The notes under the pieces: generated by a model
Told to the model about the DNA's origin: nothing
Seen by the model: only the letters and a program-made list of their open reading frames with translations
Databases searched by the model: none
From: an uncultured Oscillospiraceae bacterium
Lineage (GTDB): Bacteria; Bacillota; Clostridia; Oscillospirales; Oscillospiraceae
Direction of reading: 5' to 3'
Length of the DNA: 41,660 bases
Assembly (NCBI GenBank): GCA_947627715.1
Contig: CANQXK010000023.1
Coordinates: forward strand, 1 to 41,660
Part shown: positions 1 to 41,660 of the stretch, one piece after another
How positions within the stretch are numbered: position 1 is the stretch's first letter
How the letters are laid out: each line of letters begins with the position of its first letter
Translations under genes and position numbers: made by a program

Positions 1-549
1 ATCGAGGGCTACATCACCGCCGGCCACTGCGCCATCTCCGATATGTTCCACCTGGAGGCCATCCGGCTCATCTCCGCAAACCTCCGCGCCGCCGTCCAGA
101 ACGACCCCGACGGCCGCGAGGGCATGGCTCTCGGCCAGTATATCGCCGGGATGGGCTTCTCCAACGTGGGACTGGGCATCGTCCACTCCATGGCCCACGG
201 CCTCTCCGCCCTCTACGACACGCCCCACGGTGTGGCCTGCGCCATCATCCTGCCCACGGGCCTTATGTACAACGCCCCCGTGGCCGGGGAACGCTACCGC
301 GCCATCGGCCGGGCCATGTGCGTGGCCGGCATCGACAGCATGAACGACAAGGAGGCCGCCGACGCCACCATCGCCGCCGTGAAGAAGCTCTCCGCCGACG
401 TGGGCATCCCCACCGACCTGAAGGGCATTTTGAAGGAGGAGGACATCCAGTTCCTGGCCGAGTCCGCTTACGCCGACGCCTGCCGCCCCGGCAACCCCAG
501 GGAGACCAGCGTGGAGGAGATCTGCGAGCTTTATCGGAGCTTGATGTGA
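1..549 (+). CDS. Iron-containing alcohol dehydrogenase, FucO-type, C-terminal part
   Basis: The frame is open from base 1 to a TGA at 547-549 and gives 182 residues, so the N-terminal half lies outside the window. The sequence starts IEGYITAG, which in this family directly follows the DALTHA metal-binding segment. The motif GIVHSMAHGLS followed by TPHG supplies two of the histidines that bind the catalytic metal. These enzymes interconvert aldehydes and alcohols with NAD(P)H in the cytoplasm; FucO reduces lactaldehyde to 1,2-propanediol. The match is strongest to the FucO/1,3-propanediol dehydrogenase group, but substrate cannot be assigned from this half. A hairpin begins 10 bases after the stop and probably ends the transcript. 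Confidence 0.88.
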   Translation: MEGYITAGHCAISDMFHLEAIRLISANLRAAVQNDPDGREGMALGQYIAGMGFSNVGLGIVHSMAHGLSALYDTPHGVACAIILPTGLMYNAPVAGERYRAIGRAMCVAGIDSMNDKEAADATIAAVKKLSADVGIPTDLKGILKEEDIQFLAESAYADACRPGNPRETSVEEICELYRSLM

Positions 550-559
550 TCCTCCGACT

Positions 560-840
560 GTCGAAAAAGGCCGTTGGCCTTTTCCGACAAAGGGGAACGT
601 GCGGGAAACTCCGCGTGAATTTTGCGAAATTCACGCGAAATTTCCCTGCTGTCGTCGTCGCGGATGCCGCTTAACCTCGCCTTCGCGCAAGTGCAAAGGC
701 TCAGGCACGGGCATCGCTCCTCCTCTCCCCACGCAATCTCCGATTGCGCGGGGACCCCATCGTGACACACTTGGGCGGCAAAAGGGATTTTTTCCGACGT
801 ACGTGCCGCCGGAAAAAATGCTCATGTTGAGTTTTTTGAC
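560..840 (+). repeat. Multi-hairpin intergenic element, copy A
   Basis: About 280 bases follow the dehydrogenase gene and hold four hairpins in order. Hairpin I is 560-588, with arms of 13 and one mismatch. Hairpin II is 603-646: outer GGGAAA/TTTCCC, a 3x3 internal loop, then CGCGTGAATTT/AAATTCACGCG with loop TGCG. Hairpin III is a long arm closed by GTCGTC (651-656) and GGCGGC (774-779), including two G-U pairs, with an inner CGCAATC/GATTGCG stem near 732-748. Hairpin IV is ATTTTTTCCG (787-796) with CGGAAAAAAT (810-819). A TTGAGTTTTTTGA tract then precedes a terminator. Hairpins I, II and IV and the spacer AAAGGGGAACGTGCGG recur in the copy at 23311-23510, and the architecture recurs at 18289-18465. 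No convincing protein is encoded. Function is unknown. Confidence 0.7.
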
Positions 841-845
841 AAGCT

Positions 846-882
846 GAAAAGGGCAGCCGGGAAACCGGCTGCCCTTTTTTGT
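846..882. terminator. Bidirectional intrinsic terminator
   Basis: A GGGCAGCCGG/CCGGCTGCCC stem with a short AAA-type loop is flanked by AAAA on the left and TTTTTT on the right. It can end transcription from the element on the left and from the threonine exporter genes on the right. Confidence 0.8.
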
Positions 883-910
883 GGAGAGGATCCGCGGAGA
901 GGAAACCGCG

Positions 911-1345
911 TCAGCGGGATTTTGCGCGGGTAAAGACCCGGTTCGGGATCTCCAGCATCAGGACGATGCCCAGGACGATAGCCACGGCGACCCGGACGGC
1001 GGTGAAGCCGCGGGTGAGGGCCTGGTCGGTGTCGTTCATGATGAGGTAGTAGGCCGTCCAGTAGACGCCCGCGCCGGGGACCAGGGGGATGATGCCGGAG
1101 ATGAGAAAGACCGTCACCGGGCACCGCTGCCACACCGCGCAGACGCGGGAGGAGAGGGTCACGATCATGGTGGCGATGAAGGTGGCCTCGGTCTGGGAGA
1201 GGCCGAGCTTCATAAGAAGTTCCACCAGGAAAAAGCCCACGCCGCCGATGACGGCGCACAGGGGGTAATACCGGGCGGGGACGTCGAAGATGAGGGCGAA
1301 GGCCACCGTGCCCACGGCGGCGGCAAGGAGATGGATAAAGATCAC
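911..1345 (-). CDS. Threonine/serine exporter, small ThrE_2 (DUF3815) subunit
   Basis: The protein has 144 residues and is almost entirely hydrophobic, with about four membrane segments. It carries the SGIIPLVPGAGVYWTAYYL stretch typical of the C-terminal half of ThrE exporters (YjjB-like). I chose the GTG at 1345 because it overlaps the TGA of the upstream gene (GTGA) and has GGGAGGTG just ahead; the longer reading to 1411 adds an implausible Arg-rich, non-membrane leader. In Corynebacterium ThrE both halves are one polypeptide, while here they are separate and translationally coupled. The pair probably exports threonine, serine or related small molecules. That is inferred from family; the substrate is not shown. 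Confidence 0.85.
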   Translation of the reverse strand: MIFIHLLAAAVGTVAFALIFDVPARYYPLCAVIGGVGFFLVELLMKLGLSQTEATFIATMIVTLSSRVCAVWQRCPVTVFLISGIIPLVPGAGVYWTAYYLIMNDTDQALTRGFTAVRVAVAIVLGIVLMLEIPNRVFTRAKSR

Positions 1346-2124
1346 AGCAGCACACCTCCCGATATGTGGCGGTAGACGGTGAACACCACGCCCACGCCCA
1401 CGGCGATGCACAGAAAGACCAGAAGCGCGTCCAGAAGCCGCACCGCGCCGGAGATGTAGTCCCCGTCCGCGATGTCCCGGATGCCGTTGGTGAACGCCAC
1501 GCCGGGGACCAGGGGGATGATGGAGCCGATGATCATGCGGCTCAGGTCGCGGCCAAAGCCCAGCTTGTGAAAGACGAGACAGAGGACCGTGACCAGCGCG
1601 CCGCCCAGGAGGTTGCCGGAGATGTTGGACATATGGGGGGCGGAGACGTAGAGCACAAAGACGTAGAGCAGAAGGCCCGCCAGAAAGGCGGCCAGACAGT
1701 CCATCAGGCCCCCGCCGAACATACAGCAGAAGGCCGCGGAGCCGAGGCCGGAGGCCACGATCTGCATAAGCTTCGGCGGCTCAGGGAGATTTTTGATGCG
1801 GGCCAGCTCCTGCCGCACCTCCGGCAGGGTGTAGGCCCCCCGCTCGATCTCGCGGGAGAGCTGGTTGATGGCGACCACCTTGGAAAGGCGCGCGCCGTGG
1901 ACGCGGCTCTGCCGGACCTTGGCAAAATGCCCCCGCTCGGTGGTGCCTGTGGCGAAGAGGCCGTTTGCCAGGACGAAAAACTCCTTGTGCTGTTCGTCCA
2001 CGCCGAAATACCGGGAGATGCGCTGCATGGTCTCCTCCACCCGGAAGATCTCCGCGCCGGACTCAAGCAGTATATGTCCCGCCTCAACGGCGGTCTCAAG
2101 GACCTCGTCCATGGAGTATTGCAC
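1342..2124 (-). CDS. Threonine/serine exporter, ThrE (DUF1212) subunit
   Basis: This is the larger partner of the split exporter, about 260 residues. The N-terminal cytoplasmic part (EAGHILLESGAEIFRVEET) is the YjjP/DUF1212 signature. Several membrane helices follow, with IIPLVPGVAFTNGIRDIADG, which mirrors the SIIPLVPG loop of the partner. The start is uncertain. A frame to 2166 exists, but a promoter (2157-2185) would place the transcript start near 2150, so I prefer GTG 2124, eight bases after AGGCAGG; ATG 2112 is the alternative. The stop overlaps the GTG of the partner, so the two are probably made in equal amounts. Confidence 0.85.
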   Translation of the reverse strand: MQYSMDEVLETAVEAGHILLESGAEIFRVEETMQRISRYFGVDEQHKEFFVLANGLFATGTTERGHFAKVRQSRVHGARLSKVVAINQLSREIERGAYTLPEVRQELARIKNLPEPPKLMQIVASGLGSAAFCCMFGGGLMDCLAAFLAGLLLYVFVLYVSAPHMSNISGNLLGGALVTVLCLVFHKLGFGRDLSRMIIGSIIPLVPGVAFTNGIRDIADGDYISGAVRLLDALLVFLCIAVGVGVVFTVYRHISGGVLL

Positions 2125-2156
2125 GGGCGTCACCTGCCTTTTGAAAGTGTATACAA

Positions 2157-2185
2157 AGAATACCACACGGGCGCGGAAAAATCAA
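2157..2185 (-). promoter_or_regulatory. Promoter of the exporter operon
   Basis: On the minus strand TTGATT (2185-2180) and TATTCT (2162-2157) are separated by 17 bases. The predicted start near 2150 leaves a short leader before the GTG at 2124. Confidence 0.5.
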
Positions 2186-2217
2186 CCGCGAAACAGGAAG
2201 GCTTGCCCGGACAGAGA

Positions 2218-2258
2218 AAACGCCGGGGACCGCTGTAGAGGCGGCCCCGGCGTTTTCT
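2218..2258. terminator. Intrinsic terminator after the trpB-like gene
   Basis: An inverted repeat AAAACGCCGGGG...CCCCGGCGTTTT separates the convergent-side end of trpB from the exporter promoter. On the minus strand the hairpin is followed by a T-run, so it would end trpB transcripts. A second GC hairpin (CCCCGGCC/GGCCGGGG) lies at about 2289-2307, between this and the trpB stop. Confidence 0.75.
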
Positions 2259-2340
2259 CAGAGGAGAGGTTCGCTGGAGGATCGATCCCCCGGCCAGGGG
2301 CCGGGGAAAGAGGAAAGACGGTTTTTTAAAGAGCCGCCCA

Positions 2341-3720
2341 TCAAAGCGCGGGCTGAGGGGGCAGCGCGGCGAGACCTGCGGCCAGCTCCTCGTCGGTGGG
2401 GATGTGGTCGGTCATGGTGCCGTTGTTGAACTGCTCGTAGGCCACCAGGTCAAAGTAGCCGGTGCCGGTGAGGCCGAAGACGATGTTCTTGGCCTCGCCC
2501 GTCTCTTTGCACTTCTTCGCCTCGTCGATGGCGACCTTGATGGCGTGGCTGGACTCCGGCGCGGGGAGGATGCCCTCGGTGCGGGCGAAGAACTCCGCGG
2601 CCTCAAAGACGGCGGTCTGCTCCACGGAGGTGGCCTCGATGTAGCCGTCGTGATAGAGCTGGGAGAGGACGGGACTCATGCCGTGGAACCGAAGGCCGCC
2701 GGCGTGGTTGGGGGAGGGGATGAAGCCGGCGCCCAGGGTGTACATCTTGGCCAGCGGGCAGATCATGCCGGTGTCGCAGAAGTCGTAGGCGAACTTGCCG
2801 CGGGTGAAGCTGGGGCAGGAGGCCGGCTCCACGGCGATGATGCGGTAATCCCGCTCGCCCCGGAGCTTCTCGCCCATGAAGGGGGAGATGAGGCCGCCCA
2901 GGTTCGAGCCGCCGCCGGCGCAGCCGATGATGATGTCGGGGACGACGCCGTACTTGTCCAGGGCGGTCTTGGTCTCCAGGCCGATGACGGACTGGTGCAG
3001 GAGCACCTGATTGAGGACGGAACCCAGGACGTAGCGGTAGCCGGGGTTGGAGGTGGCAACCTCCACTGCCTCGCTGATGGCGCAGCCCAGGGAGCCGGTG
3101 GTGCCGGGGTGCTCGGCCAGAATCTTCCGGCCCACAGCGGTCTCCATGGAGGGGCTGGGGGTGACGCTGGCGCCGTAGGTGCGCATGACCTCCCGGCGGA
3201 AGGGCTTCTGCTCGTAGCTGACCTTCACCATGTAGACCTTGCAGTCCAGCCCCAGGTAGGCGCAGGCCATGGAGAGGGCCGTGCCCCACTGGCCGGCGCC
3301 GGTCTCGGTGGTGACGCCCTTCAGGCCCTGCTTCTTGGCGTAATACGCCTGGGCGATGGCGGAGTTGAGCTTGTGGGAGCCGGAGGTGTTGTTGCCCTCA
3401 AACTTGTAGTAGATGTGCGCGGGGGTCTGAAGCTTCTCCTCCAGACAGTAGGCCCGCACCAGGGGGGAGGGACGGTACATCTTGTAGAAGCCCAGGATCT
3501 CATCGGGGATGGGGACCTCGCGGGTGTCGTTGTCCAGCTCCTGGGCGATAAGCTCGTCGCAGAACACGGCGGAGAGGTCGGCGGCTGTCATGGGCTGGAG
3601 GGTGCCGGGGTTCACCAGCGGCGCGGGCTTGACCTTCATGTCCGCCCGGACGTTGTACCAGGTCTTGGGCATCTCGTCCTCGGCAAGGTAGATTTTGTAG
3701 GGGATTTTCTGTTCGCTCAT
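2341..3720 (-). CDS. trpB: Tryptophan synthase beta chain, TrpB2-type
   Basis: A 459-residue fold-type II PLP enzyme that condenses indole with serine to give tryptophan. The PLP lysine is K117 in GSHKLNSA, and the phosphate-binding loop GGGSN is at 269-273. Length and the N-terminal MPKTWYNVRAD stretch fit the TrpB2 (TIGR01415) branch rather than the roughly 400-residue TrpB1 that works with TrpA. ATG 3720 was chosen because AAAGGAG lies 8 bases ahead; longer frames run into the leader RNA. No trpA or other trp gene is adjacent, so the gene stands alone. That suits salvage of free indole, a role proposed for TrpB2. The upstream T-box with a UGG specifier ties expression to uncharged tRNA-Trp. 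Confidence 0.93.
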   Translation of the reverse strand: MSEQKIPYKIYLAEDEMPKTWYNVRADMKVKPAPLVNPGTLQPMTAADLSAVFCDELIAQELDNDTREVPIPDEILGFYKMYRPSPLVRAYCLEEKLQTPAHIYYKFEGNNTSGSHKLNSAIAQAYYAKKQGLKGVTTETGAGQWGTALSMACAYLGLDCKVYMVKVSYEQKPFRREVMRTYGASVTPSPSMETAVGRKILAEHPGTTGSLGCAISEAVEVATSNPGYRYVLGSVLNQVLLHQSVIGLETKTALDKYGVVPDIIIGCAGGGSNLGGLISPFMGEKLRGERDYRIIAVEPASCPSFTRGKFAYDFCDTGMICPLAKMYTLGAGFIPSPNHAGGLRFHGMSPVLSQLYHDGYIEATSVEQTAVFEAAEFFARTEGILPAPESSHAIKVAIDEAKKCKETGEAKNIVFGLTGTGYFDLVAYEQFNNGTMTDHIPTDEELAAGLAALPPQPAL

Positions 3721-3754
3721 GGTTTTTGCTCCTTTCCAATGATTGGGACAAAAG

Positions 3755-4018
3755 AAAAACGCTTTTGTCCCGGTTCTCTTCGGGACAAAAGCGTGAAGCT
3801 TCTGCGGTGCCACCCAAATTGGCGTTATAACGCCCACTCACGGTCAACGCACATTGACCACGCCCTGTAACGGGGGCCTCCGTCTTGGCTACTGCCCTTT
3901 TCGGGGTTCGCCGCGCCCTCATCAGTCCATTCGCCGCGCCCTGTGCTGCCGCCATCTCACCGCCGGCGGCTCTCTTTGAGCCATCGTGCGCGGGTACTAC
4001 TCTGAATCATCGGTTTAT
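3755..4018 (-). promoter_or_regulatory. T-box leader, tryptophan specifier (UGG)
   Basis: On the minus strand the T-box core AATTTGGGTGGCACCGCAGA is at 3820-3801. It is followed by a terminator hairpin, CGCTTTTGTCCC/GGGACAAAAGCG plus a T-run, at about 3793-3755. Stem I contains GAATGGAC, in which TGG (3929-3927) sits at the usual specifier position just before AC. An AGTA motif lies near the 5' end. The expected mechanism is that uncharged tRNA-Trp pairs through its anticodon with UGG and through its NCCA end with the T-box bulge, favouring the antiterminator. The specifier agrees with the product of the gene controlled. Confidence 0.9.
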
Positions 4019-4024
4019 GCCAAA

Positions 4025-4053
4025 ATTTTAATACGGTAAATCAGATTTGTCAA
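4025..4053 (-). promoter_or_regulatory. Consensus promoter of the T-box/trpB unit
   Basis: TTGACA (4053-4048), a 17-base spacer and TAAAAT (4030-4025) on the minus strand predict a start near 4018, at the 5' end of the T-box leader. Confidence 0.85.
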
Positions 4054-4085
4054 GAGGGAAATCGAAAAAAATCTAAAAAAATTTT

Positions 4086-5273
4086 TCACGCCCCCGTCAG
4101 CACGTCCGCCAGGCACTCGCCGAAGCGGCTCACGGCGGCCAGGGCCTCCCGCAGCGTGTTGCCGTTGGTGCCGATCTCGGCGATGAGGGAGCCGGTGGTG
4201 GCGTCCTGATTGTAGCGGTACTGGGAGATCTTCAGGGGCCGCGCCAGGGTGGGGTAGAGGTCCACCATCCTCCGCTGGAGCTTCATGGCGAAGGTCAGGT
4301 TGTCGCGCCAGTTGGGGTGGTTGAGGCCGGAGTAGTCGGAGCCGCAGATGAGCATGACCTGGGCGCACGGGTCGCCGCCCACGTCGGCCACGGTCTTGTA
4401 GAGCTTCCCGTCCCCCTCCAGCGCGTCCCGGTGGAGGTCGATGACCACCCGGATCTCCGGGTGTTCCTCAAGGTGCTGCTTTATGGAGGCCATGGAGCGG
4501 TCGTAGGAGCCGGTGTAGCTGGGGTAGTCGTAAAGCTCCCGGTCATGGATGACGGGGATGCCGCGGGCGGTGAGGACCTCCTCCAGCTCGTCGCCCACCC
4601 GGACGACGTTGAAGCGGGTGTCCTCCGTCCGGGAGGGGTCGGAGGGGACGTAGACGTCCTCCCCGGAGGGGTTGTACGCCTCGGAGGCGTGGGTGTGGAT
4701 GATGAGGACGGCGGCGCCCTCGGCGGCGGAAAAGCCCAGGGGCCTGGCGAGGACCTCCCCGGCGTTGATGTCGTAGGCGGTCTTGTTGTTCAGATAGATG
4801 CCGTCCCCGGCGTCCTGGTAGCTGCTGCTGCCCTTCCCGGTGATGGTGGTGCCGATGGCCGCGTTCTGCGGCTCGTCAGAGGCGGGAGCGCCGGGCGTTG
4901 TCTCCGCCCCGGCGGCGGGTCCCGTCTCAGGGGGCGGGGCGGCGGTTTCGGAGGGCGCGTCGGAGCTGTCCCTGGAGGGGGGCGAGGTGGCGGGGCGCGT
5001 CTCTTCGGGGAGGCGGGAGGGCGCTTCCCCGGAGCCGGAGGGGGTGGCGGCGGACGGGGCGGAGGTTAGAGCGCCGGTCTCCGCGCCGGGGGCTTTGAGG
5101 CCCGCGCCGGGCAGAGTCACCGCCAGGATGGCCGTACCCAGCTTGTCCGGGATGCCGTCAAAACCGGCGGCGGAGGCGGCGGCCAGCCGAAGGACCACGC
5201 ACACCGCCAGCACGGCGGAGAGCCTTACCGCCACGGCCTTCACGGTGATGCGGCCTCTTTCACGCACGTTCAT
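4086..5273 (-). CDS. spoIIP: Stage II sporulation protein P
   Basis: The protein has 395 residues. An N-terminal hydrophobic segment (about residues 18-35) anchors it, a 130-residue Pro/Ala/Ser/Thr/Glu-rich linker follows, and the C-terminal catalytic domain begins near KTAYDINAGEVL. Diagnostic motifs are LIIHTHASEAY, VIDLHRDA and LIAEIGTNGN, giving the zinc ligands and catalytic Glu of an amidase_3-like fold. In Bacillus, SpoIIP with SpoIID and SpoIIM degrades septal peptidoglycan during engulfment, cutting stem peptides from glycan as an amidase and also cutting cross-links. ATG 5273 is preceded by AGGAGG at a slightly long spacing of 13. A sigma-E-like promoter lies upstream. No gpr neighbour is present. 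Confidence 0.93.
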   Translation of the reverse strand: MNVRERGRITVKAVAVRLSAVLAVCVVLRLAAASAAGFDGIPDKLGTAILAVTLPGAGLKAPGAETGALTSAPSAATPSGSGEAPSRLPEETRPATSPPSRDSSDAPSETAAPPPETGPAAGAETTPGAPASDEPQNAAIGTTITGKGSSSYQDAGDGIYLNNKTAYDINAGEVLARPLGFSAAEGAAVLIIHTHASEAYNPSGEDVYVPSDPSRTEDTRFNVVRVGDELEEVLTARGIPVIHDRELYDYPSYTGSYDRSMASIKQHLEEHPEIRVVIDLHRDALEGDGKLYKTVADVGGDPCAQVMLICGSDYSGLNHPNWRDNLTFAMKLQRRMVDLYPTLARPLKISQYRYNQDATTGSLIAEIGTNGNTLREALAAVSRFGECLADVLTGA

Positions 5274-5301
5274 CTTCAGAGCGCATCCCTCCTTCTGACG
5301 G

Positions 5302-5330
5302 AGCGTATGCGCCGAAATGAAAAAATATGA
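5302..5330 (-). promoter_or_regulatory. Sigma-E-like sporulation promoter of spoIIP
   Basis: On the minus strand TCATATT (5330-5324) and CATACGCT (5309-5302) are 14 bases apart. This resembles the mother-cell sigma-E consensus (roughly TCATATT, 13-14 bases, CATACAAT) and is placed to start about 20 bases before spoIIP. Confidence 0.6.
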
Positions 5331-5359
5331 TTGCAAGCCGGAAAAAAGAAGGGTATAAT
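5331..5359 (+). promoter_or_regulatory. Vegetative promoter of the TSCPD operon
   Basis: TTGCAA (5331-5336), a 17-base spacer and TATAAT (5354-5359) predict a start near 5366. The -35 box directly abuts the divergent spoIIP sigma-E-like -35 element. Confidence 0.8.
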
Positions 5360-5390
5360 GGAGGAAAACCATAAGGAAAGGAAGAGAAGT

Positions 5391-5651
5391 ATGGAGAAAG
5401 TCTTTATTCCCCACGGCGTGTGCTCACGCAGATATGACATCGTACTGGAGGACGGCGTGATCCAGAACATCACCGTGGAGGGCGGCTGCAACGGGAACCT
5501 CAAGGGCATCTGCGCCCTCCTGCGGGGCCAGCGGGCCGAGGACGTGATCCCCCGCCTCAAGGGCACTCAGTGCGGGATGCGCGGCACCTCCTGCCCCGAT
5601 CAGATCGCCATCGCCCTGCAGGAGGCCCTGGACGAGGAGGCCGGCGCATGA
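5391..5651 (+). CDS. TSCPD domain protein (TIGR03905 type)
   Basis: An 86-residue protein that is essentially one TSCPD domain. It has conserved cysteines in HGVCSR, GGCNGN and CGMRGTSCPDQIA. The same domain occurs at the C-terminus of vitamin B12-dependent ribonucleotide reductases, but the stand-alone form has no established function. The Cys pattern suggests metal binding; this is inference. ATG 5391 is preceded by GGAAGAGAAG and lies 25 bases after the predicted start of transcription. Its stop overlaps the next ATG (ATGA), and that gene in turn overlaps the phosphatase, so the three form a tight operon. Confidence 0.85.
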   Translation: MEKVFIPHGVCSRRYDIVLEDGVIQNITVEGGCNGNLKGICALLRGQRAEDVIPRLKGTQCGMRGTSCPDQIAIALQEALDEEAGA

Positions 5652-5893
5652 AGCCCGTATTCGCCAACACCTTCAACGTCACCAGCAACAAGAGCAAGGC
5701 GGACATCGCGCTGTCCTTCGCCCACATCTACACAGAGCACAACTTTTCCATGAAGCAGGGGGTCCTCACCGACGTCTCGGCCCAGGTGGCGGACGAGGTG
5801 GCCAGCGTCCTCATCACCCGGGACGGGGTGGTGGCGCTGACAAAGCTCCTGAATAAAGTGGTGGCGGACTGGGGGATCGACCTTTCGGAATGA
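5648..5893 (+). CDS. Small conserved-looking protein of unknown function
   Basis: An 81-residue protein starting at ATG 5648, which overlaps the TGA of the TSCPD gene; its own TGA overlaps the ATG of the phosphatase. I do not recognise a family with confidence. It has an N-terminal NTFNVTSNKSKADIALSF strand-like region and a C-terminal helical part, DGVVALTKLLNKVVADWGI. The overall plan is vaguely like DUF3467 proteins, a weak resemblance only. It has no signal peptide, membrane segment or cysteine. Double overlap with its neighbours argues that it is a genuine translated gene. Confidence 0.72.
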   Translation: MKPVFANTFNVTSNKSKADIALSFAHIYTEHNFSMKQGVLTDVSAQVADEVASVLITRDGVVALTKLLNKVVADWGIDLSE

Positions 5894-6534
5894 GATACAC
5901 GACCGTGATTTTCGACCTGGACGGCACCCTCCTCAACACCCTGGAGGACATCCGCGACAGCGTCAACCATATCCTGACCAAATACGGCTTTGAGGAGCGG
6001 TCTCTGGAGCAGATCCGCCGGTCCGTGGGCAATGGTTCCGGCGTCCTGCTGGAAAAATCCCTCCCCCAGGGGCGGGAGACCCCCGGCTTTGACGGACTGC
6101 TAAAGGAGTACGTGGCCTGGTACGAGGCCCACAACGCTATCAAAACCGCGCCCTACGAGGGGGTGACGGAGATGCTCAGGGCCGTCACGGCCAGCGAGCA
6201 CAAGGTGGCCGTGGTGTCCAACAAGCCCGACGAGAACGCCAGGGCGCTGGTGCGCCGCTTCTTCGGGGCCTACGTGTCCGTGGTCATCGGGGAGCGGCCC
6301 GGCATCGCCCGCAAGCCCGCGCCGGACACGGTGCGCCAGGCCATGCGCGAGCTTCAGAGCTTCCCCTTCGAGACGGTGTACGTGGGCGATTCGGAGGTGG
6401 ACCTTAAAACCGCCCGCGCGGCGGGGATCGACTGCATCTCCGTCACCTGGGGCTTTCGCTCCAGGGAGCTTTTGGAGGAGGCCGGGGCGAAGACCCTGAT
6501 AACAGGGCCGTCGGAGCTGCTTCGCCTGGTCTGA
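5890..6534 (+). CDS. HAD-family phosphatase, phosphoglycolate phosphatase-like
   Basis: A 214-residue HAD hydrolase with all four motifs. They are FDLDGTLLNT (nucleophile D9, acid/base D11), VVSNKP (motif II Ser), a lysine in ARKPAPD (motif III), and GDSEVDLKTARAAG (motif IV acids). The cap between residues 15 and 85 is the alpha-helical C1 type of the Gph/PpaX/beta-phosphoglucomutase group. Likely reactions are dephosphorylation of 2-phosphoglycolate or pyrophosphate; the exact substrate cannot be read from the sequence. It is the last gene of the operon starting at 5391. A stem-loop at 6590-6620 follows. Confidence 0.88.
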   Translation: MRYTTVIFDLDGTLLNTLEDIRDSVNHILTKYGFEERSLEQIRRSVGNGSGVLLEKSLPQGRETPGFDGLLKEYVAWYEAHNAIKTAPYEGVTEMLRAVTASEHKVAVVSNKPDENARALVRRFFGAYVSVVIGERPGIARKPAPDTVRQAMRELQSFPFETVYVGDSEVDLKTARAAGIDCISVTWGFRSRELLEEAGAKTLITGPSELLRLV

Positions 6535-6550
6535 AGTCTTTAAACGATTT

Positions 6551-6586
6551 TTGCGGAGGCGAGGTAAAGCGGCATCCGCGGCGACG
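6551..6586. repeat. Short segment shared with intergenic element A
   Basis: The 36 bases containing GGCGAGG, AAGCGGCATCCGCG and CGACG match the reverse complement of 651-690 inside element A with only a few differences and one small gap. It lies between the phosphatase stop and the terminator, so it may be a remnant of the same dispersed family. Confidence 0.5.
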
Positions 6587-6622
6587 TGAAAGCGCACGGC
6601 CAACCGGCCGTGCGCTTCGCAG
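6587..6622. terminator. Terminator between gph-like gene and abrB
   Basis: AAGCGCACGGCC/GGCCGTGCGCTT forms a 12-bp stem with a four-base loop between convergent genes. T-tracts are short, so efficiency is uncertain. Confidence 0.65.
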
Positions 6623-6650
6623 CTGTGTTCTCTTTTTCCGCGTTGGACGC

Positions 6651-6893
6651 TTACTCGCGCCTGAGCTCCTCATAGCAGGAGTCGCAGATGTTCTTGCCCC
6701 TGTGCTGGCTGAGATTCCGGGTCTTGCCGCAGAAGATGCAGGAATCCTCGTGCTTGGCGAGGATGATCTTCTCGCCATCGACGTAGATCTCAAGAGAGTC
6801 CTTCTCCGCGATGTCGAGCGTCCTGCGCAGTTCGATGGGTATGACGATGCGTCCGAGTTCGTCAACCTTCCTCACAATGCCGGTAGATTTCAT
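6651..6893 (-). CDS. abrB: AbrB-family transition-state regulator with C-terminal zinc-type motif
   Basis: An 80-residue protein. Residues 1-50 (MKSTGIVRKVDELGRIVIP, then IELRRTLDIAEKDSLEIYVD) are nearly the N-terminal swapped-hairpin DNA-binding domain of Bacillus AbrB. The C-terminus differs: CIFCG and CDSC give two CxxC pairs, a likely zinc-binding knuckle in place of the AbrB multimerisation domain. This is a common clostridial variant. AbrB proteins bind AT-rich DNA cooperatively and repress stationary-phase and sporulation genes during growth. ATG 6893 follows GGAGGGG at good spacing. The gap upstream is strongly AT-rich and could be autoregulated. Confidence 0.9.
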   Translation of the reverse strand: MKSTGIVRKVDELGRIVIPIELRRTLDIAEKDSLEIYVDGEKIILAKHEDSCIFCGKTRNLSQHRGKNICDSCYEELRRE

Positions 6894-6940
6894 ATGTATC
6901 CCCTCCATAAGTTGATGACCGGCGATACCGGCTTGCAATT

Positions 6941-6968
6941 ATTGTAACAAATTATCGAAATTTGTCAA
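6941..6968 (-). promoter_or_regulatory. Promoter of the abrB-like gene
   Basis: TTGACA (6968-6963), a 16-base spacer and TACAAT (6946-6941) on the minus strand lie about 45 bases before the start codon. The flanking 6950-7140 region is unusually AT-rich for this genome and holds no gene that I can see. Confidence 0.7.
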
Positions 6969-7154
6969 TATTCATAGGGAGATTTTTTCAAAAAAAAGGT
7001 CAAAATTGTGCAAAAACGTATCAATCAGACGCGCATTTTTGAATGATTATGCTAAAAATTGGAATTTATTTCAAAAAACCGCTTCAATTTAGTTCGATGC
7101 GGATTTAACGAACCCCCGGCATTTTGACCCGCCGTGTAAATTTTGAGGGAATAC

Positions 7155-7183
7155 TTGCAAAAAACGGCGGAATCCTCTATAAT
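7155..7183 (+). promoter_or_regulatory. Promoter and leader of the metA operon
   Basis: TTGCAA (7155-7160), a 17-base spacer and TATAAT (7178-7183) predict a start near 7190. The resulting leader of about 100 bases is extremely GC-rich. It folds into CCGGCG/CGCCGG with an inner GCCC/GGGC (about 7203-7230) and a CGGAGG/CTCCG hairpin. I see no known S-adenosylmethionine riboswitch signature, so control by the leader is only a possibility. Confidence 0.75.
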
Positions 7184-7293
7184 CAAAAAAGAGATACCGT
7201 TTGCCGGCGGGCCCGGACAGGGCCGCCGGGGGACGGAGGACCCTCCGCGCCGCGCGCGGGGGAAGTACCGGCCAGACAATCGAGGTAAGAGTT

Positions 7294-8211
7294 ATGCCCA
7301 TCAAGATACCCAACGAGCTGCCCGCCGCGCAGACGCTCCACGACGAGAACATCTTTGTCATCCCGGAGACGCGGGCCGTGACCCAGGACATCCGGCCCCT
7401 GCGGATCGCTCTTTTGAATCTCATGCCCACCAAGATCGCCACCGAGACGCAGATGGCGCGGCTTCTGGGCAACACGCCCCTCCAGGTGGAGCTGGAGCTT
7501 TTGCAGACAAGTACCCACAAGGCGATGCACACCTCCGAGGACCATATGCTCGCCTTCTACAAGACCTTCGACGAGGTGCGCGGCCAGCGGTTCGACGGGC
7601 TGGTAATCACCGGCGCGCCGGTGGAGAAGCTGGAGTTTGAGGAGGTGGACTACTGGCCGGAGCTTTGTGAGATCATGGAATGGAGCAAGACCAACGTCTA
7701 CTCCACCTTTCACATCTGCTGGGGCGCTCAGGCGGCGCTCTACTACCACTACGGCGTGAAGAAATACCCGCTGGAGAAGAAGCTCTTCGGCGTGTTCCCC
7801 CACCAGGTGGAGTATAAGCGGTCCATCCTGATGCGGGGCTTTGACGACGTATTTTACGCGCCCCACTCCCGCCACACCACCGTCCGGCGGGAGGACGTGG
7901 AGAAGATCCCCGGCGTCAGGATCCTGGCCTCCTCCCAGGAGGCGGGCGTCTATGTGATGTCCACGCGGGGCGGGCGACAGATCTTTGTCACGGGGCACTC
8001 GGAGTACGACCCGGACACGCTGAAAAACGAGTACCTCCGCGACCTCTCCCTGGGACTGCCCATCGAGGTGCCGAAAAACTACTTCCCCGGCGACGACCCC
8101 GCCCGCGAACCCATCGTGCGCTGGCGCGGACACGCAAATCTCCTGTACTCCAACTGGATCAACCACTTCGTCTACCAGGGCACGCCCTATGACCTTATGG
8201 ATATAAAATGA
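7294..8211 (+). CDS. metA: Homoserine O-acetyltransferase (MetA family)
   Basis: The protein has 305 residues, the usual MetA length, in the class I glutamine amidotransferase-like fold. The nucleophile is C142 in HICWGAQA, and H235 and E237 in TGHSEYD complete the active site. Residue 111 is Glu (GAPVEKLEF). In this family Glu111 goes with acetyl-CoA use and Gly111 with succinyl-CoA use, so acetylation of homoserine is the likely reaction, the first dedicated step of methionine synthesis. ATG 7294 follows GAGGTAAGA; longer GC-rich frames upstream run through the promoter. The MscS gene follows after 21 bases and may be cotranscribed. Confidence 0.93.
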
Positions 8212-8232
8212 TTCGGGAAAGCGGGATAGAGC

Positions 8233-9039
8233 ATGAAACTGTTTGAAACTCTGGACGAGATCCATTTAGGCGGCCTCACCCTGGGCCTCTTGCTGTCCAC
8301 CGCGGTGCTGCTTGTGATCTGCGTCGCCGTGAGAAGGCTTATTTTGAAGCTGGTGAGCAAGGCGCTGGAGAAGAGCCGCCTGGACGGCTCCATCAAGGGC
8401 TTTATCAAGTCTGCGGCGGGGGTGGCGCTGTGGGTCTTTGTCATCCTCATCGTGGCGGACAAGCTGGGCATCCCCATGACGAGCCTGGTGGCCGTGGTCT
8501 CGGTGGCCTCCCTGGCGCTGTCGCTGTCGGTCCAGAACATCCTGACCAACCTCTTTTCCGGCATGACGGTGCTGGGCACGCACCCCTTTGGGGAGGGGGA
8601 CTGGGTGGACATCGGCGGCACCGCCGGCACGGTGCAGAAGGTGGGGCTTTTCTATACCATCCTGAAAATGCCCGACGGGCGGGAGGTACATATCCCCAAC
8701 GCCACCGTGGCCGACTCCAAGGTGGAGAATTTCACCGCCCACGAGACGCGGCGCATCGACATCGACGTGGCCGCCTCCTATGACGACTCCATCGAGGCGG
8801 TGAGGGCCGCCGTTATCAGCGCCATCCACATGACGGAGGGGCTTGTGCCGGAACCCGGCCCCATAGTGGCGGTGAAGGAGTACGGGGACTCCGCCATCAC
8901 CTACATGGTGCTGGTGTGGGCGGAGACCTCCTGCTGGTTCAACGCCAAATGCGCGCTTATGGAGAACATCCGCGCCGCCTTTGAGGAGCACGGCGTACAG
9001 ATGACCTACCCGCACCTCAACGTCCACGTGGACAAGTGA
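8233..9039 (+). CDS. Small-conductance mechanosensitive channel (MscS family)
   Basis: A 268-residue membrane protein. There are three N-terminal helices; the third, pore-lining one (about 90-120) has the Ala/Gly/Ser-rich pattern VVSVASLALSLSVQNILTNL. It is followed by the cytoplasmic beta domain with PFGEGDWVDIGGTAGTV and PNATVADSKVENF, all typical of MscS. The channel opens when membrane tension rises and releases solutes on osmotic downshock. Length is close to E. coli MscS (286). It lies between metA and a small membrane protein on the same strand with short gaps. Confidence 0.92.
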   Translation: MKLFETLDEIHLGGLTLGLLLSTAVLLVICVAVRRLILKLVSKALEKSRLDGSIKGFIKSAAGVALWVFVILIVADKLGIPMTSLVAVVSVASLALSLSVQNILTNLFSGMTVLGTHPFGEGDWVDIGGTAGTVQKVGLFYTILKMPDGREVHIPNATVADSKVENFTAHETRRIDIDVAASYDDSIEAVRAAVISAIHMTEGLVPEPGPIVAVKEYGDSAITYMVLVWAETSCWFNAKCALMENIRAAFEEHGVQMTYPHLNVHVDK

Positions 9040-9069
9040 GAGCCTGATCAAATAAAAGGGGGAAACGGT

Positions 9070-9450
9070 ATGCAGCACATCCTTGAAACAATCCTTCGCT
9101 ACGCCATCGGCTACGGGATCCTGCTCTTTGAGTACGTCGGCGTGATCATCCTCATCGTCACCGGCGTACAGGGGGTCGTCGGGTACATAAAAAAAGACCC
9201 CCATATGCGCCTCAATCTGGCCCAGGGCATGGCCACCGCGCTCTCCTTCAAGCTGGGCGGGGAGATTCTGCGCACCGTCATCGTCCAGGACTTTGAGGAG
9301 ATCGCCATTGTGGCGTGCATCATCATCCTCCGCGCCGCCCTCACCTTCCTCATCCACTGGGAGATCAAGCACATGGAGCAGGACGAGCTTATCCGGGAGA
9401 GGAAAAACACGGAAAAGGCCCTCTCGGACGCCGGGGCGGAAAAAATGTGA
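9070..9450 (+). CDS. DUF1622 membrane protein
   Basis: A 126-residue protein with an N-terminal hydrophobic helix (IGYGILLFEYVGVIILIVTGV), a conserved-looking loop RLNLAQGMATALSFKLGGEILRT written here as two pieces (RLNLAQGMATALSF, KLGGEILRT), and a second helix pair ending IIILRAALTFLIHWEI. This is the DUF1622 pattern. The family has no settled function. The ATG follows GGGGGAAACGGT. It is the last gene of the metA-mscS run and is followed by a strong terminator. Confidence 0.85.
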   Translation: MQHILETILRYAIGYGILLFEYVGVIILIVTGVQGVVGYIKKDPHMRLNLAQGMATALSFKLGGEILRTVIVQDFEEIAIVACIIILRAALTFLIHWEIKHMEQDELIRERKNTEKALSDAGAEKM

Positions 9451-9483
9451 CCCCCTCGGTCCAAAAGCGGGAAAAGGGACAAA

Positions 9484-9520
9484 AATTAAAGGCGGCTTTG
9501 CGCCGCCTTTAATTTTTTGC
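9484..9520. terminator. Bidirectional terminator
   Basis: AATTAAAGGCGGC/GCCGCCTTTAATTTTTT forms a stem between the convergent DUF1622 and ferredoxin genes. Confidence 0.88.
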
Positions 9521-9528
9521 GCTGGAGC

Positions 9529-9699
9529 TTACGCTTCCTCGATGGCGCCCACCGGGCACTCGCCCTCGCAGGCTCCGCAGTCGATGCAGACATCGGGATC
9601 GACAACGTGCTGGCCGTCGCCCTCGGCGATGGCGCCCACCGGGCAGACCGCCTCACAGGCTCCGCAGTTGACGCAGGCGTCGGTAACTTTTCTTGCCAT
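9529..9699 (-). CDS. 2[4Fe-4S] ferredoxin
   Basis: A 56-residue clostridial-type ferredoxin with two CxxCxxCxxxCP clusters: CVNCGACEAVCP near residues 9-20 and CIDCGACEGECP near 38-49, each followed by VGAI. It carries low-potential electrons for oxidoreductases, as in anaerobic fermentation. ATG 9699 follows TTGGAGG. The gene is monocistronic, with an AT-rich upstream gap shared with ctsR. Confidence 0.95.
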   Translation of the reverse strand: MARKVTDACVNCGACEAVCPVGAIAEGDGQHVVDPDVCIDCGACEGECPVGAIEEA

Positions 9700-9835
9700 A
9701 ATATGTACCTCCAATTTAAGAATTTCCATTATTCGACAGGGAATGTGGCCCTGTTAATAGCATTGTAACACGGATTTGTGAAAAAGCAATAACTACTTTC
9801 ATGAAAACGGCACGAATTTTGGAAATTTTTCTGTT

Positions 9836-9850
9836 TTTGACCTTTTGACC
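9836..9850 (-). promoter_or_regulatory. Extra tandem CtsR-like heptads
   Basis: On the minus strand two GGTCAAA heptads lie with a one-base spacer (9850-9844 and 9842-9836), 100 bases from the main ctsR operators and facing the ferredoxin gene. Spacing differs from the usual three bases, so binding is uncertain. The remaining 9730-9940 gap is AT-rich and holds no gene I can see. Confidence 0.4.
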
Positions 9851-9943
9851 TTTGCCGGAAAGTCAAAACGGAGAAAAACGAAGAAAATTTAAGAAACTTT
9901 TTAAAAATCGAAGAAAACGGGAGATAATCAATAGTCAGCGAAC

Positions 9944-10036
9944 GTCAAAGGTCAAAGAAAGTCAAAAATGAATGTTGCGGAATGGCGGCCGCGGCGGTAT
10001 AATGCGGACGTAAGGTCAAAGAAAGTCAAGGTCAAA
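9944..10036 (+). promoter_or_regulatory. ctsR promoter with flanking CtsR operators
   Basis: The core promoter is TTGCGG (9975-9980), 17 bases, TATAAT (9998-10003). A perfect CtsR box, GGTCAAA-GAA-AGTCAAA, lies at 9950-9966, just upstream of the -35. A second cluster, GGTCAAA-GAA-AGTCAAG plus an overlapping GGTCAAA, lies at 10014-10036, just after the transcription start. An additional GTCAAAG half lies at 9944. Two operators bracketing the promoter agree with autorepression by CtsR. Confidence 0.88.
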
Positions 10037-10060
10037 TAGAATGACAAGGAGATGTGACCG

Positions 10061-10507
10061 ATGGGTATTTCAGATGTGATAGCGGATTTCATCAACGACC
10101 TTCTCAGCGAGGACTCCACGGCGGAGGTCCAGAGAGCGGAGCTGGCCAGCCGCTTCAACTGCGTGCCCAGCCAGATAAACTACGTCATTTCCACCCGCTT
10201 CTCCCCTGAGCGGGGGTATGTGGTGGAGAGCCGCCGGGGAGGCGGCGGGTACATCCGCATACGGCGCGTCCAGACCGACCCCAAGCTGCTGATCATGCAC
10301 ACCGTCAACGCCATTGGCGAGGGCGTGGACGTGAACACGGCGGCGGCGCTGCTTGGAAACTGCGTCGCGGCGGGGGTGCTGGAGGAGGGCGCGGCGCGGC
10401 TGATGATGTCCGCCCTTTCCGACCGGGCGCTGAGGCAGGTGCTCCCCGAGGGGAGAGACCTGGTGAGGGCCTCGGTGCTCAAGCAGATGCTTTTGTCAAC
10501 CATGTGA
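10061..10507 (+). CDS. ctsR: Class III heat-shock repressor CtsR
   Basis: A 148-residue protein. The N-terminal winged helix-turn-helix includes FNCVPSQINYVISTRFS and the wing ESRRGGGGYIRI, whose Arg/Gly stretch is the thermosensing glycine-rich loop in CtsR. The C-terminal four-helix dimerisation part follows. CtsR represses clp genes by binding tandem RGTCAAA heptads and releases DNA on heat or protein stress. ATG 10061 follows AAGGAGATG. It heads the ctsR-mcsA-clpC operon and is preceded by two perfect operator clusters. Confidence 0.95.
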   Translation: MGISDVIADFINDLLSEDSTAEVQRAELASRFNCVPSQINYVISTRFSPERGYVVESRRGGGGYIRIRRVQTDPKLLIMHTVNAIGEGVDVNTAAALLGNCVAAGVLEEGAARLMMSALSDRALRQVLPEGRDLVRASVLKQMLLSTM

Positions 10508-10554
10508 TCCACAAAAACCTGTTCATTCAGGAAAATTGAAAGGAGTTTTTTATT

Positions 10555-11082
10555 ATGAAATGCACCAATTGCGGCAAGAATAACGCTGTATGCCATTATC
10601 ACTTCAACCTGAACGGGAACGAGCAGGAGGCGCATCTGTGCGCCGAGTGCGCCGGGAAGCTGGCCCCGGAGCGGGAGTTCGCGGCAAAGACCAGGGAGGC
10701 CTTTGGGGACTTCTTTGACGGCGGCCTCTTCGGCGGGGACCTCTTCGGGCGCAGGAGCCTCGGCGGGAACCTGCTCAGCGGCTTCTTCGGGGAGGACCCC
10801 TTTGAGGGCTTCTTCGGGAGCCGGATGTGGAGTCCCTTCGCCATGCTGGGGATGCCTAAGATCGAGATCAGCTTCCCGGAGGCGGGAAGCGGGGAAGCGG
10901 CCCCTGCCGCGGCGCAGGAGACCGGGAAGCAGGAGGCCGGGGTGGACCCGGAGCTTTCCAAAAAGCGCCAGATCAACCAGCTTCGCGCCCAGATGAAGGC
11001 GGCGGCGAAGAACGAGGAGTACGAGAAGGCGGCCCAGCTCAGGGACCAGCTGAAGGCGCTGGAGAAGGAAGACGAAAAATAA
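10555..11082 (+). CDS. mcsA: McsA-like UVR/zinc-finger protein
   Basis: The protein has 175 residues. Two CxxC pairs (C3/C6 and C29/C32) form the N-terminal zinc module, a Gly/Phe-rich middle follows (FDGGLFGGDLFGRR), and a C-terminal UVR motif ends in NEEYEKAAQLRDQLKALE. In Bacillus McsA activates the arginine kinase McsB and modulates CtsR. Here mcsB is missing from the operon, so the protein may act only with CtsR and ClpC. The Gly/Phe-rich middle resembles DnaJ-like linkers. AAAGGAG precedes ATG 10555. Confidence 0.85.
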   Translation: MKCTNCGKNNAVCHYHFNLNGNEQEAHLCAECAGKLAPEREFAAKTREAFGDFFDGGLFGGDLFGRRSLGGNLLSGFFGEDPFEGFFGSRMWSPFAMLGMPKIEISFPEAGSGEAAPAAAQETGKQEAGVDPELSKKRQINQLRAQMKAAAKNEEYEKAAQLRDQLKALEKEDEK

Positions 11083-11103
11083 ACGGCCCTTTTACAAGGG
11101 GAC

Positions 11104-11134
11104 AGGGGCGGGCGTCAAAACCCGCCCGTTTTAT
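11104..11134 (+). terminator. Attenuator-like hairpin between mcsA and clpC
   Basis: GGGCGGG (11106-11112) and CCCGCCC (11121-11127) form a stem followed by GTTTTA, inside the operon. It could terminate part of the transcripts or mark an RNA end. The short T-tract makes it weaker than the other terminators here. Confidence 0.5.
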
Positions 11135-11157
11135 GGAACGACAGGAGGTGCGTTGAT

Positions 11158-13635
11158 ATGAAATTTGAAGACCGCTTCACCGAGCGGGTGAACAAGGCCC
11201 TGAACATAGCCCACGAGTCCGCCTCCCGGATGGGGCACGGGTATGTGGGCACCGAGCACATCCTCCTCGGCATCGCCGCGGAGGGGGGCGGCGCGGCGGC
11301 GCGGATCCTGCGGGACGACGGCGTGGACGCGGAGCTTATCCGGCTGAGCATCGAAAAGCTTGTGGGCCGGGGCGAGAGCGCCGACACCACGGTCCAGGGG
11401 CTGACTCCCCGGGCCAAGACCGTCATTGAGCTTGCCACGCGGGAGGCCATGCGCCTGGGCCACAGCTATGTGGGCACGGAGCATCTTCTGATGGGCATTC
11501 TCCGGGAGCCGGACAGCGTGGCGGCCAAGATCCTCATAAGTTCCGGGCTTGATCTGAACCGGGTCTATACGGAGCTTTTGAATATGTTCGACCCGGCGGT
11601 GCGCAGAGCCGCAGGGAGCGAAAGGACCGTGCGCCACGGGGAGACAAAGACGCTGGACCAGTTCTCGCGGGACCTCACCGTCATGGCCGCCCAGGGGCAG
11701 CTGGACCCCGTCATTGGGCGCGACCGGGAGGTGCAGAGGGTCATCCAGATCCTCTCCCGCCGGACGAAAAATAACCCGGTGCTCATCGGCGAGCCGGGCG
11801 TGGGCAAGACGGCCATCGCCGAGGGGCTTGCCCAGAAGATCGCCGCGGGGGACGTGCCGGAGAGCCTGCAAAATAAGCGCGTGGTTTCCCTGGACCTCAC
11901 GGGCATGGTGGCCGGGACGAAGTACCGGGGCGACTTCGAGGAGCGCATCAAAAACGCCATTGAGGAGGTCAGAAAGGCCGGGGACGTGATCCTCTTCATC
12001 GACGAGCTTCACACCATCGTGGGAGCCGGGGCGGCGGAGGGGGCCATCGACGCCTCCAATATCCTGAAGCCCGCCCTCAGCCGGGGGGAGATCCAGGCCA
12101 TCGGCGCCACCACCCTGAGCGAGTACCGCAAATATATCGAGAAGGACGCGGCGCTGGAGCGGCGGTTCCAGCCGGTGCAGGTGGACGAGCCTACCCAGGA
12201 CGAGTCCGTGGAGATATTGAAGGGCCTCCGGGACAAATACGAGGCGCACCACAAGCTGACCATCACCGACGAGGCCATCGAGGCCGCCGTGAAGATGTCG
12301 GCGCGGTATATCAACGACCGCTACCTGCCGGACAAGGCCATCGACCTTGTGGACGAGGCCGCGTCGCGGGTGCGGATGGAGTCGCTGAAGCTGCCCCCCG
12401 ACCTGAAGACGCTGGAGTCCGAGGCCGCCTCCCTCGCCAGCGAGAAGGAGTCCGCCGTGCAGAATCAGGACTTCGAGCGGGCCGCCCAGCTTCGGGACGC
12501 GGAGCGGGCCAAGCGCGCCCAGCTTGACGAGGTGCGCAAAAAGTGGCAGAGCGGCAAGGCCGGCGCCGGAAAGCGGGTCACTGCGGAGGACATCGCCTCC
12601 GTGGTCTCCGGCTGGACGGGCATCCCCGTAACGACCCTCACCGAGGACGAGGGCAAGAGGCTCCTGCGCATGGAGGAGACGCTCCACAAGCGCGTGGTGG
12701 GCCAGAACGAGGCCGTCGCCGCCGTGGCCAGGGCCATCCGCAGGGGCAGGGTGGGGCTTAAAGACCCCCACAGGCCCATCGGCTCCTTCCTCTTCCTGGG
12801 TCCCACAGGCGTGGGCAAGACGGAGCTTTGCCGGGCGTTGGCGGAGGCCATGTTCGGCGACGAGAACGCCATGATCCGCGTGGATATGTCCGAGTATATG
12901 GAAAAGCACACCGTGAGCAAGCTCATCGGCTCGCCTCCGGGCTACGTGGGCTTTGAGGAGGGCGGACAGCTCACCGAGAAGGTGCGCCGCCACCCCTACT
13001 CCGTGGTGCTCTTTGACGAGATCGAGAAGGCCCACGAGGACGTGTTCAACATCATGCTCCAGATCATGGAGGACGGCCGCCTGACCGATTCCCAGGGCAG
13101 GCGCGTGGACTTCCGCAACACGATCATCGTCATGACCTCCAACGTGGGGGCGCGGAACATCACCGAGAAGGCCAAGACCCTGGGCTTCTCCGCCCAGGCC
13201 GAGCCTGACGGGGCCATGAGCGATGAGCGCATCCGGGAGGCCGTTATGGGCGACCTCAGACGCACCTTCAAGCCGGAATTTCTCAACCGCATCGATGAGA
13301 CCATCGTGTTCCATCAGCTGACGAAGGAGGAGATCCGCCAGATCGCCCGGAATATGCTCCGGGTGGTGGGAAAGCGCGTGGAGGCCATGGAGCTGACGCT
13401 GGATGTCACCGACGCGGCGGTGGACGCCCTGGCCGACGCGGGCTTCGACCCGGTGTACGGCGCAAGGCCCCTGCGCAGGAAGATCCAGTCGGCGGTGGAG
13501 GACGCCCTGGCGGAGAAGATGCTGGAGGGCGCTGTCAAGCCCGGCGACCGGGTCTGCGTGGACGCCAGGGACGGGAAGACCGTCCTGACCGCCCAGCCCA
13601 TGGAAGCGCCTGAGACCGCCGAAGCCAAAGGGTGA
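11158..13635 (+). CDS. clpC: ATP-dependent Clp protease ATPase subunit ClpC
   Basis: An 825-residue HSP100 unfoldase. Residues 1-145 hold two Clp-N repeats, each with GH.YVGTEH. The first AAA+ module has Walker A GEPGVGKT at 211-218 and Walker [12 protein letters not shown] middle coiled-coil/UVR segment includes [14 protein letters not shown]. The second AAA+ module has GPTGVGKT at 548-555 and a [11 protein letters not shown] Walker B, then the ClpB D2-small domain. Length and the single M-domain heptad fit ClpC, which feeds substrates to ClpP and degrades CtsR-controlled targets. The GGAGG before ATG 11158 is strong. Last gene of the operon. Confidence 0.95.
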
Positions 13636-13671
13636 CGGGACGGCGCTCAAGGTCAACCTGTCGAAAAAGTC

Positions 13672-13710
13672 AATGCGCTCCGGCGAGGCTTCGCCGGAGC
13701 GCATTTTCTG
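13672..13710 (+). terminator. Terminator after clpC
   Basis: AATGCGCTCCGGCG/CGCCGGAGCGCATTTT is a 14-bp stem with a short loop and a T-run, between clpC and the convergent ferritin-like gene. Confidence 0.88.
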
Positions 13711-13732
13711 TATAAAATCCGTAAAATCGCAT

Positions 13733-14185
13733 TCAGTACATGATCTTCGCCAGCATCTCCCGGAGCGCGGCGGCGTGGCGGGCGCTTATGGCGGGCAGCT
13801 CCGCGAGGGGAGGGAGGGGGAGACGGGCGCGCTCCTGCTCCAGGCCGTACTGCTCCCGCAGGGCCTTCAGCAGATAGGGGGCGCTGGGGTGCCAGGGCTT
13901 TACGGGGTGGGTGTCGCCGGTGAGCAGATAGTGGTCCGCCTGGAGCCGCCGCTCGATGTCCCGCTCCTCCTCCGCCATACGGCGCAGGACGCGCTGGTGG
14001 GGGGTGCCCCTGGTCTTGACGGCCAGCAGCGCGTACATGGAGGAGGCGTGGTTGGCCTCCTCGATGAGGCGGCAAAGGAGCTGCGCGTCTCCGCGCTCCT
14101 CCGGCGGCGCGGGGGCGGTGGCGCGAAGATACGCCCTGCCCATGAGGGCGGGATCGACCTTCCCCGTGTTCGGTGGGTTTTCCAT
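13733..14185 (-). CDS. Ferritin-like domain protein of unknown role
   Basis: A 150-residue, mainly helical protein. LLCRLIEEANHASSMYALLA and VLRRMAEEERDIERRL resemble the ExxH and E-rich helices that bind a di-iron site in rubrerythrin and ferritin-like proteins. A second half, HPVKPWHPSAPYLLKALREQYGLE, is also helical. The iron ligands are not all certain, and I do not recognise a named subfamily. The ATG at 14185 is preceded by AGAGGAATGTG. It sits alone between clpC (convergent) and an FKBP lipoprotein gene on the same strand, with a terminator between them. Cytoplasmic, since no signal is visible. Confidence 0.65.
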   Translation of the reverse strand: MENPPNTGKVDPALMGRAYLRATAPAPPEERGDAQLLCRLIEEANHASSMYALLAVKTRGTPHQRVLRRMAEEERDIERRLQADHYLLTGDTHPVKPWHPSAPYLLKALREQYGLEQERARLPLPPLAELPAISARHAAALREMLAKIMY

Positions 14186-14280
14186 GGTTCACATTCCTCT
14201 TGCGGCGGTTCGCACCGCCGGAAAAATTGCGCGGGTTTCCGCACTCCATCATACGCGCCGCCCCGCCGCCGCGCCACAGG

Positions 14281-14312
14281 AAAAAAGCCCGCCGGAACCC
14301 GGCGGGCAAGGC
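14281..14312 (-). terminator. Terminator after the FKBP lipoprotein gene
   Basis: On the minus strand GCCCGCCGG/CCGGCGGGC is followed by six T residues, immediately after the FKBP-type gene. Confidence 0.88.
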
Positions 14313-14321
14313 TTTTTCAAA

Positions 14322-15302
14322 TCAGCCGATGGTCTCGTCCAAGAAGGTCACGACCTTGTCCCGGAGGATGTCGAACTTGACAAAGGGCGCGCCGTAGACC
14401 TCCACAAACGACTCGTACTCATACGCGGTGATGTCCTCGTCGGTGGCGGTGAAGCCCTCCTTCTCCGCCACGGCCTGGACGATGAGATAGAGCTGGGCCT
14501 GAAGCGTCACGCTCTCTTCGTCGGGCTGGGAGCCGTTGAGGAACGCCAGCTGGTTCCTGACGGTCTCCAGCACGGAGGCGGGGATGTCGCCGCACTGGGC
14601 GGCGGACATGAACACGTTCACCCCGGAGCTGCTTATCAGCGCCTCCACGGGGCTGTAGTAGGCGACGTATTGGCACATCTCATCCCGGTCCGTAAAGCCG
14701 ATCATTTGGGCGGCCTCTTCCGAGACGTCCCAGATGAAGTTGACGGTGATGTTGAAGACCGCGTCCTTGCCGTTCAGCTCCTCGTTGCCGTAGTCCTCCG
14801 GGAAGGTGACCTCAATATCGAAGTTCTCGCCGGGGGTGTGGCCCACAAGCTGCTCGATGAAGTCGTCGATGTAGCTGGTGTAGCCCACCACGATGTCGGT
14901 GCCCTGGCCGCCGGTGCTGCCGCCGGCGAACTCCACGCCGTCGATGCTGCCCACAAAGTCGATGTTCACAATATCCCAGTCCTCAATGGCGCGGCCGGTG
15001 ATCTGGGGAAATTCCGGGACCTGGACGGAGTCGTAGTCCGGGAGCGTCACATACTGGGACGCGGTGATCCCCTCAAAATGGCCGTCCTCGTCCAGCCCCT
15101 CAGAGAGGGCGGTGTAGTCGGGCAGGTCCGTGCCATCGGTCTCGCCGCCGGTCTCATCCCCGGTCTCATCGCCGGTCTCATCGCCGGTCCCGGCGTTGAG
15201 CTGTTCGTTGAGCTTGTCAAGAAAGACGCCCTTTTCGCAGGAGGCGAGACACAGCGTCATCACCAGCGCGGCAAAAAGGCACAGAAACCGCATCTTTTTC
15301 AT
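14322..15302 (-). CDS. FKBP-type peptidyl-prolyl isomerase lipoprotein, trigger-factor-like
   Basis: The protein has 326 residues. A lipoprotein signal ends in LASC, so it is likely anchored on the outer face of the membrane. A (GDET)n acidic repeat follows near residues 40-55. The FKBP domain has DIVNIDFVGSIDGVEF, GTDIVVG and GHTPGENFDIEVTFPEDYG, the order seen in the PPIase domain of trigger factor. The C-terminal helical part (about 210-326) also looks like the trigger-factor chaperone region. It probably assists folding of exported proteins, as PrsA does, but this is inferred. ATG 15302 follows AAGGAGA. A low-complexity 12-base DNA repeat encodes the linker. Confidence 0.85.
   Translation of the reverse strand: MKKMRFLCLFAALVMTLCLASCEKGVFLDKLNEQLNAGTGDETGDETGDETGGETDGTDLPDYTALSEGLDEDGHFEGITASQYVTLPDYDSVQVPEFPQITGRAIEDWDIVNIDFVGSIDGVEFAGGSTGGQGTDIVVGYTSYIDDFIEQLVGHTPGENFDIEVTFPEDYGNEELNGKDAVFNITVNFIWDVSEEAAQMIGFTDRDEMCQYVAYYSPVEALISSSGVNVFMSAAQCGDIPASVLETVRNQLAFLNGSQPDEESVTLQAQLYLIVQAVAEKEGFTATDEDITAYEYESFVEVYGAPFVKFDILRDKVVTFLDETIG
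15137..15189 (+). repeat. 12-base tandem repeat in the lipoprotein linker
   Basis: Four consecutive 12-base units of the form CGGTCTCATCGC, with small changes, and a partial fifth encode the Gly-Asp/Glu-Glu-Thr linker on the minus strand. Copy number may vary between strains by slippage without changing frame. Confidence 0.85.
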
Positions 15303-15407
15303 GCTATCAGTCTCCTTATCCTCATAAACGGAATGATGAAATTATACAGGAACGGCGCCCCTCAAATGTGAACATTTTGTAAATACGGCGGAAGGGCAGA
15401 TTTCTTC

Positions 15408-15436
15408 TTTCTTTATAAACGTTTTTGTGCTATAAT
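15408..15436 (+). promoter_or_regulatory. Probable secA promoter
   Basis: TATAAT at 15431-15436 is a good -10 box about 35 bases before secA. The -35 position (15408-15413, TTTCTT) is poor, so only the -10 is convincing. Confidence 0.5.
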
Positions 15437-15470
15437 ATCTTGACAAAAAATATGCGAAAGGTATATTGCC

Positions 15471-18281
15471 ATGGGACTACTTACAAAGGTTTTCGGCACG
15501 AGAAGCGAGCGTGAGATCAAAAAGCTCATGCCGCAGGTGGAGAAGATAGAGGCGCTGGAGGACGAGATGCGCGGACTCACCGACGCGCAGCTTCGGGCAA
15601 AGACGGAGGAATTCAAGAGCCGCTATGCGGGGGGCGAGACGTTGGAGAGCCTCCTGCCGGAGGCGTTCGCCGTGTGCCGCGAGGCCGCGGACAGGGTGCT
15701 GGGGATGCGCCACTTCCGGGTACAGCTCATCGGCGGCATCGTCCTCCATCAGGGGCGCATCGCCGAGATGAAGACCGGCGAGGGCAAGACCTTAGTTGCC
15801 ACGCTCCCGGCGTATCTCAACGCCATCGCGGGGCAGGGGGTCCACATCGTCACCGTCAACGACTACCTGGCCCGCCGCGACTCGGAGTGGATGGGGAAGG
15901 TCTACCGCTTCCTGGGGCTTTCCGTGGGCCTCATCGTCCACGGCCTGACGGGCGCCCAGCGCAAGGCGGCCTACGACGCCGACATCACCTACTGCACCAA
16001 CAACGAGCTGGGCTTTGACTATCTGAGGGACAATATGGCCATCTACAAAAGCCAGATGGTCCAGCGGGGGCACGCCTTCGCCATCGTGGACGAGGTGGAC
16101 TCCATCCTCATCGACGAGGCCCGCACGCCCCTCATCATCTCCGGCCAGGGGGACGAGTCCACGGACCTCTACAGAAAGGCGGACGACTTCGTCTCCCGCC
16201 TGCGCAAGAAGGTCTACGCCTCGGTGGACGAGAAGGTGGACACCACCGACGAGGACGCGGACTACGTGGTGGACGAGAAGGCCCGCACCGCCACCCTCAC
16301 CGGCAGCGGCGTAGCCAAGGCCGAGCAGACGTTCGGGCTGGAGAACTACGCCGACATCGAAAACGCCACCCTCTCCCACCACATCAACCAGGCCCTGAAG
16401 GCCCACGGCATCATGAAGCGGGACGTGGACTACGTGGTGCGGGACGGCGAGATCATCATCGTGGATGAATTTACGGGCCGCCTCATGTTTGGCCGCCGCT
16501 ATTCCGAGGGCCTCCATCAGGCCATCGAGGCCAAGGAGCACGTGGACGTCCAGAGCGAGAACAAGACCCTGGCGACCATCACCTTCCAGAACTTCTTCCG
16601 CCTCTACGACAAGCTCTCCGGCATGACGGGCACCGCCCTCACCGAGGAGGAGGAATTTGGGGCCATCTACAACCTGGACATCGTGGAGATCCCCACCAAC
16701 AAGCCCCTCATGCGCCAGGACGACCCGGACGTGGTCTACAAAAACGACGCGGGCAAAAACCGGGCCATCATCGATCAGATCGTCGCCTGTCACGAGAAGG
16801 GCCAGCCGGTGCTGGTGGGCACCGTCTCCATTGAAAAGAGCGAATACCTCTCCAAGCTTCTCTCCAGAGAGGGCGTGAAGCACAACGTCCTGAACGCCAA
16901 GAACCACGAGCGCGAGGCGGAAATCATCGCCCAGGCCGGAAAGCTGGGCGCGGTGACCATCTCCACCAACATGGCCGGACGCGGAACGGACATCGTCCTG
17001 GGTGGCAACGCGGAGTTTATGGCCAGGGCCGATCTGCGCCGGGAGGGGATCCCCGATGAGATCATCGCGGAGGCCGTGGGCTACGCCGAGACGGACAACG
17101 AGGACATCCTGGCCGCCCGAAAGCAGTACGCCGACGCGCTGGCCAAATATAAGGCCGTCACCGACGCGGAGGCGCAGGAGGTCTGCGCCGCGGGGGGACT
17201 CTTCGTCCTGGGCACGGAGCGGCACGAGGCCCGGCGCATCGACAACCAGCTCCGAGGCCGTTCCGGCCGCCAGGGGGACCCCGGCGAGACGCGGTTCTTC
17301 ATCTCCATGACCGACGACCTGATGCGCCTCTTCGGCGGGGAGCGGCTCCAAATGATGATGGAGACGCTGAAGATCGACGAGGACACGCCCATCGACCAGA
17401 AGATCCTCTCCGGCGCCATTGAGAACGCCCAGAAGAAGGTGGAGAGCCAGAACTTCCAGTCCAGAAAGAACGTCCTGGAGTATGACGACGTGATGAACAC
17501 CCAGCGCGGCATCATCTACGAGCAGCGCCGCCGGGTCCTGGACGGGGAGGACGTCAGCGCCAACATCAGGCGCTGGATCGGCGAGGTCATCGCCGCCGAC
17601 GTGGCCACCGCCATGGCCCCGGAGATGGACGCCGGGAACGCCAGGCATAAGCAGCAGGAAGCGCCTGTGATGACCAAAGAGAAGCTGCTGGGCATGGTGG
17701 GGGGTTCGTTCTTGAAAGCCGCCCTCACCCCGGCGGACATGAAGGAGCTGCTGGACAGCGACCTGGAGGCGCTGAGCGCCCCGGAGCTGACGGAGAAGCT
17801 GACCGCCATGGCGGAGAGGACCTACGACGCCAGGGAGCGGGAGCTGGGCACGCCGGAGGGCGCGCCGCAGCCGGCCATGCGCGAGGTGGAGCGGGTGGTG
17901 CTGCTCAGAGTTGTGGATGAGTACTGGATGGACCACATCGACGCCATGCACGAGCTTCGCCAGGGCATCCGCCTGCGGGCCTACGCCCAGGTCAACCCGG
18001 TGGACGAGTATAAACGCGAGGGCGGCGATATGTTTGACGCCATGATCAACGGCATCCGCGAGGAGGTCGTGCGGAGGATGTTCATCGTCCGGGTGACGAG
18101 GGAACAGCCCATTGAGCGCAAGGCCGTCGCCAAAAACGCCGTGGCCGGAGCCAACGCCGGCGGCTCGGACGTGAAGAAAAAGCCGGTGAAGGTGGTCAAG
18201 ATCGGCAGAAACGACCCCTGCCCCTGCGGGAGCGGGCTGAAGTGGAAAAAGTGTACCTGCAAGGAGTACCATCCAGAATAA
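15471..18281 (+). CDS. secA: Preprotein translocase ATPase SecA
   Basis: A 936-residue motor that drives exported proteins through SecYEG. The first nucleotide-binding domain has MKTGEGKT (100-107), [10 protein letters not shown] and [20 protein letters not shown]; the preprotein cross-linking domain follows. The second nucleotide-binding domain has [15 protein letters not shown] and [11 protein letters not shown]. The helical scaffold/wing region is followed by a C-terminal SEC-C zinc motif with CPCGSG and KKCTC. It is longer than Bacillus SecA (841) but normal for clostridia. ATG 15471 follows GAAAGGTATATT. Element C follows the stop within 10 bases. Confidence 0.97.
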
Positions 18282-18288
18282 ACTGGCT

Positions 18289-18465
18289 CGAAAGCCCTGA
18301 CGGGCTTTCGATGCCAAGGGGATGCGTGCGGATAATTTTTCTGAATTCCGCGGAATTCAGAAAAATTATTCTGCTGTCGCCCTGCGCGCGCCGCAAGCGG
18401 CGCACTTGGGCGACAAGTGGGATTTTTCGCGTGGCGAAGCCCCACGAAAAACAGTTGATTTGGAT
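18289..18465 (+). repeat. Multi-hairpin intergenic element, copy C
   Basis: This secA-pgeF gap repeats the architecture of copy A with different stem sequences. Hairpin I is CGAAAGCCC/GGGCTTTCG (18289-18310). The spacer AAGGGGATGCGTGCGG is close to the AAAGGGGAACGTGCGG of copy A. Hairpin II is a perfect 17-bp stem, ATAATTTTTCTGAATTC (18332-18348) and its complement (18353-18369), loop CGCG. CTGCTG then leads into hairpin III, GTCGCCC (18376-18382) with GGGCGAC (18408-18414) and a GC-rich inner stem. GTGGGA leads into hairpin IV, TTTTT-CG-CGTGG with CCACGAAAAA (18423-18451). Pairing is kept while bases change relative to copies A and B. Confidence 0.65.
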
Positions 18466-18480
18466 TTGTGAGCTGTGTCA

Positions 18481-19275
18481 ATGGATCTTATTGAAAAAAA
18501 CGTAAACGGCCTGCCCCTTCTGGCCGCGCCCAACATCCCCGCTGTCCACGCCTTTACCACGCGCTTCGGCGGGGTGAGCGAGGGGGCGTTCGCCTCCCTG
18601 AACCTGGGGGAGAACCGGGGCGACAGCCCGGAGGCGGTGCGGGAGAATTACCGCCGCCTGAAAGCGGCGCTGGGTATCGGGAAGCTGTGCTTTACAAGGC
18701 AGGTGCACGGGACCTTCGTGCGTCCTGTCACCTCCGCCGACGCCCGCGAGTCCTTCGACCCGCTCCCCTGCGCCTGTGACGGGCTGGTGACGGACGAGCC
18801 GGGGCTGGGCCTCATCATCTTTATCGCCGACTGCATCCCCCTCCTTCTCCATGACCCGGAGCGCGGGGTGATCGCCGCCGTCCACGCCGGATGGCGGGGG
18901 AGCGTGGGGGACATCGCGGGGAAGGCCGTCCAGGCCATGACGGCGCTTGGCGCGGCCCCCGCCCACATCCGGGCCGCCATCGGCCCCGGCATCTCCCGGT
19001 GCTGCTTCGAGACGGGGCCGGAGGTTCCGGAGGCGGTGATGGCCGTCCTGGGCCGGGAGGGCCGGGAATATATCGACGACCCCGGCCGGGAAACGGACAA
19101 ATTTTTCGTGGACCTGAAGGGCGTCAACCGGGCGCTCCTTATAAGGGCCGGGGTGGAGCCGGACAACATCGCGGTCTCCGATGAGTGTACCATGTGCCGC
19201 CCGGACAAATACTGGTCCCACCGCCACACCGGGGGACTGCGCGGCTCGCAGGCGGCGGTCATCGCCCTGCTGTGA
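18481..19275 (+). CDS. pgeF: Purine nucleoside phosphorylase/peptidoglycan-editing factor family (PgeF, YfiH)
   Basis: A 264-residue single-domain protein of the former laccase/DUF152 family. The zinc-site residues are present: His in RQVHGTF, Cys in IADCIPLLL and His in AVHAGWRGSVGD. HTGGLRGSQA ends the domain. Members have been shown to act as adenosine/purine nucleoside phosphorylases or deaminases, and E. coli YfiH prevents misincorporation of serine into peptidoglycan, so the physiological role here is open. Start choice is weak: ATG 18481 or GTG 18475, neither with a clear Shine-Dalgarno sequence. The hairpin-rich element C lies just upstream. Confidence 0.88.
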   Translation: MDLIEKNVNGLPLLAAPNIPAVHAFTTRFGGVSEGAFASLNLGENRGDSPEAVRENYRRLKAALGIGKLCFTRQVHGTFVRPVTSADARESFDPLPCACDGLVTDEPGLGLIIFIADCIPLLLHDPERGVIAAVHAGWRGSVGDIAGKAVQAMTALGAAPAHIRAAIGPGISRCCFETGPEVPEAVMAVLGREGREYIDDPGRETDKFFVDLKGVNRALLIRAGVEPDNIAVSDECTMCRPDKYWSHRHTGGLRGSQAAVIALL

Positions 19276-19302
19276 GGAGAGAGAAAAGGGAGGATTGAGC
19301 CT

Positions 19303-20910
19303 GTGAGGCCATTGAGATTCAAAACGGCGGCCGCGCTGATGGCGCTGCTTCTGCTGCTCACCGGCTGCCAGCGCGCGCCGGCGCCGCCTGTGACGGGGAC
19401 CGGCGGCGAGACGGGGCAGGAGACCCAGACCCAGCCGGAGGCCACCGCCCCGGCCCAGGAGGACGACGTCCCAAGGCCGGGGGAGAGCGCGGTGAAGGCC
19501 GACGGCCTTTTCAGCCTGACCTATTCCCCGGAGGGGTCCCTGAACCCGCTGACGGGGACGGATTACTATAACGAGCAGCTCATGGGCCTGCTGTACGAGG
19601 GCCTTTTCGCCCTGGACGGGGAACTCTCCCCGGAGCCGGTGCTGTGCGAGAGTTTCTCCACCGAGGACGGGCAGACCTACGCCCTGAAGATCCGGGAGGG
19701 CGTCCGCTTCCATGACGGCTCGCTTCTGGACACCGACGACGTGACCTATACCCTCAACATCGCCCGCCGCTCGCCGAAATACTCCGCGCGCCTGGAGGAC
19801 ATCGACTCCGTGGGCGTGTCGGACGACATGACGGTGACGGTGCGCCTCAAGCGGGTCAACTATGCGTTCCCGGCGGTGCTGGACGTGCCCATCATCAAAA
19901 ACGGGCAGGCGGACGCGGAGGAACCCCTGGGCACCGGCCCGTATGTGAAAAACGGCGAAAGGCTGGTGGCCTTCCCCTCCCACAGGGAGTACAGCGCCGC
20001 CTCCCTGCGGTCGATCACCCTCCGGGAGATCCGGGAGGACGACCTCTCCGACGCCTTCTCCTACAGGAACATCGACCTTGTGAACATCGACCCCACGGGG
20101 AACAGCAAATTCAACGTCCACATGGTGCACGAGACGCGCTACTACGACACCACGGACCTTCTGTACCTGGGCTTCAACTGTACGTATGGCGACGCCTCGG
20201 ACAACTACCTCCGGCAGGCCCTGATGAGGCTGGTGGACCTGGACGGCATATGCGCGGACATCTATGAGAACGCCGCCAGGCGCTCCGTGTTCGTCCTGAA
20301 CCCGGCCCTGGGCCTTACGGACGAGACGGATGAGACGGGCTACGGCTACTCGCGGCAGAATTTCAGAAGGCTTGCCGTCAACGCCGGCCTTGAGGACGTG
20401 GACTCCGACGGCTTTTTGGAGCACAACGGCGAGAAGATGGAGCTTAAGCTCCTGGTCAACTCCGAGACCACCAAAAAGGTGGAGGCGGCGGAGCGGATCG
20501 TCACCGAGATGCAGAACATGGGGATCAACGTAAAGCTTGAGAGCATGAGCTTTTCCAATTTCCAGCGCGCCCTGTCCCAGGGCAGCTTCGATATGTACCT
20601 GGGGGAGGCCCGGCTGAAGGCGGACTTCGACGTGGGGGCGCTGTTCTACGGGACCCTCAACTACAGCTTCAGAAGCAACGGCTCCTACCGGGAGCTGGTG
20701 GATGCGTTCCTGGCCGCCCCGGACGGGGAGAGCCGGGCGGCTGCGGCCCTGGAGCTGGACCTTTTCGCCGCGGAGGACGCCATGATCGTCCCCATAGCCT
20801 ACAAGCGGCGGGCCGTGGTGACCCACGTCGGGGTGGTTTCGGGCCTCGCCCCCAGCCAGACAAGCGTGTTTAACGGCGTCCTCAACTGGCAGGTGGACCT
20901 TGACGCCTGA
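19303..20910 (+). CDS. ABC transporter solute-binding lipoprotein, family 5 (peptide/nickel type)
   Basis: A 535-residue lipoprotein. The signal ends LLLLTGC (lipid-bound C22), and a Thr/Glu/Gln-rich spacer follows. The binding fold begins at LFSLTYSPEGSLNPLTGTD, with the family-5 motif YALKIREGVRFHDGS and a later LGFNC strand. Proteins of this family bind oligopeptides, nickel or other solutes for import. No permease or ATPase gene is near, so it is an orphan receptor, possibly serving a transporter elsewhere. GTG 19303 is chosen because GGGAGG lies nine bases ahead. It lies in the secA-pgeF-cdd-ychF run. Confidence 0.88.
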   Translation: MRPLRFKTAAALMALLLLLTGCQRAPAPPVTGTGGETGQETQTQPEATAPAQEDDVPRPGESAVKADGLFSLTYSPEGSLNPLTGTDYYNEQLMGLLYEGLFALDGELSPEPVLCESFSTEDGQTYALKIREGVRFHDGSLLDTDDVTYTLNIARRSPKYSARLEDIDSVGVSDDMTVTVRLKRVNYAFPAVLDVPIIKNGQADAEEPLGTGPYVKNGERLVAFPSHREYSAASLRSITLREIREDDLSDAFSYRNIDLVNIDPTGNSKFNVHMVHETRYYDTTDLLYLGFNCTYGDASDNYLRQALMRLVDLDGICADIYENAARRSVFVLNPALGLTDETDETGYGYSRQNFRRLAVNAGLEDVDSDGFLEHNGEKMELKLLVNSETTKKVEAAERIVTEMQNMGINVKLESMSFSNFQRALSQGSFDMYLGEARLKADFDVGALFYGTLNYSFRSNGSYRELVDAFLAAPDGESRAAAALELDLFAAEDAMIVPIAYKRRAVVTHVGVVSGLAPSQTSVFNGVLNWQVDLDA

Positions 20911-20952
20911 GAGGGCCGTTGAGCCATATAGAAAGAGAAAGAGGGCATAGCG

Positions 20953-21342
20953 ATGACGGACAGAGAACTGATCAACATGGCCGTGGCCGCCGCAGAGTAC
21001 TCCTACGCGCCCTACTCCAACAGGAGCTTCGGCGCGGCGCTGGAATGCGCCGACGGCACGGTCTTCACCGGGTGCTCCGTGGAGAACGCGGCCCTCGGCG
21101 CCACCATCTGCGCCGAACGCGCCGCCCTTTGTCAGGCGGTGTCCCGCGGCTACCGCGCCTTCCGGCGGCTGGCCGTGTACTCCGCCCAGAGCGCCGACTA
21201 CTGCACGCCCTGCGGCACGTGCCGCCAGGTCCTCAGCGAGTTTTCGCCGGAGATGGAGCTTCTGTGCGCCCGGTCCGACGGGCGGTACGTGAGCTACAAG
21301 CTCCGCCAGCTTCTGCCGGTGACGGTCCCCCGTCAGGTCTGA
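20953..21342 (+). CDS. cdd: Cytidine deaminase
   Basis: The protein has 129 residues, the size of the homotetrameric short cytidine deaminase. Zinc-site motifs are CAERAAL (Cys and catalytic Glu) and PCGTCRQVL (two Cys). SYAPYSN and GCSVENAA are typical substrate-site stretches. It converts cytidine and deoxycytidine to uridine forms in pyrimidine salvage. The start ATG is 43 bases after the lipoprotein gene, and ychF follows after 53 bases. Confidence 0.96.
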   Translation: MTDRELINMAVAAAEYSYAPYSNRSFGAALECADGTVFTGCSVENAALGATICAERAALCQAVSRGYRAFRRLAVYSAQSADYCTPCGTCRQVLSEFSPEMELLCARSDGRYVSYKLRQLLPVTVPRQV

Positions 21343-21395
21343 GAGGACGGTCCCCCGCCGCCTTAAAAAGTAAAATAATCAACAGGAGAGAGAAC

Positions 21396-22493
21396 ATGAA
21401 ATTAGGCATCGTCGGGCTTCCCAACGTGGGCAAGTCCACCCTTTTCAACGCCATCACCAACGCCGGGGCGGAGGCGGCCAACTACCCCTTCTGCACCATC
21501 GAACCCAACGTGGGCACCGTCACGGTGCCGGACAGGAGGCTCGAGTATCTGGCCAATATGTACAGCCCCAAAAAGGTCACCCCCGCCGTCATCGAGTTCG
21601 TGGACATCGCGGGACTTGTGAAGGGCGCCTCCAAGGGGGAGGGGCTGGGGAACAAATTCCTGGAGAACATCCGCCGCACGGACGCCATCGTCCATGTGGT
21701 CAGGTGCTTCGACGACGAGAACGTCATCCACGTGGAGGGCGGGGCCGACCCCGCCAGGGACATGGACATCATCGACCTGGAGCTGATCATGGCCGACCTT
21801 GAGATGGTGGACCGCCGCCTGGAAAAGGCCCAGAAAGCCTCCCGCGGCGGGGACAAGAAGCTCCGCCACGAGGCCGAGGTGCTGGAGGCCCTCCACGCCC
21901 ACCTGGACGCGGGCAAGTCCGCCAGGAGCTTCGAGACGGACTCCGAGGACGACGCGGCCCTCGTGGCGGCCTCCGACCTTCTCTCCCTGAAGCCCGTCAT
22001 ATACGCTGCCAACATGGACGAGGCGGGCGTGGCGGACTTTGCCAACAACGCCTACTACCGGGCGGTCAAAGAGCGGGCGGACGCCGAGGGGGCGCAGGTC
22101 CTCCCCATCTGCGCCAAGACCGAGCAGGAGCTGACGGAGCTTGACGAGGCCGAGCGGGGCCTGTTTTTAGAGGAGATGGGCCTTTCCGAGTCCGGCCTTG
22201 ACCGGCTCATCAAATGCTCCTACGAGCTTCTGGGCCTCATCTCTTTCCTCACCGCCGGGGCGGACGAGTGCCGCGCCTGGACCATCACAAGGGGCACCCG
22301 CGCCCCCCAGGCCGCCGGAAAGATCCACTCCGACTTCGAGCGGGGCTTCATCCGGGCCGAGATCGTGGCCTTCGACGACCTGGAGGCCTGCGGCTCCATG
22401 GCGGCGGCCAAAGAAAAGGGCCTTGTGCGCAGCGAGGGCAAGGACTACGTGATGCGCGACGGCGACGTGACCCTCTTCCGCTTCAACGTGTGA
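21396..22493 (+). CDS. ychF: Redox-regulated ATPase YchF (Obg family)
   Basis: The protein has 365 residues, the standard length. The P-loop is GLPNVGKST (7-15), and DIAGLVKGASKGEGLGNKFL is the Obg switch region. A coiled-coil insert (EMVDRRLEKAQKASRGG) precedes the NxxE-type ATP-specificity loop (YAANMDEAG). The TGS domain is C-terminal (AWTITRGTRAPQAAGKIHSD). YchF hydrolyses ATP rather than GTP, binds ribosomes and is linked to stress tolerance. ATG 21396 follows CAGGAGAG. Confidence 0.96.
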   Translation: MKLGIVGLPNVGKSTLFNAITNAGAEAANYPFCTIEPNVGTVTVPDRRLEYLANMYSPKKVTPAVIEFVDIAGLVKGASKGEGLGNKFLENIRRTDAIVHVVRCFDDENVIHVEGGADPARDMDIIDLELIMADLEMVDRRLEKAQKASRGGDKKLRHEAEVLEALHAHLDAGKSARSFETDSEDDAALVAASDLLSLKPVIYAANMDEAGVADFANNAYYRAVKERADAEGAQVLPICAKTEQELTELDEAERGLFLEEMGLSESGLDRLIKCSYELLGLISFLTAGADECRAWTITRGTRAPQAAGKIHSDFERGFIRAEIVAFDDLEACGSMAAAKEKGLVRSEGKDYVMRDGDVTLFRFNV

Positions 22494-22496
22494 GCC

Positions 22497-23219
22497 ATGG
22501 AGAAGAAAAAACGCATTGACGCCATCGACGCGGCGCGGGGACTTGCCCTTATACTTATGGTCATTCACCATGGACTTTTGGATCTGATCGTCCTTTGCGG
22601 CGCCCCGGAGTGGCTTTTTACAAACCCCGTTTTTGACGTGCTTCACTACATCTTCGCCGGCCTTTTCATCTTCCTTGCGGGCCTTTGCTGCCGCTTTTCC
22701 CGCAGCAACCTGAAGCGCGGCGTCCTCTGCTTCGCCATCGCCATGGGGATGACCGTGGTGACGAGCCTCCCCATCATCAACGAACCCATCCGCTTCGGCG
22801 TCCTCCACCTGCTGGGCTTCTCCATGGTCTTCTTCGCCCTGACCCACAAGGCGTGGGACGCCATACCCCGGAAGGCCGCGCCGGCGATCTACATTGGACT
22901 GCTGATCTTCACCGCGTGGCTGGTGGAGCACACCTCCATCGGCCCCGCCGCCAACTGGCTCTTCCCCTTCGGCTGGGTCCCCGACGTGTTCTACAGCGCC
23001 GACTGGTTCCCCATCTTCCCCTGGATCTTCGTGTTCCTTTTGGGGACCTGGGCGGGCCTCTACGTGGTGGAGCGCAGGCTCCCTGAGAAATTCTACACCT
23101 TTACCTGCCCCGTCCTCCCACAGATCGGCCGCAGGAGCCTTCTCATCTACATCCTCCACCAGCCCATCCTGTACGCCCTCATCTACGCCGTCCAGGCCCT
23201 GCTCCCCACCGGCAAATGA
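22497..23219 (+). CDS. DUF1624 integral membrane acyltransferase-like protein
   Basis: A 240-residue protein with about six or seven membrane helices. It starts with RIDAIDAARGLALILMVIHH, the mark of the DUF1624/heparan-alpha-glucosaminide N-acetyltransferase-like family. The motif GRRSLLIYILHQPILY at the C-terminus is also typical. The family is thought to transfer acyl groups across the membrane, with no defined substrate here. The ATG is three bases after the ychF stop, so expression is probably coupled. A cluster of hairpins follows the stop. Confidence 0.82.
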   Translation: MEKKKRIDAIDAARGLALILMVIHHGLLDLIVLCGAPEWLFTNPVFDVLHYIFAGLFIFLAGLCCRFSRSNLKRGVLCFAIAMGMTVVTSLPIINEPIRFGVLHLLGFSMVFFALTHKAWDAIPRKAAPAIYIGLLIFTAWLVEHTSIGPAANWLFPFGWVPDVFYSADWFPIFPWIFVFLLGTWAGLYVVERRLPEKFYTFTCPVLPQIGRRSLLIYILHQPILYALIYAVQALLPTGK

Positions 23220-23230
23220 TACAAACATCT

Positions 23231-23261
23231 TCGCCGGAGAAGGCCAAAGGCCCTTTTCGAC
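23231..23261. terminator. Hairpin I-type terminator after the DUF1624 gene
   Basis: GCCGGAGAAGGCC...GGCCCTTTTCGAC forms an imperfect stem-loop, the same type as hairpin I of the dispersed elements. A second stem, AGACCGCT/AGCGGTCT (23272-23291), follows directly. Confidence 0.6.
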
Positions 23262-23310
23262 AGACAAAAAAAGACCGCTGTGAAGCGGTCTATTTTGCAG
23301 ATTATCAAAA

Positions 23311-23510
23311 AACTCAACTTGAGTATTTTTTCCGGCGACCTGCGCGTCGGAAAAAATCCCTTTTGTTTTGCGGAGTGTGCGGCCACAAGGGGGCCGTGCG
23401 CGGAGCAAAACAGCAGGGAAAGTCCGCGTGAATTTCGCAAAATTCACGGGGAGTTTCCCGCACGTTCCCCTTTGTCGGAAAAAGGCCAAAGGCCTTTTTT
23501 CGACAGGTTG
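23311..23510 (-). repeat. Multi-hairpin intergenic element, copy B
   Basis: Read on the minus strand, this is a shorter relative of copy A. Hairpin I is 23504-23474. The spacer AAAGGGGAACGTGCGG is identical to that in copy A. Hairpin II is about 23460-23414, GGGAAA/TTTCCC outside and an 11-bp stem with one mismatch and loop TGCG inside. Hairpin III closes with GTTTTGC and GCAAAAC (23411-23405 and 23371-23365) and contains a CGGCC/GGCCG inner stem. Hairpin IV has the same 10-bp stem as copy A (23357-23325) with a different loop. TTGAGTTTTTTGA follows, as in copy A. Confidence 0.7.
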
Positions 23511-23514
23511 AAAA

Positions 23515-23541
23515 AAAGACCGCTTTACAGCGGTCTTTTTT
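23515..23541 (-). terminator. Terminator of tRNA-Arg
   Basis: AGACCGCT/AGCGGTCT with a four-base loop and T-runs on both sides begins right after the tRNA. A nearly identical stem is at 23272-23291, on the far side of element B. Confidence 0.85.
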
Positions 23542-23618
23542 TGGTACGCCTGAAGGGACTCGAACCCCCGGTCTCGCGGTTCGTAGCCGCGCACTCTATC
23601 CAGCTGAGCTACAGGCGC
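23542..23618 (-). tRNA. tRNA-Arg (anticodon ACG)
   Basis: A 77-base gene with acceptor GCGCCTG/CAGGCGT (one G-U at the end), a D-arm, anticodon loop CTACGAA giving ACG, T-loop TTCGAGT and an encoded CCA end. ACG is normally modified to ICG and reads CGU, CGC and CGA. Confidence 0.95.
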
Positions 23619-23635
23619 GCTTCAAGAGCCCCACT

Positions 23636-23664
23636 ATAATATCATTATATAATTGAAATTGCAA
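23636..23664 (-). promoter_or_regulatory. Promoter of tRNA-Arg
   Basis: TTGCAA (23664-23659), 17 bases, TATTAT (23641-23636) on the minus strand, about 18 bases before the tRNA. Confidence 0.72.
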
Positions 23665-23715
23665 GTCTTTTTTTACGCTTCGGGCAAAAAATTTTAGCCG
23701 CCGGCAAAAAAAGTG

Positions 23716-23744
23716 TTGACAACCGTGATACCATGGGTTAAAAT
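23716..23744 (+). promoter_or_regulatory. Promoter of tRNA-Val
   Basis: TTGACA (23716-23721), 17 bases, TAAAAT (23739-23744), about 14 bases before the tRNA. Confidence 0.88.
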
Positions 23745-23757
23745 AATGGACGCTGAC

Positions 23758-23834
23758 GGACGATTAGCTCAGCTGGTATGAGCATCCGCTTGACGTGCGG
23801 AGGGTCACAGGTTCAAGTCCTGTATCGTCCACCA
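23758..23834 (+). tRNA. tRNA-Val (anticodon GAC)
   Basis: A 77-base gene with acceptor GGACGAT/ATCGTCC, anticodon stem TCCGC/GCGGA with loop TTGACGT giving GAC, T-loop TTCAAGT, and an encoded CCA. It reads GUC and GUU valine codons. Confidence 0.95.
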
Positions 23835-23840
23835 ACCAAA

Positions 23841-23870
23841 ACCCGGAGCCTTTTGGCTCCGGGATTTTTC
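23841..23870 (+). terminator. Terminator of tRNA-Val
   Basis: CCCGGAGCC/GGCTCCGGG with loop TTTT, then ATTTTTC, seven bases after the tRNA. Confidence 0.88.
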
Positions 23871-23941
23871 GTATCTCCCGCCCCCGCGCGGGGCCGCTCC
23901 CCGGCGGAGGAAGAAAAATGAAAAAAAGTTGCGCCTCCCCC

Positions 23942-23990
23942 TTGACAGGGGAGGTTTAATCTGTTAGACTTAGTTTAACCCATTAAACCT
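23942..23990 (+). promoter_or_regulatory. blaI promoter with overlapping dyad operator
   Basis: The promoter is TTGACA (23942-23947), 17 bases, TAGACT (23965-23970). A perfect inverted repeat, AGGTTTAAT (23952-23960) and ATTAAACCT (23982-23990), brackets the -10 box. An inner dyad, GTTTAA (23973-23978) and TTAAAC (23983-23988), overlaps it. This is a good candidate for the BlaI autoregulatory operator, although it lacks the TACA/TGTA core of staphylococcal bla operators. Confidence 0.75.
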
Positions 23991-24005
23991 ACGGAGGCGC
24001 TTACC

Positions 24006-24374
24006 ATGGAGACACCGAAAATTTTTGAAAGCGAATATAAATTCTGCCTCATCCTCTGGGAGAACGAACCCGTCAACTCCACGGAGCTTGTCAAGCTGTG
24101 CAAGACCCGTCTGGGGTGGTCCAAGGCCACCACGTACACGGTGATACGCCGCCTGTCGGAGAGAGGCGTCCTCAAAAACGAGAACGCCACGGTGACGAGC
24201 CTGGTCTCCAAGGCCGAGGCCCAGGCGGCGCAGATGGACGAGCTGATGGACAGGACCTTTGAAGGCTCCCTGCCCGCCTTCGTGGCGGCCTTCGCCAGAT
24301 GCCGGGGCGTGACGAAGAAGGAGCTGGAGGACGTCCGCCGGCTCATCGACGAGTACGAGGAGGAGGACAAGTGA
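24006..24374 (+). CDS. blaI: BlaI/MecI-family transcriptional repressor
   Basis: A 122-residue winged-helix repressor. ESEYKFCLILWENEPVNSTEL and TRLGWSKATTYTVIRRLSERGVL form the helix-turn-helix and wing. The C-terminal helices for dimerisation end in VRRLIDEYEEEDK. In bla/mec systems the repressor is cleaved when the membrane sensor BlaR1 detects a beta-lactam. The gene is directly coupled to a blaR1-like gene (TGATG overlap). No beta-lactamase or penicillin-binding protein gene is adjacent, so the regulated target is unknown. Confidence 0.9.
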   Translation: METPKIFESEYKFCLILWENEPVNSTELVKLCKTRLGWSKATTYTVIRRLSERGVLKNENATVTSLVSKAEAQAAQMDELMDRTFEGSLPAFVAAFARCRGVTKKELEDVRRLIDEYEEEDK

Positions 24375-27300
24375 TGGAGGCCGTATTTCTGAAGCTTTTC
24401 AATCTCTCCCTGGAGGCGTCGTGGCTCATCCTGGCGGTGGTTGTGCTGCGGCTCCTGATGACGCGCGCGCCCAAAAACGTGCGCTGCGTCATGTGGGGGC
24501 TTGTGGGGGTGCGGCTGGCCCTCCCCTTCTCCGTGGAGAGCGTCCTGAGCCTCATCCCCTCCCGGGAGGTGCTCAGCGAGAGCGCGGTGCGCTACGACCC
24601 GGCCCCCACCATCCACACCGGGGTCCCGGCGCTGGACGGCGCGGTGAACCCCGCCTTCTCCCAGACCTTCGCCCCGTCGCCGGCGGCCAGCGTCAACCCG
24701 CTGCACGTGCTCACCGTCATCGCCGGGTGGGTGTGGGCCGCCGGCATGGCGGCGATGCTTGTCTATTTCCTGTTCTCCGCCGTGTCCCTCCGCCGCCGCG
24801 TCTCCGGGGCGGTGGAGACGGAGCCGGGGATCTGGGAGTCGGGCGCGGTGCCCTCCCCCTTTGTGTTCGGCCTCATCAGGCCCCGGATTTACCTGCCGGA
24901 GGACATGGACCCGCAGGCGCGGGAGTACGTGGCGGCCCACGAGCGGGCGCACATCAAAAGGCGCGACTACCTCTTCAAGCCCCTGGCGTTCCTAGTGCTG
25001 GCGGTCTACTGGTTCAACCCGCTGGTGTGGCTTGCGTATGTCCTGCTGTGCCGGGACATCGAGCTTGCCTGTGACGAGGCCGTCCTGAAGGAGCTGGGGG
25101 CCGGGGCGAAAAAAGCCTACTCCCAGGCGCTCCTGTCGGCGGTGACCTTCCACCGCCACGTGGCGGCCTGCCCCGTGGCCTTCGGGGAGGGGAAGCTGAC
25201 GCAGCGGGTGAAGAACGTGCTGCGGTGGAAAAAGCCCGTTTTGTGGCTGACGGCGCTCTCCGTCCTGATCTGCGCCGTGCTGGCGGTGTGCTTCCTGACG
25301 GACCCCAGGGACGATAAGGAGGACCTGGCGGGGCGGTACGTCCTGACCTCCGAGGTCGATCGGAACATGGGCGGCGGCTTCTGGATCCTGCTCCGGGAGG
25401 ACGGGACCATGGAGTACTCCGAGGGCTACGCCTCCAGCGTTCTGGGCGAGGGGACCTGGAAATTGGAGAAGACCCGCGTGACCCTCACGGAGAGCGGTGG
25501 GTACGGGCGGACCTTCGCCTTCGATCTCAGGGACGGCGCCCTCGTCTACAACGCCGGGGCCTCCGATGCGTTTTCATACATCCGGCTCCCCGACGGCGCG
25601 CTCTTTGAGCGGGACGGCGGCACGGAGGCCGAAGCCGGAGACAATACCGGCGTCAACGCCGACACCGATTTTGTCTCCTTCACCCCCATGGGCTGGCGGC
25701 TCAACGTGTCGGAGAGCGGCATGGCCAGGATCTGTGACGACTCCACCGGCGAGACGCGGGGCGACGAGGTATGGCGCGGAGAGGGGTTTGACGGGTTTGC
25801 CATGTGGAACGACTTCAACGGCGATCACGTTCTCCTGCGCCGGGGCGGAAAATATAAGGCGCTGGAGATCCGAGAGGGCCGTCTTTGGGACATCGCCCTC
25901 AAAGACGACCCCGGCGCGGCGCTGACCCCCCACGACAGCTATTGGGAGGGACCCTTCTGGTTGCTGCTGGAAACGCCGGAGGGAGAATTGGCCCTCTACA
26001 CCCTGGGGGACGAGTGGGCATACCCCCGATCCGGCCCGGAATTTTACGCCTCCCTCTTTGAAAAATGCGCCCAGAGCGACGGTGCCACCAGCGAGCTGCT
26101 GGCAGACGTCTATGTGGAGATATTCGACCTTGACCCGGAGAGATTTCTGACGGAATTGGGTTCTCAAGGCCAGAGGGCACGGGAAAACGCGGCACAACTG
26201 CTGGTCTACGGCAAGGCCTCCGGGGATTTTGACGCTTTCCGGGAGATGATCACGGGCCATCAGGCGGTGAGCGATCCGGCGGGCCTGGCGCTTGCGGCGG
26301 TAGAGGAGGCCATGGAGGACTACATCGAGGCCATGACCTACGACAACTTCCCCATGAACGAGGCCCACAGCCGCTGGGCGCAGACCTTCAAGGACAGCTC
26401 CGGCGTCCCGCGGGTGACGGTGAACGGAAGCTCCGGCGTGGAACAGACCGTCCCCGTGCCGGAGGGCTATGGCGGCGTCAGCTGTGAGGCGCTGTGCTGG
26501 GTGAGCGACGACGCGCTTCTCGTGAAGGGGACCTACCCCGGCGGGACGGTCTATTTCCTCTTCGACGCCCGCACAGGCGTCTCCCACGCGGCGGGGAGCG
26601 GGGAATTTTACGCGCTCCTCTTCGGCGAGGGCCTTGACAGCGATTTCTATCGTTCCCGCCGGGCGGCGCACTACCCGCGGCTCATGGAGGCCGACGCCAA
26701 AGCCTTCCTTCGCGGCCTTTTGACGGCGGGGGACGCGGAGGCGAATCTGGACCTGGCCGCCCAGGGCGCGGCTGCGGACGCGGAGACGGCGGATCGGATC
26801 GACACGCTGATGTACGGCCTCCGGGACGACCCGGAGGTGGGAGAGCTGGCCCAGACGCTTCGGGGAAAGATCGGCTCCCTGATGGCGGAGAGGACGGAAA
26901 ACATGACCCCGCCCACCTTTGAGGGCACGCCTCAGAGGCAGGAGCCGTTCACCTGGTCCCCGGAGCTGCCCTCCGCCGCGCTGGGCATCGCGGCCATGCC
27001 CGATTGGGCACCGTCGCGGCCCCTTGACGCCGGGCCTGTCCTCCCGGAGCTGGAGGGGCGGCAGTTTGAGGGCTTTGACACTCTGGCGGACCTTTCAAAG
27101 CTCCGCGAGTGGAAGATAGGCCTGGGCGGCGACGCCTGGTGGGACGGGGCGGCTTTGGAGGAGCGGCTTTCCAGGGCGGCGGCGACGCTGTGGGGCGGCG
27201 ACGTCACCGTGTCGAACACCGACAGGGGCCTTGAGTTGGCCGCCCCCATGGTGGGCGGGTTCCGGGAGGTGATCCGCGCGGGCGGCGTGGACGGGAGCGA

Positions 27301-27946
27301 CCTTGTCATCAGCTACTCCGCCCGGAACGACTACACCGAGACGGCCCCCTATTTCACGGGGAACCCGGTCACCGCCGGGGAGTCCGTGGCCGCCGCGCGG
27401 GCGATGGCGGCGGTGTTCGGCATGGAGAGCCTGACGGCGGGGGACCCCTCCCAGCTCCGGGCCGACGGCGAGGAACACATGGTGGGCTGGTCCCTCACGC
27501 TGGACGGACTGCCCTTCATGCGCAGCAGCGTCTACGCCTATGTGGTGGACGGCCGGGTGACCGACTTCTCCGTCTCCCTCCCGGCCGTCTCCGCCGTCAC
27601 CGGGGACGCGCCCCGGTGGTTCCTGACGCCGGAACAGGCCCTCTACTGCGTCAACTACGCCAGAAGCACGGCGCACCTAAACGCCGTGGAGGGCGACGGG
27701 ACGTATCGGAGCGAACTCATCAAGGCCCCGGAGCCGGTGAGCGTCACTCTGGGCTGGAGCGACTTCTTCACAAACGATCGGAACGAGCTGACCCCGGCCT
27801 ATTATTTCAATTTCCAGAGCGACGAGTATAGGAAGGAGGGCGTCCCCTGGCGCGACACCTGCACCGCCGTGGTGGACGCCTACACCGGCGCCGTCCGCAT
27901 GACCGCGGGCTGGGAGGAGTGGGACTCCCCCTATACGCCCCAATGA
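24374..27946 (+). CDS. BlaR1-type M56 membrane peptidase with giant extracellular region
   Basis: An 1190-residue protein. The N-terminal 310 residues are a BlaR1/MecR1 M56 domain. It has three membrane helices, the zinc motif HERAH (189-193), the third-ligand region ELACDEAVL (about 230-237), and a fourth helix ending LAVCFLTDP near 312. In BlaR1 this is followed by a 250-residue penicillin-binding sensor with STxK; here about 880 residues follow and I see no clear STxK/SxN/KTG set. Two similar EFYA.LF segments, near 555 and 740, each followed by helical repeats, suggest internal duplication. The last 200 residues (SLTLDGLPFMRSSVYAYV) resemble YcdB/PepSY-like domains. ATG 24374 overlaps the blaI stop. 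Confidence 0.82.
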   Translation: MEAVFLKLFNLSLEASWLILAVVVLRLLMTRAPKNVRCVMWGLVGVRLALPFSVESVLSLIPSREVLSESAVRYDPAPTIHTGVPALDGAVNPAFSQTFAPSPAASVNPLHVLTVIAGWVWAAGMAAMLVYFLFSAVSLRRRVSGAVETEPGIWESGAVPSPFVFGLIRPRIYLPEDMDPQAREYVAAHERAHIKRRDYLFKPLAFLVLAVYWFNPLVWLAYVLLCRDIELACDEAVLKELGAGAKKAYSQALLSAVTFHRHVAACPVAFGEGKLTQRVKNVLRWKKPVLWLTALSVLICAVLAVCFLTDPRDDKEDLAGRYVLTSEVDRNMGGGFWILLREDGTMEYSEGYASSVLGEGTWKLEKTRVTLTESGGYGRTFAFDLRDGALVYNAGASDAFSYIRLPDGALFERDGGTEAEAGDNTGVNADTDFVSFTPMGWRLNVSESGMARICDDSTGETRGDEVWRGEGFDGFAMWNDFNGDHVLLRRGGKYKALEIREGRLWDIALKDDPGAALTPHDSYWEGPFWLLLETPEGELALYTLGDEWAYPRSGPEFYASLFEKCAQSDGATSELLADVYVEIFDLDPERFLTELGSQGQRARENAAQLLVYGKASGDFDAFREMITGHQAVSDPAGLALAAVEEAMEDYIEAMTYDNFPMNEAHSRWAQTFKDSSGVPRVTVNGSSGVEQTVPVPEGYGGVSCEALCWVSDDALLVKGTYPGGTVYFLFDARTGVSHAAGSGEFYALLFGEGLDSDFYRSRRAAHYPRLMEADAKAFLRGLLTAGDAEANLDLAAQGAAADAETADRIDTLMYGLRDDPEVGELAQTLRGKIGSLMAERTENMTPPTFEGTPQRQEPFTWSPELPSAALGIAAMPDWAPSRPLDAGPVLPELEGRQFEGFDTLADLSKLREWKIGLGGDAWWDGAALEERLSRAAATLWGGDVTVSNTDRGLELAAPMVGGFREVIRAGGVDGSDLVISYSARNDYTETAPYFTGNPVTAGESVAAARAMAAVFGMESLTAGDPSQLRADGEEHMVGWSLTLDGLPFMRSSVYAYVVDGRVTDFSVSLPAVSAVTGDAPRWFLTPEQALYCVNYARSTAHLNAVEGDGTYRSELIKAPEPVSVTLGWSDFFTNDRNELTPAYYFNFQSDEYRKEGVPWRDTCTAVVDAYTGAVRMTAGWEEWDSPYTPQ

Positions 27947-28019
27947 CCCCGGCGTAAATCGTCACAGCCGAAAAAACAAAGTCCAGATGTTCTCCCGGAG
28001 CCGTGCGCTCTCAAAAACC

Positions 28020-28062
28020 GATCGCCGGAAAAAGGCCCTGCGGCCTTTTTCCGGCGGTTTTT
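28020..28062. terminator. Terminator between blaR1 and the yolD-like gene
   Basis: CGCCGGAAAAAGGCC/GGCCTTTTTCCGGCG followed by GTTTTT is a perfect 15-bp stem of the hairpin I type, between convergent genes. The rest of 27947-28060 holds no gene. Confidence 0.9.
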
Positions 28063-28450
28063 ACCGTCCGCCCAGGTCCACGATGTCCCGTGTCTCAATT
28101 TTGGCGTTTGTCAGAAGCAGGACGCCGGAGGCGGGGTGGCTGGCGATGTACTCCCCCGTGGTGACCCGGTAACGGCCCAGGTCGGCGCCGTTCTCGGTCT
28201 TCAGCCGCTCAAACCACGTCACCGTCACCGGGTCTCCCCGCCGGAAGGCCCGCAGCCGCCGGTCCAGCTGCTCGGCCCTGTCCGGGGCGATCTCCGGGCG
28301 GGGCGCGTACCGCAGCTCCCGCGCGGCCAGAGAGTCGTCCAGGCCCCGGAGCGCGGAGAAGGGCGCGAAGATCTTGGCCCGGTCGGCCCTGGCCATTTTG
28401 GGATAGCCGCTGCTGCGGCGGGCGTTGATGATGTCCTGATAGATGTTCAT
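28061..28450 (-). CDS. YolD-like protein
   Basis: A 129-residue protein. MARADRAKIFAPFSALRGLDD is the start of the YolD-like domain, and TVTWFERLKTENGADLGRYRVTTGEY has the beta-sheet pattern of the family. YolD-like genes often adjoin Y-family polymerases such as uvrX in Bacillus phages and plasmids, which suggests a role in damage tolerance; the mechanism is not known. Its ATG overlaps the polymerase stop (ATGA) and GGAGG lies ahead, so the two are made from one message. Confidence 0.87.
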   Translation of the reverse strand: MNIYQDIINARRSSGYPKMARADRAKIFAPFSALRGLDDSLAARELRYAPRPEIAPDRAEQLDRRLRAFRRGDPVTVTWFERLKTENGADLGRYRVTTGEYIASHPASGVLLLTNAKIETRDIVDLGGR

Positions 28451-29802
28451 TTTCTATGTCCTCCAATCTGGCCGTTCCGCTCGCGGGCGGTGGCCCCCTC
28501 CAGAAAATCGTGGCCCTTCAAGAGGGCGTTTTTCCCGTACTTTTTGTGTACGTCCAGCACGGCCCGCTGAAGCGCGCTCTCCCGCGCCTCGCGCCGGCTG
28601 TTCTGGAACAGATTCAGCTGCTCCACCCGCTCCTGCGCGCCGGAGAGGCGGATGGCGGTGAGGTTGATCCGCCGCACCGTAAGCTCCCGGTTGACGATCC
28701 TGTCGTAGAGCGTCAGGGCCGCCTCCGTCACCCGCGACAGCGCGTCCGTGGGGCTGCCCAGGGGCTGGGTCCCGTGGGCGGAGACGGGGACCTTTCGCCC
28801 GTAGTGGTCGGACTTGACGGCGCCGCCCCAGTCCCCGTTCTCCCGGTCGTACCCCACGTGGAGCACCACGGCCCCGGCGATGAGGTCCCTGTCCGTCAGG
28901 TCCAGCGCCAGCTCCTCCGCCATCTCTCGGACGATGATCCGGGCCTCGTCGAAGCGGTAGGGGCGGGAGAGGACCTGCCCGGTGCTGCGGGAGGTGTCCG
29001 ATGGGCGGTAGGACTTGATGTCCTCCATGGTGCAGCTCTCCTCGCCCCAGGCGTGGTCTATGAGGATCTCCGCGTCCACGCCGAAGGTCCGAAAAAGCGC
29101 GCTCTCGTCCCGGAGGCTCAGCCGCGCCAGGTCCCCCATGGTGAAGACCCCCAGCTTCGCCAGCCGCGCGGAGACGCCCCCCGCCACCATCCAGAAATCG
29201 GTGATGGGGCGGTGGTCCCACAGGAGCCGGCGGTAGCTCATCTCGTCAAGCTCGGCCAGACGCACCCCGTCCCGGCCGGGCTTCGTCTTTTTCGCCACCA
29301 CGTCCATGGCGATCTTGGCCAGATACAGGTTCGTGCCCAGCCCCGCCGTGGCGGTGATGCCCGTGCGGGCCAGCACGTCCCGGATCATGGTCACGGCAAG
29401 CTCCCGCGCCGTCATTTTCAGGGGCTTTAAGTATTTGGCCGCGTCGATGAACACCTCGTCGATGGAGTAGACGTGGATGTCCTCCGGGGCGACGTATTGG
29501 AGGTAGGCGGCGTAGATTTTGGCGGAGGTCTCCACGTAGAGGGCCATCCGGGGCCGGGCGATGATGAAATCCACCTCCGTCCCGGTGCGGGCCTTCACCT
29601 CCCGGAGCCGCTCATAGACCTCAAAAAGGCGCGGCCTCCCCGGTACGCCCAGAGCCTTGAGGGCCGGGGACACGGCCAGACAGATGGTCTTGTCCGTCCG
29701 CGTCTCGTCCGCCACCACGAGCCTGGCCGTCAGCGGGTCAAGCCCCCTGTCCACGCACTCCACCGAGGCGTAGAAGGATTTGAGATCGATGCAGATATAC
29801 AT
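28447..29802 (-). CDS. Y-family DNA polymerase, UvrX/DinB-like
   Basis: A 451-residue translesion polymerase. The palm has CIDLKSFYASVEC (metal-binding Asp; a Lys replaces the usual Ala after Leu, as in UvrX/YqjW proteins) and YSIDEVFID (catalytic Asp-Glu). The helix-hairpin-helix thumb has LGVFTMGDLARL. A little-finger region follows, and the C-terminus NLFQ includes a possible QLNLF clamp-binding motif. It would copy past damaged bases with low fidelity. ATG 29802 follows GGAGG at seven bases; the frame runs on into the promoter region. It is divergent from the XRE/ImmA pair and sits under a promoter overlapping probable XRE operators. Confidence 0.93.
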   Translation of the reverse strand: MYICIDLKSFYASVECVDRGLDPLTARLVVADETRTDKTICLAVSPALKALGVPGRPRLFEVYERLREVKARTGTEVDFIIARPRMALYVETSAKIYAAYLQYVAPEDIHVYSIDEVFIDAAKYLKPLKMTARELAVTMIRDVLARTGITATAGLGTNLYLAKIAMDVVAKKTKPGRDGVRLAELDEMSYRRLLWDHRPITDFWMVAGGVSARLAKLGVFTMGDLARLSLRDESALFRTFGVDAEILIDHAWGEESCTMEDIKSYRPSDTSRSTGQVLSRPYRFDEARIIVREMAEELALDLTDRDLIAGAVVLHVGYDRENGDWGGAVKSDHYGRKVPVSAHGTQPLGSPTDALSRVTEAALTLYDRIVNRELTVRRINLTAIRLSGAQERVEQLNLFQNSRREARESALQRAVLDVHKKYGKNALLKGHDFLEGATARERNGQIGGHRK

Positions 29803-29893
29803 AACCCTGCCTCCAGAGGGGCTTCCCTGCTTACAGACACAGTATACCCCTTGACGTGTCCGAAAAAACGGACAGGACCGGCAAAATTTCCTG

Positions 29894-29922
29894 TTGACAT
29901 TTTGGGAAGTCTGATGTATAAT
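29894..29922 (+). promoter_or_regulatory. Promoter of the XRE/ImmA operon
   Basis: TTGACA (29894-29899), 17 bases, TATAAT (29917-29922) is a full consensus promoter with a predicted start near 29929. GGGAAGT (29904-29910) lies in the spacer and ACTTCCC (29934-29940) just past the start. Confidence 0.9.
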
Positions 29923-30017
29923 ATGGCAAGTAGACTTCCCATGCACAAGCCCATTATAGGCGATTGTACTTCGCTTGTCAAGGGGTTTTTGAAAATTTTT
30001 GCGAAGTAATACTTCCC
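29904..30017. promoter_or_regulatory. Array of probable XRE operator half-sites
   Basis: Five copies of ACTTC(C/G)C occur: GGGAAGT (29904-29910), ACTTCCC (29934-29940), ACTTCGC (29968-29974), and GCGAAGT-AAT-ACTTCCC (30001-30017). The last pair is an inverted repeat adjoining the ribosome site of the XRE gene. Sites fall in both divergent promoters, so one regulator could control both operons. Confidence 0.75.
29953..29981 (-). promoter_or_regulatory. Promoter of the Y-polymerase/yolD operon
   Basis: TTGACA (29981-29976), 17 bases, TATAAT (29958-29953) on the minus strand is a full consensus promoter. An ACTTCGC half-site (29968-29974) lies in its spacer. Confidence 0.9.
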
Positions 30018-30032
30018 AAAGGAGGCGTACAC

Positions 30033-30446
30033 ATGAAATTTGGCGAGAAACTGCGTCGGCTGCGCGCCGAAAAGCACATCTCTCAGGAGGAGGCCGCGCG
30101 GGCGGCGGGCATCTCCCGCAGGGCCTACGGCTCCTACGAGCAGGACGGGGTCTACCCCCGCAACCGGGAGATCTATGCGCGTCTGGCGTCGCTCTTTTCG
30201 TGCGACGTGAACTACCTGCTCACGGAGGACGAGGATTTTGTGACCAGCGCGGGGGAGAAGTACGGCCCCCGGGGCAGCGCCCAGGCCAGGGAGCTGGTGC
30301 GGGAGGCCACGGCCCTCTTTGCCGGCGGGGAGCTTGCCGACGAGGACAAGGACGAGATGCTCCGGGCCATCCAGGAGGCCTACTGGATCGCCAAGGAGCG
30401 CAACAGGAAATACAAGGGCGGCGGCGGACATGACGGACGCGCGTAA
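30033..30446 (+). CDS. XRE-family repressor, partner of ImmA/IrrE peptidase
   Basis: A 137-residue protein. Residues 1-65 form an XRE helix-turn-helix (KLRRLRAEKHISQEEAARAA, then GISRRAYGSYEQDGVYPR). A linker and a C-terminal helical region, DEDKDEMLRAIQEAYWIAKE, follow; this tail is common in XRE regulators encoded beside ImmA/IrrE peptidases. In ImmR/ImmA and DdrO/IrrE pairs the repressor is cleaved by the peptidase after DNA damage. ATG 30033 follows AAAGGAGGC. The gene overlaps the peptidase gene by 17 bases. Confidence 0.88.
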   Translation: MKFGEKLRRLRAEKHISQEEAARAAGISRRAYGSYEQDGVYPRNREIYARLASLFSCDVNYLLTEDEDFVTSAGEKYGPRGSAQARELVREATALFAGGELADEDKDEMLRAIQEAYWIAKERNRKYKGGGGHDGRA

Positions 30447-30963
30447 AATCGTCAGGCGGGCCGACGCCCTTGTGCGCTGGTGCGGCAGCCGGGACCCGAA
30501 GCGGGTGGCGCGGGAGCTGGGGATCGAGATCCTGCCCCGCGGCTTCTCCGCCCAGAAGGGGGCCTACAAGGTCATCATGCGGGTGCCCTTCATCTTCATC
30601 AAGTCCGACCTGGACCCGGTGATGGAGAACATCGTCCTCGCCCACGAGCTGGGGCATCACGTGCTCCACAGGCGCGAGGCGGAGAGCGCCGGCGGCTTTC
30701 AGGAATACGACATCTTCAATATGCGCCACAACCGCATGGAGTACGAGGCCAACGTCTTCGCCTCCCAGCTGACCCTGCCTGACGAGGAGATTTTGGAGTA
30801 CATCCAACAGGGGATGGACATTGGCGAGGTCGCCCGCGCCATGGGGACCGACGTGAACCTGGTGGCGCTAAAGGCGGACACGCTGATCGCGGAGGGGCGC
30901 GCCCTCCGCCGGCAGGAGCACGACACGGACTTCCTGGCCCCGGACAAACCGAATAAAAAATAG
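30430..30963 (+). CDS. ImmA/IrrE family metallopeptidase
   Basis: A 177-residue M78 peptidase. The zinc motif HELGH is at 72-76 in IVLAHELGHHVLH, and a downstream acidic motif, MEYEANVFASQLTLP, supplies the third ligand Glu near residue 108. The C-terminal helical part ends in a charged tail. Such enzymes cut a partner XRE repressor, the product of the overlapping upstream gene here, relieving repression. Divergence from the polymerase operon fits a damage-response switch. Two stem-loops follow the stop. Confidence 0.92.
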   Translation: MTDARKIVRRADALVRWCGSRDPKRVARELGIEILPRGFSAQKGAYKVIMRVPFIFIKSDLDPVMENIVLAHELGHHVLHRREAESAGGFQEYDIFNMRHNRMEYEANVFASQLTLPDEEILEYIQQGMDIGEVARAMGTDVNLVALKADTLIAEGRALRRQEHDTDFLAPDKPNKK

Positions 30964-31024
30964 TCCTCCCCATCATGGGGAGGACATTTCAACCTGCCGG
31001 AAAAGGCCGCTGGCCTTTTCCGGC
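30961..31024. terminator. Two stem-loops between immA-like and fructokinase genes
   Basis: GTCCTCCCCAT/ATGGGGAGGAC (30963-30985) and GCCGGAAAAGGCC/GGCCTTTTCCGGC (30996-31024) lie between convergent genes. The second is another hairpin I-type stem, followed by AAAGG as in elements A and B, but the rest of the element is absent. Confidence 0.75.
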
Positions 31025-31073
31025 AAAGGATATTGAGGGAAAATTTTTCGCGGCGGGAGGGAAGGCCGGGCGC

Positions 31074-32042
31074 TCAGATCCGGGCCAGGACGGCTTCCAC
31101 CTCCGCCCGCTCCGGCATGGAGCGGATGGCCCCTTTCTTCGTGGTGACCAGGTACGCGGCGGCGTTGGCGAAGCGAAGCATGGAGGCGAGGTCCGCGTCC
31201 GTGAGGCCGTCCACGCCCCGGTCCAGGACGTGGTGGAGGACGCAGGCGCAGAAGGTGTCGCCGGCGCCGGTGGTCTCCACGGTGCCGCCCAGGGTGACGC
31301 CGGGGACATAGACGTGGCGGCCCTCATAATAGGCGTGGCTGCCGTCGGGTCCGGCGGTGACGTTCAGGAGCCTGATGTTGGGGTGCCCGGCGTAGAGCGC
31401 CGCCGCCCCCGCGTCAAAATCCGTCTCGCCGGTCATGAACTCCAGCTCGTTGTCGGCGATCTTCACCACGTCCGCGTGGGAGAGGCCCCAGGCGATGCAC
31501 GCCCTGGCCTCGTCATCGCTCCGCCACAGGGGCGGGCGGAGGTTGGGGTCGAAGGAGATGAGCGCCCCGGCGGCTTTAGCCGCCTCCACCGCGCACACGG
31601 TGGCCTCCCGGACGCCGGGGTGGGTCATGGACAAAGTCCCGAAGTGGAAGATCCGGGCGCTCTCGATAAGCTCCAGGGGAAGCTCGCCGGCCCTCAGCGC
31701 CATATCCGCGCCGGGGTTGCGGTAGAAGGAGAAATCCCTGTCGCCGCCGGGGAGGGTCTTGACAAACGCCAGGGTGGTGCGGGCGTCCCGGTCCACAAGG
31801 AGGCCGCGCATATCGATGCCCGCGCCCTCCGCCACGGCCCGCAGCGTCCGGCCGAACATATCGTCCCCCACCTTGCCCACAAAGGCGGTGCGGCGGCCCA
31901 GCTTTTGGAGCATGGCCAGCACGTTGCAGGGCGCGCCGCCGGGGTTGGCCTCAAAGAGGGTGTTCCCCTGGGGGGACACGCCGTTTTCGGTGAAGTCCAT
32001 GAGAAGCTCGCCAAGGGCCACAACGTCATACTTTTTGCTCAT
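31074..32042 (-). CDS. PfkB-family carbohydrate kinase, probable fructokinase
   Basis: A 322-residue ribokinase-fold enzyme. The N-terminal signature is GGAPCNVLAMLQKLG, and the C-terminal PfkB motif ETTGAGDTFCACVLHH holds the catalytic Asp. ALGELLMDFT is typical of ScrK-like fructokinases. It likely phosphorylates fructose released by the GH32 enzymes, feeding fructose 6-phosphate into glycolysis. ATG 32042 follows GAGGTG, 11 bases after the GH32 stop. Last gene of the fructan operon. Confidence 0.88.
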   Translation of the reverse strand: MSKKYDVVALGELLMDFTENGVSPQGNTLFEANPGGAPCNVLAMLQKLGRRTAFVGKVGDDMFGRTLRAVAEGAGIDMRGLLVDRDARTTLAFVKTLPGGDRDFSFYRNPGADMALRAGELPLELIESARIFHFGTLSMTHPGVREATVCAVEAAKAAGALISFDPNLRPPLWRSDDEARACIAWGLSHADVVKIADNELEFMTGETDFDAGAAALYAGHPNIRLLNVTAGPDGSHAYYEGRHVYVPGVTLGGTVETTGAGDTFCACVLHHVLDRGVDGLTDADLASMLRFANAAAYLVTTKKGAIRSMPERAEVEAVLARI

Positions 32043-32053
32043 TGCCTGACACC

Positions 32054-33538
32054 TCAATCAAATAAAAGGTCGTACTTTTCCACATCCATAACGACGCTCC
32101 CGTCCGACTCAAAGCTGATGGCGTCGGCGCTGACGTCGGTGTAGATCACCGTGGTGGCGGCCTGCTCGCCGTCGTTGACAAACAGCTCCATGCTGTATTT
32201 GTCCAGGAGGATGCGCAGCTTGATCTCCCCGCCGCGCGGGCGGACCACGAAGTCACGGACGTTGACGATGTCGTGGGGGAAGCCGCAGCGGGTGCGGTCC
32301 ACCCGCACGGTGTTGCATTCGGGCTTGTAGCGCACCACGGTCATATGCTCGCCGTCCCCCGCCACGTTGATCTTGAAGAGCCGGTAGCCGGTCTGGGAGG
32401 CGGGGCGCACGGTGACGGTCATGTCCACCACCCGGCCCCGGACGTTCTGGAGCGTCAGCATCCCATTCAGGAGGACGTTCCTGTAGAGGATCTGATAGCT
32501 CCGGCACGATTCGATCTCCCGCACCGGGCGCTGGATGAGCCGCCCGTCCTTTATGGACAGCTCCCGGGGCACCGTCATCTGGCCGAAGCACCGGCAATTC
32601 CGGGGCTGACAGCCCACGGTCTCCCAGTTTTGCATCCAGCCGATCATCACCCGCCGCCCGTCGGTGGTCAACAGCGTCTGCGGGGCGTAGAAGTCGAGGC
32701 CGTAGTCGATGGCCTGGACGTTCTCCCGGACGAGGTGGCACCGCTCCCGGTCATAGCTGCCGATGAGGCACACCGTGCCGTGTCCGGCGTGAAACTCAAG
32801 GCCCACGGCGGCCATCTCCTCCGGGCTTGTGAGGAGGACGTGCTTGCCGTCAAGGGCGAAGAAATCCGGGCACTCCCACATCCGGCCGAACTGGTTGTGG
32901 CACGCCGCCAGCACGCCCCTGAAGGTCCAGGAGACGCAGTCGGCGCTCTCGTAGAGCAGGATGGAGCCGCTGCCGTCGGCGGGGCGGTTGCCCACCACCA
33001 TGTAGTAGACATCGCCCTCCCGCCATATCTTGGGGTCCCGGAAGTCGAAGGGACTTCCGCCCTCAGGCAGACCGCTGGCGGAGATCACGGGGTTGCGCGG
33101 GCATTTTTCATAGTCCAGCCCGTCGCCCACCGCCACGCACTGGGTCTGGCAGTCGTGGAGGTCGCCGTTCTCCTCCCGCACCTGCCGGACGCCGGTGTAC
33201 AGAAGGAGCTGGCGGCCGTCGGGAAGCTCTATGGCGCTCCCGGAGAAGCAGCCGTTCTTATCGTAAGGCGTATCCGGGGCCAGGGCGGCGGGGAGGCGCT
33301 CCCAGTGGAGGAAGTCGCGGGTCTTCACATGGCCCCAGTGCATGGGACCCCACTTGGTGTCGTAGGGGTGATACTGGTAGAACAGGTGGTATTCGCCCTT
33401 ATAGAGCGAAAAGCCGTTGGGGTCGTTCATCCACCCTATGGTGGGGGTGAGATGGTACGCCGGACGGTTTTTATCCTTGATAAACGGCCCGTAGTGGGCC
33501 TCAAATTCTCTGGCTTTTTGTAATTTGTCACTGATCAT
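32054..33538 (-). CDS. Cytoplasmic glycoside hydrolase family 32 (sucrase/beta-fructosidase)
   Basis: A 494-residue enzyme without a signal peptide. The GH32 motifs are WMNDPNG (36-42; nucleophile D39), FDFRDPKIW (transition-state Asp) and MWECPDFF (acid/base Glu). The N-terminal five-bladed propeller is followed by a beta-sandwich. It hydrolyses sucrose, sucrose 6-phosphate or short fructo-oligosaccharides; the ABC import here favours unphosphorylated substrates. ATG 33538 has GAGGAGA ahead and overlaps the end of the YesL-like gene by 11 bases. Confidence 0.93.
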   Translation of the reverse strand: MISDKLQKAREFEAHYGPFIKDKNRPAYHLTPTIGWMNDPNGFSLYKGEYHLFYQYHPYDTKWGPMHWGHVKTRDFLHWERLPAALAPDTPYDKNGCFSGSAIELPDGRQLLLYTGVRQVREENGDLHDCQTQCVAVGDGLDYEKCPRNPVISASGLPEGGSPFDFRDPKIWREGDVYYMVVGNRPADGSGSILLYESADCVSWTFRGVLAACHNQFGRMWECPDFFALDGKHVLLTSPEEMAAVGLEFHAGHGTVCLIGSYDRERCHLVRENVQAIDYGLDFYAPQTLLTTDGRRVMIGWMQNWETVGCQPRNCRCFGQMTVPRELSIKDGRLIQRPVREIESCRSYQILYRNVLLNGMLTLQNVRGRVVDMTVTVRPASQTGYRLFKINVAGDGEHMTVVRYKPECNTVRVDRTRCGFPHDIVNVRDFVVRPRGGEIKLRILLDKYSMELFVNDGEQAATTVIYTDVSADAISFESDGSVVMDVEKYDLLFD

Positions 33539-34202
33539 GAATATCCGTCTCCTCTTCGCTGTCGGAACCCCCGGAGGTCTCGCGTTCCAGATCCTCCGGG
33601 CGCATATGGAGCCTGAAGACGCTCTCCGTGGTGAAGCTGAACACCACGAACAGAGCCGCCGGCAGGATAAGCGCCATAAACGGCACAAGAAGCGTGAGCG
33701 CCATGCCTGCGAGGGCCGGGAGCAGCACGCCCAGCATTTTGATGGGGTGGAGCGTCATCAGCATGAAGCCGAATTTCAGGACCTCCCGGACGCTCCCGTT
33801 GAACCGGGCCGCGTAAGAGGCCACGTAGACGGCCCAGGTGACGGCGAGGCACCAAAGGACCAGCACGACGTAGAAAAGGCCGCCAAAAGCGCCGCCGGAG
33901 AGCCTGACGCCGCGAAGGACGAACACGTCCATCGTCAGCAGGGCCAGCACGGCGAATACCACAAGGCCCAGGAGGGTGGAACGCTTGAAATTCTCCCGGA
34001 AGGCCCCCCAGAAGCGGGACCACAGCGCGCCCTCCTTCCGCCTTATGGTGTGGTACGCCGCGGCGTACAGGGCCGTGGTGGAGGCCCCGATGGTGACGAC
34101 AGGCAGGGAGAAGACGATCCAGAGTACGCTGAGGCAGATGCAGTCCCCGATGGAGGTGAGGGCGCTCATAAGAGGGCTGTCATATCCGAAAATACCTTTC
34201 AT
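33528..34202 (-). CDS. YesL-like DUF624 membrane protein
   Basis: A 224-residue protein with about five membrane helices. The start MKGIFGYDSPLMSALTSIGD and LPVVTIGASTTALYAA are signatures of the DUF624/YesL family, which is usually found in operons for ABC uptake of complex carbohydrates with unknown function. The tail is charged (SDSEEETDIHD). The gene fits between the two GH32 genes of the fructan operon. Confidence 0.9.
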   Translation of the reverse strand: MKGIFGYDSPLMSALTSIGDCICLSVLWIVFSLPVVTIGASTTALYAAAYHTIRRKEGALWSRFWGAFRENFKRSTLLGLVVFAVLALLTMDVFVLRGVRLSGGAFGGLFYVVLVLWCLAVTWAVYVASYAARFNGSVREVLKFGFMLMTLHPIKMLGVLLPALAGMALTLLVPFMALILPAALFVVFSFTTESVFRLHMRPEDLERETSGGSDSEEETDIHDQ

Positions 34203-34247
34203 GTTTTCTCCCTTGCCTTTCTCCGCCGTGGGGCGGGGTCCCGGCCG

Positions 34248-35987
34248 TTACGGCCTTGTGTACTCTCTGAGAGAGGTGAAGAGCACGGAGTTGTTCTCCG
34301 CGAAGATCTGGATGGGCTTTCCGCTGGCGCCGTAGAGCCGGACCGTCAGGGCCGCGATGCCGTCGATGTAGAAGATGCCCACGGACCCCTCCTGGATGTA
34401 GGTGAAGGAGTAGGTCTCGCCCGCCGTGAGGGGCGCGGCGGTCTCGGCGATGAGGGTGCTGCCCTGGTTGAAGTAGAGCCGCATCATGCCGTCGGCGGGG
34501 GAGATGGAGATGAGCTTGTTCTTCTCGGCCCGGCCGTTGTAATCAAAGCTCAGTCCGAAGGAGCCTGTGCCGGTGAAGGTGAACTCGCCGGTGAGCAGGA
34601 AGCTTTCGTAGCAGGTGAAGGCGTCGGCGTAGTTGTAGGCGGACCCGGCGGCCACATAGGCGTGGGTGCCGCCTTCGCAGGGAAGCTCCCGGCGGGCGGT
34701 GAAGGCGTTCTCAAGGGCGTCCACGGGGTCCAAAGTCAAGGTCCCGTCGGGGTTCTGGATGACCTCCTGGACCGCCACGTTGCCGCCCCACGCGGCCACG
34801 TCCTGGGTGGAGGAGGCGGATTCGCTTCTCCGCGCCCAGCCCACCATGTACACCCTGTCGCCGTCCTCCACGTGCTTGGCGGCGTAAAAGAGCTTGCCGT
34901 CCAGCCGCGTGGGGTCGCCGTAGGGGCCGTAGGGGGTGTCGGCCACGGCGTACCAAAGGGTGTCGTCCTGGGCGGAGTAGGTGATGTAGTACTTCCCGCC
35001 CATCTCAAAGGTGTCGGAGCACTCCAAGTTCCAGAAGTCGCCGTTTTTGGCCTCGTCGTTGGTGAAGATGACGCCGTCGTAGTGGACGTTCTCAAGGTCG
35101 GGGGAGAGGGTGTATTTCAGGATCCTGGCCACGCCCCCCTGAGAGGCGGTGACGGTGAGGACGATGTTGCCGCTGGCCGGGTCCACATAGCCCTGGGGGT
35201 CCCGGAAGTCCTGCTTCTGGCCCAGCTCGGCGGGAGGCGTGATGTCCCAGCCCTCCAGCTTCTCAAAGGAGGTGGGGGTGTCGCCCACGGCCACCATGAT
35301 CTTCTCGGCGTACTCCAGGATAGCGCCGTTCCCGTGTCCAGTATAAAAGAAATAATACTTCCCGTCAACCTTAACAACGGAGCCTGTGCCGATCCAGCTG
35401 TCCTGGCCCCCGTCGGGGTTGGCGCCCAGCACCGCGTCGTCGTACTCGGTGTAGGTGACAAAGTCGGTGGTGGTGGCAAGGTAGGCGGAGTGGTTCAGGG
35501 AGTCGCCCGCCTCCTTCAGGTAGTAGATGTAGTAGGTGCCGTCCTCATAGTAGGGCATGGTGTCGCCCACATACGGCTGGCTTGAGCCGTCCTTCTCCGG
35601 CAGGAAGAAGGCGCTGTAGTCGTAGGCCTCCTCCTGGCTTCCGGGGCTGCGCAGGGAGGAGAAGTCCTTGTCATTGCCGGGGTCGGAGTAGTCCTCGCCG
35701 CCGCTCCTGTCCCATCCGGCGTAGAGGGTCATGCTGCCCTCCACCTTGTCGGAGCTTACGTCAAAGGGCTGGGTGAGGCCGGCGTCCTGGAACCAGCCGA
35801 TGAAGCTGTAGCCGTCCCTTGAGGGTTCGGCGGGGGCGGCGAGCTTCTTCCCGCCCTTCACGGTCTGCGCCTCTATGGAGACGCCGGCGGAGGCGGCGTC
35901 AAAGCTCACGGTGTACTCGGCCGACGAGCAGGCGGCGAGGGAGAGGACGAGAACGAGGCAGAGCGCCGCGCATATGATCTTTTTCAT
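34248..35987 (-). CDS. Surface lipoprotein with GH32-like catalytic fold and InlB-type repeat
   Basis: A 579-residue lipoprotein (LSLAAC, lipid-bound C20). Residues 25-95 form a Listeria/Bacteroides InlB-type repeat (GYSFIGWFQDAG, TLYAGW). A GH32/GH-J propeller follows: GDTMPYYEDGTYYIYYL (nucleophile Asp position), QDFRDPQGY and LECSDTF, matching the RDP and EC motifs. A C-terminal beta-sandwich region follows (FTFTGTGSFGLSFDYNG). It probably cuts levan or inulin at the cell surface. Its first motif is GDTMP, not the classic MNDPNG, so specificity is uncertain. AAGGAGA precedes ATG 35987. Confidence 0.85.
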   Translation of the reverse strand: MKKIICAALCLVLVLSLAACSSAEYTVSFDAASAGVSIEAQTVKGGKKLAAPAEPSRDGYSFIGWFQDAGLTQPFDVSSDKVEGSMTLYAGWDRSGGEDYSDPGNDKDFSSLRSPGSQEEAYDYSAFFLPEKDGSSQPYVGDTMPYYEDGTYYIYYLKEAGDSLNHSAYLATTTDFVTYTEYDDAVLGANPDGGQDSWIGTGSVVKVDGKYYFFYTGHGNGAILEYAEKIMVAVGDTPTSFEKLEGWDITPPAELGQKQDFRDPQGYVDPASGNIVLTVTASQGGVARILKYTLSPDLENVHYDGVIFTNDEAKNGDFWNLECSDTFEMGGKYYITYSAQDDTLWYAVADTPYGPYGDPTRLDGKLFYAAKHVEDGDRVYMVGWARRSESASSTQDVAAWGGNVAVQEVIQNPDGTLTLDPVDALENAFTARRELPCEGGTHAYVAAGSAYNYADAFTCYESFLLTGEFTFTGTGSFGLSFDYNGRAEKNKLISISPADGMMRLYFNQGSTLIAETAAPLTAGETYSFTYIQEGSVGIFYIDGIAALTVRLYGASGKPIQIFAENNSVLFTSLREYTRP

Positions 35988-36013
35988 TGATTTCGGTCTC
36001 CTTGCTTTTACGG

Positions 36014-36047
36014 CTTGCAGAGGGGATGGGACCATCCCCTCTGCAAG
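36014..36047 (-). promoter_or_regulatory. Perfect hairpin in the fructan transcript
   Basis: CTTGCAGAGGGGATGG (36014-36029) and its exact complement (36032-36047) form a 16-bp stem with almost no loop, between the sugar-binding lipoprotein and GH32 lipoprotein genes. On the minus strand it is not followed by a T-run, so a role as an RNA-stabilising or processing stem is more likely than termination. Confidence 0.7.
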
Positions 36048-36064
36048 GCTGTTGGGTTTTTAAA

Positions 36065-37906
36065 TTAGATGATGCTTCTCTGATAGATGGTGATGTTGGA
36101 GATCTCCACGGTGACCTCGCCCATCTCTGCAAGAGCGGCGGAGCCGAACTGGAACAGCATCTCGAAGTCCATATCCGTGATCAGGGTGTCGGTGGTCTCG
36201 AAGGTGAAGGTCTGCTCCTCGGTGGTGAAGTCGATCCCCTCCTGGACTCTGGGATCCCAGCCGCCCATGGGGTTCAGGGCGAAGCCGCAGGATACGGGCT
36301 GGCTGGCCTTGCCGGTGACCTCAATGGTGAAGTAGCTGTCGGCGGGGAGGGTCAGCTTGTTGCCGCCGTGGCCGATGATGAGCTTGTTGTGGAAGTCGGT
36401 GTTGCCGCCCTGGTCGATGCGGTAGCAGAGCTTGCCGTCCTCGGTCCAGATGGTGCCCACGCCCAGTTCGTTGTCCTCATCGGTGCCGTTGAAGGTGGTC
36501 CAGATGTAGTCGGGGTTCGCCGTGCAATGGGCGGAGGTGGCGCTTACGCTGAAGGAGTCAATGGTCTTGTTGGTCTCTTGGTCACCCTCTAAGGTGCCGA
36601 ACTCCACCGCGGTGACGGTGATGGTGTTGGAGGTGACGCCCTCGGCGGGGTTGCCGATCTGCATACGGATCACGGGGTCCTCCACGGTCTTCTCGGCGGT
36701 GAAGGTCTGGGTCACGGTGACCTCCTCGCCGGCCTTGAGGCTTATGTTGTTGAAGTTGGCGCGCGCTTGGTCGGCCTGCGCGGCGCTCTCCACCAGCAGC
36801 TCACCGGACTGGTCGCTCCCGGCAACGGCTGTGAGCTTGTAATAATACTTCGCGCCCTCCTGGACGGTCACTCCGGCAAGCGCCAGGTCAGCCTTGACGG
36901 ACCAGATGCCGCCGCCCTCTCCGGGGTAGTTGTCGATGGTGAAGAGTCCCTTGCCCTCGGCAACGGAGGCGGAGCCGTTGGCGCCGTCACCGGCGGACAG
37001 GGCCACGGCGGAGGCGTCGGCGAAGTCGGCGGTGTAGGCGGGGACCTCGGTGTTGGCGCCGGTGGTCTCAAAGAGCTCGATCTTATCAATTGTCACGGCG
37101 AAGTCGGTGGGGGTGGTATCCGCGGGGTTGTCGGGGTTGGGCGAGATCTTGCCCAGGTTTATGATGAGCTCCGCTGTGCCCTCGGCGGGGACGGTGAAGT
37201 TGAGCTCAATGGGGGTGATGGCGGTGCCGATCTTCTGGTTGTAGGTATCTCCGAAGAGCACCCAGCCCTCCTCGGCCTCGTTGCGGGCGAACATATGGGC
37301 GTAGGTCTCCTTGGTGGACTTTGCCCAGACCTTGAGCTTGTAGTCAGCGGCCTTGACGGGAACTCCCGCCTTCTTCAGCTGGACCTCGCCGTCGCCGGCG
37401 CCGGGATCGGCGATGTCGAAGACGAAAGCGCCCTGCTTCAGCTCGCCTGTGGCGGAGGCGGACTCGCCAAAGGAGGCGGCCCAGCCGTGTCCGTCGGCGG
37501 CAGCGTCGGAGAAGGTGAGGTTCAGGAACTCCACCGCCTCGCCGGTCTGGCGGGTGACGGTCAGGGTGGCGTAGGCCTCGACGGTCTCGCCGCCCTTGTC
37601 GGTGACGGAGTAGGTCAGCTCATAGGAGCCGGGCTTCTCCGGGGTGGCCTTGCCGTTGGCGAAGGTCAGAGAGGGCATGGAGGAGACGGTGATCATGGAG
37701 GTGATGTCGCCGTCCTCCGCGTCGGAGGCGGTGACGCCCGCCAGGGCGTCAAACTGGCTGCCCGCCTCGACGGCCTGGTCGGCGACGCCGGAGATGGAGG
37801 GGGGCGTGTTCTCGCCCCCGTTGCCGAAGTTGTTGGAGCAGGCGGCAAGGCTCAGCGCCATGGTGAGGCACAGCAGGACCGCTGTGAGCTTGCTTGCTTT
37901 TTTCAT
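36065..37906 (-). CDS. Large surface lipoprotein with repeated beta-sandwich domains
   Basis: A 613-residue lipoprotein (LAAC, lipid-bound C23). An Ig-like/DUF5011-type domain comes first (PPSISGVADQAVEAGSQFD, LTYSVTDKGGETVEAYATL), followed by beta-sandwich modules like carbohydrate-binding modules (EFLNLTFSDAAADGHGWAAS; TIDKIELFETTG; a last module with DFEMLFQFGS near 585). No catalytic motif is visible. It probably tethers fructan near the cell for the neighbouring GH32 lipoprotein and binding protein. The family is inferred from architecture; I cannot assign a CBM number. Note high Thr/Ala/Gly content. GGGAG precedes ATG 37906. Confidence 0.75.
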   Translation of the reverse strand: MKKASKLTAVLLCLTMALSLAACSNNFGNGGENTPPSISGVADQAVEAGSQFDALAGVTASDAEDGDITSMITVSSMPSLTFANGKATPEKPGSYELTYSVTDKGGETVEAYATLTVTRQTGEAVEFLNLTFSDAAADGHGWAASFGESASATGELKQGAFVFDIADPGAGDGEVQLKKAGVPVKAADYKLKVWAKSTKETYAHMFARNEAEEGWVLFGDTYNQKIGTAITPIELNFTVPAEGTAELIINLGKISPNPDNPADTTPTDFAVTIDKIELFETTGANTEVPAYTADFADASAVALSAGDGANGSASVAEGKGLFTIDNYPGEGGGIWSVKADLALAGVTVQEGAKYYYKLTAVAGSDQSGELLVESAAQADQARANFNNISLKAGEEVTVTQTFTAEKTVEDPVIRMQIGNPAEGVTSNTITVTAVEFGTLEGDQETNKTIDSFSVSATSAHCTANPDYIWTTFNGTDEDNELGVGTIWTEDGKLCYRIDQGGNTDFHNKLIIGHGGNKLTLPADSYFTIEVTGKASQPVSCGFALNPMGGWDPRVQEGIDFTTEEQTFTFETTDTLITDMDFEMLFQFGSAALAEMGEVTVEISNITIYQRSII

Positions 37907-37925
37907 GTCGATATTCTCCCTTCCC

Positions 37926-39614
37926 TTACTTGCTGGAGGTGTACCTGTCGTAGGCCGCCTGATAGACGCCCTTGATCTCGTCCAGATGCGTCCGGCCGGT
38001 GAGGTCGTTCTGGAAGGCGGACCAGTCGCTGTCGGAGACGCCGCCGTTCATGAGCCATTTGATGAGGTTGGTGCGGATGTAGTCGTTGAGGGCGGACTCG
38101 TACTCGCTGATGGTGTTCAGCTCCTCAAGGGTGAACTGAAGGTTGGGGGTGGGGGTGGTCCCGGCGGGGATGTAGGGGGTCACGTAGGCGTCCAGACGCT
38201 CAAGGCGCAGCTTGGCGCGAGGCTCCATGTTGACCACATTGTTCCAGGCGTAGTCGCTGAGGTAGATGATGCCGAGGGGCGCGTTCTGGAGGCGCAGGTC
38301 GTCGGCGCTGACGCCCTCAGGCTGCTCCTTCTGGACCAGCATTCCGTTGGCGTCCAACTCCTCCTCATAGACGATGCCGATGGGGCCGTAGTTGATCTGC
38401 GCGGAGATCATGGGATCGTAGTAGCGGTCGAAGTAGGTGAGAAGGACTTCCACGTTGGGCACGCCGGCGAAGATGACCACCTCGCCGGTGCTGATCTCCG
38501 GGTTGTTGGAGACGCAGCAGGTCTGATCGCCGTTGGGACCCACCAGCGGGGTGCAGACGATGTAGTTCTCCGGGTTGGACACCACCGTCTCGCTCTCCCA
38601 CCAGTAGAAGAAGCCGTAGGTCTCAGCGCCCTTGCCCTGGGCCAGGAACTGGTCCTGGGAGATCTCATAGGAGACCTTGTCGATGAGGTTGTTGGTAGTC
38701 CAGTTGGCGATGAAGTTGGTGGCCTCCTTGAAGCGGTCGTCCTGGACGGTGTAGGTGACCTTGCCGTCCACCACCACGCGGTGCTCCAGGTTGTCGTTGA
38801 GGCCGAACATACCGTAGAGGTCGCACTGGTTGCCCTGCCAGTTGTTGTAGACGAAGCTCATGGGGCGCTCGTCGTCGGTCTTGCCGTTGCCGTTCATGTC
38901 GTTGTCGCGGAAGTAGGTCATCAGCTGCTCCGCCTGAGAGGCGGTGAGGGTGATGCCGTCCACAAGGTCCGCCTCGGTGATGCCGTCAACGGCCTTGGCC
39001 TTGATGGCCTCGGCAGCCCAGGTCTTGTTGAGGAAGAGGATGTTGGGACTCTGGAGAAGGCCCATCTCCTCTACGCGGGGCAGGGAGTAGATCTTGCCGT
39101 CCTCGCTGGTGAGCTGCGCCTTGATGTCGGGGCGCTCCTCCAGGATCTTGGAGAAGTTGGGCATATACTGAAGGTAGTCGCTGATGGGGAGCAGCACATG
39201 GCGCTGGGCGTACTTGATGATCTCGCCGGCGCTCATGCCCGCGTGGTAGATGGCGTCAGGGCGGTCGTTGGCGTTGCCGAAGATCAGGTTCTTCTGCTGG
39301 CCGTAGACGGACTCGGAGACGTTCTCCCAGGACACGTAGACATTGGTGCTCTCAAAGAGGTCCTGCATGATCTTCATGTCGTTGTAGTCCATGGCGGAGG
39401 CGTTCTTGGAGGAGTAGATGTTGAAGGAGATCTCCTGCGCGCCCTTGTCGTTGAGAATGGGGGCGGAGGTGTCCTCCCACTGGTAGCCGTAGTCGGATAC
39501 CAGCTTATCGACCTCGGAGCTTTCACGGTCGTTGTTTTTGTTCCCGCCCTTGCCGCAGGACGCCAGCGTCAGCGCCAGAGCAAGGATGAGGATGATGGAT
39601 ATGAACTTTTTCAT
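37926..39614 (-). CDS. ABC sugar-binding lipoprotein (YtcQ/LplA-like)
   Basis: A 562-residue extracellular solute-binding protein. The lipoprotein signal ends LASC (C20), then a charged linker. The binding fold includes ISFNIYSSKNASAMDYNDMK, RPDAIYHAGMSAGE and FFYWWESE. Its length and its permease neighbours match the LplA/YtcQ class that handles oligosaccharides. It is the substrate receptor of the adjacent permeases; fructo-oligosaccharide is the likely ligand because of the GH32 genes downstream. GGAGG precedes the start at 39614. A 29-base gap separates it from the permease gene. Confidence 0.9.
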   Translation of the reverse strand: MKKFISIILILALALTLASCGKGGNKNNDRESSEVDKLVSDYGYQWEDTSAPILNDKGAQEISFNIYSSKNASAMDYNDMKIMQDLFESTNVYVSWENVSESVYGQQKNLIFGNANDRPDAIYHAGMSAGEIIKYAQRHVLLPISDYLQYMPNFSKILEERPDIKAQLTSEDGKIYSLPRVEEMGLLQSPNILFLNKTWAAEAIKAKAVDGITEADLVDGITLTASQAEQLMTYFRDNDMNGNGKTDDERPMSFVYNNWQGNQCDLYGMFGLNDNLEHRVVVDGKVTYTVQDDRFKEATNFIANWTTNNLIDKVSYEISQDQFLAQGKGAETYGFFYWWESETVVSNPENYIVCTPLVGPNGDQTCCVSNNPEISTGEVVIFAGVPNVEVLLTYFDRYYDPMISAQINYGPIGIVYEEELDANGMLVQKEQPEGVSADDLRLQNAPLGIIYLSDYAWNNVVNMEPRAKLRLERLDAYVTPYIPAGTTPTPNLQFTLEELNTISEYESALNDYIRTNLIKWLMNGGVSDSDWSAFQNDLTGRTHLDEIKGVYQAAYDRYTSSK

Positions 39615-39643
39615 TTTGTGACCTCCAAATTTGTTTTAAGGGA

Positions 39644-40552
39644 TCAGCCCTTGAGGGAGCCTATCATCACGCCCTGGCTGAAGTACTTCTGGACGAAGGG
39701 GTAGAGAAGCAGGACCGGGACGCTGGATACGATAACGGAGACGTACTTGATCTGATTGGCCAGGCGGAACTGTTCCAGAATGGTCTCGCCGCTGCCGCCC
39801 ACGGTGCTCTCGGAGGCGATGAGGATCTCCTTGAGGACCAGCTGCAGGGGGTACATATTCTCGTCCTGGAGGAAGATCATGGCGTTGAAGTAGCTGTTCC
39901 ACTGGCCGATGGCGTAGTAGAGGGCCATGACCGCCAGGATGGCCTTGGAGAGGGGCAGGACCAGGGAGGTGAACACCCTGTACTCGCCGGCGCCGTCGAT
40001 CTTGGCGGCCTCCACAAGCCCGTCGGGGATGCTGGTCTCAAAGAACGTCTTGGTCATGAAGAGGTTCCACACGGAGAGGATGGAGGGGAGCACGATGGCC
40101 CAGATGTTGTTGATGAGGCCCAGGGAGCTCATGACGTTGTAGAAGGGGATGAGGCCGCCGCCGAAGAACATGGGGATGATGAAGTAGATCATCCAGAACT
40201 TCTTGCCGGGGATGGTCTTGCGGCTCAGGCCCCAGCCGGCGGGGATGGTCACCACCAGGGACAGGATCACGGTGAGGCCGGTGTAGATGATGGTGTTGAG
40301 ATAGCCTCTCCAGATGCTGGTCTCCTGGAGGATGCGCTTGAAGCCCGCCATGGTGATTTGCACGGGGTACAGGATCACCTGGCCGCCCAGAACGGCGTCC
40401 GGGTCGGAGATGGAGGCGATGACGATGAAGTAGAGCGGGTAGATGACGATAATGGCCATCAGGGTCAGGAAGACGGTGTTGATGGCGTAGAACACCTTAT
40501 CGCCCGCGGAGAGGCGGATGGGAGCGCGCTTCGTCGCTGCTTTTACTGACAT
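39644..40552 (-). CDS. ABC sugar permease, LplC/YtcP-like
   Basis: A 302-residue inner membrane protein with six helices. The EAA loop is EAAKIDGAGEYRVFTSLVLP. The start VFYAINTVFLTLMAIIVIYP and end PVLLLYPFVQKYFSQGVMIG are typical of the LplC/YtcP group. It pairs with the LplB-like permease upstream. ATG 40552 follows AAAGGAGG. The two permease genes are 14 bases apart. Confidence 0.94.
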   Translation of the reverse strand: MSVKAATKRAPIRLSAGDKVFYAINTVFLTLMAIIVIYPLYFIVIASISDPDAVLGGQVILYPVQITMAGFKRILQETSIWRGYLNTIIYTGLTVILSLVVTIPAGWGLSRKTIPGKKFWMIYFIIPMFFGGGLIPFYNVMSSLGLINNIWAIVLPSILSVWNLFMTKTFFETSIPDGLVEAAKIDGAGEYRVFTSLVLPLSKAILAVMALYYAIGQWNSYFNAMIFLQDENMYPLQLVLKEILIASESTVGGSGETILEQFRLANQIKYVSVIVSSVPVLLLYPFVQKYFSQGVMIGSLKG

Positions 40553-40566
40553 TTCTTTTTCCTCCT

Positions 40567-41547
40567 TTACCACAGGGAATTCTCGGAGAACTTCTTGGAG
40601 GTGGTATTGGCGATGATCAGCAGGATCACGTTGATGATGGAGTTGAACAGGCCGATAGCCGTGGCGTAGCTCTGGTTGGGAACGCCGGTAAGACCCTGCT
40701 TATAAACGTAGGTGGCGATGATCTCGCTGACCTCCAGGTTGCCGTCGGTCATCATCAGCAGGACCTTCTCGTAGCCCACGCCCATGAGGCCGCCGATGGA
40801 CATGATGAGCATGACGCTGATCATGGGCATGATGGCCGGCAGGTCCACGTGGATGACCCGCTGGAAGCGGGACGCGCCGTCCAGAATGGCCGCCTCATGC
40901 TGGCCCAGGTCCACGTTGGAGAGGGCCGCGATGTAGATGATGGCGCTCCAGCCGAAGTCCTGCCAGTTGGAGGACAGGATGTAGAGGGGCCGGAAGGCGG
41001 AGCTCTCCAGGAAGTAGGACACCCTCTCCCCGCCGAAGTGGGCGGCGATGTTGTTCACAAGGCCGTAGCGGCCGAAGAACAGGGTCAGCATACCGACCAG
41101 GACCACCAGGGAGATGAAGTGGGGGCCGTTGAAGATGGTCTGGAGGACCTTGCTCATCCGCTTGCTCTTCATGGCGTTGAGCATCAGGGAGATGATGATG
41201 GGGAGGGGGAAGCCGATGACAAAGCCGATGATGCACAGGAGGAAGGTGTTCTTCATCAGGGGCCAGAACTGGACGTCGGTGAAGAACCGGGTGAAGTTCT
41301 TAAAGCCCACCCACTGGGTGTATTCCCCGAAGATGGGGTCGCCGGGCATGAAGTCCTGGAAGGCGATGAGAACGCCGTAGATGGGCAGGTAGTTGAAGAG
41401 AAATACGATGAGCACCGCGGGAAAGATCATGATGAGGAAGGGGTGGTTGTCCCGGAGCCTCCTCCACATCCTGGCGGACTTGCTCATGCCCGGCGTCGGG
41501 GCGTCCGCAGGGGCCTGGGAGACGGGGCCGTCTTTAACTTTTCGCAT
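40567..41547 (-). CDS. ABC sugar permease, LplB/YtxG-like
   Basis: A 326-residue inner membrane protein with six helices and the EAA loop EAAILDGASRFQRVIHVDLP. The N-terminal cytoplasmic tail is Pro-rich (SQAPADAPTPGMSK). FLFNYLPIYGVLIAFQDF and SENSLW are typical of the LplB family. ATG 41547 was chosen for the AAAGGAG eight bases ahead; a slightly longer frame exists. It forms the translocation pore with the next gene product. Confidence 0.93.
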   Translation of the reverse strand: MRKVKDGPVSQAPADAPTPGMSKSARMWRRLRDNHPFLIMIFPAVLIVFLFNYLPIYGVLIAFQDFMPGDPIFGEYTQWVGFKNFTRFFTDVQFWPLMKNTFLLCIIGFVIGFPLPIIISLMLNAMKSKRMSKVLQTIFNGPHFISLVVLVGMLTLFFGRYGLVNNIAAHFGGERVSYFLESSAFRPLYILSSNWQDFGWSAIIYIAALSNVDLGQHEAAILDGASRFQRVIHVDLPAIMPMISVMLIMSIGGLMGVGYEKVLLMMTDGNLEVSEIIATYVYKQGLTGVPNQSYATAIGLFNSIINVILLIIANTTSKKFSENSLW

Positions 41548-41583
41548 AGGGAGATCTCCTTTCACCGTTGAAGGTAGATTTGA

Positions 41584-41660
41584 TTACAGAAGGTTGTTGC
41601 CGTCCGGCCCAAAGAGGTGGGCAAGGGCGGGATTGAAGGAGAAGTTGACGGTCTTGCCGA
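41584..41660 (-). CDS. C-terminal end of an MsmX/UgpC-type ABC ATPase, partial
   Basis: The last 24 residues, GKTVNFSFNPALAHLFGP followed by DGNNLL and a stop, resemble the C-terminal regulatory/TOBE end of MsmX- or UgpC-like sugar ABC ATPases (pattern V.F.F....HLF..DG.NL). The gene continues beyond the window. It is only about 37 bases from the first permease gene and on the same strand, so it heads or precedes this operon. Many LplBC-type systems lack a local ATPase, so a dedicated one here is notable. Confidence 0.7.
   Translation of the reverse strand, partial: GKTVNFSFNPALAHLFGPDGNNLL

Follow-up and report, generated by a model that had tools for sequence, protein, structure and literature searches.

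An uncultured Oscillospiraceae bacterium carries a translesion polymerase operon that faces, across a short intergenic gap, a divergent gene pair for an XRE repressor and an M78 (ImmA/IrrE-type) metallopeptidase. We read this cassette, with a probability of roughly 65%, as a local, self-contained switch by which DNA damage turns on mutagenic repair, with a regulator of the ImmR/ImmA type wired to a mutasome of the UvrX/YolD type. We infer repression, repressor cleavage and induction by DNA damage from a conserved promoter footprint and from relatives of the four proteins. The cassette lies in a 41,660-nucleotide stretch of DNA, hereafter the window.

Induced mutagenesis is normally discussed as an output of LexA and RecA. 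If the proposed reading is true, gut Clostridia and their mobile elements would induce mutagenesis through a metallopeptidase. Such a route would be out of reach of inhibitors directed at LexA and might account for the persistence of damage-induced mutation in lineages that lack LexA. The repeated exchange between S24 and M78 regulators at polymerases of one kind opens the question to comparative tests.

Gene organization of the cassette

The four genes of the unit are all intact. They form two divergent pairs, the polymerase and YolD-like genes on the minus strand (28061-29802) and the XRE and M78 genes on the plus strand (30033-30963), which are separated by a 230-bp gap.

28061..28450, minus strand: YolD-like gene, 129 aa; product probably a polymerase accessory subunit
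28447..29802, minus strand: Y-family translesion polymerase, UvrX/YqjW-like, 451 aa; PF00817 1e-23 and PF11799 1.9e-12 (Pfam)
30033..30446, plus strand: XRE repressor gene, 137 aa; HTH_31 6.5e-9 and HTH_3 4.9e-8 (Pfam)
30430..30963, plus strand: M78 (ImmA/IrrE-type) metallopeptidase, 177 aa; PF06114 Peptidase_M78 5.5e-17 (Pfam)

The TGA of the polymerase gene and the ATG of the YolD-like gene share an ATGA overlap, and the XRE and M78 genes overlap by 17 bp. Open reading frames, overlaps and Pfam matches thereby confirm the layout given in the initial annotation, a Y-polymerase and a YolD-like gene diverging from an XRE repressor and an ImmA/IrrE peptidase, with the YolD call made through relatives. 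The window YolD-like protein on its own gave no Pfam YolD match, and PF08863 was not matched by L063 and L064, its nearest neighbours in the alignment. However, 15 of the 22 aligned members match PF08863 (E up to 0.1, best 1.2e-6), so the YolD-like assignment of the window protein holds through its relatives and not through a direct Pfam match.

String searches of the polymerase find what we take to be the active-site motifs DLKSFYASVE at 6 and SIDEVF at 113, a beta-clamp-like QLNLF at 395 and a RecA-NT-like KKYGKNALLKG at 420. By these active-site, clamp and RecA-NT-like motifs, the protein appears to belong with the UvrX/YqjW mutasome polymerases, a reading of the motifs that follows PMC6511836 and PMC12926913. 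In the putative UvrX/YqjW-YolD-RecA mutasome, a polymerase with clamp and RecA-NT-like motifs is likewise encoded in one operon with a YolD-like gene (PMC6511836, PMC12926913). LexA control of that system is discussed for B. subtilis and S. aureus (PMC6511836), whereas an XRE-M78 pair lies beside the polymerase here. The terms XRE, ImmA and LexA are absent from the text of PMC12926913.

Promoters and putative operators

The gap holds two facing, perfect sigma-70 promoters, and half-sites of the GGGAAGT type are present in each.

29953..29981, minus strand: polymerase promoter, TTGACA (29981-29976), 17 bp, TATAAT (29958-29953); 12/12 matches
29894..29922, plus strand: repressor promoter, TTGACA, 17 bp, TATAAT; 12/12 matches
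29904..29910, plus strand: putative operator half-site GGGAAGT within the repressor promoter spacer; mean column conservation 0.95 over 17 loci
29925..29940, no strand assigned: putative operator GGCAAGT-AG-ACTTCCC right after the repressor -10; conservation 0.99 (right half) and 0.80 (left half)
29959..29974, no strand assigned: putative operator GGCG...ACTTCGC within the polymerase promoter spacer; conservation 0.96 and 0.90
30001..30017, no strand assigned: putative operator GCGAAGT-AAT-ACTTCCC, past the repressor promoter and ahead of the repressor ribosome-binding site; conservation 0.94 and 0.87

In shuffled versions of the 3.2 kb that were scanned, promoter-like sites number 0.4 on average. 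Among the 17 genus members with the unit, the polymerase promoter scores 12/12 in all 17 and the repressor promoter 10-12/12 in all 17. Conservation of the inter-promoter columns is 0.91 in the half-sites versus 0.65 elsewhere, and 0 of 10,000 permutations were as good, a figure that is no true probability because the half-sites were picked by eye on the sequences later scored and the genomes are related. A shuffle test for repeated 6-mers was not significant in the window alone (74/400 shuffles as good), and support for shared operators therefore comes from conservation. The same test was weak over 24 of the 27 family loci, with 9 of the 24 having 23 or fewer of 400 shuffles as good. The shared operators claimed earlier thus gain support from two 12/12 promoters and from putative half-sites conserved over 17 genus members. 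ImmR of ICEBs1 has six sites over both promoters (PMC8960796).

The pattern GCGAAGT-AAT-ACTTCCC has a single exact copy in the whole genome, which suggests that the switch is local. With up to two mismatches, it has 45 genomic sites versus 70 for a reversed control. The region upstream of recA contains none of the tested half-site strings. A global regulon is unsupported by the single exact copy and the recA result, one pattern having been tested genome-wide.

Repressor and metallopeptidase

In the AlphaFold2 model of the repressor (mean pLDDT 83), a helix-turn-helix domain (3-62) is followed by a helix (65-94), a linker (95-102) containing F96-A97-G98-G99 and a further helix (103-123), so that an LFAGG motif sits in the inter-helix linker. 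ImmR has two C-terminal helices, and the linker that joins them is cut between F95 and M96 (PMC8960796). The place of the LFAGG motif appears to correspond to this cut, as judged from topology and motif. All 39 M78-partner XRE proteins scoring over 130 bits have the pattern [LMVI][FYC][ASTG]GG, as does 1 of the 29 weaker XRE hits. Counter to this, one M78-partner XRE protein is without the motif, at L132, a locus with no polymerase close by.

The peptidase has the catalytic motif HELGH at 72 and a third ligand, E104. H72, E73, H76 and E104 are invariant in 23 of 23 sequences, and the active site is intact. This protein is the only M78 match in its own genome. It is too short to hold the extra C-terminal part of IrrE, a larger protein, and the signal to which it responds may therefore differ.

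By its sequence features the pair fits the ImmR/ImmA type, in which an XRE helix-turn-helix protein without a protease domain of its own adjoins a small M78 protein with HExxH. ImmR/ImmA of ICEBs1 in B. subtilis likewise combines an XRE repressor (ImmR, 127 aa) with an M78 peptidase (PMC8960796), but controls a conjugative element, whereas the facing operon here encodes a Y-polymerase and a YolD-like protein. DdrO/IrrE (PprI) of Deinococcus is also an XRE-M78 pair, serves a LexA-independent damage response, and its PprI is activated by ssDNA (PMC10904395). However, DdrO controls several repair genes, while the operator pattern tested here has one exact copy. Deinococcus keeps its translesion cassette under RecA/LexA control and uses the XRE/M78 pathway for repair genes, recA among them (PMC8072749); the wiring here would be the reverse. 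The XRE and M78 proteins match the CapH and CapP models of PADLOC (2.5e-9 and 1.4e-12), and neither the polymerase nor the YolD-like protein has a PADLOC match. In CapH/CapP, the repressor is cut by an ssDNA-stimulated peptidase (PMC10233336). That pair controls an anti-phage CBASS operon, whereas the facing operon of the cassette sets it apart from this class. A Foldseek search with the repressor model placed SinR, CapH, DdrO and ImmR among the first 15 matches, along with P22 c2 and others, none with E below 0.001.

LexA and exchange with S24 regulators

LexA over the model cut-off is absent from the genome itself, where the annotation had proposed to look for it, and from all 34 genus genomes. 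Contig C39 of the same genome carries an XRE-S24 protein and an ORF with only the LexA DNA-binding domain beside another Y-polymerase. Across the family, LexA exceeds the cut-off in 12 of the 23 M78-bearing genomes and in 75 of the 127 others (p 0.65), counts that do not support a general association of LexA loss with the unit. The term LexA-independent therefore calls for caution, in view of the two partial matches on C39 and the lack of a family-wide preference of M78 for LexA-less genomes.

A two-domain LexA-like S24 gene is found in 7 of 17 genus genomes without M78 and in 0 of 17 with M78 (Fisher p 0.007), an exclusion confounded by kinship in that the polymerases linked to LexA-like genes form one tree group. 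All seven of these genes adjoin a related polymerase, in the place of XRE-M78. Matches to the S24 domain only also occur in four M78-bearing genus genomes (G000, G167, G178 and G180). The polymerase tree implies at least 7 regulator changes (6 or 7, since one S24 label, L076, is wrong and denotes a plain HTH protein), versus 1 for a single swap and 15.9 after shuffling of the labels. L162 carries all four genes of the unit, and L170 has an XRE gene with an M78 fragment at the contig end. The S24 profile also drew XRE proteins, and a check for GxSM found it in 19 of 20 S24-labelled rows. By this tree, XRE-M78 and S24 regulators appear to have swapped places repeatedly beside related polymerases. 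S24 autoproteases classically answer to RecA-ssDNA. A separate metallopeptidase here would do the job that a LexA/UmuD-like S24 autoprotease probably does at a similar polymerase in sister species.

Distribution of the unit

The unit is carried by 17 of the 34 genus genomes, and the four-gene order, whose recurrence the annotation had asked to be checked, is identical in 17 of 17 M78-bearing genomes, against flanks that are mostly different. In a 150-genome family sample, a Y-polymerase gene lies in the fetched stretch at 20 of 27 M78 loci, in several orientations and in three of the 20 at 5-6 kb from M78; the other seven have no polymerase within that stretch. Across 32 loci, the distances of the XRE, M78 and polymerase proteins correlate with one another (r 0.87, 0.78 and 0.71). 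A genome_contigs scan with a single protein as query returned five loci, four of them with a polymerase, of which three were apparently already in the genus survey and are not independent. Pairs of XRE-M78 and Y-polymerase recur on phages and plasmids, in agreement with the mobility suggested earlier. Ruminococcus albus 7 (pRUMAL02, L212) is a cultured carrier. A small Campylobacter ORF considered as YolD was dropped, as Pfam gave no support.

An association of this kind has partial prior art in Aravind 2013 (PMC3765255), where M78 peptidases were linked to ImuB-C and DinB neighbourhoods and SOS-linked proteolysis was guessed. The available text of that paper does not contain the term XRE, and neither operators nor regulator exchange were found in it.

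Proposed mechanism and alternative explanations

Judging by the conserved footprint, the XRE repressor would occupy several half-sites of the GGGAAGT type and so silence two promoters, its own and the one of polymerase-yolD that faces it. A DNA-damage signal, plausibly ssDNA as for PprI and CapP, would activate the M78 peptidase. By analogy with ImmR, the peptidase would then cut the linker that joins the two C-terminal helices of the repressor, at LFAGG (F96-A97) or beside it, and the repressor would come off the DNA. The polymerase and the YolD-like protein would then be made together and, as proposed for UvrX/YqjW-YolD, would probably join RecA in a mutasome resembling Pol V. Because the repressor would also control itself and the peptidase, the switch could reset once damage is over. 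A bolder version, which we hold tentatively and think somewhat less probable than its negation, is a stand-alone LexA-free SOS unit. Metallopeptidase-sensed damage would directly induce the mutasome; its regulator would be interchangeable with LexA/UmuD-like S24 autoproteases beside like polymerases. The unit would circulate among chromosomes, phages and plasmids, and beyond Firmicutes as well, as on a Campylobacter plasmid; for one or more genera that lack canonical LexA, it would be the main route of induced mutagenesis.

The regulation could be the same and yet serve a mobile element rather than cellular mutagenesis, if XRE-M78 were a leftover or domesticated immunity switch of a prophage or ICE and the polymerase an early gene of that element. 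ImmR/ImmA is used by ICEBs1, TnSmu1 and phages, the genes flanking the unit mostly differ between genus genomes, and 7 of 10 records examined, out of 23 matching in a phage collection, hold a Y-polymerase in the stretch, with four titled complete phage genomes. However, the genes directly flanking the cassette in the window encode an M56 peptidase and a PfkB kinase and are not phage genes, the unit is retained in 17 genomes of one genus, and viral_contigs scans with the window M78 (a narrow pattern search) and with a phage M78 gave no relative. We consider this origin unlikely.

It is less likely still that the same wiring answers to another signal, such as redox or zinc, a peptide-controlled protein or a phage protein, with the polymerase induced by that. 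Redox/zinc signalling to IrrE has been described (PMC7907104), ICEBs1 ImmR/ImmA is also switched through RapI, and ImmR of SaPI3 responds to a protein of another element (PMC10233336). Against such a signal stand the target itself, a lesion-bypass polymerase, and the regulators at sister loci, which are S24 autoproteases of the RecA-ssDNA-responsive type. An XRE-M78 module of toxin-antitoxin or otherwise independent character that merely adjoins the polymerase is very improbable. The NCBIfam model for the spr1629 repressor/antitoxin, a fused relative, is matched at 25 and 39.5 bits, far under its cut-off of 335, and the seven M78 loci without a polymerase would fit such a module; however, S. 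mutans ImmR/ImmA data do not support a toxin-antitoxin module according to their authors (PMC10233336), and the facing promoters with half-sites in both, the linkage at 20 of 27 loci in differing orientations and the repeated exchange with S24 regulators argue against it.

Organization of the cassette

The cassette pairs a Y-family polymerase gene and a YolD-like gene with a divergent XRE repressor gene and a gene for an M78 (ImmA/IrrE-type) metallopeptidase. The four genes lie at the positions that the initial annotation had assigned to them, and every reading frame is intact:

28061-28450, minus strand, YolD-like gene
28447-29802, minus strand, Y-family polymerase
29803-30032, switch region
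30033-30446, plus strand, XRE HTH repressor, putative M78 target
30430-30963, plus strand, M78 peptidase

The polymerase start was placed at 29802 on the basis of its ribosome-binding site (RBS) and of alignment with relatives, and a longer ORF starting at 29946 was set aside on the same grounds. The XRE start at 30033 has AGGAGG ahead of it. The family names given to the polymerase, the XRE protein and the M78 peptidase are borne out by Pfam, whereas YolD-like is borne out for relatives but not for the window protein itself, which has no match to PF08863 (YolD). This family is matched by 15 of 22 aligned relatives (E up to 0.1, best 1.2e-6) and by neither of the two nearest in the alignment (from loci L063 and L064). 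On R. albus plasmid pRUMAL02, the protein in the corresponding position is annotated YolD-like and matches PF08863 at 1.9e-5, just below the cut-off. The window protein is thus a putative YolD-like protein, assigned by sequence through its relatives only.

Identity between the window cassette and that of L161 (G164) is 98% for YolD-like, 89% for polymerase, 89% for XRE and 76% for M78. Because identity differs by gene, sequence comparison suggests a mosaic that may have arisen by recombination. In L166 (G162:C27:12933-13019), the last 29 polymerase codons are duplicated, the second copy lying between the polymerase and YolD-like genes. In L063 and L064 (genomes G020 and G117), the XRE and polymerase starts are ~570 bp apart, and in L008, the same place as L063, ORF 2665-3108 resembles a RidA-type protein by eye.

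Switch region and its candidate operators

Two sigma-70 promoters, each scoring 12/12, face each other within 29803-30032; shuffled sequences gave 0.4 promoter-like sites on average over the 3.2 kb scanned. GGGAAGT-type half-sites accompany both promoters.

Candidate operator half-sites (GGGAAGT-type) in the switch region
In the repressor promoter spacer
Directly past the repressor promoter -10
In the polymerase promoter spacer
Ahead of the repressor ribosome-binding site

Across 17 genus loci, the polymerase promoter scores 12/12 in every one; scores for the repressor promoter range from 10 to 12 of 12. Mean conservation is 0.91 in half-site columns, compared with 0.65 in other inter-promoter columns (54 columns) and 0.55 in upstream columns (20 columns); the half-site mean was reached by 0 of 10000 permutations, for half-sites picked by eye on these same sequences and for loci related to each other. 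The half-site letters differ in loci more remotely related, where a similar layout is visible by eye. When repeated 6-mers were counted, 9 of the 24 loci covered gave support for repeats; the window did not. The polymerase mRNA leader would be ~144 nt (29803-29946), and ACCCCTTGAC (29846-29855) is complementary to GTCAAGGGGT (29977-29986) at the polymerase -35.

The window's own genome, G000 (2.64 Mb, 99.6% complete), holds one exact copy of the tested operator pattern. Up to 2 mismatches, it has 45 sites versus 70 for the reversed control, and no repair gene was recognised by eye near the two one-mismatch sites, which lie on contig C12, within a mechanical ORF, and on C80. The 400 bases upstream of recA contain no half-site string. 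Because the exact copy is single, mismatched sites show no excess over the control and recA has no half-site string upstream, control by the cassette looks like a local switch. The initial annotation had proposed that this control may be independent of LexA. No LexA gene exceeds the cut-off in G000; as for LexA boxes, the sole region covered, these 400 bases upstream of recA, has no GAACN4GTTC.

Peptidase, repressor motif and proposed mechanism

The peptidase has an intact active site, with H72, E73, H76 and E104 invariant in 23/23 sequences. The C-terminal half of the repressor carries the motif LFAGG, in which G98 and G99 are invariant in 24/24 and F96 and A97 are conserved at ≥90%. An AlphaFold2 model (mean pLDDT 83) places it at residues 95-102, in the linker that joins helix 65-94 to helix 103-123. 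In 39/39 XREs above 130 bits, each ahead of an M78 gene, a relaxed version of the motif is present, although these XREs belong to the same family as the profile's source and so reflect conservation, not independence. It occurs in 1 of 29 XRE matches of 40-125 bits, being absent from one of these that has an M78 partner (L132), and in 5/5 plasmid XREs. The tail [FY]TPKKYR, which numerous partner XREs from both phages and Clostridia have in common, including the Geobacillus-type phage XREs in L202 and L208, is lacking in the window XRE.

In the published passages on ImmR, a cut is reported at F95-M96, in a linker between two predicted C-terminal helices, together with six bound sites spanning both promoters (PMC8960796). 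PprI is described in a separate paper as ssDNA-activated (PMC10904395). From these features, the M78 active site and the repressor motif in its linker, we infer every regulatory step of the proposed mechanism, in which the peptidase would cleave the repressor and thereby free the polymerase gene from repression.

Distribution in the genus

An M78 gene is present in 17 of 34 genus genomes (truncated by a contig end in G174), and exactly those 17 have a polymerase sharing ≥67% identity with that of the window. All four genes stand in the same order in 17/17. Because the flanking genes within 3.6 kb mostly differ between genomes, the four-gene unit has moved, or else its surroundings were reshuffled. 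Strong common flanks are confined to close relatives (L162-L166, L168/L169, L171/L173); weaker or opposite-side matches are few, e.g. L165/L174 and L161/window.

LexA exceeds the cut-off in 0/34 genus genomes. Seven genomes, all without M78, encode a two-domain LexA-like protein at 91-110 bits (cut-off 111); S24-domain-only or weak partial matches occur alike in M78-less and M78-bearing genomes (the latter G000, G167, G178 and G180). The LexA-like gene adjoins a polymerase gene in 7/7, divergently and with an ImuB-C-like gene after in six, and co-directionally in G150 (contig end). Peptidase_S24 is matched by both proteins scanned of the seven, GDSM is present in 7/7, and a Cys-Gly pair is seen in the sequences, which we take to be as in UmuD. 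The LexA-like protein occurs in 0/17 genomes with M78 versus 7/17 without (Fisher p 0.007) and, at ≥90% completeness, in 0/14 versus 4/7 (p 0.006), both comparisons being confounded by kinship. Among the 10 genomes with neither M78 nor LexA-like protein, some carry UvrX-type polymerases that lack both regulators in their vicinity; G161 and G179 gave no polymerase match. Upstream of the LexA-like genes of L175-L180 (sister species), an inverted repeat GGAAGC...GCTTCC is seen by eye, which resembles the XRE-cassette operator GGGAAGT...ACTTCCC as a retained core or by chance.

G000 has one M78 peptidase, the window's, and two Y-polymerases, the window's and a DinB-type enzyme on contig C39. In the C39 locus (14039-16763), this enzyme's gene adjoins those for an XRE-S24 protein, an 89-aa ORF comprising the LexA DNA-binding part only, and a small ImuB-C-like protein, so named from a C-terminal Trp pattern and context; its relatives gave a weak DUF6504 match in 1/14 and an ImuB-C family match in 0/14. 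G000 seems to run two polymerases, each on a different kind of proteolytic switch.

Distribution in the family and in mobile elements

In a sample of 150 family genomes, M78 was matched in 23 (27 places) and LexA exceeded the cut-off in 87, with no association between them (12/23 with M78 vs 75/127 without; p 0.65). The fetched stretches contain an XRE gene in 26/27 M78 loci and also a Y-polymerase in 20/27, of which three are from the window's genus and one (L123) is a fragment; in L101, L111 and L113 the polymerase is 5-6 kb off. No Y-polymerase was found in the stretches of L124, L125, L126, L131, L132, L134 and L137, of which several lie close to a contig end. Gene arrangement varies between divergent and a single operon XRE-M78-(ImuB-C)-polymerase-(YolD). 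In a quick tree of 103 polymerases, XRE-M78 versus S24 labels need 7 changes (6 or 7, one S24 label, L076, being wrong), compared with 1 for a single swap and 15.9 for shuffles. Both regulator kinds meet in two groups starred on the tree, L107 with L108 and L188, all three having an ImuB-C-like gene beside the polymerase, and L129 with the C39 polymerase of G000.

Passages of a study by Aravind and others note M78 (DUF955) genes with ImuB-C and, in the conclusions, DinB, and suggest SOS-linked proteolysis (PMC3765255). Parts of two Y-polymerase papers describe YolD operons, with LexA control in one (PMC6511836, PMC12926913), and a Deinococcus paper places, in its relevant passages, translesion genes under RecA/LexA and other repair genes under IrrE/DdrO (PMC8072749). 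By title or abstract start, an XRE-M78 switch on a Y-polymerase is not described in the papers listed by the literature searches, which cover few subscription papers. Because the M78 link with ImuB-C/DinB is already noted and no title or abstract start so listed describes this switch, the unit is regarded as a variant on a known theme.

By tblastn, the M78 protein matches 23 phage records. Ten of the 15 listed among these were examined: seven have a Y-polymerase in the stretch, four of these being complete phage genomes by title (L201, L203, L204, L205), and three have none there. Seven plasmid records match, and in four of five examined the polymerase adjoins the XRE-M78 pair or lies no more than ~1 kb from it (two Monoglobus plasmids, the conjugative R. 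albus pRUMAL02 and a Campylobacter plasmid); the Vescimonas plasmid record has no polymerase in the stretch. Named genome contigs have it in 4/5, three of these apparently being the genus survey's own contigs. In phage phi OH2 (L208, 2510-4290), a TIR-domain protein directly follows the XRE-metalloprotease pair, as a further cargo for a switch of this type.
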